From: Aedes albopictus
Lineage: Eukaryota > Arthropoda > Insecta > Diptera > Culicidae
DNA length: 64,000 bases
Assembly: GCF_035046485.1 (NCBI RefSeq)
Contig: NC_085137.1
Span: 317,856,739 to 317,920,738, forward strand
Reading direction: 5' to 3'
Shown here: one piece after another, positions 1 to 64,000 of the stretch
How positions within the stretch are numbered: the first letter of the stretch is position 1
How the letters are laid out: every line of letters starts with the position of its first letter
Made by a program: the position numbers and the translations under genes
Notes under the pieces: model-generated
What the model was told of the DNA's origin: nothing
Seen by the model: only the letters and a program-made list of their open reading frames with translations
The model's database searches: none

Positions 1-868
1 TTTTTATGAATTTCTCACAAATTAAATTTCGAATAAACTCGTAGAACATCATTTTTTTCCAAAGTCACGCAAAATATGAATTTTTGAAGATTTAATTCAT
101 TTTTTTCTTCTTTTTACAAAAAAAAAATAACTTTAGAGTCCCATAACTTTTTAACCGTTTGACCAATTTTAAATTTTTCAGCTTGCTTTTGTAGATATTT
201 TTGTTGCCTATCTTTGTCTGAAACAAACTTTTCATCAAAGTAGTCATTTTTATGATACTTTTAACCAAAAACTGCTAAAACATGCCTTAAAACTTAATTT
301 TTTATGCAAAATTGGAGTTTTTGACGATTATTTGCAACTTTTTACTCCAAACCAGATACTTAGCATCATATTTAGGGATATGGAACACATTGGAGGATTT
401 TTTTTAAATTTTTTTTTTCTCGCATTTCACACATGAAAATATTTTTTAATTCTGAACATTCCAAAAACAGAAGTTTAAGGCTTCCATATGATTATTTAGA
501 ATGTTTTTTTCACTTTGAGCCCGAAACTAAGCATGAAAACTACTAAAATTTTGCCAAAATTTTTATTTTTCCAATAAAATACGTATTTCTGAACGATTTT
601 TGGTATTTATCTATTTTGAAACGTTTTTATAAAAATACAGTTTGTTCACAGCATTCTTAGGCAACAAAAATATCTACAAAAGCAAGCCCAAAATATTAAA
701 ATTGGTCAAACGGTTAAAAAGTTATGGGACTCTAAAGTTATTTTTTTTGTAAAAAGAAGAAAAAAATGAATTAAATCTTCAAAAACTCATATTTTGCGTG
801 ACTTTGGAAAGAAATGATGTTCTACGAGTTTATTCGAAATTTAATTTGTGAGAAATTCATAAAAAAAA
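1..868. repeat. Long inverted-repeat (foldback/MITE-like) element, left edge possibly cut
   Basis: Bases 1-226 reappear inverted at about 657-868 with few mismatches, around a centre of about 430 AT-rich bases. The outer ends read from TTTTTATGAATTTCTCACAA inward. There is no significant open frame. The element touches the first base of the window, so its target duplication cannot be judged. Long arms, no coding capacity and high AT fit a large palindromic MITE; the superfamily is not assignable. Confidence 0.8.
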
Positions 869-1412
869 GATTGAAAATCGGTTGAAAATTGAGAAAGTTA
901 TGACACTTGAAGTGAAAACACCTTTTATTACTCGAAAATTCGACTTTGAAGCGATTGCGCGACCTCTAAATCTCAATATTTTTGGCTTAAACTCAGAGGT
1001 TTCTCTTTTTGTGCCATTTAAATCCAAAAGAACTTACGAATTCTAGGTTTCAACAAATTTTGAAAAATAAGCCGCAGCCTACTCTAGAGCCTTAAACTCC
1101 ATTAAACAGCAACCAATTGGGATACACCGGCGGCAATTTTTTAACTCCGGACATATTCTACATATTATCAAATACATTCATATTTCATGATTTTGGAGCC
1201 TTAACTTCCATTGAACAGCCGTCTCTTGAATTATGAGCGCCATCTTGGATACTCTGGTCGATATATTTGAACTCCGGGCATCTTCTCCATACCAAATATA
1301 GCCATATTTCATATAGAGCCTACAATTTCATTCAACAGCCGCCATCTTGGATATCCTGGTCGCCTTTTTTTGAAATCTAGACATTTTTCCCACACCACAT
1401 ATACCCACAGTT

Positions 1413-1593
1413 CCGCAGTTATTAATTGAAGGGCGTTCTTTGCCTGTCGTTGCATGAATTTGTATATTGTGCGGCAAGTACAATGATATACTATGCCCAG
1501 TGAGTCGAGAACAGTTTCCCGACTGGAACGGGATTCGAACCCGCCGTCTCCGAATTGGCGATCCATAGTCTTAACCACTGGGCTAACTTGAGA
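1413..1593 (-). mobile_element. tRNA-derived SINE, 3'-truncated
   Basis: On the minus strand a tRNA-like head starts near 1592 with an A-box-like TAGCCCAGTGG and a B box GGTTCGAATCC, the internal promoter of RNA polymerase III. The body continues with CTCGACTCACTGGGCATAG and CAAATTCATGCAA and stops at TTAATAACTGCGG, lacking the usual AAG-rich tail. The same family is at 3940-4072, 60808-61074 and 61594-62510. It is a SINE rather than a tRNA gene because the SINE body follows the tRNA part. Confidence 0.85.
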
Positions 1594-1624
1594 CGTTCAT
1601 ATTGGATATTAGTATGTGATAAAC

Positions 1625-2130
1625 TCGCTCTTCTCGACTTTTTTGATTCCATTTAGGTCCCACAAAATCTGTACAAAATTGCAGCGCAATCGGTGAAACT
1701 ATAATTTAGCGCAAGCGGTTCAAAGTTTATATAGGATTTACTAAGGGAAAAGTTACACTTTGAAACAAAAAAATCCCAGAGATCGCCCCTTGTCTCCTTA
1801 ATTCAAATCGATCAACGATTTTTGTAGAAAAATCATTTATGAAACTTTCCTTCAAAGACCGAAAACGATTGGGTGCTTGTGGAAAAAGTTATTGGTTTAT
1901 TACCGATTAGTGATCCAACGAACGGCTTTTTGTTTTGTTTTATTAGCAGCACTGTAGCTGCTGCTGTTTCTGGGGGTGGTGATGCCTCCCGCCACCCCAT
2001 GCAACAACGGCAGCAGTAACTTTTCCCATAGTAAATTCTATGCAAACTTTTAAAACGATTGCGCTGAAATTTTGTACAGTTCATATGGGACCTAAATGGG
2101 ATCTAAAAAGTTGACTGGAGCGAGGATTTA
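1625..2130. repeat. MITE with ~120-bp imperfect terminal inverted repeats
   Basis: The left end, around CCATTTAGGTCCCACAAAAT and CAGCGCAATCG, reappears inverted at 2010-2130, reading GGGACCTAAATGG and CGATTGCGCTGAAATTTT. The inner third is GC-richer, with a GCAGCAGC-like stretch near 1950-2010. There is no transposase frame. It was inserted into the surrounding tandem repeat. Confidence 0.7.
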
Positions 2131-2636
2131 TTTCTTTCATACAAGCGTGTCCCATACTATTGGATATTCTGGTCACGATTTTTGGACTTCGAACATGTTT
2201 TATAAGTTTACCCATATTTCATGGTTTTGGAGCCTAAAACACCATTAAACAGCCACCAGAATCTTGAAGTCCAAGTCGCCATCTTGGATTTGAGACCTCC
2301 ATATTGGATATTTTCGTTGTCATTTCTGGACTTTAGACATCTTCTCCATACCAAATATAGCAATATTGCATAATTAAAATTGATTAAAATACTATCAGTT
2401 ACAAATTTAGTTTGTTTACTACATGTTTAAATTATTCAAAACCGGTAGAATTTCTTTATTGTAAGGAAATAATGAATTGTAAACCGTGTATCTTTTCGGT
2501 TGGTAGGAAAGATACGGAACGAAATGGATACCCATCGGGGCATAATGGACACCCCTGCAGATTTTATGCTATACATACCTTTGATTACATCGCCCAATTG
2601 AGCTTTGTTGGAATGATTTTTCGAAAGCAAAATAAA

Positions 2637-2901
2637 CAGGCTTATTCTGCGCGGCGTGTGAGTAGAGTGACTGGAAGGGAGAGTGGCGTCAATGTCAAAA
2701 TTGGAACACCGTTCATCTGTCAAATTCATGCAAATTTCGGTTCCAAACGAGCAGTAGACCTGTCAAAATTAGAACAAGGCGCCACTCTCTCTTCCAGTCA
2801 CTCTACGTGTGAGGTGGACTGTTCAAATCAAATAGGATTGAGTTGACTTTTGTCACCACATTCGACTCGTCTCACCTCACACGCCGCGCAGAATAAACCT
2901 G
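2637..2901. repeat. Short MITE, 26-bp terminal inverted repeats
   Basis: Ends at 2637-2662 and 2876-2901 are inverted copies with one mismatch (core TTCTGCGCGGCGTGTGAG). A second inverted pair inside, AGTGACTGGAAGGGAGAGTG against CACTCTCTCTTCCAGTCACT, lies at 2665-2685 and 2783-2803. The open frames crossing this stretch on both strands are by-products of the inverted sequence. Confidence 0.8.
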
Positions 2902-3939
2902 CAAGGCACCATAACCGCTGGGCGTATTAATTAGGTTTTTTGTATAGCCTCTGTATTTACTCTCTGGCTTTATGGCTGATTTAAAACCTTTTTAAAAGCA
3001 AGAATGTTACTTGAGCTCGCAAGCTTACCTGTTTAATTGTAAGAAGCGCCATTAGGTCTAAATTAAACTCACCTTTTCAAAAATAAGTGTGGCCCTATTC
3101 GCAGTGAACTACATAAGCCAAGAGGTTACTCACAGTTCAACAGTGTTTTTTGTTTCCATTCCAACACAATTATTACGGTACATCCGTATCGGTTGGGGGC
3201 CTACCAATTGCTGGTTCAATACCATCGATGGTGTTGTTTTATACAAGCCCAATAAAAAACCATATCCAATCGATCTGCTGCTCACATTCGTGTTGTCGTG
3301 ATCTCATGTTGGGATAAAATGTTCAACTAATGAAGCAACTTCTGCCGCCGATCTGAGGCTGCTGCTGTTCCGGGGTATGGTAGGTAGATACCAAGCCCGT
3401 GTACCCCGGCGGAGATGGGCCCAAGCTGGGTCCCCGTCACGTCGCCTGTGGGAGGAGTAATAAAAGTTTTACCGCGCGATGAATCCGAATATATCGTGTC
3501 CAACCAGGCCCGAGATTGAGCAGCAGCCAGCCGAATCATTCGGAAAGTGGGAAACAATTTTATTGGTACGAAGCACATGGTCCGCACAGTGAATGGAAGT
3601 TTGTTTAATAATAGTGAAAGAGTGGAGCGAGCGGACTAAAACAGTTGAATGGGGAAAAATGCGAACCAAGCGGATGTATCTTTTTTATTTGTGGTTTGTT
3701 AATTAGGATTTGCGAGAGGTTTTTATTTTTGTTGGCCTCGGGTGTTCTACCCTCAGCAAACCCAAGCCCGTGGAGAATTGTACCATTGATTGGTTTGGTC
3801 GCGTGAATTGGGCACGGTTGTTGTAAGTTTGATTTGTGGCCTGCATTTATGATACTTGAATGAGAAAGAACGATGTTGTGGTAACAGCATTCGGAATCGA
3901 TTTGTAAATTAAATTTTTTACTCAGGTTTACCCAAAATT
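2902..3939. other. Unassigned stretch, no recognisable gene
   Basis: About 1 kb between a MITE and a SINE fragment. Short frames at 3089-3301 (plus) and 3327-3587 (minus) resemble no family I know. A GC-rich patch lies near 3340-3450. No repeat or RNA gene was recognised. Confidence 0.5.
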
Positions 3940-4072
3940 TACAAATTCATGCAATGGCAGGCAAAGAAAGCCTTTCAATTAATAACTGTGGAAGTTATCA
4001 AAGAACACTAAGTTGAAGAGAAGCAGATCAAGCTTCAGTAAGTACGTAGAGTCATACTGAAGAAGAAAAAGA
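3940..4072 (+). mobile_element. 5'-truncated tRNA-derived SINE tail
   Basis: The sequence runs from ACAAATTCATGCAATGGCAG through TTAATAACTGTGGAAG and AGAACACTAAGTTGAAG to a GAAGAAGAAAAAG tail, matching the 3' part of the SINE family at 1413-1593 and 60808-61074. The tRNA-like head and its promoter boxes are absent. Confidence 0.8.
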
Positions 4073-4235
4073 TATGACGAAGCTGCACCTCATATCTCCA
4101 AAAACCAAATGATGATTTGCGCTGAAAAGTTAATCGATTGATTACCCGAAGAACAATCTGTGCAAATTTCAGCTCAATCGGTTTAAAAACTGAGCTGGCG
4201 CAAATGAGTTGAAGTTTTGTATGGGATCTTCAGTC

Positions 4236-4632
4236 CAAATATATGAGAAATTGGATGACCTCAGCACGCTGGATTGAAAAGTTTGATTTGGCTCACATCA
4301 TAGGCAGCTATGTAATTCTTCATTGTCTCGATGCCCACCCACGTGCGTGAAATGAAGGACAACATAACCACCTATGATGTAGCGCGCAAATTTCGAACAG
4401 CAAACACGTGCTGCATGTAACAACCGAGAGAAAACGGAGGCAGATGTCCTCCTCCTGCTTTCGTTAGCTGAAACCGCAACTAAATTAAGTTTTATCATTA
4501 TATGATCTTCTACAAAGTTGATACCCTAAACTAATGTTGTTTGTTTTCAATTATATGAGCCAAATTAAACTCTACAATCCAGCGTGCTGAATGAAAAATT
4601 AGAGGTCATCCAATTTCCCATGTATATATTTT
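4236..4632. repeat. Nested MITE
   Basis: Inverted ends flank about 280 unique bases: the left has GAAATTGGATGACCTCAGCA then CGCTGGATTG, and the right has CAATCCAGCGTGCTGA and GAGGTCATCCAATTTC. It sits within the larger inverted-repeat element, so it is probably the younger insertion. The minus frame over 4298-4498 has no recognisable homology. Confidence 0.7.
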
Positions 4633-4945
4633 TTTTGCATTCTTATCGTAATAGGCTGTTTTACCTCACGCAAATCTGACAGGAAATGGCCTACTTCCCC
4701 ACATCAAATCAACAGTGCTGTAATGGTTCATTACAGCACAGATTTGCGTTGCGTACCATTACATCACTGTTTTCAGTTTTGATCAACTTCTTGATGCTTT
4801 CTGGACGCCGTTTTGAAAAATTTGTGACAACTGCACAGTATAACCTGCTACGATCAGATTATCTTAAACATGGCTATGAGCATCAGTGTGCAGTTTGTTG
4901 AAAAAGTTTTGTTGAAAACTATCCTCAAGCGGTTATTTTTGAACT

Positions 4946-5046
4946 TGCAAAAAACGTTGTACGCAACTCGGTGCAGAACTCGATTTTTACAGCACACGTC
5001 GTACGACTCGTGCTGTAAAAATCGTCATTCTGCACCTTGTTGCGTA
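4946..5046. repeat. Stem-loop with GATTTTTACAGCAC arms
   Basis: AACTCGATTTTTACAGCAC is followed after a short GC-rich centre by GTGCTGTAAAAATCG, with outer arms TTGTACGCAAC and GTTGCGTAAAC. A diverged relative with the same logic lies at 51205-51325 (CGATTTTTTCAGCAC against GTGCTGAAAAAATC). Confidence 0.65.
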
Positions 5047-5379
5047 AACTACTATTACTGAAAATCCCATACTAGATCCCATACAAACCTTCAACTCATT
5101 TGCGGCAGCTCAGTTTCAAACCGTTTGAGCTGAAATTTTCACAGATTGTTCTTCTCATCCAAAGGCACAATTCTAGAGGGTGCCCTGTGGAATTTTTCGA
5201 CATTTTTGTATTTGGGCCAGTCGGTGATCAATCGATTAACTTTTCATCGCGAACCGTATTTGATTCTTCAGGTTTGTGCTCTTGGAAATTCGCAGTGTGG
5301 TTCCGTCATATCTTTACCTTAAGTAGGCATTACGTAGAGCAACATCGAAAGTAGTCAAACAGGACACAAATTTATAATA

Positions 5380-6480
5380 GCTTCCTTCAGAGGTTTCTTC
5401 ATTGATTTCTCCCAAGTTTTTTAATGTTTTTTTAGGCTTTCGTTGAAGTTTCCTCCCGATATTCACACAGTAATTCTTTTAAGGAGTCTTTCCGGGATTC
5501 TTTTAAAGATCTCTCTCTAGATTCCTTCCGGCATACTTTCAGGTATTTCTCCAGAGTCTCATTCATTTTTTTTTTTGGGAATTCTTCCTGAATCCTTTAA
5601 AAGATTCATTCAGAAATCTCCTCCCACTAATCCTTCAATAATTCTTACCAGGATTCCTTTAGGAATGGGATTCCTTCAGAATTCCTCCAGATATTCATTT
5701 TATTATTTCTACAGCGATTACGTCTGGGATTTCTTTCAAGGGGTTCATACTAACAGGGACTTCTTCCTGAATTTCTTCCAGGATTCCTATTGCACACTGA
5801 TTCTTTCAGGTGTTTTAGGGATTCTTATCAAACTCTTTTATCGATTTTTCAAGAATCCCTCGAGATTTTCTGGGGATTACTCCGGAAATTGCTTCATTGA
5901 TTTCTCCCGCGGTTCCTTACGGCATTCTTTCAGGAATTCCTCCAGTGATTCATTTGGAGATAACTTCGGGGATTTCTCCTGGATTCTTTCAAGGATTACT
6001 TCCGAAATTGCTCCCGTGACTTTTTAATTGATTCTTCCCGGATTTTCTTTAGAAGTTTCGCCAAGAACTCCTTCCGGGATATCTCTCGGGATTCTTTCAG
6101 AGAATCCTTCCAAGATTCCTTCAATTTTTTTTCGGGAATCCTTTCGAGATTTCGTCAGGGATTTTCTCGTGGATTCCTCTCGCGATTGCTTCCTAGATTT
6201 ATCCAGGGGTTCTCTCAGGGGCTTCCCTTGATAATTATTCAGGGATTACTCCAGAATTCTTTCATGGATTGTTCCCGGAATTTCTGTCGGGATTCTTTCA
6301 GAATTTCTCCTGAAATCCGTCTGGATTTTTTAAGAGGTTTCTCCAGGGAATTCTTGGGGGAATCGTCCCAGGACTCCTCTCGAGCTTGCTTCCGGAATTC
6401 CTCCCGGGTTTTCTCCCAGGATTCTTCCACGAACTTCTCTCAGGACTCCTGCTTGGATTTCTCCTGGAATTGGACTCATC
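5380..6480. repeat. Degenerate GGAATTCC/TTCCTCC minisatellite
   Basis: About 1.1 kb is built of imperfect 12-15-base units of the type GGATTTCTCC, GGAATTCCTCC, GGATTCTTTC. The plus strand therefore encodes runs rich in S, F, R and N with recurring DSS and RNSS, and the minus strand runs rich in E, S and R. The frames at 5575-6027, 6028-6231, 6186-6485 and the minus frames reflect the repeat, not genes. Related arrays are at 19890-20725, 22208-23043, 44560-45040, 45545-47090 and 60570-63370. Confidence 0.85.
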
Positions 6481-6605
6481 GTTAGCATTGAAGATTCCCC
6501 CAAGTAACACTCTTATCACAGAAGAGTTACGACGGCGCAGGTTTTTGTTGCGCTAAAGTCACTGTGACTCTTTTTTAGTAAGTAAGTATTTATTTGTTAC
6601 ACAAG

Positions 6606-8361
6606 TTACAAGTGACTTCTGCACATCAAAAACATCATCTTCTGTGACAAGTGTGTTACATGGGCCTCCACTTGATCGACCCACCTATCCCGCTGCGCAC
6701 CACGTGTTCTTGTACCGGTCGGATTGCACTCAAGAACAATTTCAATCGGATTGCTATCCGACATCCTGACGACGTGACCCACCTGCCGTAGCCTCCCAAT
6801 TTTCTCGGTGTGGACGATGGTTGATTCTCTTAACAGATTACACAGCTCGTGATTCATTCGCCTTCCCCACATTCCGTCTTCCATCTACACTTCGCCGTAG
6901 ATGATACGCAACACCTTCCATTCGAAAACTCCACGGTGTGGGCACGTTGTATTTGTGGCATTTCTGCAATACCTGGCCCATGGCGAACATCTGGTCCGTT
7001 GTAGCGCGATCACCCATGAATCCAGAATTGTACTGCATCACGAACTCTCTTGCAATCGATGATAGACGGAGGCTTAAAATTTGAGAGAGTATCTTGTAGG
7101 CAGCGCTCAGTAATGTGATCGCGCGTAAATGGGACACACGATACCTTCCATCCATTCTTCCAGTAATACATCCTCCTACCAAATCTTGGTAATGACCCAG
7201 TGTAGTGCTCTCACCAGTGCTTCTCCACCGTGTTTTAGAAACTCACTTGGTAGTTGATCTGCTCCAACGGCTTTGTTGTTTTTCAACCGGCTAATCTCCT
7301 CTTCAATCTCTTGGAGGTTGGGGGCTGGAAATCTTTCGTCCTGCGCACGTACTCCTAGATCTGTTACCGCGCCACCTTCGGTGCTTGCAACGTCACCATT
7401 GAGGTGCTCATCGTAATGCTGCCGCCACTTCACGCTCGCTCGTGATTCCCGTGATTAACTCGGCACATGTCGGTTTGTGGCACAAAGCTTCTGCGCGAGC
7501 GGTTCAGCTTCTCGTAGAACTTTCGTGTATCCTTAGCGCGGTACAGCTCTTCCATCGCTTCGCGATCTCGTTCTTCCTGCTGGCGCTTCTTCATCCGGAA
7601 GACTGAGTTCTGCCTGCTCCGCGCCTGTCTGTAACGTGCCTTTTTCGCACTCGTACGGTGTTGCAGCATTCTCGCCCATGCTGCATTCTTCTCGTTTTCC
7701 AACTGTTCGTCGCGAAGCCTAGTGCTGTAGCCGAGGTACTACCTATGGCGGATCGGATGTCCCTCCAGCCATCTTCAAGTGTAGCTGCGCCAAGCTGCTG
7801 TTCCGTTGGTAGAGCCACTGCTAACTGCTGCGCGTAGTCTTGAGCCACTTCTACGTTACGCAGCTGCTCGATGTTCAGTTCGACTTCGACGCGTGGTGAT
7901 AACTGTCGAAAGTTTAGATCGCATGCATACAGCTACTAAGTAGTGATCCGAATCTATATTCGCACTGCGGTATGTGCGGACATTATTTATATCCGAGAAG
8001 ATTTGGTTTTCTGTTTGGTGGTCGGGTGATCTCCAGGTGGCTTTGTGGATATCTTTGCAGGGGAAGAAGGTGCTTTGTACACCATACCACGGGAGACTGC
8101 AAAGTTTCCGCATCGCTGGCCGGTATCATTCGATACGGCGTGCAGGCTGTTTCGCCCGATTACCGGTCTGTACATTTCCTCCTTTCCTATCCGCGCGTTC
8201 ATGTCACCGATAACGATATTCACGTCACGCGGCGAGCAACCATCGTGTGTTTGTTCTAACTGCGCGTAGAACGCTTCTTTCGTTGGTTCGCTGCTACTGC
8301 TGATTGTACAATACAACAGCTTATTTTGATACTTTGTGCTATAAAACTTAGCTTTGACCAT
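6606..8361 (-). pseudogene. Broken RTE-like non-LTR retrotransposon (endonuclease + partial reverse transcriptase)
   Basis: Frame pieces read 5' to 3' on the minus strand. First is an apurinic-type endonuclease with GDMNARIG near 8190-8208 and a preserved SDHYLV near 7940-7951. A basic linker (7430-7850) follows. Then come reverse-transcriptase fingers (LKNNKAVGADQLPSEF; AITLLSAAYKILSQIL) and a C-terminal tail with GRLRQVGHVVRM. Four or more frame changes separate the pieces. The palm with its FADD box is missing: sequence jumps from the ATTDQMFAMGQVLQK region straight to the tail, so this is an internal deletion. The N-terminal endonuclease part is absent. Same family as 35455-37741. Confidence 0.85.
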
Positions 8362-8489
8362 TTAGGTAAAATTTTCCACACGCAGTGTTCCCTTAATTTC
8401 AAAAAATTTAATGTTATATTTTATTGCATAACATTTTTTCAGCATAATTTACGTGTTTGGTTTCTTCGGCAATGTGAAAGATAACTATA

Positions 8490-9345
8490 CCGTCAAGGCA
8501 CCATTCACCGTGGATCTAAGAGGATTCGGGGCAAATAAGGGCTGTCATTTGACACCAGTCTCATAAACATTGTTGGTGCCGCTTTTAATTGCCTTCATTA
8601 TAGGTTAAAATTAAAGCAATATCCACAGAAGTAGAAAGTTTTTCACAAAATTTGGTGATATAGTACAATTAGTAAAGGGTAGTAGGGTCGCCTAATTCCG
8701 TGGTAGGTCACCATTCACCGTGGTAGTAGGGACCCATTCACCGTGTATGAGAAATTTTATTCTACTTTGTTTAAAAATGATCAAAACAACCCAGCCAAGG
8801 GAATTTTCTTCATTTAAATTCATTTCAAGTAATAACTTGCAAGATTTTATTAGAAAAACGAATGTTTAAATTTTCGATTTTTTCTAGATATATGGGACAA
8901 TATGGAGCACGGTGAATGGAGACCATTGATTTTAGGGTACCCATTTACCGTGCCTTTTTGTTTCAATTAAAAAGTACGAGTAATCGTACTTTCTTGTTAA
9001 ACTTACTTGGGTAATGCAAAATACATACCTGATATGTGAATTTAATTGCTTCTTGGTGGAATAAAAACGTTACTACATTTAGTTTATCGCTTAAATCACC
9101 GTAGCGCAGTTTTCGATTTTTCACTATGAATGCAGTGAACAAGCAGAAACCCGCTTCATGTAAACACATTTTAGTGTCAAAATGATACTTTTAAATGTTT
9201 TTAATGAGCGTTTTGACATGGTAACAATACATTGGTACAATTGAAGGGAAATTGTCATATCATTCAATCATAATATGGAAATAATGAAAAAATATTCGAA
9301 GGCACACGGTGAATGGAGCCCCCACGGTGAATGGCGCCTTGACGG
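8490..9345. mobile_element. Pogo/Tc1-like non-autonomous element with CATTCACCGTG motif array
   Basis: 24-bp TIRs with one mismatch (CCGTCAAGGC, then C/GCATTCACCGTGG) at 8490-8513 and 9322-9345 are flanked by TATA, consistent with TA target duplication. The core motif CATTCACCGTG, or close variants, recurs near 8502, 8709 and 8741 and in either orientation near 8909, 8942, 9305 and 9324. There is no transposase frame; the minus frame 8963-9169 is unassigned. Repeated transposase-site-like motifs beyond the ends are a known feature of pogo/Tigger-type elements; that class is inferred. Confidence 0.75.
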
Positions 9346-10501
9346 TATATACATAATAACTATATATGTATAAGCTATATAAATCCACATCGGTTTAGTT
9401 TTTAAGGCAACATGGAAAAAAGTTTCAACTTGTGCAAATGTAAGTTTGACTTTTCCATAGTAATATCAGCGGCGTCATGGTCGCGATTTTTTCCGCAGTC
9501 AAGTTCGCGGATTGTGAACAATCTTCGGTACCCACTTTACGTAATTTATGTTTAATCCCTTACTGTCAGAGCTGTCAGATCGGTGTAACACGCTAAATAT
9601 AAATTACACAAAAGGCAATTTACACGGAAAAAATACACGGTAATGAATATTTATTGGGTACCGGACTGAACACAGAAAATTAAATGGTTTTCTTTGGTAC
9701 ATCGAGGTCTTGAAATTAATCTATGGTAATATTCTCATACAAACTTTAAATGGCGTGTGCTGAATCAAATTTGATCCGAATGAGCTCACAATTTGGTAGG
9801 ATAATCAGAACCCATTTCGGCATCGATCAAGCCCTATTCAAGCAAAAATTTAAAAAAAAAAATGCATCTCTCTAATGCACATCATTGCGTGTGATCGGCT
9901 GCCACCCGATCACACGTTATCGCAGCCCAATACTATGAATCCTATTCTCAGTTCATTGGTACCACAACTTTGGTAGAAGGTAGCCGCTCGATGCCCGCAT
10001 TTCCACACTATCTGTTCAGTCCTACAAAGTAGTAGAGTAATAAAGTCGCACTGGTTTCGGTGTATCGATTTAGACAAAGCTGATGATGGCTGAATAAGAG
10101 TACCTAGGCCGATACGTAATAAATCGTGGCTATAGTGTAGCAATCACTGAAAAATATCAACAACCAACAAATAGAACAACAGAACAGTCCTACAAAGTTC
10201 CAGCAACGCCACGATGTCGAAGTTGCGGGGTAATTCATCGTAGATTATCCTGTCACATCTTGCGAATCCAAGTGACTGGCAATCCCATGTTCCAATTTAC
10301 CAACCGTAATCCTTTTCGTCGGTCTTGCCAATTGTATCGAGTCGAATTTTCTCCTACAGTATGCGGCAGGCAAAAATGCAAAAGTGTTTTTCAACATTTT
10401 CGTCCATTTGACGTTAACCAATTTATGTTTCAGCGTTCCATGATCACTAATAGGCTAGTTTTCTGAAAAAATAATTAAAACAATTCCCATTTTGGTCACC
10501 A
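9346..10501. other. Unassigned intergenic stretch with one perfect hairpin
   Basis: No gene family was recognised. A perfect 10-bp stem GTGTGATCGG / CCGATCACAC lies at 9889-9915. The phrase CAGTCCTACAAAGT occurs near 10017 and again near 10186. Short frames at 9910-10143 and 10260-10466 have no recognisable domain. Confidence 0.45.
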
Positions 10502-10505
10502 ACCT

Positions 10506-11048
10506 TATTACAAGTTTTATTTATTGTGCTGTACGAACGTTTTTAACTTGTAAACTTTTAAGCAAGTTTGATGTACATTTATAGTGCTCTGAAATGATAG
10601 GGCACTATGAGAAATCAGTGATACCATTTTGATGGCCTACATTTAGGTAATTTCGGGCAATTAATAACTGGAAGACATGTGTAGGTCCTTCCCTAGCAGG
10701 GACATCAAAGTGTAGGCGCCTCACATTAAAATCTGATTCAGGATGCCCCCTTAGGATTAGAAATCCTAGACAAAACTCAAGCTATGGAAGCAACTAATGA
10801 TGCGAACGAAAGGCAAACCTGCCAGAGAAAATACGATTACAGGATTGACTGATGGACCAACAACATTTATGAAACCTCGTCTTCCTGTCATCGGAAATCG
10901 TTATCCAATAGGGTAACAGGGCAAAATATATGTTCCGTGTTGTGTTTGTCTACTTGTGATGTCCTGTTTAATTACGCATTTGTAAGGTTCCATTACAATA
11001 TGCTATACTTTAATATGCATTTGTAGTGATTCATTATTTTTCGTAATA
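10506..11048 (+). repeat. 5' LTR
   Basis: Direct repeat of 11641-12167, especially over GCCCCCTTAGGATTAGAAAT, GATTACAGGATTGACTGATG and ATTACGCATTTGTAAGGTTC. It ends in GTAATA, the inverse of its TATTAC start. Confidence 0.85.
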
Positions 11049-11049
11049 A

Positions 11050-11067
11050 TGGCGCCCAACGTCGGCA
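11050..11067 (+). other. Primer-binding site of the LTR element
   Basis: TGGCGCCCAACGTCGGCA lies two bases after the 5' LTR. TGGCGCC at this place is the usual start of a site that pairs with the 3' end of a primer tRNA; tRNA-Lys is the commonest for this sequence. Which tRNA is used here is an inference. Confidence 0.8.
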
Positions 11068-11583
11068 CGGGTTTTGTAGGTGTCCATGTTATAGCACCCA
11101 ACCGCAAAACCCACGCGGGCATTGTAAATAGTGTACATATAGCAATAGTATTAGGTTAGGCTTGTGTTTAGATGTATAAGATTTTTCGTCGCGATCGTGA
11201 CGGAGTATGGAAATGGAAAGCTTTGCCTGTTCTGCACAACTACACTACGTTGTGAAGCAAGTTTCCATTTCTTTTGTGTTGAGTATATTTAGTTAATCCA
11301 AGATCGATAATCCAATGATGGAATTTTTCTGATCGATTTGGAGTTTTTTGTTTGAGTTTGTACTAGTGCCGCCAAGATCGAAAATCCAATGAAGGAATGT
11401 TCTGTTCGATTTGGAATTGAAGCCTATGTACAGTTTTGTTGTGTTCCTGGTGTATTGCAGTAGGTCTAGCCGAACCAACTTCAAGGTCTTCTACCAGGAC
11501 AGAAGAGTCTCTGTTGAAGTTGGATGTAAGTTATATGTTAAGGGTACCTTTTATATAAGATTTTATATAATTTGAGTACGTAC

Positions 11584-11620
11584 GAAATTTTTGTGGATGG
11601 TTTCATCCACAAAAAATTTC
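11584..11620 (+). other. Strong hairpin just upstream of the 3' LTR
   Basis: GAAATTTTTGTGGATG, a 4-5-base loop, then CATCCACAAAAAATTTC forms a near-perfect stem about 20 bases before the 3' LTR. In a non-coding LTR element such structure could serve RNA packaging or folding; that role is speculation. Confidence 0.7.
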
Positions 11621-11640
11621 TTTTCCGTTGGGTGTGGTTG

Positions 11641-12167
11641 TATTACAAGTTTTATTTTTGTGTTAAATGTGCTATTTTAACTTGTAAATATTTCCCTAGA
11701 ATTAATGCGCATTTATAGGGCTCTGGCAGAATAGAGGCCCGCAATCCTATTTCGATTGCCAACATTCAGGCCATTTCGGGCCGTGATTAAGTACTAGAGA
11801 TGGAAACCTTTCCCTTGCACAGACTTCAAGTTATAGAAATCTAGTGATGAAACCCGAATCGAAATGCCCCCTTAGGATTAGAAATTCCTAGACAAAACTC
11901 AAGCTATGAAAGCAACTAATGCTGTGAACTAAAGGCAACCTGCCGGAGAAAATACGATTACAGGATTGACTGATGGACCAACAATATTTATGAAACCTCG
12001 TCATCCTGTCATCGGAAATTGTTATCCATTAGGGTAACAGGGCAAATATATGTTATGTGTTGTATACGTCCAAATGTAATGTCCTAATTTATTACGCATT
12101 TGTAAGGTTCCACTACAATATGTGATGCTTAATGTGCATTTGTAGTGCTCCATTATTTTTCGTAATA
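11641..12167 (+). repeat. 3' LTR
   Basis: Second copy of the LTR at 10506-11048, followed by the ACCT duplication. It lies after a short T/G-rich stretch (GTTGGGTGTGGTTG) where a polypurine tract would be expected; none is convincing. Confidence 0.85.
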
Positions 12168-12326
12168 ACCTTTACAGGGCGGCGCCTGAAGCTGAAGACA
12201 ATCAGAATTTTCAAACCGCAGAAAAGTACACAGGTCGCTAAATTTCGTATCTGATGGAACAAAATTTTTAATTTTCTCTACAATATCATGAAATATATGT
12301 ACTTATGTCATCTAGTATGTGAAACT

Positions 12327-12385
12327 AGAGACGAACCAGCCAAGGGCTGAAAGTCTCTCAAATAAAGATAAATCAATCAATCAAT
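12327..12385 (+). mobile_element. 59-bp LINE 3' tail with 13-bp target duplication
   Basis: AGTATGTGAAACT occurs at 12314-12326 and 12386-12398 around a short insert. The insert contains CCAGCCAAGGGCTGAAAG and TCTCAAATAAAG and ends in an (AATC)n tail. This is the signature of a severely 5'-truncated non-LTR insertion. A related tail in the other orientation is at 56577-56626. Confidence 0.8.
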
Positions 12386-12398
12386 AGTATGTGAAACT

Positions 12399-13189
12399 CC
12401 ATGGCTCTGGATCAGTGTGGTCTGGTTGTTCATCGAATTCAAGCTATTTTTTTACTGTTAAAGTCATTTTGTTTAATGGCCATTGGGCGCGCAGTTTATT
12501 GATACCCGCTTATTAGGCTTACATTATCACATGTTAAACGTCGAATATGTTAATTTTTATTTTGCAGTGCTAGAATATAGACATTGACTGATACACTGTC
12601 ATGAAAAATTAGTCATATATCCCATATTTAGCGTGTAATAGTGCCTTGAACTTTTCGCATATTTTCCTGCCGCACCCTGTATGTTATTCGCAATTGAGAT
12701 TTTTACGAGTGGCTTATTAGGTCTACGCCAACACTCCTGTCTCGAAGGATGACCATCGTGCCAGTTCTGTTTAGCGTCCCAACCAACACTGAGACGACCA
12801 GGCTGATGGGGCTACCACCTTGGATGGGTATGATGCAGCATTTTTTACTCAGACGCTGGTTTTTTGAAACAGACACTGTTTGAGCCGCACCTCCTCAATC
12901 TAGAAAAAGTCAGAAGGACAACTATGCCCAGGCTGCACTACCAGCTAAGCACCCAACTCTTAGCTGGCGGTCTTTGGCATAACTTGATCTGTGGAAGCAT
13001 GAGGACCAGAGCTGTGTTGGCAGCTCTGGGTTGTCAACTCACCATGCTGTTCTGGCATCCAGCGGCCAAGTATGAAATGCTCCTCCACCGGAAGCTATAC
13101 CTTAGGTGGCAGCCCCACCACGTTAGATAGGGGACCTTAGGCCAACAACTTACTGTTCTCGAAACCCAAAAACCGTTACAGAAACGGAA
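12399..13189. repeat. Dispersed repeat fragment shared with 23930-24110
   Basis: Sequence from about 13048, with GCGGCCAAGTATGAAATGCTC and CACCGGAAGCTATACCTTAG, recurs inverted at 23930-24110 with moderate divergence. Both copies translate to the phrase AAKYEMLLHRKLYL, so it may be a coding or tail remnant of a retroelement; no domain is identifiable. The preceding 12400-12700 holds nothing recognisable. Confidence 0.5.
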
Positions 13190-13841
13190 AGTTATGCTAC
13201 GGAAACGGCTAAACAGTCTCGAGGAAATCAAACGATACTGTTTGATTTGACCCAACGTTCCGACCACTTTTTTTTGTCTTCTTCAGGGGTTTTTTTATTC
13301 TTAATCACTTAACCTAATTTACAGCTCTATTGTCCACTAGGGCACTACGTGAGCGATTCCAATTGGACCCTGCACTTTGTACAGCGCCTACATGTATTCT
13401 ATTCTAATTCAACTATATCGAACTGGTGCCTTGTGCTGCTTCAACTTTTCTACCCTGTTTACGGTAGAATGATGAGCACGATGATGCTGATTTGTGGCTG
13501 CTGTTCCTTTTTCCAGTCCGATTGGGGGTCGTCCATTATGAGTTGCGGTTCGCCGATACCCAAATTCCGGGTCCGTTAGAGCTACATGCTCCGAAGAGGG
13601 TCAGGTGTCAGTTGCTCTCGGGGGAAAGAGCAACTGACGAAAAATTGCAAGTGCCGGAGCTGGGATCGAACCCATGACCATCCGCTTGTGAAGCGAACGT
13701 GTGGACCACTGCGCCACGGGCCCCGACTTCTTCAGGGGTTAATCGCTGAAGAAGACCAAAAAAGTGGTCGAAACGTTGGGTCAAATCAAATAGTATCGTT
13801 TGATTTCCTCGAGACTGCTTAGCCGTTTCCGTAGCATAACT
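13190..13841. mobile_element. Foldback element with hammerhead-like arms, split by a SINE
   Basis: The left arm (13190-13280, minus sense) and right arm (13749-13841, plus sense) are inverted copies running from CTGAAGAAGACC through GTTGGGTC and TCGTTTGATTTCCTCGAGAC to GTAGCATAAC. Without the SINE between them the arms would be about 10 bases apart. The right arm has CTGAAGA, a GACC/GGTC stem and GAAA, the conserved order of a hammerhead ribozyme; the left arm is mutated (GGAA). The architecture matches the foldback at 21312-21621, though the sequences differ. Confidence 0.6.
13292..13726 (-). mobile_element. tRNA-derived SINE (second family) with 14-bp target duplication
   Basis: On the minus strand the head near 13726 carries GTGGCGCAGTGGTCC (A-box-like) and GGTTCGATCCC (B box). 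About 350 bases of body follow, ending in GATTAAGAATAAAAAAA at 13292. CTTCTTCAGGGGTT flanks it on both sides (13278-13291 and 13727-13740). The head resembles a valine-type tRNA (anticodon-loop sequence TTCACAA); identity is tentative. It inserted exactly in the hinge of the foldback element. A scrap of the same head may lie at 43926-43943. Confidence 0.85.
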
Positions 13842-15138
13842 ATCCCATTCAGTCGAACCCTCCCAATCCAAACGGAAAGTTAAATTGTGAGATACCTTTG
13901 GGTGCTTCGGTGCTTGTATACTTTGCAGCTTCGGTTTGTACTACGGTGAAGTAGGAACCGGGCATGAGACTGAGGACCACAGCATTTATTGATCAAATAT
14001 CGAATTTCAACAAGAGCTTTGGTACCTCACAATCTTGTTTGTATTACAACTCATCATTGTTGGTTTAACCACTCCGGCCGCCCATCGGAACGTTTCATCT
14101 GATCGTAAACTTTCATCGACTCACAAGCAGTAAAAGTATATTTTGCTTGCATCGGAAACGGTCAATTTTCCGCACTGTAGAAACGAAAAATTCTCCTTTT
14201 TTCGGTTTGTGCCAGTCATAAACATTTTTTTTAATGATTTCACTTGCAATACGATTGTGAGCATCGATCCGATCGCGGGGCTACCCGACAACGACGACGT
14301 GCAATTGAATTGTCCAAATGAAGACCGGTGCCGCCAGGTGGACCCCACGTCGCGCAGTGTCGTCATCGTCGTTCGTTAGTTCTTGCTGTGGCACTCGTTC
14401 TCTTACTTGGTTGGCTGGCAGCCGTCCGGTGCTCCCCCCGATATAAATTATGTTTACAATTTTCTTTTAATTGCACGTTTAGCTTGAATAGTGCAATAAA
14501 TACCTTCCTTTGCCAGCTTATAATCACACTTTTGCAAATGAAACGCACGGACACGCGGGGTATCACGCTAGCAGCACAGGTTCACTTGTGATGCAGTTCT
14601 CCATTGATTGTTATGTTTGCAATAGGCAGTGCAAGTGCAGGTTTCTCTCCTCTGCTTGGCGTAACGTCTCAACTAGGACTGAGTCTGCTTCTAAGTTTAG
14701 AGTTGCATGAGCGCTTTTGGATGCGTAAATTGTGTACATGATGATACAGTCAACTCTCCACGTCACCACGACTCTGTAAATACTATAACTCCATAACTTC
14801 ATAGATTCTGCGGTTATTTATGTTTTCCTAGCACTACTGTGCTTTCCATAGGTCGATGTTTCCTTTGGTTGCTATCACTTTTATAAGTAACTTCAAGTGG
14901 TGTACTCTAAGGAATCAAAAGTAGTTCCAAGAGGCTTTAACTGCATAAGATCTCGTCCATGGTATTATGTGGCACAAATGTCCCAAATGGAGGGAACACG
15001 CCTCTAGAGCCGCCGTTATGATTATATTACATAATACTTACCAAAATATCTAATTATATCTTATTTTCTCATTTTCAGTCATCTACCCATCAAATCTGGC
15101 CAATTTCGGGTGAGTTAATAGCAGCGCTTCACACTCTA
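13842..15138. other. Unassigned stretch, possibly low-copy
   Basis: Overlapping short frames at 14143-14379 and 14328-14591 include a hydrophobic run (LVLAVALVLLLGWLAAVRC) that would look like a signal peptide, but its frame opens with GTG and shows no known domain. A TIR-less dispersed phrase near 14968-15018 (GCACAAATGTCCCAAATGGA) recurs diverged near 43873. I do not call a gene. Confidence 0.35.
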
Positions 15139-15183
15139 CCCAAGTAACCAAAAGTTCCGCTTCCCATGACAAAATGCACTTTC

Positions 15184-15352
15184 AAGTTCCGCGAAGTTCA
15201 GATAAAGTTCCAAACTGAACTTTCTGGCTGCTTAAGAGGCTAGCGATGAGCCTTGCTGGAACTTGGGTCACAAGTTCCGGCAAGGCTAATTGTTAGCCTT
15301 TTAAGCAGCCAGAAAGTTCCATTCGGAACTTTATCTGAACTTCGCGGAACTT
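15184..15352. repeat. ~82-bp-arm hairpin
   Basis: AAGTTCCGCGAAGTTCAGAT to GGAACTTG pairs with CAAGTTCC to ATCTGAACTTCGCGGAACTT around a 5-base loop. Mismatches are confined to two small internal loops. A transcript of either strand would form a near-continuous duplex of the kind that feeds insect endo-siRNA pathways; transcription is not shown. Confidence 0.75.
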
Positions 15353-15549
15353 TAAAGCTGCTTAAGATGCTATGTCGGAACTTTGTCGGAACTTTCAAGT
15401 TCATAGAAGTTCAGTTCAGTAGCATTGTGTTTCAATGAAGATTAAATTTATTTCTTTTACAGAAAACAACTGTTTAAGCGTACACGAATAAAAGACAAAT
15501 ATGAATTTATCAAATCAATAAATACTAGGCTTGAGCAAAAAAAAAAAAA

Positions 15550-15625
15550 AATTGCCGCCCATCGGATTCGAACCGACAGTCGCTGCGTGAGAGCCCTACG
15601 CTCTACCACAGTACTACAGCTGCGA
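15550..15625 (-). other. tRNA-like sequence with pol III B box and terminator-like T run
   Basis: On the minus strand TAGTACTGTGGTAGAGC (A-box-like) and GGTTCGAATCC (B box) are followed by a T-arm and a 3' acceptor-like GGGCGGCA, then a run of about 14 T. The 5' acceptor side pairs only partly, so a functional tRNA is unlikely. A SINE head or tRNA pseudogene inserted in the TIR element is the better reading. Confidence 0.55.
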
Positions 15626-16073
15626 TTGAGTGGGCAGCAGGTAAAGTCTGACTTGAATCGATTTTCTGTCGGCAGCTAGTTTTGTACATTTGTGCAGTAG
15701 TGAAGTTAGCTTGACTTTGTCAAGTGTCTTCAGCAGCGCAGCGGTAAGTCGGCAGGCTATCACGCAGGAGGATCCAGTTCAAATCTACATAGCAGCGACA
15801 TATGTGAGAATATAATTATCAGTAGCAATTTCCAGACGTGAATCACAAACCCCCATCAACAGGGTGTGATTCTGAAAAACACATTTTTGTTTCTGCATGA
15901 ATTTTGACAAAGTTCTGTCAGAAGCTGCTTAGAAGGCTATCCAGCATGCTTATGTGAACTTTCAAGTTCCAAAATTACTTAAAAATGAAGCTGCTTAGAA
16001 GGCTAATGAGCGACCTCGAACAAGCTGCTTAGCTTATAAAGTATCTTTTTATCTGAACTTTTGGTTACTTGGG

Positions 16074-17236
16074 TATCCAGTTTCCCAATCTAGGTATCTC
16101 GTAAAGATCAAACCCCATAGGACACCCCATCAACCTGCCACGTCTAGCTAGAGCTACACTTCAAAGACACGTCAGCAAGAATTAGTGCTATCAGTCTCAA
16201 GAGTCTGCACTCGAGAGCTAAAAAGTCGCGATTACATCTTGTATTTCCGGAGGGAGGATAAAATGCAAACTCCCATCAATCTCGAATCAACCCAGACACC
16301 ATTTTACCCTAAGTGTCTCCAGATATCTTCCCGGCTGTCCACGTCCCCTATCCCACTCTCGTACCTTCTGCCTCATCTTTGACTCTGTGCAAGCAAATGC
16401 TGCTGCATTTTGCACTTGCCACTCTTGCGGTAGGCAGTAATGAAAACATTGCGCGACTCCCTCTAAGCTGGGGCGCGCTGCTGCACTGCACTCCTCTTTC
16501 TGGGGCTCAGCGAACAAAAAAGAAGTCTCTCAATCTCTCGCCATCATCGTCGACGTTGTTGGTTGACGACGCCGGGCGCTGCTGTCGTCATTACATTTCC
16601 TGCAACAAAGATACTCAGCCGCCGGAATCAAGAGCTTAGCTCCTTTCAACTCTATTTACATCAAAGCCGGCAGTTTTAATTTTAATTTTCCACTCTCTTT
16701 ATCGCCGACGACGACGGCGACGACAACGACGACGTTGAGCTGCTGATGCAGTTGCTTTTAGGCTGCACAACACTTTCTACTCGGGATGTGCTTGAAACCA
16801 AACACTTGCTTGATTTTTTCTTTCTTTTCACTGGCCAAACGGTAGTTAGAAGCTGAGTTTTTTCGTACTTTTCAATTCCAATGTCGTTAGTGAGTGCAGT
16901 CTTTATGGGAATGCATATTTTCAGTTGTGAATGCAAATTTGAATGAGCACTGTTGGAAATCATGATTTACTGTTATACTTGCTCAATATAGAAACTTCAA
17001 TTTACTAATTAACCTTCCGTAACTCGCGCGGTTGACTACCTGCGTCAGCACCACGCTGATGCTGAGTACAAAAAGCGAGATTTTTTCAACGTGTTGTACA
17101 AAATACAACAGCGCGATCGCTCGAGGGTTAACAAAAATTGAGAATTGAACGGTGGACATTGAAAGCCGAAAATAGGAACTCTATTACCCATCGGCAGTTC
17201 ATAGCAGAGTTGTTGTGCATGCAGTTGTTGAGATGT
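16074..17236. other. Unassigned stretch with a GAC/GACGAC microsatellite
   Basis: A (GAC)n-like run lies at about 16694-16735. The plus frame 16313-16639 (108 codons) and minus frame 16287-16517 have no recognisable domain. No repeat partner was seen elsewhere in the window. Confidence 0.4.
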
Positions 17237-17418
17237 CCGGCCATTTGGCCGAATGCTGTTTGGCCGAACGCCATTTGGCCGAATACCATCTGGCCGAAAG
17301 GGTCGTTTGGCCGAATCATGATCAAAAGAATTCAGAGGAAGTTTTTGACATTCCAACTGCTAATTTGATTCTCAGAAGTATTTCCTTATTTTAATCATAC
17401 ACTTAGCCAAATAAGGCC

Positions 17419-17622
17419 CACACACTTAATTCAGATTGCCGGGATATCAGCATTTTTCCATTCTTCTGCCGATATTTGCACAGCCGAGCGATCAGCAAAC
17501 AACAATTTTGCCGGGATCTCAGCAATTTTGACAGTTCATTGCTGAGATTCGGCAAACGTTTTGCTGCTGTACACACGGCTGTGCGCGTTTTTGCCGAGCT
17601 CGCAAATCTGTTTTGAGTGTGC
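17419..17622. repeat. Small MITE nested in the 17237-18587 element
   Basis: Ends CACACACTTAATTCAGATT and AAATCTGTTTTGAGTGTGC are approximate inverses. The interior holds two facing copies of CAGCAATTTTGACAGTT / CATTGCTGAGATTCGGCAAA. The GCAATTTTGACAGTT phrase is shared with the insertion at 26712-26910. Confidence 0.6.
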
Positions 17623-17624
17623 AA

Positions 17625-18375
17625 CTTATGAAACGGCCTTTAAATAATTCATAATGATTCGGATGAATTTCATAAGGTCACTCTATGAAGTAAAACCGTA
17701 TCACAGCTTAGCTTTTATTGATGTTTAGCAACATGGTATTCTCAAGCGTCGGTAGCTGTGCACTCAGGCAAACAAACCTAAGATTATCATAAGGTCTAAC
17801 TTATGAAATGGCCTGTAAACAATTCATAACGACTAGATTGAATTTCATAAGGTCGGTTTATGACGCAGAATCGACTCACTGTTTGGCTTTTATACACATT
17901 TAGCAAGACGATATTCTCAAGCGTCGATAGCCGCGTGGGTTGCGCACGAGCTCAGTGATCTCGACGTTCATGGATCGATTCCAGTCTGCATCATTTTACG
18001 ATTTTTCTGCTCTTTTCATAAGTTTATCTTATGTAATTAGGTCATAATAAGCATGTTCAATTTTCATAAGGTATTCTTATGGCATCCATACTTTACAGTT
18101 ATGGCTAAATTTCATAAGGTATTTTGATGAATTTCGGTAGTTTACTTCGCTGAGTGTGTGGATAAAACACGGGCTTGGTGATCCCAACGTACATGGATCG
18201 AATCCAGTCTGCATCATTTTAAGATTTTTTTTGTTCTTTTCATAAGTCCATCTTATGAAATTTGTCATAGCAAGCACCATCAATTTTCATAAGGTATTCT
18301 TATGTCATCCATAAGAATTAGTTATAGCAAATTTTCATAAGGTATTTTGATGAATTTCACTAGTTTTTTTCGCTG
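17625..18375. repeat. Two tandem pairs (~173 bp and ~220 bp) rich in CATAAGGT
   Basis: Units at about 17625-17795 and 17798-17960 share AATTTCATAAGGTC, TTTAGCAA and ATTCTCAAGCGTCG. Units at about 17955-18150 and 18165-18375 share ATGGATCGAWTCCAGTCTGC, TTTTCATAAGGTATTCTTAT and TTCGCTGAGTGT. Each pair is a head-to-tail duplication. The minus frame 18077-18283 reflects the repeat. Confidence 0.7.
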
Positions 18376-18587
18376 AGTGTAGGCTATTCTTTCTAGTATA
18401 AATATTCAGGGATAAGTTGGCGTTGAAACTGCCAATATATCATCAAAGATTTTCCCTTCTTTGAATCATAGGGTGTTCTTCCGAGTTATATTGAGTTGGG
18501 GAACAGTGGTATGGTCACTTGACTTAATCATTCATTTTTCGGCCAAACGGCATTCGGTCAAATGGCGTTCGGTCAAATGACCCGGAA

Positions 18588-19334
18588 CCGTTGTTGAGCA
18601 TGCAGAAGCAGAAGCATGAACGTGAGCGTACAATTCATAGTTAATACTCCGTGATTGAGTAGACGAGCAATCAAAATTGCACAGAGAACCATTCAATGGG
18701 GCTTGCGACTAGCTTACCATTGTCAATGTGCACAGTTCGAGAACTTCCAACTATAGTAAGGTGTCAATGACTGCGCCGGTCACGTCCTTACGGTCTTTAA
18801 GGATGGGAATGGAATTTTTGTAAGACAAACGTTGTTATAAAGACTGAGAATTGCTGCATCTTCAAGTTTGTCTCAGAAAGGATTTTTTGTTAGCAGCATG
18901 GAAGGGGTAGTGCACGTTGTCAATCTTGGAGTCACCTACATATGGTACGATCACTTTTACACGTTTAAACAAGGCCAAAAAGAAAATGCTATGAAATGTA
19001 TCCACCCTTTAAGGAAGAACTGAACTGAACGCGACACTCAGCTTACTCTTCCGTGGCAATGCTTATTAGTTGAAAAGATCCGGCGCAAGCATCAGTATAT
19101 TGAAATAAAAATGTAAATAGAATTTAGAGTTAACGCCGTAACTTGAAACGGTGGACTGAACAAAATATACTTCAAAAAGTGCAATAAGATAAGTGATATT
19201 AGTTTAATATTTCATGTTATTTTACAATAAACATTCCTTCAATTTATGCAATAGAATAATAGCAGGAAGCGAGCTCACCTAATTGTATGTTTCCAACTAT
19301 TTCTTCATCGCTGGTACCGAATGCAAGAGCGAAT
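18588..19334. other. Dispersed-repeat remnants, no gene
   Basis: The stretch near 18745-18830 (GGTCACGTCCTTACGG and AAGGATGGGAATGG) is related to 53150-53220. The stretch 19113-19320 is collinear with pieces at 33893-33945 and 35060-35240, sharing ATTTCATGTTATT and GCGAGCTCACC-like phrases. Both point to old dispersed repeats without coding content. Confidence 0.5.
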
Positions 19335-19889
19335 TTCCGTGCTTGGCAACTGTCAAGCTACTGCACGCAGGGGGATAACGCAGGGCCAGAATCATCAACC
19401 CAGCATTCGATTTAACATGGCGTCCAATGTTTTGATTGCTTAATTCATGGAATAAATGCGCTGGAAACATCGGCACTGCTTCGCTGCTACATATAATATC
19501 GTGCAAAGTGATAAAGAGAAACAATCATCACAAACATTTCGTTTGAAATGTGTAATTTCCGAAATAAGCACTAGCAATACACAAGCCACACACCCGAAAA
19601 TCAGGAGCAAGTTAGGGTAAAGCGACCAGTGAATGGGGAACCAAAACGCGCCGTACCAAAAACGATGATGGGTAGAGCGGCGCTGTACCGAGTTTGATAG
19701 CTGTGTCACCCCACTGACTGCACGCTCCGCTAAAATCACTCCTTTTCCCACGCACAAACATGAAACGGTTTAGAAAGGTAAGAGCTAAGTAGGCGGTCGA
19801 GTACGGTGGTGCAAGAGGCAATACGTTTACACCGTCTTTGACCCCCTGCAGACAAATTTTGTCACCCCACAATATTGCTTCTTTTGCTC

Positions 19890-20725
19890 CGTGAATCTTC
19901 CGGGAATTTTTCCAGGAATTCCTCCAGGAATTTCTCCAAGAATTCCACTGGGAATTCCTCAGGAATTTCCTCCAAATATTTCTTCTGTAAATCCTTCGGG
20001 AATTCCTCTATGACATACTCCAGAAATTCCTCTGAGAAATCCTCCAGGAATTCCTCCGGAGATTTCTCCAAGAACTGTTATAGGGATTTCTCCAGGAATT
20101 CCACCGGGAATTTATTCAGGAATTCCTCCGGAAATATCTCCAGGAATCCCTCTAGGACTCCCATTAGAAATTCCTCCGGAGATTCCTTCGGTAATTTCTC
20201 TAGGAATTCTTCTGGGATTTTTTCAGGGACCCTTCGGAAGTTTCTCAACAATTCCTTCGGGAATCTCTCCGATTTTTTTTTTCAGGTTTTCCTCCGAGAG
20301 TTTCACTGAGAACTTCTCCAGGAATACCTCCATGAGTTCCTCCGAGAATTCCTTGATGAATTCCTCCGGGATTTTCCTCAGAAATTCCTCCAAGAATTTC
20401 TCCAGGAATTTCTCCGGGAATTTCTTCAGGGATTTCTTCTAGGACTCCCATCAGGAATTCCTCCGGGAATTACTTCAGGAAATCCACCAGAAATTGTCCG
20501 AGAAAGCCTCCACTCCATTTTCTCAGAATATCCTCTGAGAATTTCTCCAGGAATTCCTCTGGGAGTTTCTCCAGAAACTCCTCCGTGGATTTCTCCAGGC
20601 ATTCCTCTGGGAATGTTTCCGAGAATTCCTCCGAGAATTTCTCCAGGAATTCGTCCATGGAACTTTTTCAGGAATTGTTAATGGAATTCTGTCAAGAGTT
20701 TCTCCAGGAATTCCTCCGGGAATGA
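19890..20725. repeat. GGAATTCC-type minisatellite, left arm
   Basis: Imperfect 15-base units such as GGAATTCCTCCAGGA and ATTTCTCCGGGA. The 144-codon plus frame and several minus frames are translations of the repeat (RNSSGNFS- and EEFLEKF-like phrases) and are not genes. Confidence 0.9.
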
Positions 20726-20877
20726 CCATTCCGGTCAAGAAAAAAAATGCACTGAACGGAAATTACTTCAGCGATTCCGTTTTAGGTGCATACCTTACAT
20801 AGCTAGACAGCTGACGACTGATACTTCGAAACACAGTCGCCACGCTCAGTAAAATACGATCTACTCTGAGTGATCTA

Positions 20878-21090
20878 TTGAATCAGTCATACATAATCAC
20901 CTTGGTTTGGGTCCCTTCACATTGCTCGATTCCCGGGCTATATGAGAAGGCAGACTTATCAGGTAGGTATGGCCTTGCGGGTCTAAATGTTACTTTTTGG
21001 GATCTTTTCCACGACAGCATTCAGTTGGCTGTAAAAGTGCTCTTAGTCTTGCGGAAGCATCGGTTGGCGCGTAACATTGGATCCTGGTAA
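20878..21090 (+). pseudogene. RNase H remnant of a non-LTR retrotransposon, left arm
   Basis: The frame reads LVWVPSHCSIPGLYEKAD followed by LSGRYGLAG. This matches the WVPxHxxIxGNExAD-LA block that carries late catalytic residues of the RNase H domain in I/LOA/R1-type elements. The remainder of the domain upstream is degraded and there is no reverse transcriptase nearby. An identical copy is inverted at 21843-22055 as part of the palindrome. Confidence 0.65.
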
Positions 21091-21410
21091 GGTTTTGAGC
21101 CCGTGCTTTGAACCTGGCCACAACTACCCTCTCATCATTTGGGAACCTTCACGAGCGCAGAGTGGGCGTGAGCGTTGAGCGGGAAACCAACTCCACGATG
21201 ACGAGGAGCGTGTTCGCCTCGTAGACCAGAGTGTAGCAGAACCTGACCCAATGTCAATCAGTCAACGGACTTCGCTTAGTCCTAGGATCTCTCGGCTTGC
21301 CTCATTGACTATGATGATTAACCTGGGCTTGTTAGGGGAATATCTGTAAATAAAAAGAAAATCGGGTTAAGTACGGTTCCTTTGAATTCCACTAAGAATT
21401 TGCATCCTTT

Positions 21411-21456
21411 GACAGATACGTATTTCGACCTCAACTGTAAGGTCGTCTTCAGTGTC
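21411..21456 (-). ncRNA. Hammerhead-like ribozyme module 1
   Basis: Minus strand: GACA, then CTGAAGA, a stem GACCT/AGGTC with loop TACAGTTG, GAAA, a palindromic ATACGTAT, then C and TGTC. The order of stem I (GACA/TGTC), core CUGANGA, stem II, GAAA, a very short stem III and a UH cleavage site matches a type I hammerhead. One unpaired C between the core and stem II departs from the canonical form, so activity is uncertain. Confidence 0.55.
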
Positions 21457-21476
21457 TTGTACTTGACTCGACTCAA

Positions 21477-21522
21477 GACACTGAAGACGACCTTACAGTT
21501 GAGGTCGAAATACGTATCTGTC
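21477..21522 (+). ncRNA. Hammerhead-like ribozyme module 2
   Basis: Mirror image of the module at 21411-21456, 20 bases away on the other strand. Same core, stems and predicted cleavage after GTATC. The two facing modules could alternatively pair with each other as a long hairpin, which would compete with ribozyme folding. Confidence 0.55.
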
Positions 21523-21842
21523 AAAGGATGCAAATTCTTAGTGGAATTCAAAGGAACCGTACTTAACCCGATTTTCTTTTTATTTACAGATATTCCCCTA
21601 ACAAGCCCAGGTTAATCATCATAGTCAATGAGGCAAGCCGAGAGATCCTAGGACTAAGCGAAGTCCGTTGACTGATTGACATTGGGTCAGGTTATGCTAC
21701 ACTCTGGTCTACGAGGCGAACACGCTCCTCGTCATCGTGGAGTTGGTTTCCCGCTCAACGCTCACGCCCACTCTGCGCTCGTGAAGGTTCCCAAATGATG
21801 AGAGGGTAGTTGTGGCCAGGTTCAAAGCACGGGCTCAAAACC

Positions 21843-22055
21843 TTACCAGGATCCAATGTTACGCGCCAACCGATGCTTCCGCAAGACTAAGAGCACTTTT
21901 ACAGCCAACTGAATGCTGTCGTGGAAAAGATCCCAAAAAGTAACATTTAGACCCGCAAGGCCATACCTACCTGATAAGTCTGCCTTCTCATATAGCCCGG
22001 GAATCGAGCAATGTGAAGGGACCCAAACCAAGGTGATTATGTATGACTGATTCAA
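21843..22055 (-). pseudogene. RNase H remnant, right arm
   Basis: Identical inverted copy of 20878-21090, with the same WVPSHCSIPG block. It exists because the arm was duplicated, not as an independent insertion. Confidence 0.65.
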
Positions 22056-22207
22056 TAGATCACTCAGAGTAGATCGTATTTTACTGAGCGTGGCGACTGT
22101 GTTTCGAAGTATCAGTCGTCAGCTGTCTAGCTATGTAAGGTATGCACCTAAAACGGAATCGCTGAAGTAATTTCCGTTCAGTGCATTTTTTTTCTTGACC
22201 GGAATGG

Positions 22208-23043
22208 TCATTCCCGGAGGAATTCCTGGAGAAACTCTTGACAGAATTCCATTAACAATTCCTGAAAAAGTTCCATGGACGAATTCCTGGAGAAATTCTC
22301 GGAGGAATTCTCGGAAACATTCCCAGAGGAATGCCTGGAGAAATCCACGGAGGAGTTTCTGGAGAAACTCCCAGAGGAATTCCTGGAGAAATTCTCAGAG
22401 GGTATTCTGAGAAAATGGAGTGGAGGCTTTCTCGGACAATTTCTGGTGGATTTCCTGAAGTAATTCCCGGAGGAATTCCTGATGGGAGTCCTAGAAGAAA
22501 TCCCTGAAGAAATTCCCAGAGAAATTCCTGGAGAAATTCTTGGAGGAATTTCTGAGGAAAATCCCGGAGGAATTCATCAAGGAATTCTCGGAGGAACTCA
22601 TGGAGGTATTCCTGGAGAAGTTCTCAGTGAAACTCTCGGAGGAAAACCTGAAAAAAAAAATCGGAGAGATTCCCGAAGGAATTGTTGAGAAACTTCCGAA
22701 GGGTCCCTGAAAAAATCCCAGAAGAATTCCTAGAGAAATTACCGAAGGAATCTCCGGAGGAATTTCTAATGGGAGTCCTAGAGGGATTCCTGGAGATATT
22801 TCCGGAGGAATTCCTGAATAAATTCCCGGTGGAATTCCTGGAGAAATCCCTATAACAGTTCTTGGAGAAATCTCCGGAGGAATTCCTGGAGGATTTCTCA
22901 GAGGAATTTCTGGAGTATGTCATAGAGGAATTCCCGAAGGATTTACAGAAGAAATATTTGGAGGAAATTCCTGAGGAATTCCCAGTGGAATTCTTGGAGA
23001 AATTCCTGGAGGAATTCCTGGAAAAATTCCCGGAAGATTCACG
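22208..23043. repeat. GGAATTCC-type minisatellite, right arm
   Basis: Inverted copy of 19890-20725. It differs from the left copy at 22402 and 22518 only, as far as I could see. For a fast-changing minisatellite this near identity argues that the arms separated very recently. Confidence 0.9.
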
Positions 23044-23598
23044 GAGCAAAAGAAGCAATATTGTGGGGTGACAAAATTTGTCTGCAGGGGGTCAAAGACG
23101 GTGTAAACGTATTGCCTCTTGCACCACCGTACTCGACCGCCTACTTAGCTCTTACCTTTCTGAACCGTTTCATGTTTGTGCGTGGGAAAAGGAGTGATTT
23201 TAGCGGAGCGTGCAGTCAGTGGGGTGACACAGCTATCAAACTCGGTACAGCGCCGCTCTACCCATCATCGTTTTTGGTACGGCGCGTTTTGGTTCCCCAT
23301 TCACTGGTCGCTTTACCCTAACTTGCTCCTGATTTTCGGGTGTGTGGCTTGTGTATTGCTAGTGCTTATTTCGGAAATTACACATTTCAAACGAAATGTT
23401 TGTGATGATTGTTTCTCTTTATCACTTTGCACGATATTATATGTAGCAGCGAAGCAGTGCCGATGTTTCCAGCGCATTTATTCCATGAATTAAGCAATCA
23501 AAACATTGGACGCCATGTTAAATCGAATGCTGGGTTGATGATTCTGGCCCTGCGTTATCCCCCTGCGTGCAGTAGCTTGACAGTTGCCAAGCACGGAA

Positions 23599-23746
23599 TA
23601 AGGTCGTCTTCAGTGTCTTGAGTCGAGTCAAGTACAAGACACTGAAGACGACCTTACAGTTGAGGTCGAAATACGTATCTGTCAAAGGATGCAAATTCTT
23701 AGTGGAATTCAAAGGAACCGTACTTAACCCGATTTTCTTTTTATTT
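23599..23746. mobile_element. Partial foldback retroelement at the right palindrome edge
   Basis: A short left arm (TAAGGTCGTCTTCAGTGTC) and a full right arm down to GATTTTCTTTTTATTT lie around a spacer that is the reverse complement of the central one. It ends at 23746 directly before CTCATTGACTA (23747-23757). The same 11 bases stand at 21301-21311, immediately before the start of the central element, so the outer ends of the two partial elements look like the two ends of one original insertion. Confidence 0.75.
23638..23683 (+). ncRNA. Hammerhead-like ribozyme module 3
   Basis: Base-for-base the same module as 21477-21522: CTGAAGA, GACCT/AGGTC stem, GAAA, ATACGTAT, TGTC closing against GACA. 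It lies in the partial foldback at the edge of the palindrome. Confidence 0.55.
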
Positions 23747-23757
23747 CTCATTGACTA

Positions 23758-24654
23758 GTTGTGCCAGTTAAATCTGCAAGGTTTGGGTTAGTATCCCAAG
23801 TACCAATTTTTGTACTTTGTTTAGTCCTCCTAAGATGTTACGCTGGGCGCACCACGACAGCGTAGTGCACGTTCAGCGAGCCTGTCTGGGTTATATTGAC
23901 CCCAATATCCTACTAGGGTTTAAGTCGTTCCCGTTGAACCAGATCGTAATCTTTAATTTTCGGCTTCCGTAACTTTTTTTTGGTGTTTCGGTAACAGTAG
24001 GTTGTCGGCCTAAGATCCCCTGTCCATTCTGGTGGGCCTGCTCCCTAAGGTATAGCTTCCGGTGGAGGAGCATTTCATATTTGGCCGCTTGATGCCAGAA
24101 CAGATAATAACACATTCGAATTAACCAACAATTTCCATATTTTTTTCTGGATTATGCCACTGTTCTCAATGTAGGTATCGGAAGTTGACCTATCATGTGA
24201 ACGCCAATTAATCGCATCATTCTAATTTGTCATGAAACCCAATATTTGTTAACGTAATTGCTCTCCATTGAAAGCAACTTATCACCCGGCGCACAATTTA
24301 AATATACACCATCTGTAATAAGTATTACAACAATAATTAATCATATCGAAAGTTTTGTACCACCATCGATATGGGGCAGTCTGTTAATTACGCGAAGGTT
24401 CAACGGTTCGGGGGGGCGGGAGGTTGAAAAATCTATAAGGGTGAAGAGTTGTCGAGAAATTGTAAATAAAAATGTTACATAATAAATGGACAACCCCTGT
24501 CTGGAAACAACCAGGTTAGTTTTGATTTTCTGAGCAACTACCTATTCGGAAAGCGGCATCTGTGCATACCATCAGAATTAAGGTGACGCTAAGCTTCTGA
24601 GGTGACTAATTACTGTCACCATACTTTTGCATTAGTCTATACTTATGACGGGTA
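23758..24654. other. Right flank of the palindrome; dispersed repeat near 23930-24110, otherwise unassigned
   Basis: The section 23930-24110 is the inverted relative of 13048-13210 (minus frame with AAKYEMLLHRKLYLREQ). The remainder shows no gene family. 24258-24482 is a short frame without recognisable domain. Confidence 0.45.
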
Positions 24655-25419
24655 GTGTATCTGAACGAGTTTATGAAACCCCACTCGTGCTTTTCTAGAT
24701 GTTGCCTTTTCTCACGTTTTCTCCTCATCATTACAGCTATGGATATTATATTCCTCCTCTTGTTGTATAATTTATATAATTACATTAATTGCGATGAAAA
24801 TATAACCTTTCGGCTCACCTGTCGGAAAGGATTCCCCTTTCATGATCGAACCCGACTGCGTATAAAGAACGCAACGCAACGCACAAAGTTGTCCCCTCTG
24901 GTTAGGCAAATGAATGCACCCGTTCGGTGCCAGGCTCCACCGACTACCATCTTCATATGCAAGTTGTTAGCGCAAACCGCAGGAGAAGTGTTCGAACACA
25001 AAAAAAGCATTGCTTGGCAGCAGGACACGTCAGCCACGAACCCAGAGGGCCGAGCCGAGAGCTGGTGTGGCAAAAGTATCCGGTTACAGACAACATTCCT
25101 GTTATATGTGTCTGCCAAAACCTGGTGCTGCATGGCCACCCTTTTAGTTTACCACTTTCACACATCGCATTACACAAACCGTGAAGCACCCTTCGATAGC
25201 CGGAAGATCCCATCGACCGACCGGCCGTGGCGGTCGATCTCCGATGACCGGCCTCCTGGCCTGGCAGGAGCACACATGCTTGCTCCGGGTCTTTGTGCAA
25301 AGTGCATCACCGTAGTTTTACGTGAAAATCAACCAAATATCCTTCTAAGCATTTTCTCTGGAACAAGATTTGAAATGGGCCCAAGAGGTCTTGGGCCTTT
25401 TTTCGAAAATGTTTCGTAG
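24655..25419 (+). CDS. Longest open frame in the window, unrecognised
   Basis: An uninterrupted frame of 254 codons opens with GTG; the first ATG is at 24673. It ends at TAG. An N-terminal hydrophobic stretch (FLLIITAMDIIFLLLLYNLY, about residues 23-42) could be a membrane anchor or signal. Cysteines are scattered and no known domain is visible. Minus-strand frames of 99 and 115 codons overlap it, as expected for a locally GC-rich stretch, so it may be chance. No repeat partner was seen in the window. I treat it as a weak candidate gene. Confidence 0.2.
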   Translation: MYLNEFMKPHSCFSRCCLFSRFLLIITAMDIIFLLLLYNLYNYINCDENITFRLTCRKGFPFHDRTRLRIKNATQRTKLSPLVRQMNAPVRCQAPPTTIFICKLLAQTAGEVFEHKKSIAWQQDTSATNPEGRAESWCGKSIRLQTTFLLYVSAKTWCCMATLLVYHFHTSHYTNREAPFDSRKIPSTDRPWRSISDDRPPGLAGAHMLAPGLCAKCITVVLRENQPNILLSIFSGTRFEMGPRGLGPFFENVS

Positions 25420-25489
25420 GGCCTAACATCAGCCAGCCCATACAAACACCATTATCCGACAGATCAATGTTTACTCTTTCTGATAAGGC

Positions 25490-25570
25490 ATCGTACACAA
25501 ATTACGTACAATTAACACTGTAGGGGGAGAGGGGGAGTCTAGTGTATCGTTTTCATACAAAAACGTTACA
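25490..25570. repeat. Half of an ACACAAATTACGTA-type MITE
   Basis: GTACACAAATTACGTAC, then GGGGGAGAGGGGGAG and TTTTCATACAAAAACGTTAC, matches the left half, in order, of the complete copy at 29496-29673. The right end is missing. Confidence 0.6.
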
Positions 25571-25637
25571 AGGGTTGTATGGTTAAGGCCCCTAGATCTA
25601 CACTAATAACAAAACATCGGCTACACTTCTTGCTCTG

Positions 25638-25880
25638 CCCAAGTAACCACGGTGCTGAAGCCTTATTGTATGCAGATATACGGTGTATTTAGAGCAATCA
25701 TTACGTTACATGCAAACTTAAGGTTGATTTAAAGTGGGAATGGGACTGAATCAAGATTATATCAGTATAATTGGACATTTTCCCTTTAAATCAACCTTCA
25801 GTTTGCATGTAAAGTAATGATTGCTCTAAATACACCGTATATCTGCTTGCCATAAGGTTTCAGCACCGTAGTTACTTGGG
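25638..25880. mobile_element. Palindromic MITE, ~100-bp arms, CCCAAGTAAC ends
   Basis: The left arm CCCAAGTAACCACGGTGCTG to CTTAAGGTTGATTTAAA is inverted at the right, ending CAGCACCGTAGTTACTTGGG, around a loop of about 50 bases. The arms match closely. Its first ten bases equal the ends of the element at 15139-16073, while the rest differs. Confidence 0.85.
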
Positions 25881-25907
25881 TATATGGTGCATTTTGGGGC
25901 AGCAGGG

Positions 25908-26085
25908 ATCAGGGTCTGTTCATAAACCACGTAGACCAAATTTGGCCATTTCAGGTCAACAAACCAAACCTTATCGTATCAACCCCCCCCCCCCCCCCCC
26001 CCATCCCCCTCGTGTACACTTTTGTCCATATGAACATTATGAAAATCCCCCCAAATATTCCTCGTGGTTTATGAATGGCCCCTGA
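25908..26085. repeat. MITE with TTCATAAACCACG ends and poly-C tract
   Basis: GTTCATAAACCACG and CGTGGTTTATGAATGG are inverted ends. Between them lies a C tract of about 22 bases (near 25982-26002), then CCATCCCCCTCG. The layout parallels the MITE at 29496-29673, also C-rich, suggesting a related family. Confidence 0.7.
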
Positions 26086-26304
26086 CGAACCCCTCCGCTT
26101 GCGAGTCAGCCGCGTAGTCACCGACTAAGAACCGTGACCCGTACCGAGAAATGAGTAATCGAGGGGGTGAGAAAGATGCTCGATTGTTACGGAGCCTGTG
26201 GGGTACCTGGACAACCCCACAGTATTCAATTTCTTCCCTTACCGCGTTAATGTAGGGCTCTGGCGTGGTGAGCTTTTTTTCCCGTGCTACTCGTGGGATT
26301 AGGT

Positions 26305-27861
26305 ATGAAGAACAATTTAAACAAAACAAATCAATCAGGAGCTAGTGGTAGTGGTGAGGCTAACCCCTTCGCAAGAAGTGGGTTGGCTAGATCTTCGTTA
26401 AGGAGAAGCGAGGAGGCAGTAGCTGAAAGCTGTGCACGCAGCTCTATAGCGTGGGAGCTTTGATCCATTCCCTGGTTAGCATGCCGGTTGAGATATTGGA
26501 CGGAGCGTGGTTGATGCGGGCTATCAACCAAAAACGATAGCGTGATTGAGGTGGCTGAACAGCAACCGACAAAAGTAAAGGTTACGAAGTATACCCAGAT
26601 GGAGGCCTTCGCTTTCGCTATGGTGATTGCCACTGCTTGTGATAAACACTTGCAGAAGCGGATGACGCAGCCGTCAGGTGAGGAGTTTTCTGGCGTTGCC
26701 CGCAAGGCTACACTGCAATTTTTTTTGCTGGTATTCAGCAAACATTGCTGATTTTTTTTGTGGGCTGATTGCATTTAGCAAAACAAATTACTGAGTTTCA
26801 TCATTTAATTTTAAACTTGTTGAACCATCCAGCAATTTTGACAGTTGATCAGCAACGTTGTGTTGAAATTCAGTAATTTCTTTTGCTGATTGTTTGCGTG
26901 CTGGAAGCATTTCAATAATTGTGGTGTGTAGGAGAATACTAACCCCGAAGGTCGGCAGTAATGCTAGCAAGTCGGACCCAAGCCAGGCGTGCCGGATAGC
27001 TGTGAAGGGTGGGCCTAAAAAGGCTGGCCCATCCCGGATTTAAGGGAACAGGAGGTTGCGACTGATGTTAGACCCTGAGCAACCACAGAGTAGGGTGAAC
27101 CAAGGGAGGACGCCCCTTGAACGAAAGTCGAGCGGAATAGGAAGAAGAAAAAACCCGCATGTTAAGGAGATCAGGGACGCCCAACCAAGAAGGCGTAAAA
27201 GAGTAGGTGCCAAGCTCGAGAAAGGCGACGCACTTGACATCAAGTCGAACTGTCTAAGTACTTGGACGTCTTGAAGGTCATGCGAAGCGACACCAAGCTC
27301 GTGGATCTGGGAGCCTACTTGCGCAGTATCAGACGTACTAGTACGGGTGAAATGATCCTAGAGCTCAAAAGCGACAAGGAATGCAAGGGTGACACCTACA
27401 AAAGTCTGGCGAAGGGTTCGAGGTGAGGACTCTGAAGGTGAAAAATCAAGACGAGGTCTTCGAAGCGGAAGTGCTTGTCACGGCTCTGTGGTAACAGTGC
27501 GACGTGCAGGTGGCCACCACAGCCGTTCGGCTACGGGAGGGACCGACAGGGACACAGGTAGCCTTGGTTCAGCTAGTTCGTTGAAGTAGGGAGAATCAAG
27601 GTAGGCTGGTGCGTATGTCATCTGACCTTCCACGAGCCATCGGAGGTTTGTTTCAGGCGTCTGGAACCAGGGCACAAGTCATGGGACTGCAAAGGCCCTG
27701 ACAGGAGCAAACTGTGTAGGAGATGCGGCGTCAAACCTTGTGCCTTTATGAGTCCACCCATTTGTCTTATTTGTACAGGGAAATCCGTGAACAACAGGCA
27801 CCCAACGGGTGATCGAAGTTGCGCGGCCTTCAAGAAAGCCGCAGTGAGCAAATCACAGTGA
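26305..27861 (+). pseudogene. ORF1 (gag-like) of the LOA/R1-like element
   Basis: Opens at an ATG (MKNNLNKTNQSGASGSGEAN) and runs 52 codons to a TGA at 26461-26463; readable phrases continue in other frames (VIEVAEQQPTKVKVTKYTQ; GVARKATL). After a MITE the middle (TKLVDLGAYLRSIRR; VATTAVRLREGP) leads to a C-terminal cysteine-rich block at 27650-27790 (GHKSWDCKGPDR; KLCRRCGVKPC; CLICTGKSVNNRHPTGDR) like retroelement zinc knuckles, which bind the RNA template. It ends at TGA 27859-27861. Confidence 0.75.
26712..26910. repeat. MITE inside ORF1
   Basis: AT-rich insert with recurring GCTGATT / CAGCAA phrases and CAGCAATTTTGACAGTT, shared with 17419-17622. It interrupts gag sequence after GVARKATLQ. 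Exact ends and target duplication are uncertain. Confidence 0.55.
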
Positions 27862-28454
27862 AGGTAACGCAGCTGAATCTGAACCACTGTGATGCAGCTC
27901 AGCAACTGCTTTGTCACGCGGGTTCTGAGTGGGGGACGGATATCGCCATCATAACGAACTCATGTCGAGTACCTGCCGGCAACGACAAATGGATCGCGGA
28001 TGGTTCCAGGAGTTGGTGTCTACTACCTATGAGGGCTTCGTGGTCGCTGAAGTAAACAGGGTCTTCTTCTGTAGCTGTTCTGCGCAGAGGTTGGACTGTA
28101 TGACGACGATGCTAACAGGGTGAAATCCGGTGGTAATATCGGGTGACATCAATGTCTGGGCCGTGGAATGGGAAGCCGTCTCACGAACCTGCTAAAGACA
28201 CTGGACGTACTAGATGTCGACTTGGCGAATGTCAGTATCAAGAGTACCTTTAGTCGAAACGGAACGGTGCGGAGTCGATTATTGACGTTACTTTTTGCAG
28301 TCCTGGCCTTACAAGAAGTTCGAACTGGAGAGTAGACGATAGCTACACTCGCAGCGATGACCTGACGGTTCGCCACAGTATCAACTACAACAACAGCAGG
28401 CAGCGAGCAGAGGAAGCAGCGGCTAGGTCAAGCCCTTGCAGCACTAAGGGGATT

Positions 28455-29282
28455 CAGGTGGCCAAAAATCGAAAATCGACTTTATTCAATTTGAGATTTA
28501 GTTTCGGTTGTTGAAAGTACACCAATTGGACCAGTAAACCCCAGAATATTAGTTTGCTAATCCCTATACTTATCGAGATATTGGCAGCTGAATGAGACCA
28601 TTGGCATTTTTTGATAAAATGAATGAAATGTTCAACTTCGCATATCTTCAGCTTAAATGAAAAAAGTTGAATTTTTAAAGCAGATTTTTGAAGGTTGTTT
28701 ATAAACCTGTCGAATGATATATCAGACGTTGAAAGGTTGATTGTAAAAGTATTAAATGGTGCTACATTAGAAAAATCAAATTTTCCCCATACCAACCGTT
28801 CCATACAAAAAAAGTTTCGCAAAGTTTCGCTTCGGGACTACTTCTGTGTCTTTGTTTAGGATTCCTGGGAGACATTGAAATCAAATTTGGCTACTACTAG
28901 CTGCTATTCTGCAATTCCAATCAAGTTGTCGGCAATGATTGAGATATTGCTATATAAATTCTCGCTATTGGCCATTAAAAAACTCTGAGGAAACATTTGG
29001 TTGTCATGGCCACTTTCCTCGGTAGATCAATCATATTGCAGTCTAAATCTGGTCTTGGAACTCTTAGCGAAGCGTGTTTTTACGAATTGGAATCCATTTT
29101 GTATATAGGAACAGAAATCCTTAAACGCCTAAAAGTATGCAATGCCCTTATAATTTCATGCTGTTTGAAACTGTCGTGTTAAAACAACCTGTTCAACTTG
29201 TTTTTCATATTTTTCAGGCATATACCCTACGATTTTGAGCAAGGCAGTATAAAATTGACGCGAAAATATTTTTGGCCACCTG
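28455..29282. mobile_element. 828-bp TIR element with CAGGTGGCCAAAAAT ends
   Basis: CAGGTGGCCAAAAAT at 28455 and its inverse ending at 29282 bound an AT-rich insert in the endonuclease-to-RT interval of the LINE. There is no transposase frame; the minus frame 28454-28822 (122 codons) has no known domain and begins inside the TIR. CAGG-type ends would suit a hAT or CACTA-like class, but no clear target duplication is seen. Confidence 0.7.
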
Positions 29283-29495
29283 TTTGTATGGAGCCGCCCC
29301 ATAGTGCGCAGGTGGAAGAAATCATACTTCGACGAAGGGGATAGAAGCGCTCCGCTGTGAGCGAAACCTACTTGGTTTAGATGGCGATGAGCTGGTAACG
29401 GTGCTCTCGCGTGCGTGCGATGCGACCATGCCTAGGCGAGTCCACCCTAGAAATGGTAGACCACCGGTTTACTTGTAGACTCAAACGATTGTGAG

Positions 29496-29673
29496 CCATG
29501 GTACACAAATTACGTAACTCTAAAATCGGCCATTTCAGAGCCCCTCAACACCCACCCCCCCCCCCCCCTATGTAACGCTTTTTGTATGAAAACCCAAAAT
29601 TTTTTGTATGAATCGTAACGCAACGCTGGACTCCCCCCCTCCCCCTATAGCGTTACGTAATTTGTGTACGATG
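29496..29673. mobile_element. MITE with ACACAAATTACGTAA ends and poly-C tract
   Basis: GTACACAAATTACGTAA and TTACGTAATTTGTGTAC are perfect inverse ends of a 178-bp element. It has inner C-rich tracts (near 29552-29568 and 29632-29645) and paired GTAACGCTTTTTGTATGAA-type phrases. It sits in the LINE and interrupts its reading frame. Partial relative at 25490-25570. Confidence 0.8.
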
Positions 29674-31400
29674 CCTGATGCGCCTGCCTACGGGCTAAGG
29701 GCGGATACAGCGAGCACGATCTGCGGAAGAGCGAAACGAGCGGCGGGTGGTGTTCGCCGCTGCCAAAGCCGCGCTGAAGACCGAAATCAGGGCAAGCAAA
29801 AACGCATGCTTCGAGAGTCTCTGTCAGAGGCCTATGTGAATCCGTGGGGTGATGCGTACAGGAACGTGATGGTCACGACGAGAGCTGACTCCTACAGAGA
29901 AATCTCCAGAGATGTTGGAGGGGATCATCTAGGGGCTTTTTCCACGCCATGATCGTAGTCCTTGGTCGCCTTTCGTAGGACAGCCGGGGACTAGGGCTGG
30001 CGATGAGGAGTGGGTCGCCGATGTAGAACTTGCAGGAGAGTAGCTATTGCAGAGGCTTCCGCAGGGCTTCCGAGTTGTTCAGGTCTGCTATGCATTGCAG
30101 ACATACCTGGACGAGGAAGTTTTCCCAGAAGTATGGAAGAAGCCAAAGACGGGAAAACCACCCTAAGACCCGTCGGCATATAGACCAATATGCTTAATCG
30201 ACACGCCGGGGAGGTGCTCGAAAAGATCATCCTCAATAGAATGTTGAGACACACCGAGAGTGTAAATGGTCCCTCGAGTAGCTAGTACGGCTTCCGGAAG
30301 GGGAGGTCGACCGTAGAAGCTATCCTCTCGGTTACAAAAACCGCCGGAATAGCGCTCCAGAGAAGGGGGTTACTCTGGATGTAAGGAACGCGTTCAATAG
30401 TGCCAGTTGACCGGCTATTGCCGATGCGCTCAGCGTCAGGGGGTACCCGGGTACCTGCATAAGATTCTCGGAAGTTACTTCGAGTACTAGTGTGCGACTC
30501 AGAGGTGGGTCGGAAATGCTTTGACATAACCTCAGAAGTCCCGCAAGGTTCCATCCTGGGTCCGGTGTTATGGAATGTCATGTACGACAAAGTGTTTTGG
30601 TTAGAGTTCCCGGTGGGGTGGAGATCGTCGGCTTTGCTGACGACATCACGCTGGAAGTCTACGATGAATCGATCGAAGAAGTGGAGATGACTACTACCCA
30701 CTCGATCAAAATAATGGAGGCGTGGATGAGGTTCAGGAATCTGGAGCTGGCTTACCATAAGACTGAGGTGATGGTTGTCAACAAACGGCAGTTGGAGCAG
30801 CAAACGGTGATTAGTGTAGGCAATTGCACTGTCACTTCGAAGCGCTACGTCAAACACTTGGGTGTGATGATCGACGATAAGCTTACCTTCGGCAGCCACG
30901 TTGATTACGCCTGTAAAAGAGCCTCCACAGCTATAATGACACTGTCCCGGCTGATGTCCAATAGCATTGCGGTGTTCGCTTTTCAGGTCATGGTTGCTTC
31001 CGACAATATCTTCATCCTTTCGGTCAGGTTATCCCGAATGTCCGGTTTGTGCTGGTTTAAAGGAAACGGCGGAACACGTTCTGTTCGTGTGCCCGCGTTT
31101 TCGCACAATGCGTGACCGCATGCTTGCCACATGCGAGGAGGACACAACTCCGAACAATCTTGTCCAGAAAATGTGTAGGGATGAGTTTGGCTGTAATGTC
31201 GTTTCAATGGCTAGGATGTGGTGCGTGGACTCGGAGATTGGCTAGTTCAGACACGATACAAGAGACGAGAAGCCCCTCTCTGAAGAAATGCCTTCTTGGT
31301 GGTTCCGGAGAGACGTAGGGTTTGGCGACCATGGGAACACATTGTGTTTAGTGGATCGAGGAGAAAGTAGTCCTGGCTTTTACTTTTGTTGTAAAAGACT

Positions 31401-32034
31401 GCCTTAACCCTAGACCACCAGAACCTTGCTGTTCGGGTGTCTGTTGAGCACATTTTAGGTAGTCGGTGATTCCTGTTATATCTCGCAGTAAATTCAAATT
31501 GCGACATGACATTGTCATTATTGTTGCGTGATGGTTGGAAATTGATTCTGGGGGTGGTTCGGCACAATAATTCAAAATATTTAGTTTTGGATTTTTTCAA
31601 TAGAACAATTTTGTTTTATGATCAATTTCACCCCAACTAACGGTAAACTTTCTTCAACCCCTGAAACGGCCGGATCACAGAACGGAAACCTGCTGGCTGT
31701 GAACTTGGTGCGAGGTGTGTGAGTGTGTCGGAGTGTAATCAATACCGGGCACATGCGTTCGACCGGCAAAGCCCAATTCCCGTTTTTGGGCTGCGAAATT
31801 TGAGTACTTCGGAACAGGGAGGTGCTTCATAATTGCATCAAATGTGACCCAAGCTTGGACTGGGCGTCCAGTTCGTCGTCGCGTTTCGTTGGTCAATAAT
31901 CGTCGTCGACGACAACGCTCAAGTGAAGACCGACTGCTGTAAGTAACAACAACAAATCGATTAGCTAAATGTTTCGACATTTAGTGCAAAAAAAAATCAC
32001 TCAGCGTTGTAATGACAGCGGAAATATGAGATAC
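31401..32034. other. Unassigned stretch
   Basis: The minus frames 31675-31980 and 31247-31600 have no recognisable domain. A CGTCGTCGACGACAACG stretch lies near 31904-31920. No repeat partner was found. Confidence 0.4.
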
Positions 32035-32113
32035 ACTGCCGTTCTACGCATAATTGTCCCATGTTATATGGGATTCCCATATAACATGGGACAATCGGGC
32101 GTAGAACGGCAGT
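32035..32113. repeat. 79-bp near-perfect hairpin
   Basis: ACTGCCGTTCTACGC, then TGTCCCATGTTATATGGGA, is followed after two bases by the inverse ending GCGTAGAACGGCAGT, with a small internal mismatch (ATAAT/CGGGC side). It may be a minimal MITE consisting only of arms. Confidence 0.8.
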
Positions 32114-33614
32114 ACATAGGACGATTTAATCCAAAATGGTGCTTTGTTTTAAAACGAACAGAGGAAATGGTAGTAAGTGTCTAACCTCCTAAAATGGAAC
32201 GTTTAGATTTAGTTTCGACTGGAAGCCATACCAAGCCCCTTCATTGAGTCATCGTTGCGTTAAGCACTGAAATGAGAGATATATTTGTAAAAGGTCTCTA
32301 CCTGTCTATAGTCTGCGTAAACAGTACAGTTTCTGTAAACAAATATCTACATAACTAGCACCCCTGACTAAAGCTGAATCGAACATAAAGGTTTGAAAGG
32401 ATTTAATATATCTTCAATATGATACAAGACGCGATTATCGTCAACCTTCATTTACATTTTATAATGAGCTTAAGATCGTTGATGTCTAACCACTGTATCT
32501 TGCTGTGAGAATCGACACTGGCTGGCATGTCTTAGAACGGTTTCCGATTGCAAACCTATTCGCCGAACGGTTCATTATCTGCTTCCAATAAACATCGAAC
32601 CTAAAGGGGATCGTTTACCTATCCGAGATCAGGGATTGCCCATGTTGGAGGCTGAACGCTGTTGAACATGTAGCTAGGCGATTAAAGAGTTTGTATCGGT
32701 CCCCCAACAGCAACCAAGTTGCAATGTAAAATAAAAGACTTCTTGGGATAGAGCAATTTCAGCCTCTTCTCGCCGCTGCCACCGTCGCCGTCGATGGGAT
32801 GGTTGATGGGATTGTGTGCTCTGCACACATCGTTCACTCCCATGCAGGTAGATATATGTAGATTAAGTACAACGCAGAGGTGCACACGTACGGATAGCTT
32901 AGTGCGGATTATGTGCATCTGCATTTAAATTAATGCGAAGTGCATCACGCAATCAGATTCGCGCCCTCGTCGCGTCTGGAACAAAGAACTCACTCTTCGA
33001 TTGCTGCTGATGGTTCCCATGGAGCGAAAAGTTACAATCTACAGAGATAGAATTACATTTTGCCACAACCAACAACGTTCTAAACAACCTGTTTTTTTTT
33101 TCACGTCCTTTCTTTGGTCTGGTGTAACCGCAAAAAAAAAGATGAAGCATGCAACACCAATCCTGTTAGCGCTCCTGTTTCTCTTTCATCATGATAATTT
33201 CACGCTTTCGGGTTGCACTTTGCAAGAGAATTTCGCATTTGCATGCTGCTGGTGGCAGATACATGAAGCCGTTTGCTTATCCGCTCTCCTGTCTGTCCGT
33301 GGAAATCTTCAGGTTTCAATGGGTACTATTTCATGGCAATATTATTTGAAGTTTTTTTTTCAGCTAGCATCTTGGTAAACCTTAAATGCATGCGGTTTTG
33401 GTGTCAAAATTGTAGCGTGAGAGCATGGTTTAATTCAAGGCCTATGCATTACTACTTATCTCCGAGATAAATAATTTAAATTCAATTAATTATTTCTCCG
33501 GCTTGTTTTTGAAAATTTGTTGAAACCTGGAGTTCTTAAGGTCTTCTGGATTCAAGTGAAAAAAAGAGAAACCTCTGAATTTGTGCCAAACATATTGAGA
33601 CTAAGAGGTGGATT
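32114..33614. other. Unassigned stretch, possibly low-copy
   Basis: The frame 33001-33378 (125 codons) contains an internal ATG followed by a hydrophobic run (MKHATPILLALLFLF) that could be a signal peptide, but downstream shows no domain. No transposon hallmarks were recognised in these 1.5 kb. Confidence 0.35.
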
Positions 33615-33695
33615 TTTCGTATGACCGCTGGGGACTGGGGCTGGCGATAAGTGGAAAGTCACCGATGAAGAACTAGCGAGAATTGCAAAGTACTT
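33615..33695 (+). pseudogene. Small LOA/R1-like LINE fragment
   Basis: GGGGACTGGGGCTGGCGAT, then GAACTAGCGAGAATTGCAAAG, aligns with 29985-30045 of the large LINE (GGGGACTAGGGCTGGCGAT). It shows that the family left several decayed copies here. Confidence 0.6.
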
Positions 33696-33892
33696 TTGCG
33701 TAGGTGAGACCCCCGTACTTGGGTAGATATCTTTAGGTCAAGATTCACTTTGATAAGTGGCACAACTTTATGATTTTGGATCATATCATGCAGACTGCCG
33801 TGCTATTATTCTCTTCACGCGTGAAGCAAACAATCGATCATCCACGTCAGATGGTGGCTCAATGTTTATTCTCAGAACGTAATCGACACTGT

Positions 33893-35240
33893 ACCGTAAA
33901 TTAGAAGTCAATGCCGTTACCTGAAGTAACGGACTAAACAAAGTTTGACGCAAATTATTGAAACAACTTTTGACCCCGGGAGTCCCTGCTCGGTCCCAGA
34001 CGGGGACCGGCCAAAGCCCCAAGCGGCTGGTCTGAGCCAGCGGCCGCTTCCGGGGTGGGCACTCAAGGCCTCTTCTGTCTCCCGGGTCCCAGGGCGTTTC
34101 CGATGGGGGAGTATTCGGAGTGTGGAGTTCCTAACGCAAAATTCCAATTACCTTAATAACACCGTTTATTCGATGGCATAGCTGAAGTTGCACTATCACT
34201 TGGCGTATGGGGTTCCTTCGGCCCACCGGCCTTGGTGGCGGGGCCGCTCCAACGTTGATGGACCACGTGACTCGGTCGGATGGAAGTGGCGAACTATTCG
34301 GAGCGTGGTGAATTTTTCGAAGACCAGGGGGGGGGGGTAATCTACCGATCGTCCGAGCGTAGATCAGAGTCGATGTGCCGGGGCCAATGTAGCTGTCACG
34401 GGGCCGTCTACAGGTGCACGAAATGCAAGTACCAGGGGGCATGCGGGGTCTGGTTGCTCACAGGGCTTGCCACGGGGCGACCCGAAATTATTCACGTGGC
34501 GGTCGAATGAATCTCCACCGGGCCAAACGGACCTATCAGCTGCCGATCGAAACCGATTCTCCTCACGACAGGCCAATGGCCGTCCGATGGTTCCGAGGAT
34601 CACGAATACCGTCGAGATTGTAGGCTTAAATTTGGAGTCCTCAAAGGCTGAGTTGGCTGACGGTAGCACGGTCTGCTTTACGGCAATCGCAACAGTTCCC
34701 AGAATCGCACTGCTGGCACCAAGAGTGGGCCGATACCAGATACACTCGCGCGAGACTTCCCCAAATCACGGACACGGAGATGCAGCTCGACAACCACATT
34801 CCTCGAACGACCGACTCTAAATCTCCTCACTCACTCCACGATCTCGCTGTTCACCCCTTTCGATCGCCGTCATCTCCTCTCCCGAGCGAGAGGCCCACTC
34901 CTTCCGCCCCCATCGATGCCAACTTCACTACGCTGTTGGCTTCATGGCCAGTTCGTGTTTCTCGGCCACTTGGTGATGCGATGCAATGCCACAGCCATTG
35001 ATTCAGCAATTTGAAGTTACCGTTGACTACCTTCACAAAATTGTCCCTAATACTACCACACTAAACAAATCGAGTTACCGTTCGGTAACATTATACAAAA
35101 ACATCTAAAACCAACAGAGGAATATTATCGTACTATTTCATGTTATTAAACAAAGAACATTCTTTAAATTTTTACATTAAAACAATAACATGAAACGAGC
35201 TCACCCATTTATGTGCCTCCATCCATCTCTCCATCGCTGA
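33893..35240. repeat. Dispersed repeat split by a ~1.1-kb GC-rich segment
   Basis: 33893-33945 and 35060-35240 together are collinear with 19113-19320 (CGTTACCTGAAGTAACGGAC-like start, ATTTCATGTTATT, GAGCTCACC end). The intervening 33946-35060 is GC-rich, with a G tract near 34327-34338, and has no counterpart in the other copy. Overlapping frames on both strands (117 codons plus; 103 and 101 codons minus) show no known domain. It may be an inserted retroelement piece or host sequence; unresolved. Confidence 0.4.
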
Positions 35241-35454
35241 GATGTTGAACGAAACACAAACCGAACCAAAAAGCAAAACCAAGCACACGAGTGTGACTCT
35301 TCAGCTGCATATCTATCGCACACTGATTTTCATCTCTCACCATCACGCCCAAAAAACAACACAATTCATTCTATTTATTTAGTTCAACATGAAATTCAGG
35401 AGAACACTGAATCAACAATTTGCCGTCATAATTTGCAGCTGCAGCTCTCCAACG
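35241..35454. other. Unassigned spacer
   Basis: About 210 bases of AT-moderate sequence between the dispersed repeat and the 3' end of the minus-strand LINE. Nothing recognisable. Confidence 0.4.
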
Positions 35455-37950
35455 TCAGTCACGCCCAACAACGCTCCACCTGGTCCGCCCATCGTGCTCT
35501 CTGCGCCCCACGCCTTCTTGTACCAACAGGATAGTTAGCAAACACCAACTTTGCAGAGTTGTTGTCCGGCTTACTTCCAACATGCCCTGCCCACCGTATC
35601 CATCCAGCTTTTGCCACCTTCAGGATGTTGGATTCACCGTAGAGTGCAGCGTGCTTGTGGTCCATCCTTCTCCACCACACACCGTTCTCCTGCACGCCGC
35701 TGAAGATCGTCCTAAGCACGCGTCGCTCGAAAACTCCGAGTGCTTGAAGGTCCTCCTCGAGCATGGTCCATGTCTCGTGTCCGTAGAGAACCACCGGTCT
35801 TATTAGCGTCTTGTACATGGTACATTTGGTGTGGGGGTGAATCTTTTTTGACCGCAGTTTCTTCTGGAGCCTGTAGTAGGGACGACTTCCACTGATGATG
35901 CGCCTTCGTATTTCACGGCTCACGTTATAGTCAGTCGTTAGCAAGGAACCAAGGTAGACGAATTATTCTACCATTTCGAAAATATCCCCGTCTATCGTAA
36001 CATCGCTGCCAAGGCTTGTCCAATCTCGCTCAGTCCCACCTACCAGCATGTGCTTTATCTTAGCCGCATTCACAACCAGTCCGAACTTTGCTGTTTCACG
36101 TTTCATGCGGGTGTACAGTTCTGCCACCGTTCCAAATGTTCGGGCAATAATATCCATATCATCCGCAAAACAGACAAATTGGTCGGATTTTGTGACGATC
36201 GTACCCCGGCTGTTGAACCGGGCTCGTCGCATAGCACCTTCCAGGGCAATGTTCAGTAGTAGGCAGGAAAGTCCATCACCTTGTCGTAGTCTCCGTCGAG
36301 ATTCGAATGAACTGGATAGTTCACCCGAAATCCTTATGCTGTTCTGCACACCGTCCATTGTTGCTCTTATCAGTCTGGTAAGCTTTCCGGGAAAGCTGTT
36401 CTCGTCCATGATTTTACATATGTAGCTCTGTGCGGTTGATACTGTCGTCTGCCTCCTTGAAGTCGACGAACAGGTGGTGCGTTGGGACCATCTGGAGGAT
36501 TTGCCATACGATGAAGATCTGGTCCGTTGTCGACCGGCCGTAGATGAAACCGGCTTGGTAACTTCCCACGAACTCATTTACTTTAGGTGAAAGACGACGG
36601 AAGATGATCTGAGATAGCACTTTGTAAGTGGCACTCAAAAATGTGATCGCTCGAAAGTTCTCACACAAAGGCGACATCTTGTGGATGGGACAGATTATCC
36701 CTTCCTTCCACTCCTTGATCTTGATGAGTTCTACTGCGATACCGTCCTTACAAGCCGCTTTGTGGTTTTTGAGCTGCTGGATGGCATCCTTAACTTCCCT
36801 CAGCGTGGGAGTTGGTTCGTACCCGTCTTCTACTGCACCAACATAGTCATTTCCTCCACTGCCTTGATCCCCCGTGCCTACATTCTCTTCGCTACTCAGG
36901 TGCTCGTCGAAGTGCTGCTTCCAGCTTTCGATCACCTCACGTTTGTCCGTCAGGAGGCTCCTGTTCTTATCCCTGCAGATTTCGGCTTGCGGCACGTAGC
37001 CTTTGCGGGATGCGTTGAGCTTCTGGTAGAACTTACGTGTTTCTTGTGAACGGCACAGCAGGTCCATTTCCTCGCATCGGGCACACCCTCGGGCACACCC
37101 TCGTCCGGCAACGCTGCCTCGAGATTCTGCGCGTATGCGGTGGCGACATCCGGTTGCTTCAGTCGCTCTAGATCGTACCGAGGAGGTAGCCGGCACTGTA
37201 AATTGTCAATAATGGAGAGTTTTGGGCGCAATTTATCCATCATCAGGTAGCGATCAGAGTCGATATTAGCGCCACGATAGGTCTTGAAGTCGATGATGTC
37301 GGAGAAATGCCGTCCATCAATCTGAACGTGGTCGATTTGCGATTGCGTTTGTTGCGATGATCTCCAGGTGTAACGATACGGGAGGCTATGCTGGAAGAAG
37401 GTGCTACGAATGGCCATGTTCTTGGAGGCGGCGAAATCGATGAGGCGTAGGCCATTTTCGTTCGTCAGCTGGTGGGCGCTGAACTTTCCAATCGTCGGTC
37501 TGAATTCCTCCTCCTGGCCTACCTGATCGTTTAGATCCCCTATGATGATTTTGACGTCGTGGTTTGAGCAGCGATCGTACTCGCGTTCGAGCTGCGCGTA
37601 AAATGCGTCTTTGTCATCATTAGTGCTTCCGGAGTGAGGGCTGTGCACGTTTATTATGCTAATGTTGAAGAATTGGCCTTTGATCCTCAACCTGCACATT
37701 CTTTCGTCGATCGGCCACCAACCGATCACGCGCCTCTGCATGTCTCTGGTAGATGGTATGATTACCTCTAAACGTTCGCACCACTAACCCAGGGAGCTGG
37801 GTTACCTTCCCGGAAGCTACGGGTTCTGCATTGGCATTTCCTCCAACTACAGTTCTTAATAGCTAGGCTCAAGCGCCAGTTTTCGCCGGGGGTGGTGTTT
37901 TTAAAGGGCGCCCAGAAGATAATATTTTACCTGAGCTTCCACCCCCAGAG
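35455..37950 (-). pseudogene. RTE-like non-LTR retrotransposon, nearly complete but frameshifted
   Basis: Minus strand. Endonuclease (36950-37741) with GDLNDQVG near 37520-37540, TWRSSQQTQSQIDH, and SDR where SDH is expected. Reverse transcriptase (36414-37196) with LKNHKAACKDGI, YQAGFIYGRSTTDQIF and LFVDFKEADDS; palm (35963-36577) with RLRQGDGLSCLLLNIALEG and FADD at 36158-36169; C-terminal tail (35459-35944) with RSYY-like, RPVVLYGHETWTM and AGWIRWAGHV. Frameshifts lie near 37080 (duplicated GGGCACACCCTC), 36420 and 35950, and an in-frame deletion follows GIAVELIK. 37742-37950 is probably 5' leader. Homologous to 6606-8361. Confidence 0.88.
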
Positions 37951-37960
37951 AATCGATTTA

Positions 37961-38450
37961 GGGTGCCTGTACCAGTTATCGCACTACCTAGGAAAAACTA
38001 TTTCTACAAAAATAAGAAGAAGACTGACGAATGTAAACAATAAGTCAAATGATTGATTTGTTTCAATACTTTACAGGACAAATATAGAAATGGAGCCAAA
38101 ACTACTTTTGGTATTTATTACGGCGTGTGCCAATGATAGGAACCCTGTACCAGTTATGGACACATTTGTTAATTTGGGTTCCACTTCGCACTATTTACAT
38201 GCATTTCTTATGGGAGTTGCCATAACTGGTACACTATGGCGAAATAGGGTGCAAGGAGGCCGAAAAGTTAAGGAAAATTATTTATTTGTACCATAATTTG
38301 AGCAAATTGTGAAGTTTGAATGATTGCAATCATCTTTTGTGATCGTGATCTGTTGTTCAAGATTTTTTTCTTGTTGATTTGTATCTTTAAAGGTTGAAAA
38401 TCAACTATGGCGAATTTGAGGTACTATAGCCATAATTGGTACACTGAGCC
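37961..38450. mobile_element. Pogo-like element with TGTACCAGTTATGG motif array
   Basis: Imperfect TIRs (left GCCTGTACCAGTTATCGC; right inverse of CAGTGTACCAATTATGGC) are flanked by TA at 37959-37960 and 38451-38452. TACCAGTTATGG recurs near 38148 and inverted near 38220 (CCATAACTGGTA) and 38430. No transposase; the frame 38090-38296 is unassigned. It lies at or near the 5' end of the RTE-like LINE. Confidence 0.65.
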
Positions 38451-38452
38451 TA

Positions 38453-39184
38453 TATTGAATCCGATTATTGGTCCGTACACGGTCCTTGGATTGATATTTT
38501 ACTTAATATCTTAAAAATATCATCCTGATTAGAAAAAAATCATCCAAATATTGTGCATAAGGTTAAGCATTGAAGTTATTTTTTTAGGGGGCACCGGTAT
38601 ATGGGACGCTGGAAATTGGAAACCTTGGGTAACCAGCTCTGATTTTACCATGGCAACACTTATAGAAATATTCATAGATTCTATGTGAGGTATGCTGCCC
38701 ATAACTGCAGAATTTTAACATTTACATTTTTTGCCAATATTGAGTTAATACCGGGGATCATCTCCCAATCATCAGTACTTTCATCCACCCAAATGAACTT
38801 TTTAAGTTTGTTCTGCAAAATGTGAAACAAATACAAAGTCGTTTAGTCTCATTAGTTAAAATTTTTGAATGTAACCGCATAACAGTTACACTGGAAATAC
38901 ACACTGGTGTCAAAGCGTAATATCAATCATATTTTGGTCTGATTATTTTTTTTAACTATTCGTCCAGCATACAAGAAAAGCTGTAGAAAATGTCATTGCA
39001 AAAGGATAAATTTTAAATATTTGATCAATTTTTGAAATTTCGTATCATCTCCATACTAGCGCATGTTGCAAACTTTAAACTCCATTTTGTACAATGCCTA
39101 CTTTTGTCGAATGTGACTGTTATGCAGTTATGGGCAGTATGCAACTTTGTGAATTTCTACCTTGAGAAATATTTTATAAATTTG
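38453..39184. other. Unassigned AT-rich stretch
   Basis: About 730 AT-rich bases without a frame, tRNA-like part or inverted ends that I could support. Confidence 0.4.
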
Positions 39185-39570
39185 CAGGAGAACGTCTTCA
39201 ACGATTCTCTCAAACATTTATGGCAAAATTCTTCGGAAGCGCTTTCACATAATCTCAGGAGATCCGCAAGGTTCCATCCCCGAGCAAAGGCGGATAACTA
39301 AGTGATATCACTTTGATAATAAACTATGTTATCGGTATTATCATTTTGTTATTTTTGTTATCATCTTTTCCAATTGATTTTAGTTATCAATAATTTCGGT
39401 CTGTCGCGATAACATAAAAATACAAAATGATATCAGTTTCCAAATGCACATTTCAAAATTTTCCCAAAACTGAGGGTCTAGTGGCCCTCGAATCTAAAAA
39501 TAGATTCCGCTTTCCATCTTCAATGCGACTGCAGTACGAAAGCGTAGCCTTTAACTACTCTCCCTTTCAT

Positions 39571-39645
39571 TGAGTCCCGTTGGTATAGGGGCTATCGGCT
39601 GCGACCGGTAATCACTCGATCAGGATTCGAGTCCCACTGGGCTCA
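39571..39645 (+). other. tRNA-like sequence, 75 nt
   Basis: The acceptor arms TGAGTCC and GGGCTCA pair over seven positions (one G-U) and a B-box-like GGATTCGAGTCC lies at the right place. The D and anticodon arms do not fold convincingly, so I assign no anticodon. It is probably a SINE head or decayed tRNA copy carried by the TIR element. Confidence 0.5.
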
Positions 39646-39850
39646 ATAGTTGAAAACATGGGTTATAATTATAAGAAACTTTTTTCAGCTGATAACAAAG
39701 TCGGTAAAGTAGATGTTTACTATTTTGGTCGATAAAATAGCCCTGAATGATAACTAAATGATAACAAAACCTGTTATCAATTTGAACTCAATGATAACTC
39801 AACTTCTTATCATTTTGGTATTGGTGGAGTAAATTTGAGTTATCATTTTT

Positions 39851-40080
39851 AAAAGAAAATCGGGTTAAGTACGGTTCCTTTGAATTCCACTAAGAATTTG
39901 CATCCTTTGACAGATACGTATTTCGACCTCAACTGTAAGGTCGTCTTCAGTGTCTTGTACTTGACTCGACGTACAATCTGTCAAAGGATGCAAATTCTTA
40001 GTGGAATTCAAAGGAACCGTACTTAACCCGATTTTCTTTTATTTACAGATATTCCCCTAACAAGCCCAGGTTAATCATCA
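39851..40080. mobile_element. Foldback retroelement, complete insertion with 11-bp duplication
   Basis: TTATCATTTTT flanks the element at 39840-39850 and 40081-40091. The left arm starts AAAAGAAAATCGGGTTAAG and carries one hammerhead-like module. The right arm returns from CTGTCAAAGGATGC to CCCGATTTTCTTTTATTTAC and continues to AACAAGCCCAGGTTAATCATCA. The right arm lost its module by a hinge deletion. A long duplication of variable length points to RNA-mediated insertion, not a cut-and-paste transposase. Confidence 0.75.
39909..39954 (-). ncRNA. Hammerhead-like ribozyme module 4
   Basis: Identical in sequence to the modules at 21411-21456 and 21477-21522, read on the minus strand. Here there is no facing second module, so this copy would be the easiest to test for self-cleavage. 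Confidence 0.55.
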
Positions 40081-40272
40081 TTATCATTTTTGTTATGTTG
40101 GCTTTTAATTCAACCTAAATGATAACAAACTCAATTATCAAACGAATGATAACCAGGTAACAGAACTTGTTATCATTTTGATATCCGCCTTTACTCGGGG
40201 ATCCTGTGTCGGACTTTATGGAATGTCATGCACGGCGAGATGTTGGAGTTAAAGTCGTCATCGTAATGAATG

Positions 40273-40728
40273 CCCGACTAGAAGATTCTAACAAAAATAT
40301 AACATTACTATAACAAACTCTGATATTTATAACTCATTGAGATATAATCAAGTTTTAATATCTTTGGGGTTCAAAAATATTATATCTCAATTGTATCATA
40401 TCATGTTATAAATGTTGCTTAATAACTCATTGTGAAACAATTTAGTTTCAATTACTTGACATTCAAAAAATCATTTTGAACAACTATCAAAATATGATTG
40501 GAACTAGTTTTCTTGAAGCTAAAACTTATAGGTATCATATTTTGTTAAAACATTGATCAGATCATATCACAATGTGTTATTATTTTGATTAGGCCGGTAT
40601 ACTTTTTGTTACAATTTTAGTTATTTTAACATCATCCTGCACCTAGTTTATAACATAATAAGTTATAGAAAATGTTTATAACATCATAACACAATGAGTT
40701 ATTAACTTGATAGATTTTTCTAGTCGGG
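40273..40728 (-). mobile_element. CCCGACTAG TIR element, copy A
   Basis: CCCGACTAGAA and TTCTAGTCGGG-type ends with TG on both sides (family duplication usually TA). It is AT-rich, dense in TTATAACA / TGTTATAA phrases, and has no frame. It is inverted relative to copies B (41230-41682) and C (59497-60143), all sharing GATGTTAAAAT and CACAATGAGTTAT. Strand given relative to copy B. Confidence 0.85.
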
Positions 40729-41118
40729 TGCTGAAGGTCTACGGTGAATCGATCAAGTGAAGTCAAGAATGATCAATAAGAATTGGAATTGAATGCAGCC
40801 TACTTGATTGCAGTTGTGGAAAAGTTGATGAGCTCTTGGCGACTGGATTTGGTTCATCATAAAACTACAGAGAACAGACATAGAGGCTTGAGCAAAGGTA
40901 AAGGAATTAGTCGAACATTAACAAACTCTATGTATGTTACATCTGCATGTTCATGATATTCCAGGATGAATATGATTCTTGGTGAGTTACTCTCTCTGAG
41001 AGATCTGACGTAGATTTGGCACTGTCCATGAACTACGTAGACACAATTTTGATCATCTCCCCTCCCACATCGTAGATTTTGAACATACAATATTTTCGAA
41101 ACTTGTATGGAGTATATA

Positions 41119-41780
41119 CAGTCAGGAATCGTTATACACGGTGAGTGGTACTTTACTCCCACCGTGATTTGTCGGCTGCCTTACAACCGATTGAGCTTTT
41201 TGTGTGTAGTTGCGGCGTATCGTAAGCTACCCGACTAGAAAAAATAAATCAAGTTTATAACACATTGTGTTATGATGTTATGATATTTTTCAATAACTTA
41301 TTATGTTAGAAACTAGATGCAGGATGATGTTAAAATAACTAAAATTGTAACAAAAAGTACACCGGTCTAATCAAAATAATAACCTATTTTGTTATAATCA
41401 GATCAAAATTATAACACAATATGATATAACTTTTAGCTTCAAGAAAACTAGTTTCTATCATATTTTGATACAATTGTGTAAAATGATGTTCTGAATTTTA
41501 AAAATCAAAACTAAATTATTTCACAATGAGTTATTGAACAACATTTATAACATAATATGATACGATTGAGTTATAATATTTTTAAACACCAAAGATGTTA
41601 AACATGATTATTTCACTATGAGTTATACATATCATGATTTGTTATAATTATGTTATATTTTTGTTAGAATCTTCTAGTCGGGTAATTACCTTCCCAAAAT
41701 GAACTGAATTGATTGCAAGCTATCTGAGAAATTGCGGTGGGTGTTAAGTAGGTGGCACCGTGTATAACAAATCCTGACTG
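41119..41780. mobile_element. Tc1/pogo-like TIR element (CAGTCAGGA ends) hosting copy B
   Basis: Left end CAGTCAGGAATCGTTATACA and right inverse match with two mismatches over 25 bases, flanked by TA. Both ends contain CACGGTG, and further CACCGTG phrases lie just inside. Its own interior is only about 200 bases; the rest is the nested CCCGACTAG element. Non-autonomous. Confidence 0.8.
41230..41682 (+). mobile_element. CCCGACTAG TIR element, copy B
   Basis: 453 bp, ends CCCGACTAGAAA and TTCTAGTCGGG, flanked by TA on both sides, inserted in the element at 41119-41780. Orientation is opposite to copy A about 0.5 kb away, so together they could fold as an inverted pair. Confidence 0.85.
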
Positions 41781-41782
41781 TA

Positions 41783-42642
41783 CTTTGAATCCTCAGCATA
41801 GTCATGCTGAATACTCACGCCCTTGCAGCTGTGACTATAGGGCTCCTATTTTCCACAACATGCCTTCCGCTTTGTCACACACTCGGAATTCGGAAATAAC
41901 TACCTACAGTGTACCAGTAGCCACTCTATTACGCTGAATGCTATCATAAGAATGATGCTTATTAGGGATTTAAACTTAATTTCTACGCTCGTGTATGGCG
42001 TACTAATGCACTGATGGTATTCGATCTTCGATAAAAAAAAATCAACAAGATTCTCAATAACGTTGCGACAGAACTGCAACGAATGAGTGCGTAGGTCTGA
42101 CAGAGCCTTTACACTTGAATCTATTAAGTTGTACAAAGCAACAAGGGAGATCCAATCATATTGGTTTACAAAATCCACCCACGATAGCCTCAATTGGGCC
42201 TACAAATTTCATCGGTTCAATTTGCGGAATGTAAACAGCGCTCTAACCAGACTTGACTTTATATCCGTTCTGAATCCGTCGTCGTCACTCTCAGAGGCCA
42301 GGACTAGGCTGTGGACGGACGGAAGACACTTCTGCACGCTTAGAGGATAATGTAAGTCGCGTCTGAAGAGCACGTGTGCATGATTCTACATACATTACAC
42401 ACAGAACACACTATACCTACTCATTGAAAACCCCGCCGCCATCCTTGGCCTCCCTCCGGGAACATGTTTGTACATCTATGGAACGAAAATTGGTGCGTTG
42501 TAGGTGGTGAACTCTGTTGTCTTATGCCAAGTTATGGCACCCAAGCGAAAGGTGAATGTAATACTACAAAGTAGTTTTATCATATCTGACAGAAAGGCCA
42601 TGCTAAGCATATTTGAGTTCAACTATCGGATTCGGCCTAAAA
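41783..42642. other. Unassigned stretch
   Basis: The short frames 41752-41937, 42087-42350 and 41900-42193 have no known domains. The phrase GGACTAGGCTGTGGACGGACGG near 42301 is not recognised. No repeat partner was seen. Confidence 0.4.
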
Positions 42643-42787
42643 ACTTGTCCTACTAGAAATTTCTTTGGACAAAGAGTATCTTCGTGAATCGTAGGCAAAG
42701 AAAGCTCTATAGGAGTACTCATTGAACACAAAGCCGAGAAGCAGGCTCTCTTCCATTGTTACGTTACGCCAAGAGAAAAAGAAAAGT
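42643..42787 (+). mobile_element. Degenerate Feilai-type SINE, 5'-truncated
   Basis: GAAATTTCTTTGGACAAAGA, GTATCTTCGTG, GAAGCAGG and GTTACGCCAAGAGAAAAAG follow the order of the complete SINE at 46362-46645. The tRNA-like head is missing. Confidence 0.75.
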
Positions 42788-44559
42788 TACGCAAAACTGT
42801 AATAGAATCTAACATTCTCGTATAGCGTGCAATCAGTCATTCTCCACAGCTAGCACATATGAATGAACCTCACTCTAATCCATCCGATCCGTTGCCGCAC
42901 CTCCACGTGTGTAGAGATGTGACGCCGCACCGGCCGGGTCGGTTGATGACGGACTCGGGTGTTGTTCCCTCTTCAGACCGAGAGGCAGCAATTTCTGCAT
43001 TTCTAGAGCCATTGAGATCGCGCCTGGATGAGGAAGTTTTTGTGCACTTTCCCATGCATTGCAGAGTAGAGCAGGCAGAGTCAGCCGATTCCATTGTGGA
43101 ACACCCGTGAACCGTGCTGCACAATGATGATATTCCGCGCGATAGTCAGGCGTTGGTCGCCGTTGTCGCGTTAACACTCGTCGCATACATGGGTCTTTCC
43201 CGTACCAAAGAGCCAGGAAAACTGACTGGGATTTTCACCAACTACACACCTACAATGTGTTCCTACGCATGGATGAGAGAGCAATAAACCACACCACTTT
43301 TTATGTGGTTCAAGTTAAACGAGTTGTACAGAAAGGCTATAGTTTTATAGTATAAATGACGTCACTTAAATCTAGAACGGTTTTGTAATCGATAAACACC
43401 AAATAAAAAGACTTTCACAATTCTTTGACTTGATCCAGGATGATACAAAGCTAAATTATATGCTCCAGGACGAGATTCACCACTTGCCCCGGATTATTAT
43501 GTCGATTATCACATCTGTGATGTTCGCCTGGCTAACATGCCTATTCATGTGAACTCACATGCCTCCCAATTTGGGATGTCCACAGTGACTCTTTCACATA
43601 AAGTTATATACGTTTTCAAGAAAGTACTCGCTCAAACGTAGTTTTTGCTTGGGTGATTCCTTGAATATTGAGGATGCATTCGATGACGTGCATTTCAATG
43701 TTGAAAGTCGCATGACGTCACAAGCTACCTCCAATGAGCTATAGGATCTCGTTGCGCTTATGCGTTCATTTTCTCTTCTAAGGTACCCCTTCCTATTTCA
43801 TCACCTTTCCCTTTCCTAATTCCCATTCTCTCTCAGGTAAATGATGAAATAGGCTTATATGTATGGCGCTAGCACAAATGTCTAAAATGGAGGATAACGT
43901 GCCTCTGGAACCGGTCTTCTGATACTGCGCCACGGGCCCCGGCAACTTGTAGGCGTTATTATTTGTTTACACTGTGCTGTGGAAATTGGAATAATAACAA
44001 ATTTTATTAATAATAAATAATTGTAATAATAACAAATTTTAATTTGTCACACTTTCATGATTTATCAGTTTTTTGGCTTATTATTGAGATGATGGCCCCC
44101 TGCCTAAATTTTGTTTACCTGAGAATGACCAAAACATATATTCTGTGTCAAAAATGTATTTCAGGTGAATATGTGGTTTTCTATACTTAGATTGCCTTCA
44201 TCAAGACTTTTGCCTCTAGAAACGCAAAGTTCAATCACCTATAGATGTATTAGTAACTTCTCAAATCAATCGATTAGTTTCTAATTTATTGAGGTGATCA
44301 TTTTTTCCAACCTCATCCCCAGCCTGTCTAAAATACATGATTTACCCTACCGAAAGCTTATTTTTTTCTCGCCGCAAGAAATCGGCCATTTGGATGCATG
44401 CAATCGAAAGTTATACACTGTTTTTTTCGTAATGCAATTTTATGTGGGACACCCTTGATTAGCCCGTTGACACCCAAGCTATCTCATAGTGGCAACCTTC
44501 AAATTAATGACCTATCAATTATGAAATTCTAATGAAATAAACATAACTTCACGACAAAC
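42788..44559. other. Unassigned stretch, scraps of dispersed repeats
   Basis: The frame 42859-43110 (83 codons) is overlapped by two minus frames and has no known domain. 43873-43918 is a diverged copy of 14968-15018. GCGCCACGGGCCCCGG at 43928-43943 matches the head of the SINE at 13292-13726. An AATAATAACAAATTTTA-type duplication lies near 43990-44045. No gene is called. Confidence 0.4.
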
Positions 44560-45040
44560 TCCCTGCAATTTTTGAAGGAATCCCTAAAAGAATTCTGGAG
44601 AAATCTCAGGAAAAATCCTTTTAAAAAACCTCTAAGACTTATGGGAAGAATCCCTGGAGAAATCCTGGGATAAATTCAGAAAGATATCCCTAAGGGATTC
44701 TCGAAAATAATAAAAATAGCAGTCAAAATTTTGGAATAAATTCCGGGAACAATCTCTGAAAGAATCTCTAAAAGAAATTTAGGAATAAAGCTTGGAAGAA
44801 TCCTGAAAAAAAAATCTTTGAGGAATTCCGTCCAGGAGAAATCTTTGGGGAGATCTAGACAGAGCTCCTAAAGGAATCCAGAGATAAACCCTTGAGGAAT
44901 TTCCGGACGCAATACCTGACGGAATCCCGGAATGAATTTCAGAAGGAATCCCGGAAGTAATCTATGAAGGAAACTTGTTAGGATGCATCACTGAAAGCAT
45001 CCCTGAAGAAGTCAATAAAGAAATCTCGGATGGAATACAT
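44560..45040. repeat. Degenerate GGAATCC minisatellite
   Basis: Imperfect units such as GGAATCCCGGAA, GAAATCTCAGGA and AGGAATCCC, same style as the array at 45545-47090 but more diverged. Confidence 0.75.
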
Positions 45041-45544
45041 TAGAGCCGATCTTCTGATACCTGATAACTGCAAATATGTTACACTTATGAAGCGCCCTGT
45101 ACCGTCCAGGGGCTGCATTAAACACTACACGGAATGTGATATCTTTCATTTCATTACAGTCCGACACAGTTTTAATAAACTATATTGAAGTATCACAAAC
45201 CATCACTTATCTTATATTACAACGGTTCACTTTTTCTTATATCATCTTAACATTATGGCCACCACCGGACGATGATGGGTTATAAAAACTAGGTCAGTAA
45301 CGAATGGTGCGATTTTCGTTGCTTCCAATATGCCGCGCGTGAGGTAGGTAGACCCTACGATGAAAATTGAATCTAAAATCCCCCGGGCAGCTGTTGGGAA
45401 TGTGGGGTGAAAATGCATTTTTGTTTCAGTTGAATTGACTTTGAATATCGGAAGGCGTGGGAATATTTAGGTCTTTGCACTTACATGGCTTGCAATTAAA
45501 AAGCATTGCAGTTAAACCGTTTGCACCGATCGATCGTCTACTGA
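45041..45544. other. Unassigned spacer between minisatellite blocks
   Basis: About 500 bases with a GGGGCTGCATTAAACACTAC phrase and AT-rich sequence. No gene, tRNA-like element or inverted ends seen. Confidence 0.4.
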
Positions 45545-47090
45545 ACCACAAAAGAAATCTCGGAACGCATTCCTGATAGAGCCCCGGGAGAAATGAAGAA
45601 AGAGTAGATGAAGGAATACTGGAAGAAAGCCCATAAGGAATCCCAGAAGAAATCCTGGAAAGAATCCCACGAGAAACCTAGGAATCCTGGGAGAAATCTA
45701 TAAATAAAATCCTGGAGAAATCCCAGATACAATCCCACGAGTAATCTTGGAATCAATCCTGGATAAATCCTAAGGAATCTCGGATGGAAACCCTGAATGA
45801 ATTTCGGAAGCGCTTACTAGCGGAAACTCAGAATAAATTCCTGAAACTCAGGAGGAATCAATCAAGAAATCCAGAAAAAACCATCGAAAATTCTTGGGGT
45901 GAATCCCAGAAAACTCCCGGAAGGAATTTCTAACATAAATCCAGATGGAGTCTATCCATGGAGAAATGCCTTAGAGACTATCAGAAATATTAATATTTAA
46001 TAGAACAATCACGATCAGAATGCCTGAAGGAATCCCAGAATGGATCTCGGAAGGAATCTCTAAAGGCATCACAGCAGGAATCAATGAAAGAATTCCTGGA
46101 GAAACAATCCCGGAAGGAATTTTGTGAGGAATCCCTGAATGAACTCTGGAAGGAATCCCTGAAGAAATCTCGGAACAAATTTCTGAAGATAACCCGGGAT
46201 GAATCCTGGAAGGAATCCCGGAACGAATCTCGGAATGAATTTTGAAAGAAATCTCAAAAAAATATTTCGAAAACATTTTTGTAGAGATTTCGGAAGGAAT
46301 TCTTAACAAGTGAATCCCTAAAGAAATGCTGGGAAAAATTAATGAAATAATCCCTGGAGGATTAGGGCCCATATAGCCGAGGCGGTAAACGCACGGGTAT
46401 TCAGCATGACCATGCTGAGGGTGACGGGTTCGATTCCCGGTCGGTCCAGGATCTTTTCGTAAAGGAAATTTCCTTGACTTCCTTGGGCATAGAGTATCTT
46501 CGTGCCTGCCACACGATATACGCATGCAAAATGGTCATTGGCAGAGGAAGCTCTCAGTTAATAACTGTGGAAGTGCTCATAGAACACTAAGCTGGGAAGC
46601 AGGCTTTGTCCCAGTGAGGACGTTACGCCAAGAAGAAGAAGAAGAATCCCTGGAGGAGTCAATGAAGAAATCCTAGAAAGAAGCCCGAGAGAAGTATACG
46701 CAGGAATCATGGGGCAAGTCAATGATGGAACCCTGGAAGGAATTCTCAGAAGGGTTCCCGGCAGAAATATCTAAATGAAGTATCAATAAATGGAGGAATG
46801 CCAGGAAATAACTTTGAAAGATTCCCGAGACGTATCCCTGATGGAATCAATCTATGCAATTCCAGAAGGAATTTCTGTAAAAGTTCCTTGAGAAATCCAA
46901 GATGGAATTTCAAAGGGTTTCTCTAAAATAATCCCGGATGAAACCCTAAAGGAATCTCATACAAAATCTCTTAAAGAAATCGTGAAGGCATCCTCCGAAA
47001 ACCTAAACTCCTGCAGGAATCTCTGGAGAAATCAATGAAGAAATTCCATGAAGAGACAATACGGAAGTCCCGGGAAATTTCCCAAAGATT
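45545..47090. repeat. Degenerate GGAATCCC minisatellite, interrupted by a SINE
   Basis: Imperfect units of AAGGAATCCCGGAA type fill about 1.2 kb on both sides of the SINE at 46362-46645. The minus frames here (184 and 133 codons) are repeat translations with recurring SEIxSGIPS phrases and should not be read as proteins. Confidence 0.8.
46362..46645 (+). mobile_element. Full-length Feilai-type tRNA-derived SINE
   Basis: The head from 46365 (GGGCCCATATAGCCGAGGCG) has A box TAGCCGAGGCGG and B box GGTTCGATTCCC. The body has CTTGGGCATAGAGTATCTTC and GAACACTAAGCTGGGAAGC, and the tail is (AAG)n ending near 46645. ATCCCTGGAGGA flanks it (46350-46361 and 46646-46657), although the host minisatellite makes such a match less telling. 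This is the best single marker for an Aedes-type genome. Confidence 0.9.
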
Positions 47091-48706
47091 CTTAGCTGTA
47101 TCAAAATATCTAAGTATATGTTTCTTTTGCAAACAAAAGCTGTGGAAAAATATGTGAGTATATGCTTCTTTTTCAGTACGTAAACAATTCTCTAGATGTT
47201 CAGACGGTACATATTTCAAGAATTCCGTCCCAAGTTCTATACAAGCTAGAGACTTTCCGGCAATTTCACCTATTGACGGCCACATTTTCCTTGTAGTTAT
47301 GCTAACCCACAAACAGGAACAATGCATTGTCACACTCATAGGTGAATTTATCTGATTGGTTGAATCAAGCAATGTGTGGGAATTTTCGTAGAACTACACC
47401 AATCGAAGCCCAAGAGAGTAGCTTGCATTGATTTCGAATCCCAATTAGTAGACTTGGTCTCAAACATTGCATTGGAGTACCTTACTCCGGATTAGAATCC
47501 ACTTCCACAAAAAAAACCGTGCCTCTTCTGTTCTTCGCTGAACTATGCTGTTCACGTAATCCATTGTCGTCCGGGTTTATTTTGCTGTAAGGTTCACCTG
47601 TTTCTATTCCTAGTTTTCATCTGAAACAAAAAACATGTGACGATGAACCGTGAGTCGTACGGTTACCACATCGATGACTGTCTGCTGCACAACACGAATT
47701 TCCAAAACAAACAACCGTGTCTGGTCCAGCTGCCCCTACAGCATCCATAAAAATCTACTGCTGCACTAGCAGTAGCTAAGTCCGACATTCGAACGTCGGA
47801 TGCACTCTTGAAGAGGAGCGCTCGTCGATTGTTGTTCAACCACTTAGCTTGATTTTTACACCCCATCTGCATACAGCGGCATCAGCAGCGTGTAAAAGAA
47901 GGATAACTGCGGCGGCCATCAGCATCACGATTCTGTTTTTTGTTCGATGTGCAATTTTTTTCATATCCTTTGCCAGCATCCTATCATTACAAGTTTGCCC
48001 TATCAATCAGGCTCATCAATTGATTGCACGTAGTCGTGTTTTGTGAAGAGTGCTTGTTATTTTTATATGATGCGAAATATGTAGGTATAATGGTTATGTA
48101 CAGTTACAGAGATCTAAACTGTGTGTACATTATAACTGTATAATGCTTAGCACTTTTGGTGTAGACATTGGTGTAGACATTTGAATATTTCTTAATAGTT
48201 GAAGCAATCTGACTGAAAATTAATAAATTCATAATTGTATTGAAAACTAAGTGAACGTATATTTTTATTATCTCACTCTCTTTGGCACATTATTTTTTGA
48301 TCGCTTCATAATCACGTCTTGATGGATGATTTACATACCTACGCATATAAATTTGAATATGAACTGCGGTTTCCTTTATGAACGTTGTAAGTTACCATCA
48401 CCAAAATTATCTAACAAATTTCCTCAGGCAGATCAGATCATTCATTAGTATGAAGCCGATATGGGCCATATTAACATGGATGCACAGCCAGACGATAAAA
48501 CGTCCATATGTACCTCCCGGGAAAAACAAACGATGATAATACGACTTGTCGTCGGCTCAAAAGGAACACAAAAACAGTTAATGGCCTGTAATAGGCTTCC
48601 TAATATGAATATGATGGCAATATTGACAGAGAGAAAAGGTGAGATTAAATAACCGTTATATCATGCAAAATAAACACCTGAAAGGACACTATTTTTTGCA
48701 GTCAAT
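47091..48706. other. Unassigned stretch, possibly low-copy
   Basis: The frames 47663-47872 (minus), 47849-48046 and 48461-48652 (plus) have no known domain. A CTGCTGCACTAGCAGTAGC near-palindrome lies near 47757-47776. No transposon ends were recognised. Confidence 0.4.
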
Positions 48707-48719
48707 AATGCAACTGATC

Positions 48720-48758
48720 TCGGGTGAGCCTGTAAATAAACGAACTGGTAAAAAAAAA
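48720..48758 (+). mobile_element. 39-bp LINE 3' tail with 13-bp target duplication
   Basis: AATGCAACTGATC at 48707-48719 and 48759-48771 surrounds GGGTGAGCCTGTAAATAAAC, GAACTGG and a short poly-A. This is an extreme 5'-truncation produced by LINE reverse transcription. Confidence 0.75.
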
Positions 48759-48771
48759 AATGCAACTGATC

Positions 48772-49767
48772 GGTTCTACCTGTGTCAAATTTTAAATTGA
48801 ACATCAAATTAGTAGTAACCATGAAACATTTCTAGCAAAAAATGTAATTGCTACGGTCCATCTTGCCCCATAATCCTCAAAGTGCCCGAAAAAGGTACAA
48901 CTTACGAGCACTCTGCAAATTGCTCTCCTGCCAGACAACAGCAGCGGTATGCTACTAAAAAAAAGTGCACTCTACTTCTTTTTGGGGTGTCCTCTAAATT
49001 GTGAAGAAAGCTTCATGTAGGTACTCCAGCAAGGGGAGCGAGGTGTTGCGCACCACATGGCTCAATTTGAGCTGCGAATTGCACGTACAGAGGATAGAAA
49101 AAATGATCCGGACAGACACAGCTGTAAAAGCTACTCTTTGTCAAGAGTACCAAAATTTAAAAAAAAAAACAATTAAAAATTGTTGATAGTATCACGTTAT
49201 ATTTATGTTCAACAAAAAAAAAGCCAAAACTAAAACATCATTTCAAAATTTAAGAAAATAGTGCTTGTTGACTTGAATTACCCCTGGTTGATATAAATAT
49301 CTTCTGTACAAAAGTAACAAAACAACCGGTAATGGAACTGATATAAAGTTTCTACCCTTTTTTATTATTTTTTTGCTTTAACTTTTTTGATCAAAAAGAA
49401 AGTTCAAACGTACATTCGATTCTTTTTTTGCACGGAAGATGCGTATCGTGCAAGAAAGTTTTCGGTTTCAAAATTTAAAAAAAAAAGTTCAAAACAAGTA
49501 ACATTTCACGACGAATCATGCTAAAATAATTTGTTTGGAAATTTATTTTGTACGGCCGAGCAAAAGGAAAATCCATGCTAATGGAGAATCGGATGTATTA
49601 TAAGTATTAGTCACAAATATTTTGTTATATCTGGAGATCAACTTATCCACCATCAATATAAACTTCTCAAACGTCAAAATTCCACAGCCTACTGTTTCGA
49701 AGTTATTGAAAAAAATAGTCAAAAATCAGTTTTTGAGCTTATTTTACCGTGACGTGACATCATACAC
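48772..49767. other. AT-rich unassigned stretch
   Basis: The end (49665-49730, GTCAAAATTCCACAGCCTAC and TGTTTCGAAG) is an inverted relative of 57240-57320. Nothing else is recognisable; the frame 49001-49186 is short and low-complexity. Confidence 0.4.
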
Positions 49768-50448
49768 GCAGAAAAATAAATTGTAAACACGATTTCAACC
49801 GATTTTTCAGTTTACTATAGCGACAAACTAATTTCTAGTTTAAACTAAACTGTTCAATTGTTTGATAATACAAATATTTTTATTTGTCGAAATTTTTGGC
49901 AATTTGTTAAAACAAACAAAGATATGGTATTTTCAACATGAAATAATGGATTGATTCAAACGACTGCACTTTTGCCACTAACAAACCCGGAATGTGATTG
50001 TGTTGGTGACGGCAGCAACTGCGGCAGCTCAGAAATCTATTTTTAGACCGTCGGTAAGCGGATGGGAAGGAGAACGACTAAACCGGCGAAACGGCGAAAC
50101 CGATCAACTTTTTGTGGATGCTGTCGTGAGTACCTGCGCGTTATCCATCACGGCCAAAGCTGCACTTGGAAGTTGGCGTGATGGATTTGCTGCACCTTCT
50201 ACGTTGTGGCGATGTTGGGGTAAGCATTTTATAGATGTGTGAGTGCTTTCGGACAATGTTTATGGTTTTTATTTTGTTGAAACAAATGAAATTTTTGACA
50301 TTATGTGAAATGATGGTAATCGGTTGTTTTTATCGAAAAACTCTAAATTAAAACAATTAAATATAACTTTGGAATAAGTAAATTCTCAGTATGAAAATCA
50401 ACCATGCGTTTTATTGTTTTAAACAAGCGCCATTTTTCTACGTGTAGA
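49768..50448. mobile_element. Inverted-repeat element with a GC-richer unique core
   Basis: The ends ACACGCAGAAAAATA and TTTTTCTACGTGT are inverses. Longer diverged arms (GTCGAAATTTTTGGCAATTT against AAATGAAATTTTTGAC) extend inward to about 49925 and 50260. The core (49960-50240) holds an 82-codon frame, MIVLVTAATAAAQKSIF and onward, with no known domain. Non-autonomous TIR element or foldback. Confidence 0.6.
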
Positions 50449-50854
50449 GAATTAATTTCTTCGAAAATGTTGTTTATTTTGAAAAAAAAATAACTCTTTC
50501 ATAGACGTCGAATTTTCATGGCCTACTGTTTTTAAGGACAGACTTGTTAAAATCCCAAAATGGCCGCCACAATGGCTGACTTTGCTACCTACTCACGATT
50601 TTGAGGGCACAAATCTCTTCGTAAACAAAACCAGTGAACCTGAGCTTTTTATTCTAAGCTAATTACAAGTGAGCAAGAGCAGAATAATAAAATGCCTTGT
50701 TGTTCGAAGCTTGCTTCTTGAGATTTGTGCGTCTGAAGTTTCGATGCAATGTTGAAGCGGGATTTCAAGACGTTTGTCCTTAAGATATTATAAGAAAAGC
50801 ATTATTGATGTTTTTTAAGGAGTATATGTTCAGAATAAACTACATTTGTTAATA

Positions 50855-50911
50855 CAGTAAGAACCCGATTTTGTCAGCCCCATTCTGCAACAAACTTTTT
50901 GCTCTCATTAG
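50855..50911. repeat. Left half of a split palindromic MITE
   Basis: AACCCGATTTTGTCAGCCCC and CTTTTTGCTCTC are matched by the inverse at 56757-56808 (GAGAGCAAAAAATG; GGGGCTGACAAAATCGGGT). The two halves are now 5.8 kb apart because a pair of hAT-type ends and other sequence lie between. Confidence 0.65.
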
Positions 50912-51112
50912 CTTTCGGAGAAACTTTAACCAATTCTTTAATGATTATCATCAAACTACAACTGAAATGGATAAAAAGTTTGAAAAACTATTTTATGCAA
51001 TTCAGTATTATAATTTACATTTTAGAGAACTCATTTCGGTATCATAATGGGCAATTTTTCCGAACTGGTTCATTATGCAACTGAAATGAGTTGCAAAATG
51101 AAAAATAGTTGT

Positions 51113-51158
51113 ATAATGTTCATAATGCAACTCATTTGAGTTGCATTATGAACATTAT
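51113..51158. repeat. Perfect 22-bp stem hairpin
   Basis: ATAATGTTCATAATGCAACT(CA) pairs perfectly with its inverse across a 2-base loop. The neighbouring phrases GCAACTGAAATGAGTTGC and GCAACTCAAATGGGTTGC repeat the same TGCAACTC theme, so the hairpin belongs to a short tandem/inverted cluster (51070-51185). Confidence 0.8.
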
Positions 51159-51204
51159 GCAACTCAAATGGGTTGCATTATAAAAAAAATCATTGCATAA
51201 AATT

Positions 51205-51325
51205 TTGTATGGAACTCGTTGCAAAACTCGATTTTTTCAGCACTCTTCGTATTTATCCAACTCGGCAAGCCTCGTTGGATAAATGCACGACTCGTGCTGA
51301 AAAAATCAACTTTTTGCCACTCGTT
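51205..51325. repeat. Stem-loop with CGATTTTTTCAGCAC arms
   Basis: CTCGATTTTTTCAGCAC, TATTTATCCAACTCG and inverses CGTTGGATAAATGCAC and GTGCTGAAAAAATC form nested stems. A relative is at 4946-5046. Confidence 0.7.
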
Positions 51326-51646
51326 ACATAAATAACTATAGGTCAGAGGTTCTCAAACTTTTTCACCTTGCGACCCACTATTAATTGTTATAGAATTTGG
51401 CGACCCACCAGTGCGTATTTTCAGACGGCATACGGAATTTTAGAAAATTTGGACTGTTTGTTTAAATGAATACATTTTATCGCTTTGATAGATTTTGATA
51501 AGTTTACGTTACGTTGCACTTGCTATTGCAAATTTTTATTTTTTTTTTTAATTTTCAACAATGTTTTCATTTGGTCAAAATAATGTTAAGGTGCCTGAGT
51601 GATCATTTTTAGTTCGTGGGGGTGCTCACTCCATTAATAACATTTA

Positions 51647-51794
51647 GGGTCTGTGTCAATTGACGAATTAAAATTAATTTTTACTTAAATTTGACAGTTC
51701 AACACTTAAACTTGACAGTTTTCCTAAGGAAATAATTATCGAACTGTCAAGTTTAAGTGAAAATTAATTTTAATTCGCCAATTGACACAGCCCC
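51647..51794. mobile_element. 148-bp palindromic MITE, TA duplication
   Basis: GGGTCTGTGTCAATTGACGA to TTGACAGTTC is inverted at the right, ending GCCAATTGACACAGCCCC, with TA on both sides. Arms take up nearly all of the element. Confidence 0.85.
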
Positions 51795-51965
51795 TAATAT
51801 TGATATGAACAAGCATAAATATATTTATCAATTTATGGCAACAGCTGGTGCTATAAAAATTTATGAACTGAAATTCAGATCGCAGCAGTCTTCGTTCAAT
51901 TGTTAGTTGAATTGTTTATTTTACTGTCAAGGAAAAAAAACTATCAGATTTCTGCAGGGATTACT

Positions 51966-52386
51966 CTGCCGTGAATCGCAAGTCAGTCCCATCTGCAAAA
52001 AGTAGGCATTGAGAAAATGGACTCTGAAGTTTTCAAATTCAATTTCTATGTGAAACTTAAAAAAACGCCATGAATTGAAAACTTCTGCGCTCATTATGAA
52101 ACTTTCACACATTGTTTCAAACGTGAAAACGTTACAATGAAAAATATAAAACTGGCTAAAACAGTGTTAAGTTTTGTACTGCAGGGTACACAAGTTCGTA
52201 ATGAGACTTACTTGCGATTATATTTCATTATGGGACAATCTGACTTGGTGTTGTTTTTTAATTTTACTGAACAAACTATGTATTTTTATTCACGCAGCTG
52301 AAAGATCATCCCAAGAAAGGTCAAAAACGGTCATTAACTCATTTTTGCCCAAAATGCAGATGGGACTGACTTGCGATTCACGGCAG
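51966..52386. mobile_element. 421-bp MITE with 32-bp perfect TIRs
   Basis: CTGCCGTGAATCGCAAGTCA, then GTCCCATCTGCA, at 51966 is repeated inverted to 52386. TACT flanks both sides (51962-51965 and 52387-52390), containing the TA expected of Tc1/mariner-like targets. Perfect ends suggest fairly recent mobility. The short frames at both ends are inverse translations of the TIR. Confidence 0.9.
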
Positions 52387-52969
52387 TACTGTACCAAATA
52401 GGAAACATATTGATTATTATTTTGTTTTCTTCATAAATAGTTTTAAAATTACAAAAGTTGATCTGTTTTTGTAGCCCAAGACTGCCCAATTCCATAATGG
52501 AGCTTTTCCAGTTAAATCTTGAGTCACCGGCGGTTGGAATGTGGACACTGAAGATATCATGGACTGGTCAAACCGTTGGATAATTGATCATTCTGGTCAG
52601 ATCCTGGCATGTTCCCAGATGTACCTGAGGACTTATGCAACTTCAAGTGGGTTGAAGAGTAATAATCTGCGATGGATTTGCTTGATCAGCTAAAAAAAGG
52701 GATTTTTCCAGAGGAAGTTGGATTTGACTGAGATTTATTACTGTTCAAATTAAAGGAGTATTTTACTCGTCACTTCATTTTATTTTGCAAATAAAATTAA
52801 TAATTGCTCATTTACCCTTTTATAAACTACGTAGGCTTTTAGGGGGAGGTGTGTGAAGAATAAGCATTAGTCTTGGCCTTGGTCTTGGCATTAGTCAAAA
52901 TTCACGAATAAAAATAAATAAAAAAAAATGGGGTAGGGGAAGCGGTCTAGCTACAGTCTACGCCTTATA

Positions 52970-53330
52970 CAAATGTATATTAGCATTAGCATTAGCATTA
53001 GCATTAAGCGAGTCGCACAAATTCGTAGGTGGTACAGTCCTAGACCACTGTTATGAGGGTTGCCTCCTTCCCGTCCGAACCAAAGCACAAAGATTTGGGA
53101 CTAATCTCTGACTCTTGGACAAGATTGACGCAATCCTCCAATGGTCGAGCACTGTCCTGACCACGTCCTTGCGACTGCTGAGGAATGGGAAAGGATGGTT
53201 AGTTTTTGACACCTATGAAAAATGTAGACAACTCTACGATCTCTCAGGCCTAGGTGTCACGGGAATATGGGTGTTGTTAGTGGAAGGGTAAACTCCAAAG
53301 GATACGCTTGGTTAACGCTCAGGCACACCA
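52970..53330. repeat. Dispersed repeat with (ATTAGC)n array
   Basis: Four to five ATTAGC units near 52980-53005 precede a block (CCTAGACCACTGTTATGAGG; AAGATTGACGCAATCCTCC; GACCACGTCCTTGCGACTGC) whose later part is related to 18745-18830. No ORF; element class unknown. Confidence 0.5.
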
Positions 53331-54285
53331 TTGTTAGACTGCTTCGAATCAGTTGTCTGCCCAATTCATCTTGGTTTCCTCGTCATATTGTTGGCATTTG
53401 GTTGAATTACTAGATTCTTCGGTTGATAATCTGAAATATAAAATAATATTAACATCGTACGTCAAATAAGCTACACATTAGTGATACGCTCGCCACAGTT
53501 ACATATTTTTAAAATATTATTTATATCGTACGATACATTTACCTGAATCCTGCTGAAATAAAATGTTAATTAGCAGTACATTGAAACACAAATACTACAA
53601 AACACAAGGAAAGAGCATCAAACTTTGATCTTGGAATATTTAAAAAATACGGTAAACGGTAAAAATCAAGATCAAAATTTGATTTAGTAGATCTTACACC
53701 GCAACGCACCATTCTAAGGTGATCTACCCACGTTACGGGGAATTTTAAAAACATTTTTTAGCTCAAGTATACAAAATCTTTGTCACGCTTAATCAGGCCC
53801 ACATTAAGGATTGTGGGGGCCCGGGGCCCAAGCGAATGTGGAGGCCCCTCGGAGAGATGACCAAAAATGTTTTTCCTTATTTTTGAAGAGTACAGTCATT
53901 GCACAATTATGGGTCACACACAATTATTAGTCACTTGCCACTTTAATAGATAAATACTAATTAATTGCAAGCTTTTGTTACAAATGTATATACGGATAAA
54001 ATTCTACGGGTGTTTGAGAAGACCAAAATTCGGTCTACGAGGTTCATGAACTGTTTCCGCAGTTATTATGATGCAGTTACATATTCTAATTTAAATCGTA
54101 GCGGTATTTTCTGTTTCACAAGCATATCCTGAGTCTTTGGATGGAAAACACTGACACGATTTGATGCAAAACTCAAAACTGTGCGATCTCGCACTTACGA
54201 TAACTGCACAGTGGGTGGGAAATGCCACGTTAAGATCAATAATATTTTATTTTATTAGACAAGCAACACACATCCAATTCAATAC
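53331..54285. other. AT-rich unassigned stretch
   Basis: GGGGGCCCGGGGCCC near 53814-53830 recalls the internal GC-rich box of some hAT elements, and TACAGTCATTGCACAATTATG near 53889 could be a solitary Tc1-like end, but partners were not found. Confidence 0.35.
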
Positions 54286-54287
54286 TA

Positions 54288-54830
54288 CACTCAAACCTCC
54301 ATTTAGGTAGGATCCATTTAGGTAAAATCTATTTAGGTCCCTCCATTTAGGTAACGTTACCTAAATGGAATTTGATTGTGTTCAGATCAGTTGGAGTACT
54401 TAAGATTAGGTATAAGATTGGTTTATGGGAAAGAAGTAGTGAGTGGTGCTAGGGGGTGGGTATGGGGGAGGGGGATGCAATAATTTTTCAGTCTGGCGGA
54501 ATTTTGCAGGGTTTTTCTCACGTTTTTTCGTGTTTCGTACCTAGCTAGTCATTTGAATGACAATTCTGATCTAAGACCCTCCAAAACCCCCGAAAACGCC
54601 CCTGAAGCCCCTCCTCTCCTGAAACCCACCTCCTCCTGAAACTCCTTGAAAGCCATCTGAAACTCCGCATGATCTCCTTTAAATCTCCTAGTAACTCTCC
54701 CTTGTTGAACTTCTTTGCAACCTTGTAATCCATTTAGGTAATGAACTGAATCCATTTAGGTAATGAATCCATTTAGGTAAAAAATCTATTTAGGCAGTCC
54801 CGACTCATTACCTAAATGGAGGTTTTGGTG
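54288..54830. mobile_element. Pogo-like element with CCATTTAGGTAA motif array
   Basis: TIRs CACTCAAACCTCCATTTAGG (left) and the inverse of CACCAAAACCTCCATTTAGG (right) are flanked by TA. CCATTTAGGTA or its inverse occurs at least four times at the left end and five at the right (54298-54366; 54731-54815). The GC-richer centre with CTCCT-type repeats (54570-54690) carries no transposase. Confidence 0.8.
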
Positions 54831-56084
54831 TATCAATATGCTGATATTTTAGTTATCGAAACGGCAGCTTCATCACAAACGAAGATAAATTCGTCTGTGG
54901 CTTAATATCTTTAGGGATTCAGAAGTTTTAGGGATTTCATACTAGAAATTGCGATTTTGACCTCTTGGCTACTTCAAATCCCATTCCATGTAGCATTTGA
55001 TAGCAACGTTGACGTCGTGTACATTGTACATACAGGTAAAAAAAAATGCTGGTAGCAATCCGCGAAAATTGCCTATTATCCTGCAATTGAAGAGAGATTA
55101 GGAAGAATTATTTCAAATTCACCTGATTTTTAAAAATCATGGCTTCCGAAAATGACAGACACATACAATCAACAACATGACACCCACGATTGCTGCGACT
55201 ACGATAATAATTTCAGTTCAGTGAAAGAAATTTTATAGCATGCATATTTATGGAATTTGCATAAATATATTTAAAATTTCCAAATATTATTAGAGTGATC
55301 AACCCTTTTAGTTAAATCTTTGTCTTTAGAATTTGAGTGATGTTTACAAGTTTCTAATATAAATTTAACCAGTCTGGCTCCATGTAACACTGTAGATGTT
55401 AGGTATTCTATCACACATTTTAAAAATAAAGAAAACATAGAACTTTTGTAAAGTTCTTGAAAAAAATGGGTCAATTTTATGCCTCCACATAGCTTTTCAA
55501 ACAGATCGAGTTCAAAATGTTGTTCTATATTTACGGCGAGTGAAGTTTTCAAAATTTTTGAACTGCTGAATTGTCAGATGAGTCAAATGAGGTTTTTAAA
55601 TTTCTAGTTAGCTCCTTCAAACGCGCTTATTTTACTTCCCTTTTTTAAAAAATGTGTTTCGTCTGTTCTGAATTCTGTAAAAAATCAGTTTTCTGAAATC
55701 TAGCAGAATCTTACCGAAATTAAACTTTATCGAAGTTCGGTTGAAATAAATAAATAATTCGGTAAATATGGCCAAACGTTCGTTGGTTTCTTGTCAAGAT
55801 TTGGTATTTTTTGCTGATTTTTGGTATATCGATTTTTTTTAAATTCTAACTGCTGAGCTGGGTGTGTAAATCAAGCGAATACTTGCACTCATTATTTTCC
55901 AGGCTACTAGGAAAATCTACAGTTTCTTACACTTTCTGATTGAAAACTCTTAGTTTCAGAATCGCTTTTAAATAGTTTCAATATTGAATGTACACCATAC
56001 TAAGATTTATTATATAAAAATTGCAATATAATTAACGGAAATCCATGTTTCAAGAAATAACTCAGTCGATTCTCTAAAAGAGTA
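54831..56084. other. AT-rich unassigned stretch
   Basis: The minus frame 55271-55552 (93 codons) has no known domain. No inverted ends, tRNA-like parts or LINE sequence recognised. Confidence 0.4.
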
Positions 56085-56544
56085 CCGTATTACCCCGCTA
56101 ATACGACACCGACTGTTGTCGTATAACCGGGGTAAACTTTTAATTCGACAAACTGGTCACCCTACACCACCATGCTCATTGAAATTTGGCAACTCTATTT
56201 TTGTTTTGATTTCCGGGTTTGTTATGAAACATATTTTCATCAAATATTGCGGTGGCGCGAATGAAAAGCTCGTTCTTTCTACGATTGTTGCCATCCTCAG
56301 TTCATTCCGGTTGGTCTCCAGGCGGTTTGGGTGTTGAATAGCACCAACTCAGAGCTTCCGAAATTTGCGGCTGCAAGAGGAGTTGCTGCGGGTGCGAGTA
56401 TAAGCGCAATATCAAACTGTTTTGCATTTACAGTGTACATTGCTGTGACATTTGAACACTTTTTAATTCGACATGTGTCGTATAAGCGGGGTACGAATTA
56501 AAAAGTGTCGTATTAAAACGTGTCGAACCAGAGGGGTAAGACGG
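56085..56544. mobile_element. Pogo-like element with GTCGTAT / AATTCGACA motif array
   Basis: TIRs CCGTATTACCCC and the inverse of CCGTCTTACCCC are flanked by TA (56083-56084 and 56545-56546). GTCGTATAACCGGGGTA, TTTAATTCGACA, TGTCGTATAAGCGGGGTA and TTAAAAAGTGTCGTATTA recur at both ends. The frame 56116-56337 is unassigned. Same design as 8490-9345, 37961-38450 and 54288-54830. Confidence 0.75.
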
Positions 56545-56576
56545 TATGTGTATGGCTAACAGTATTATGTGAAACT

Positions 56577-56626
56577 TTTTTTTATCTGTATTACCGTGAT
56601 TTTTAGCCCTTGGCTAGTTCATCTCG
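56577..56626 (-). mobile_element. 50-bp LINE 3' tail with 12-bp target duplication
   Basis: TTATGTGAAACT at 56565-56576 and 56627-56638 surrounds the minus-strand sequence GATGAACTAGCCAAGGGCTA and a poly-A end. It is related to the tail at 12327-12385, and both sit in a TATGTGAAACT target. Confidence 0.75.
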
Positions 56627-56756
56627 TTATGTGAAACTAGTTAACTAAAACATTAATTACAAAATCGTCATAGCATTCGCAACCCACCAAAAATCATCCC
56701 GTGACCCACCAGTGGGTCGCGACCCATAGTTTGAGAAACGTTGATTTAGGTTTTTG

Positions 56757-56808
56757 GGGAGAGCAAAAAATGTGTTCCGAAAAGGGGCTGACAAAATCGG
56801 GTCACTTA
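56757..56808. repeat. Right half of the split palindromic MITE
   Basis: Inverse of 50855-50911, starting GAGAGCAAAAAATGTG and ending GACAAAATCGGGTCACTT. Confidence 0.65.
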
Positions 56809-57453
56809 TGTAACTCAAATATAGTAGACCGTTGATTTCTGACGTCTATGAAATAGCTGTTTATTTTGTCAAAACAAACAAGTTTCTCGAAAAAATCAAC
56901 TCTATTTAGTGTTACAGTCAAGAGTTAAATGCTGGCACCACCTTTACTAATACTGTTAAGAAAAATCTCAGAAACACCGAAGTATACCTCTCCAAATTTT
57001 TGACAGTATGTTTGTCTAGTATTGATGTGTATTTGCTGAAAATTTCAGGTCGCTTTTTTTGCGCTACTCTTGTGGGATATTATAATTTAAAAACTATATT
57101 TTTCGTTTTTTTATGTTTTCTTTATTTTTAATGTCAGTATTCCATCAACCTCTGTCCAAAAGCTATTTTTGAAAAAAAAACTGCATCGGAAAATATTTTA
57201 AATTCATATGATTTCTCGTAAAAATGCCAAATAAACACAAAAAACTAATTTTTGACTATTTCAATTTATTTTTGAAATAACTCCGAAACAGTAGGCTGTG
57301 GAGTTTTGACGTCTAATAAAGAGTTGTTTATTTTGTTAAAATGAACAACTTTGCGAAGACGCAAAGGTTTTAGATCGTAAAACAAACAAGTTAGATAATG
57401 GTGCAACCTATACGAATAAGTTGCGAACTTTTAAGTTCTTGGAAATTGTGAGA
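56809..57453. other. AT-rich unassigned stretch with old repeats
   Basis: TGACGTCTATGAAATAGC near 56838 and CAGTAGGCTGTGGAGTTTTG near 57290 are variants of phrases at 49672-49700 and 50505-50540, indicating a diverged dispersed family. No frame. Confidence 0.4.
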
Positions 57454-59147
57454 TGGGTAACTCTCACTGAGACCGGACCACTATTTACACCCTGAGGGTT
57501 GCGGACTGAAATTTGACAGCAGCCAGGCTGCTGCCAAACCTCCAAAATGATCAGAGTGTGCCTGGTTACAAGTTCGGTTTGCTAAGTCACGCTAAAACAA
57601 GTGAAACGATTAATGACACACAAACTTTTCCTGCGGATACAAAAATGCTTTTCTGAGTGAAAATTATATGTAAAACTTGCCCAAAATTGGTTCAATATTC
57701 TTTCAAACCAGTATAAGACCAAATCAGCTGAATAAATGTGCTTAAATTTTACTTTTCTTGTAATTGATATATTTAAAATTTGTGTGAAGCAGTTTATGCG
57801 TGCGCTTTGAAATTGATCTCCATAGAGATAAGAAACTCAACCACGGGGAGCACTGGAGGAAACAATACGCGCTCAAATTGAATGACCAAAAGAATTGAGT
57901 CCGCACACCTCAGTTTACACCTTGTCTTAAAAAATGTTTAAGGTGCCGATTTTCTGAAAGCCCTCGCTAAAAAAGTAAGAAAAATGCATTTGGTTACTCA
58001 AATTGATGGACCCCCCATTAGTTAGAGCCACAACAATTTTTGCAGACCCCTCGACTTTGGTCAAACGGTGGCTCATTTAAAACGTTATAACTCGAAAGTT
58101 TCTCCAAAAACCACCTCAAAACGAATTGTTGTTGAAAAGAGGAAAGATAGAGCTACTATTTACAATAATAAAAAGTTGGGTCGGCCATATTGATTTTGGC
58201 CGCCATCTTGGATTTTTAAACCAAAACATTTTTTTCACCATGAGGGCAACCACCGATTTTCAAAATTTTTGCATCAATTGAAAGCTGAGACATTTATACA
58301 TAACATATCAAAAAATTAGAGATGTCTTTTTTTCCTAACAAAAGTGATCTGCAGTTTTGTAAATTAGGCCACGTTCCCCATACATTTCCATGCGCACCGG
58401 CAACGACATGCAACAGCATCCGAGTTTACGCCTGCATGTATACAAAAAGCCGCGTGCCGCAAAATTTGGCCAAATTGGAGGTTCGTTTCCGTTTTTGACT
58501 GTTTCTCAATGATGCGGGCATTGCTTTTTTAGTGTTTTGAAAAGCTTAAACCTCCAGCTTTCCATTAGTGGGTTCAGAATTTAAATTCGTGTTCGTAAAC
58601 ACTGCGAAATAACGCTGCATTTATGTAAACAGCCGGCACCGGGCCCAGTGCGCAAAAGTGGCATGATTTACAAAACGGCAAATCACTTTTGAAAGAAGAA
58701 AAAGACATCTCTAATTTTTTGATATGTTATGTATAAATGCCTCAGCTTTCAATTGATGCAAAAATTTTGAAAATCGGTGGTTGCCCTCATGGTAAAAAAA
58801 AATGTTTTGGTTTATAAATTCAAGATGGCGGCCAAAATCAATATGGACGACCCAACTTTTTATTATTGTAAATAGTAGATCTATCTTTCCTCTTTTCAAC
58901 AACAATTCGTTTTGAGCTGGTTTTTGGAGAAACTTTCGAGTTATAACGGTTTAAGTGAGCCACCATTTGACCAAAATCGAGGGGTCTGCAAAAATTGTTG
59001 TGGCTCTAACTAACGGGGGGTCCATCAATTTGAGTAACCAAATGCATTTTTCTTACTTTTTTAGCGAGGGCTTTCAGAAAATCGGCACATTAAACATTTT
59101 TGAAGACAAGGTGTAAATAGTGGGCCGGTCTCAGCGAGAATTACCCA
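57454..59147. mobile_element. Long inverted-repeat element, ~450-bp arms, split by a hAT-like insertion
   Basis: Outer ends TGGGTAACTCTCACTGAGAC and the inverse of TGGGTAATTCTCGCTGAGAC match over about 40 bases. Beyond the insertion (57492-57913) the left arm continues to about 58375 and is inverted at about 58655-59116 with high similarity, including AACAATTTTTGCAGACCCCT and TTGATTTTGGCCGCCATCTT. The central 280 bases are unique. No transposase. Confidence 0.85.
57492..57913. mobile_element. 422-bp hAT-like element with 8-bp duplication
   Basis: TTTACACC flanks it at 57484-57491 and 57914-57921. Ends CTGAGGGTTGCGGACTGAA and the inverse of CTGAGGTGTGCGGACTCAA are TIRs with few mismatches. 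An exact 8-bp target duplication is characteristic of hAT transposases. No coding sequence. It inserted in the left arm of the element at 57454-59147. Confidence 0.85.
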
Positions 59148-59496
59148 GATATAAGATGTACTGAATAAAGCTGTGATAAAGAGAATGATCACAGCAGGCG
59201 ATATAGCGCATTTGAATGTGATGCGAACTGTCAAGCAGACAATGTTAGCATCCCTGCTTGCGTAGCAACAACTCCAGGCGTCACCCAACCGTGTTCACTC
59301 TTGCCACTTGCGAACCAACGTCAGCCTGGGTAAGTTGTGTGTGCTGCACGTGAGGGGTGATTCCTTCCCAGAGAAATCCTAAACTCCACAGAAATTAATG
59401 CCCCTGATCATTACAAAAAACACCATCTGCCGGAAATGCTTCTGACAAACTGAAATATTCTAGTGACGAGAAAATGATCCTACTTTGATGCTTATA
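59148..59496. other. Unassigned spacer
   Basis: About 350 bases with no frame, no inverted ends and no match to the repeats listed here. Confidence 0.4.
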
Positions 59497-60143
59497 CCCG
59501 GCAAGTTTATAACACATTGTGTTACAATGTTATAAAATAGTTTAATAGGGAAGAAGTGGAACCATCTCGGCATGGCTCCTATTTTAGGCACTTGTCTGCC
59601 ATAACTCATCTAATTTTGATCCAATTGACACAATTTTCGGAACGCGGTGAGATACGTATAGTGTCTAGCCGTGTTTAAAGTTTCAAGTCAATTAGTTTGG
59701 AATTACCTGAACTATAGCGAAAAGTGCCCAAAATATCGGCCACTGCTCAAGTGACTCGCTACCCTATTTCATTAGGATATAAAATGGATGCAGAATGATG
59801 TTAAAATCAATAAAATTAGAACGAAAAATACACCATTCTAATTAAAATAATAACCTATTGTTACAAAAAGATCAAAATATTATATAAATTTAGGCTTCAA
59901 GTTTCTATCATATTATGATACAAGTTTTTAACATTCTTTTCATAATTATTTTCAATGTCAAAAAATCAAAACTTAATTATTTCACAATGAGTTATAAAAC
60001 TAACGTTTATAACATAATGTGATATAATTAAGATATAATATTTTTGAAACGCCAAAGATATTAAACATGATTATATACCAGTGAGTTATTAAAATCATGT
60101 TTTGTTATAATTTTGATATTTTTGTAAGCATCTTTTAGTCAGG
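59497..60143 (+). mobile_element. CCCGACTAG-family TIR element, copy C, with insertion
   Basis: CCCGGCAAGTTTATAACACA to TTTTAGTCAGG with TA on both sides. Aligns with copy B along its length except for about 225 extra bases at 59544-59768, which have AATAGGG / CCCTATT ends and look like a further small element. Ends are more decayed than in copies A and B. Confidence 0.75.
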
Positions 60144-60280
60144 TATTTTGTAGATCGATCTTTCCAAAATTCGTTTATGTAGATGCAATCTGACCACTAG
60201 GTCAGATCGAAAGATCAGAAAGATCCGGAACACCTGTAGAAGTGGACATTTGGTTGCACCCCCAATTTTCTTTCGACACA

Positions 60281-60513
60281 TGGTCGGCGTTAAGCCAGAG
60301 TGGACTGCGCAATTTTTTGGGCAGGTAAAGATAAGCGAAATAATTTGATATTTCTGAATTTTTCGACGTTTCTTTGATGTTGATGGGTCATTACATAAAA
60401 GAACTACAGTTTTTCAGAAAATAATGCCCTTGATTTGATATCCCAAGTCCTTGCAGGATATTTCCCCAAAATCATTGAAAAACAGATGGTCCGGTCTGAC
60501 TTAACGCCGACCA
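60281..60513. mobile_element. 233-bp MITE with TGGTCGGCGTTAAG TIRs
   Basis: TGGTCGGCGTTAAGCCAGA and the inverse of TGGTCGGCGTTAAGTCAGA bound an AT-rich centre. A short duplication (CA) is possible. No frame. Confidence 0.8.
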
Positions 60514-60569
60514 CATGAATTATTGAAAGGAGATTCCATATTAGGAATTTGCTGTGGATTAACTTCAGA

Positions 60570-61592
60570 CATTCATTCAGGGGTTCCTGCCGAAATTTCT
60601 CAAAAAACTCACTAGGTAAATGTTGTTTGAGAAAATCGTCCCTGAATTTCCTAAGAAATTGCTCTATGGATATTTTTTTGAAGAATCCTACATATTCACG
60701 GAATTCTTCAAGGAAAGATTTCAGAACGTTTTACAGGTATTTTTATTTTCGAAAAATGTCTAAATATTCGTTCAAAACTGTCTCCAAGTATTCTATTATA
60801 AAATCTTCCTTCTTTTTCTTCTTTATGGCTCTACGTTCACATTGGAACTAGGCCTGCCTATCTTCTACTTGGTGTCTTTTGAACACTTCCACAGTTTTTA
60901 ATTGAAGAGCTTTCTTTGCCTGCCATTGCATGAATTTGTATATAGTGAGTCAAGTACAATGATACACTATGCCCAGGGAGTCGAAAAAATTGACTCGACC
61001 GGAACGGGAATCGAACCCGCCGTCTCCGGATTGGCGATCCATAGTCTTAACCACTAGGCTAGCTGGAGACCCTCAAAATCTTTCATATAATCCTTAAGGA
61101 TTTCCTCCAGAGAGTTTTACAGAAATTCTTACAGGTATTATTTCAAAAAAACTCTTCAAGATTTCGTTCGGGAATACGCTCCAGGGATTGCATCAAATAT
61201 TTTCAAAAACTTACTTAGAAATTTTTGAAATTTTGCAAATTTTAGATAACATTGAAACATTATCCAAAGATTCCTTGAGGAAATATATATATATTTTTTG
61301 AGTGACTTTTACGAAGATTCCTTCAGAAAATCCTCCAAGGACTCCTACAGAAAGCCCTCCACTGTCTGGTTCTAAAAAATCTTTCACGAATCCTCCTGAA
61401 ATTTTCCAAGATACCCTATAAAACCTCCAACGCATCCCTTCGAAAATTTGTTCAAATTTTTCTTTAGAAATTCATTGAGCGATATCATTGAAACATTGTC
61501 CAAAGATTCCTTGAGGAGTATTTCGTATTTTTTTTTTTCAAGTAACTCTTACTAGGATTCCTTTAGAAAATCCTCCAAGGACTCCTACAGAA
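60570..61592. repeat. Strongly degenerate TTCCTCCAGGATTC-type minisatellite hosting a SINE
   Basis: Recurring GATTCCTTGAGGA, AAATCCTCCAAGGACTCCTA (twice, about 240 bases apart) and CATTGAAACATTRTCCAAAG (twice) show both short-unit decay and a larger local duplication (about 61240-61350 and 61485-61595). The frames here are repeat by-products. Confidence 0.6.
60808..61074 (-). mobile_element. Complete tRNA-derived SINE
   Basis: Minus strand: head GTCTCCAGCTAGCCTAGTGG (A box) and GGTTCGATTCCCG (B box), body with ATGCAATGGCAGGCAAAGAA, and tail GAGCCATAAAGAAGAAAAAG. AAAATCTT occurs at 60800-60807 and 61075-61082 as target duplication. Fullest copy in the window of the family at 1413-1593. Confidence 0.85.
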
Positions 61593-61593
61593 T

Positions 61594-62510
61594 GTCTCCA
61601 GTTATCCTAGTGGTCAAGGCTATGGATCGCCAATCCGGAGACGGCGGGTTCGATTCCCGTTTCGGTCGGAAAATTTTTCTCGACTCAATGTTGCTGAACA
61701 CTGATGAAACATGCGAAGGGCGTTGAATATTGCTTCGCCATGTACATTTGATCTGCGAGTGAACAGGTTTGCCAATGCTTGAGCTTTGTTCGTCATCAAC
61801 GAAGCGTCGTCGTCGCTCGTTACGACTGAAAAAAAAACTTCATCGCCCGAAGACATGATTGCTTCGATACATCATGCGTGCTCTTCGCGAAGATCAGAAA
61901 ACCATTCGCACGAGCAGCTTCGTGAACGGCACCCGCTGCACGGCATTCTAGCTAACATGGTACCCTGATACCTGCTAAATAAAAATGTACATATTTTTGC
62001 CATTTTATCGCCGATTCTAGCCAATCTTGGGCTGATTCGATTCAAAAAATCACCTTCTACTGAGAGGGGGAGCCGGAGCGGTCACCGAGGATTGCGGAAA
62101 ATCCGGATTTCGACGTAGAATTTTAATGCCTGATGCCACAATAAACCAGGTCTTTCCCAACCACATTAGCCGCAACACAACTGTCAAAATGCACTCGCAA
62201 CGAAGAGGACGATTGAAGGAGTGAGCACCATGATCGAATGGAAGTCGCATGTGGTCTGCACAAATGATCAACTTACTTCCTCGTTCACTGCTCCCATTGA
62301 CTTGCTAGAGTGTTCTTCGCGAAGCATAAATGAAAAAAACGAATGCTTGTGAATAATGGATCGCGAAGATGCAAAAATGAATGCTCGCGAGGAAGATCCA
62401 ACGCAACATTGTAAACTCGACTCCCTGGGCATAGTGTATCATTGTACTTGCCACACAATGTACAAATTCATGCAAAGAAAAGCAAAGGCAAAGATAAAGC
62501 CCGTCAATTA
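61594..62510 (+). mobile_element. tRNA-derived SINE split by a 729-bp insertion
   Basis: The head and start of the body (61594-61686; CTAGTGGTCAAGGC, GGTTCGATTCCCG) are separated from the remaining body (62416-62510; CTCGACTCCCTGGGCATAG, ACAAATTCATGCAAA). The tail is truncated. CTCGACTC stands on both sides of the insert. Confidence 0.8.
61687..62415. mobile_element. Insertion inside the SINE, hAT-size duplication
   Basis: Flanked by CTCGACTC at 61679-61686 and 62416-62423. Short inverted ends CAATGTTGC / GCAACATTG lie at or near the borders, with four extra bases (TAAA) on the right. The interior repeats TTCGCGAAG-like phrases (near 61886, 62314, 62371). No transposase; the frames 61786-61968 and 62050-62271 are unassigned. 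Class uncertain. Confidence 0.65.
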
Positions 62511-63370
62511 AGGTCTCCCCATTAAAAATTCGCAGTTTTCTCCAGTGATTTCTTAAGAAAATTCTTCAGGCCTTAATAACATTAAAACGTCTCTTGATTC
62601 CTTAAGAAATTCCTCTGAAGATTGCCCAAAAACTTTCTCCAACAACTATTTCAGCCTAAATATCTCTAGAAAACCCAGTAAAAATTGCTTTCTAAAAGAT
62701 TTCCACGGAAATTTTTCCGTGAATTTCGTCAGAACTTCTCCAGAATTCCCTTCTAAAACTTTTCTATACATTCCTCCAAATAATTCTCTAAGTACATAGA
62801 AAACATTCATTGGAATTTCTCAGGAGTTCCTCCATCGATTCTTTCAGAGATCCATCCGAGAATTCTCTCGGAAAATCGTTCAAGGATTCCTTCAGAAGTT
62901 CTCCCAGCGATTACTGCCGGAGACAAGAAATTCAGAATATTCTTGTTATTACAATGGCAAAATCAGTTATTCTTTAGTTGTTATGCCATAGAAATTTATT
63001 ATTTTTGTTATTTTAACTCTTATTTCAAACAAACTAATGGCAAATTTTGCCATTCAAACATTCTATTTTAATGATAAAGTTTGCCCTTCATTTGCCATTT
63101 CGCTCTACCTGGCATCTGTCAGAAGATGCAAACAAATAGTTGAAATTATAAGGAACAGTATTTAAATCTTTTAGTTATTTGTTCAGAACTTTTAATTAAT
63201 GTTAAGCTTTTATGGAATTTTTCCAAAAATGAAGGATTTTTTTCAGGAATTTCTCCATGGATTACATCTTGCATTGCATTCCATTAGGAATTCGTGAAAG
63301 TAAAGGTCTACAATAATTTCTTCAGGAATTCCTCTAGTAGAGCTTTTTGCGTGATATCTTTCAGTGATTT
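62511..63370. repeat. Degenerate minisatellite and AT-rich sequence
   Basis: 62520-62930 and 63195-63345 contain GGAATTTCTCCAGGA / TTCTCCAGAATTCC-type units; 62935-63190 is AT-rich with TTTGCCATT phrases. Confidence 0.6.
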
Positions 63371-64000
63371 TAGCTGGTCTGGATCATTTTACACCAATCC
63401 TCCCTTCTGCCAAACATACAACCAAAGTGCAAACACAGAAGAATGTTAAGTTATGGAGCTGCTAGTGTTTCGGTTTTGTTCTATATGTTCCTCTGAAAAA
63501 AAAAAAAGGCAACCAACGACGATGGCAAATGTGACGCGCTTGTCGACGGGCTCGACTCGAACAAAAAAGGCAACCCCTCTTCTCGGCGAAACAATAGCTT
63601 GGCTGAATTTTGCATAAAAGCTCGAGAGCATCTCCTAAAATATGCAACGGTATGGATTTTCCCGCGCTCTGGAAAGTTTCTGCACTCTTCGGACGCAGCT
63701 GGTTGCCAGCTGCGATAGACCAGAGCTATTTACGTTGAGGACGATGAAATGCATCCCAAGCCATCCAGTCAACTGATTGCCCTGTTATGCCGGCCCAGGT
63801 ACGCCGAGTGCGGGCGAAATGTGTGGGTGGTAAGTGCAGCACTTTTAACGATTCATGCGTTTTCAAGAGGTTAGATAAAGTCAAGACGGGCGCAATTATG
63901 TGCGTTCGTTATGACGGCTGAATGGAATGTGCTGACCTGGATGGTTGAGAACGATCCGCAACATAAAGATTGCACGTGCAGTACCAGTACCTGAGCGAAG
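63371..64000. other. Unassigned, GC-richer right edge; weak exon candidate
   Basis: Composition changes to mixed GC. ATG at 63787 opens a 14-codon frame (MPAQVRRVRAKCVG) that runs into GGTG|GTAAGTG, a strong consensus 5' splice site at 63830. The minus frames 63446-63631 and 63462-63647 overlap each other and have no domain. A host gene may begin here and continue outside the window; evidence is thin. Confidence 0.2.

Follow-up and report, generated by a model that had tools for sequence, protein, structure and literature searches.

A kilobase-scale palindrome in the genome of the mosquito Aedes albopictus carries at its hinge what we read as a solo Penelope-like insertion. We hold, with moderate confidence, that the insertion of this foldback element followed by an inter-strand template switch with return is its best explanation. 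The net change at the locus is a pure inverted duplication of 2,161 nt, from which nothing was lost.

Anatomy of the palindrome and its empty site

The window, a stretch of 64,000 nt on a contig of 518,725,454 bases (C2), contains a 4.26-kb palindrome made of two arms of 2,125 nt each (19335-21459 and 21474-23598) that are separated by a 14-nt loop (21460-21473). An earlier note had placed such a palindrome at 19335..23757, and two near-identical arms around a loop were indeed recovered there, although its arm length of 2,132 bp includes half of the loop, and we counted four arm differences where it had three. All four are substitutions (19771/23162, 20415/22518, 20531/22402 and 21239/21694); the arms differ by no indel, yet each contains 30 homopolymer runs of at least 4 nt, the longest being T10.

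On the left side, the forward-strand flank that served as the source of the inverted copy (19335..21300, 1,966 nt) includes a degenerate array of ~12-bp units at about 19890-20720, and its last part is a piece of a dispersed repeat. It is followed by the left copy of the target-site duplication, CTCATTGACTA (21301..21311, forward strand), and by a long pLTR arm on the reverse strand, 148 nt including a 36-nt tail (21312..21459). Beyond the central loop, TACTTGACTCGACT (21460..21473), lie a second long pLTR arm on the forward strand (21474..21621), which we interpret as a product of reverse copying, an inverted copy of the target duplication, TAGTCAATGAG (21622..21632, reverse strand), and the inverted copy of the left flank (21633..23598, reverse strand). 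This copy ends at a blunt joint (23598..23599) with 0 nt of microhomology and no inserted bases. To its right stands an incomplete hinge element (23599-23746), consisting of the loop-adjacent end of the original long arm, 22 nt in length (23599..23620, reverse strand), the reversed loop AGTCGAGTCAAGTA (23621..23634), and a short, untailed pLTR arm of 112 nt that is devoid of the terminal 36 nt (23635..23746, forward strand). This loop equals the first 14 nt of the pLTR, is contiguous with the short arm and matches the central loop in reverse complement, a point missing from the earlier note. The right copy of the target duplication closes the locus (23747..23757, forward strand). As had been proposed from the letters, the same 11-bp word thus precedes the long end and follows the short end; besides its inverted copy, CTCATTGACTA is absent elsewhere in the window.

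When 21438-23598 is omitted, what is left reads as a target duplication, a 148-nt tailed arm, the loop AGTCGAGTCAAGTA, a 112-nt untailed arm, and a second target duplication. The omitted 2,161 nt, which lie on the reverse strand, match pre-event 19335-21495 in reverse complement, with 4 mismatches when that loop is used and 18 when it is turned. Reverse-complement identity between the inserted stretch and its source is 0.998 over 2,161 nt, against a mean of 0.258 and a maximum of 0.294 in a chance control of 1,620 pairs of 2,161-nt stretches from the same window. One of the two joints is hidden inside the perfect arms, and the other is visible and blunt. The claim that a single ordinary insertion with an 11-bp duplication remains after removal of the inverted copy is supported by paralogous empty sites, with the stretch to be removed corrected from about 21622-23598 to 21438-23598. 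Two independent insertions were rejected, as the target duplications pair across both elements.

Among the best 40 of 4,440 candidates scored with the left part of the joined site, 37 of the 38 non-self matches continue through the insertion point, and the two flanks were therefore formerly adjacent. Four paralogues were fetched and aligned; all pass from the left into the right flank, and the junction word occurs once in each (CTCATTGGCTA in three, CTTATTGGTTA in one). For the right flank, a single place reaches 100% among the best 40 (of 4,230 candidates) that were scored. For the left flank (20760-21300), two places near 100%, namely the two arms, were found among the best 40 of 3,548 scored, the next being at most 83%. 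Because the paralogues run through, and because the left flank has two places and the right flank one, the left and right flanks belong together, the inverted copy being the extra piece. The paralogues show the ancestral empty site, which is distinct from a single-insertion allele at the palindrome locus. Only one of the four arm differences was polarised: at position 21239, the left-arm base is common to the four paralogues read, and the derived base therefore lies in the inverted arm.

The hinge element and its other copies

The foldback retroelement that had been proposed at the hinge is supported by its head-to-head pLTRs. From its anatomy, we read the hinge as a solo Penelope-like insertion, with two head-to-head pLTRs, a 36-nt tail on one of them, and an 11-bp target duplication. 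The repeat unit is read as a Penelope-like pLTR because, in two family copies elsewhere in the assembly (L016 and L020), a frame with RVT_1 (PF00078) and GIY-YIG (PF01541) domains, both above curated cut-offs, ends ~200-250 nt upstream of it; the hinge copy in the window comprises pLTRs only. Rotifer Penelope copies are described as having an inverted pLTR alongside, with a 31-bp tail on one of the inverted pLTRs, and 8-10-bp duplications (PMC3846280). The tail corresponds to the interval that separates two start sites of reverse transcription, and the Penelope-like protein of the anole cleaves and extends both strands (PMC11167929). In place and size, the 36-nt difference between the long and short arms agrees with the published Penelope tail. 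The element thus resembles solo insertions of the Penelope/Poseidon type, as the available accounts portray them, in its head-to-head pLTRs, a 30-40-bp tail on one of them and a short target duplication, and, through L016 and L020, in the reverse transcriptase and GIY-YIG frame upstream of the pLTR. The locus differs from this type by its two tails and its 2-kb inverted flank. In contrast to FB/Galileo, as far as the accounts at hand describe them, the arms here are pLTRs of an RT/GIY-YIG element.

By eye, the pLTR shows a candidate hammerhead-like core. Rfam returned no match at gathering thresholds, and at relaxed thresholds up to E 10 no hammerhead family was among the matches, all of which fell below curated scores. 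The best of these, a mir-624-like match (E 4.2e-10, 55 bits versus a cut-off of 100), reflects the long hairpin. Words from the pLTR had no matches in the viral contig and genome contig collections searched. Since a 148-base DNA search of the assembly (1,344,132,971 bases), in which very common words are skipped, gave no matches, pLTR copies were counted by pattern search, and the 26-mer from the pLTR start matched 2,489 times.

To compare the locus with its relatives, we used the first listed places on a second contig (C1, 338,177,654 bases), a non-random sample of 70 loci reaching up to ~44.7 Mb. Three loci (L003, L018 and L026) were dropped as the same places as L002, L017 and L025, and the remaining 67 contain 31 head-to-head pairs, plus 48 pLTR matches outside such pairs. 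Of these foldbacks, 29 combine a tailed and an untailed arm, while in the other two, one arm matches only to unit position 52-54; none of the 31 is two-tailed or two-untailed. The longest word common to both ends, taken without a chance control, measures 11-14 nt in 23 of the 31 and 0-8 nt in eight. Inverted flanks at the element were found in none of the 31, within a search reach of at most 2.3 kb per side (~1.3 kb for L001-L030). At L042, a 35-bp inverted match lies distant from the element; weaker ones occur at L013, L024, L041, L046 and L053, none of them at the element. The idea that the palindrome is a normal Penelope product was rejected, with 0/31 sampled foldbacks alike. Because no other sampled foldback has inverted flanks or two tails, the palindrome looks like a rare secondary event.

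The hinges measured in the first 30 loci comprise eight distinct ones, all different. Genome-wide, the exact hinge of the palindrome was found at five positions, two of them within the palindrome locus itself; the remaining three belong to separate insertions, each bounded by a duplication of its own, in which the loop goes with the untailed arm twice and with the tailed arm once. Among the sampled hinges, 11 are asymmetric, seven of them with the loop adjoining the untailed arm and four with the opposite placement. The window itself holds an independent foldback of the same element (39851..40080, forward strand; one tailed and one untailed arm), flanked by TTATCATTTTT at 39840-39850 and 40081-40091, and there too the loop adjoins the untailed arm.

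Loop orientation and the origin of the inverted copy

We propose a two-step origin. A Penelope-like element would first have inserted in one copy of the dispersed repeat, giving a 274-nt head-to-head pLTR pair with one tailed pLTR, one untailed pLTR and the 11-bp duplication on either side, a step supported by both the anatomy and the paralogues. In the second step, a replication or repair polymerase would have been travelling left to right inside the first pLTR arm when the end of its nascent strand moved to the opposite template strand (sister or lagging template) and annealed there to the second arm, its complement. Copying would then have run backwards across the loop, the first pLTR arm, the 11-bp duplication and 1,966 nt of the left flank as far as 19335, where the polymerase would have left and rejoined the original template 22 nt before the loop without microhomology. 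The product of this second step stands in the assembly, and we infer the mechanism from it. Because the first joint is unplaceable within the perfect arms, a return to the point of departure is likewise a conjecture, adopted as the most economical reading.

Four models were constructed forward and compared with the letters of the locus. Snap-back followed by resumption misses by 14 letters, whichever the starting orientation. Strand switching followed by resumption reproduces the letters if the original loop was that of the right-hand copy, while cruciform resolution reproduces them for either loop orientation, by one of two cut options. The loop orientations are opposite in the two hinges, and intramolecular snap-back predicts the same orientation; snap-back followed by resumption was rejected on this ground, although snap-back with a separate loop-inversion step would also do. 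In yeast, spacer inversion arises with an intermolecular first switch in the first arm (PMC8604942). The opposite loops fit an intermolecular first-arm switch or a resolved cruciform, and not a simple hairpin snap-back. The earlier note had a polymerase turn round at the element's own hairpin, copy about 2 kb backwards and return into the element; the foldback hinge, the backward copy and the return are retained in our model, and the turn at the hairpin is abandoned owing to the loop orientation. The other copies (7/11 sampled hinges, 39851-40080, and two of the three same-hinge insertions) lean towards the pre-event loop orientation that strand switching needs, and we adopt that orientation on parsimony and these modest counts (7 vs 4; 2 vs 1). 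Strand switching is also favoured by the two tails of the central foldback, compared with 29/31 tailed-untailed and 0/31 tailed-tailed foldbacks in the sample. Against it speaks the return joint, which is without microhomology; junctions of small inverted triplications have a median of 6 bp (PMC13334657).

A blunt joint would be natural for end joining, as invoked by cruciform resolution, an origin that we regard as rather unlikely. Here, the foldback would have been extruded and cut at its base, yielding two hairpin-capped ends with opposite loops; the left cap would have been opened or filled 2.1 kb away, the right cap 22 nt from the loop, and the ends joined bluntly. Besides giving the same letters whichever the original loop orientation, this scheme has a precedent in the hairpin-capped breaks known at interrupted palindromes with a 12-bp spacer in yeast (PMC8053094). 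However, instability in double-stranded DNA falls with longer spacers (PMC10164571), and an E. coli palindrome with a 24-bp spacer is reported to undergo degradation plus a hairpin rather than a cruciform (PMC3315005). We prefer the inter-strand switch over the cruciform because the former takes two switches with no loss, whereas the latter requires that two off-centre openings occur independently and that the end joining, by chance, entail no loss.

That the palindrome is an assembly or library artefact, the simple insertion being the true allele, is unlikely. The arms are nearly identical, the locus is known from the assembly alone, and amplified long-read libraries are known to yield palindromic chimeras (PMC6218980). 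Nevertheless, the arms differ by four substitutions, with no indels even in homopolymers, one of these substitutions has its derived base in the inverted arm, and the blunt joint at 19335 together with the reversed loop goes beyond what a graph artefact would produce by itself.

Opposite loops are also predicted if the palindrome arose during retrotransposition, which we consider improbable. Each target strand would have primed a cDNA, the cDNAs would have self-primed by fold-back, and the left one would have been extended beyond the element through 2 kb of flanking host DNA, with end joining to follow. The ability of a Penelope-like protein to cut and extend both strands, its two start sites lying next to each other (PMC11167929), and the self-priming inferred from palindromic junctions of rotifer Penelope copies (PMC3846280) are in line with such a course. 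By contrast, the two hinges of the locus are identical, while the eight distinct hinges of the first 30 loci all differ, the exact hinge is found at only three other places versus 2,489 pLTR-start matches, and no sampled foldback has inverted flanks at the element. As the exact hinge does recur at three places, its identity in the two hinges is a weaker argument against two separate fold-backs.

Finally, an eroded inverted triplication, in which an ODIRA-like or iterative switch gave a left-inverted-left arrangement whose second palindrome end joining subsequently trimmed, would also produce the flipped loop and the blunt joint, and such erosion has been proposed for inverted human CNVs (PMC10766186), but it is very unlikely, as only two near-100% left-flank copies exist among the best 40 of 3,548 candidates scored and the trimming must stop within the element arm, restoring the pre-event allele.

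Relation to known rearrangements and significance

The inter-strand switch proposed here resembles template switching at inverted repeats, or the four-point model (PMC8604942, PMC7954356), in its outward switch within an arm, its reverse-complement copying that includes the spacer, and its return to the original strand; the inverted stretch is indeed a contiguous reverse-complement copy with an inverted spacer. It differs in size, 2,161 nt versus the tens to hundreds of nt given in the available text of those studies, and in a return without microhomology. With ODIRA and small inverted triplications (PMC4689423, PMC10766186, PMC13334657), as outlined there, it shares a nascent strand that switches template at an interrupted inverted repeat. 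Those products have three copies with the middle one inverted, whereas 20760-21300 has two near-100% places here (best 40 of 3,548), and at the far end we recognised no further inverted repeat. In foldback-primed inverted duplication at double-strand breaks, an inverted repeat also starts the reverse copying (PMC10622511); in contrast to the events outlined in that source, the duplication described here is interstitial and lossless with an inverted loop, and intrastrand folding alone does not invert a loop.

Penelope foldbacks, spacer-inverting template switching and inverted duplications at inverted repeats are already known separately. In the open-licence literature, looking for palindromes linked to Penelope brought up one paper, which concerns ape genomes, and among the 12 papers listed of 95 on foldback elements and template switching, no title or abstract opening mentions Penelope; neither listing included a kilobase inverted duplication seeded by a Penelope element. 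If the palindrome did arise during retrotransposition, then retrotransposition would itself generate inverted duplications of host flanks on the kilobase scale. A solo head-to-head insertion of a Penelope-like element is a ready-made interrupted inverted repeat, and this locus is a record of a lossless kilobase inverted duplication in which loop orientation tells inter-strand switching from snap-back. Since the loop, the tails and the target duplication mark such events from within, surveying every copy could gauge their germ-line frequency.

The hammerhead-like core and the palindrome's return joint

At 21474-21522, the pLTR contains a small hairpin together with the series CTGAAGA ... GAAA ... 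TGTC, a hammerhead-like core. An Rfam search returned no hammerhead family match for this core. The visible return joint of the palindrome, the blunt junction (23598/23599) at which the inverted copy gives way to the original long pLTR arm, lies in, or borders, the loop of the same small hairpin.

Further copies of the Penelope-like element

A second Penelope-like foldback insertion is found in the window at 39851-40080, flanked by an 11-bp target duplication, TTATCATTTTT. In its tailed arm, the pLTR match begins only at position 57 of the repeat unit, close to the putative hammerhead cut site. A pLTR remnant (63114-63165, 77% identity) starts at the same unit position as this truncated arm.

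Tandem arrays, LINE remains and other inverted repeats

Both palindrome arms carry a degenerate array of GAATTCCTCCGG-like units of about 12 bp (19890-20720 and 22210-23040), with weaker relatives near 6.3 kb and at 45.6-46.2 kb of the window. Broken LINE frames occupy 35459-37783 on the minus strand; their RVT_1 matches score above the cut-off at 35963-36577 and below it at 36414-37205, a stretch whose top-scoring named relatives are mosquito proteins.

A MITE-like inverted repeat in three blocks (1-210 versus 658-865) spans 1-865, reaching the window edge, and a long one at 57943-59088, in three blocks of 112, 128 and 95 nt (lengths by seed runs), is perhaps another terminal-inverted-repeat element. 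Elsewhere in the assembly, the sampled pLTR locus L017 holds two mutually inverted copies of the Penelope 3' region plus pLTR (1410-1716 versus 2156-2461 in its own coordinates), 99% identical across 307 nt, possibly a further inverted arrangement.
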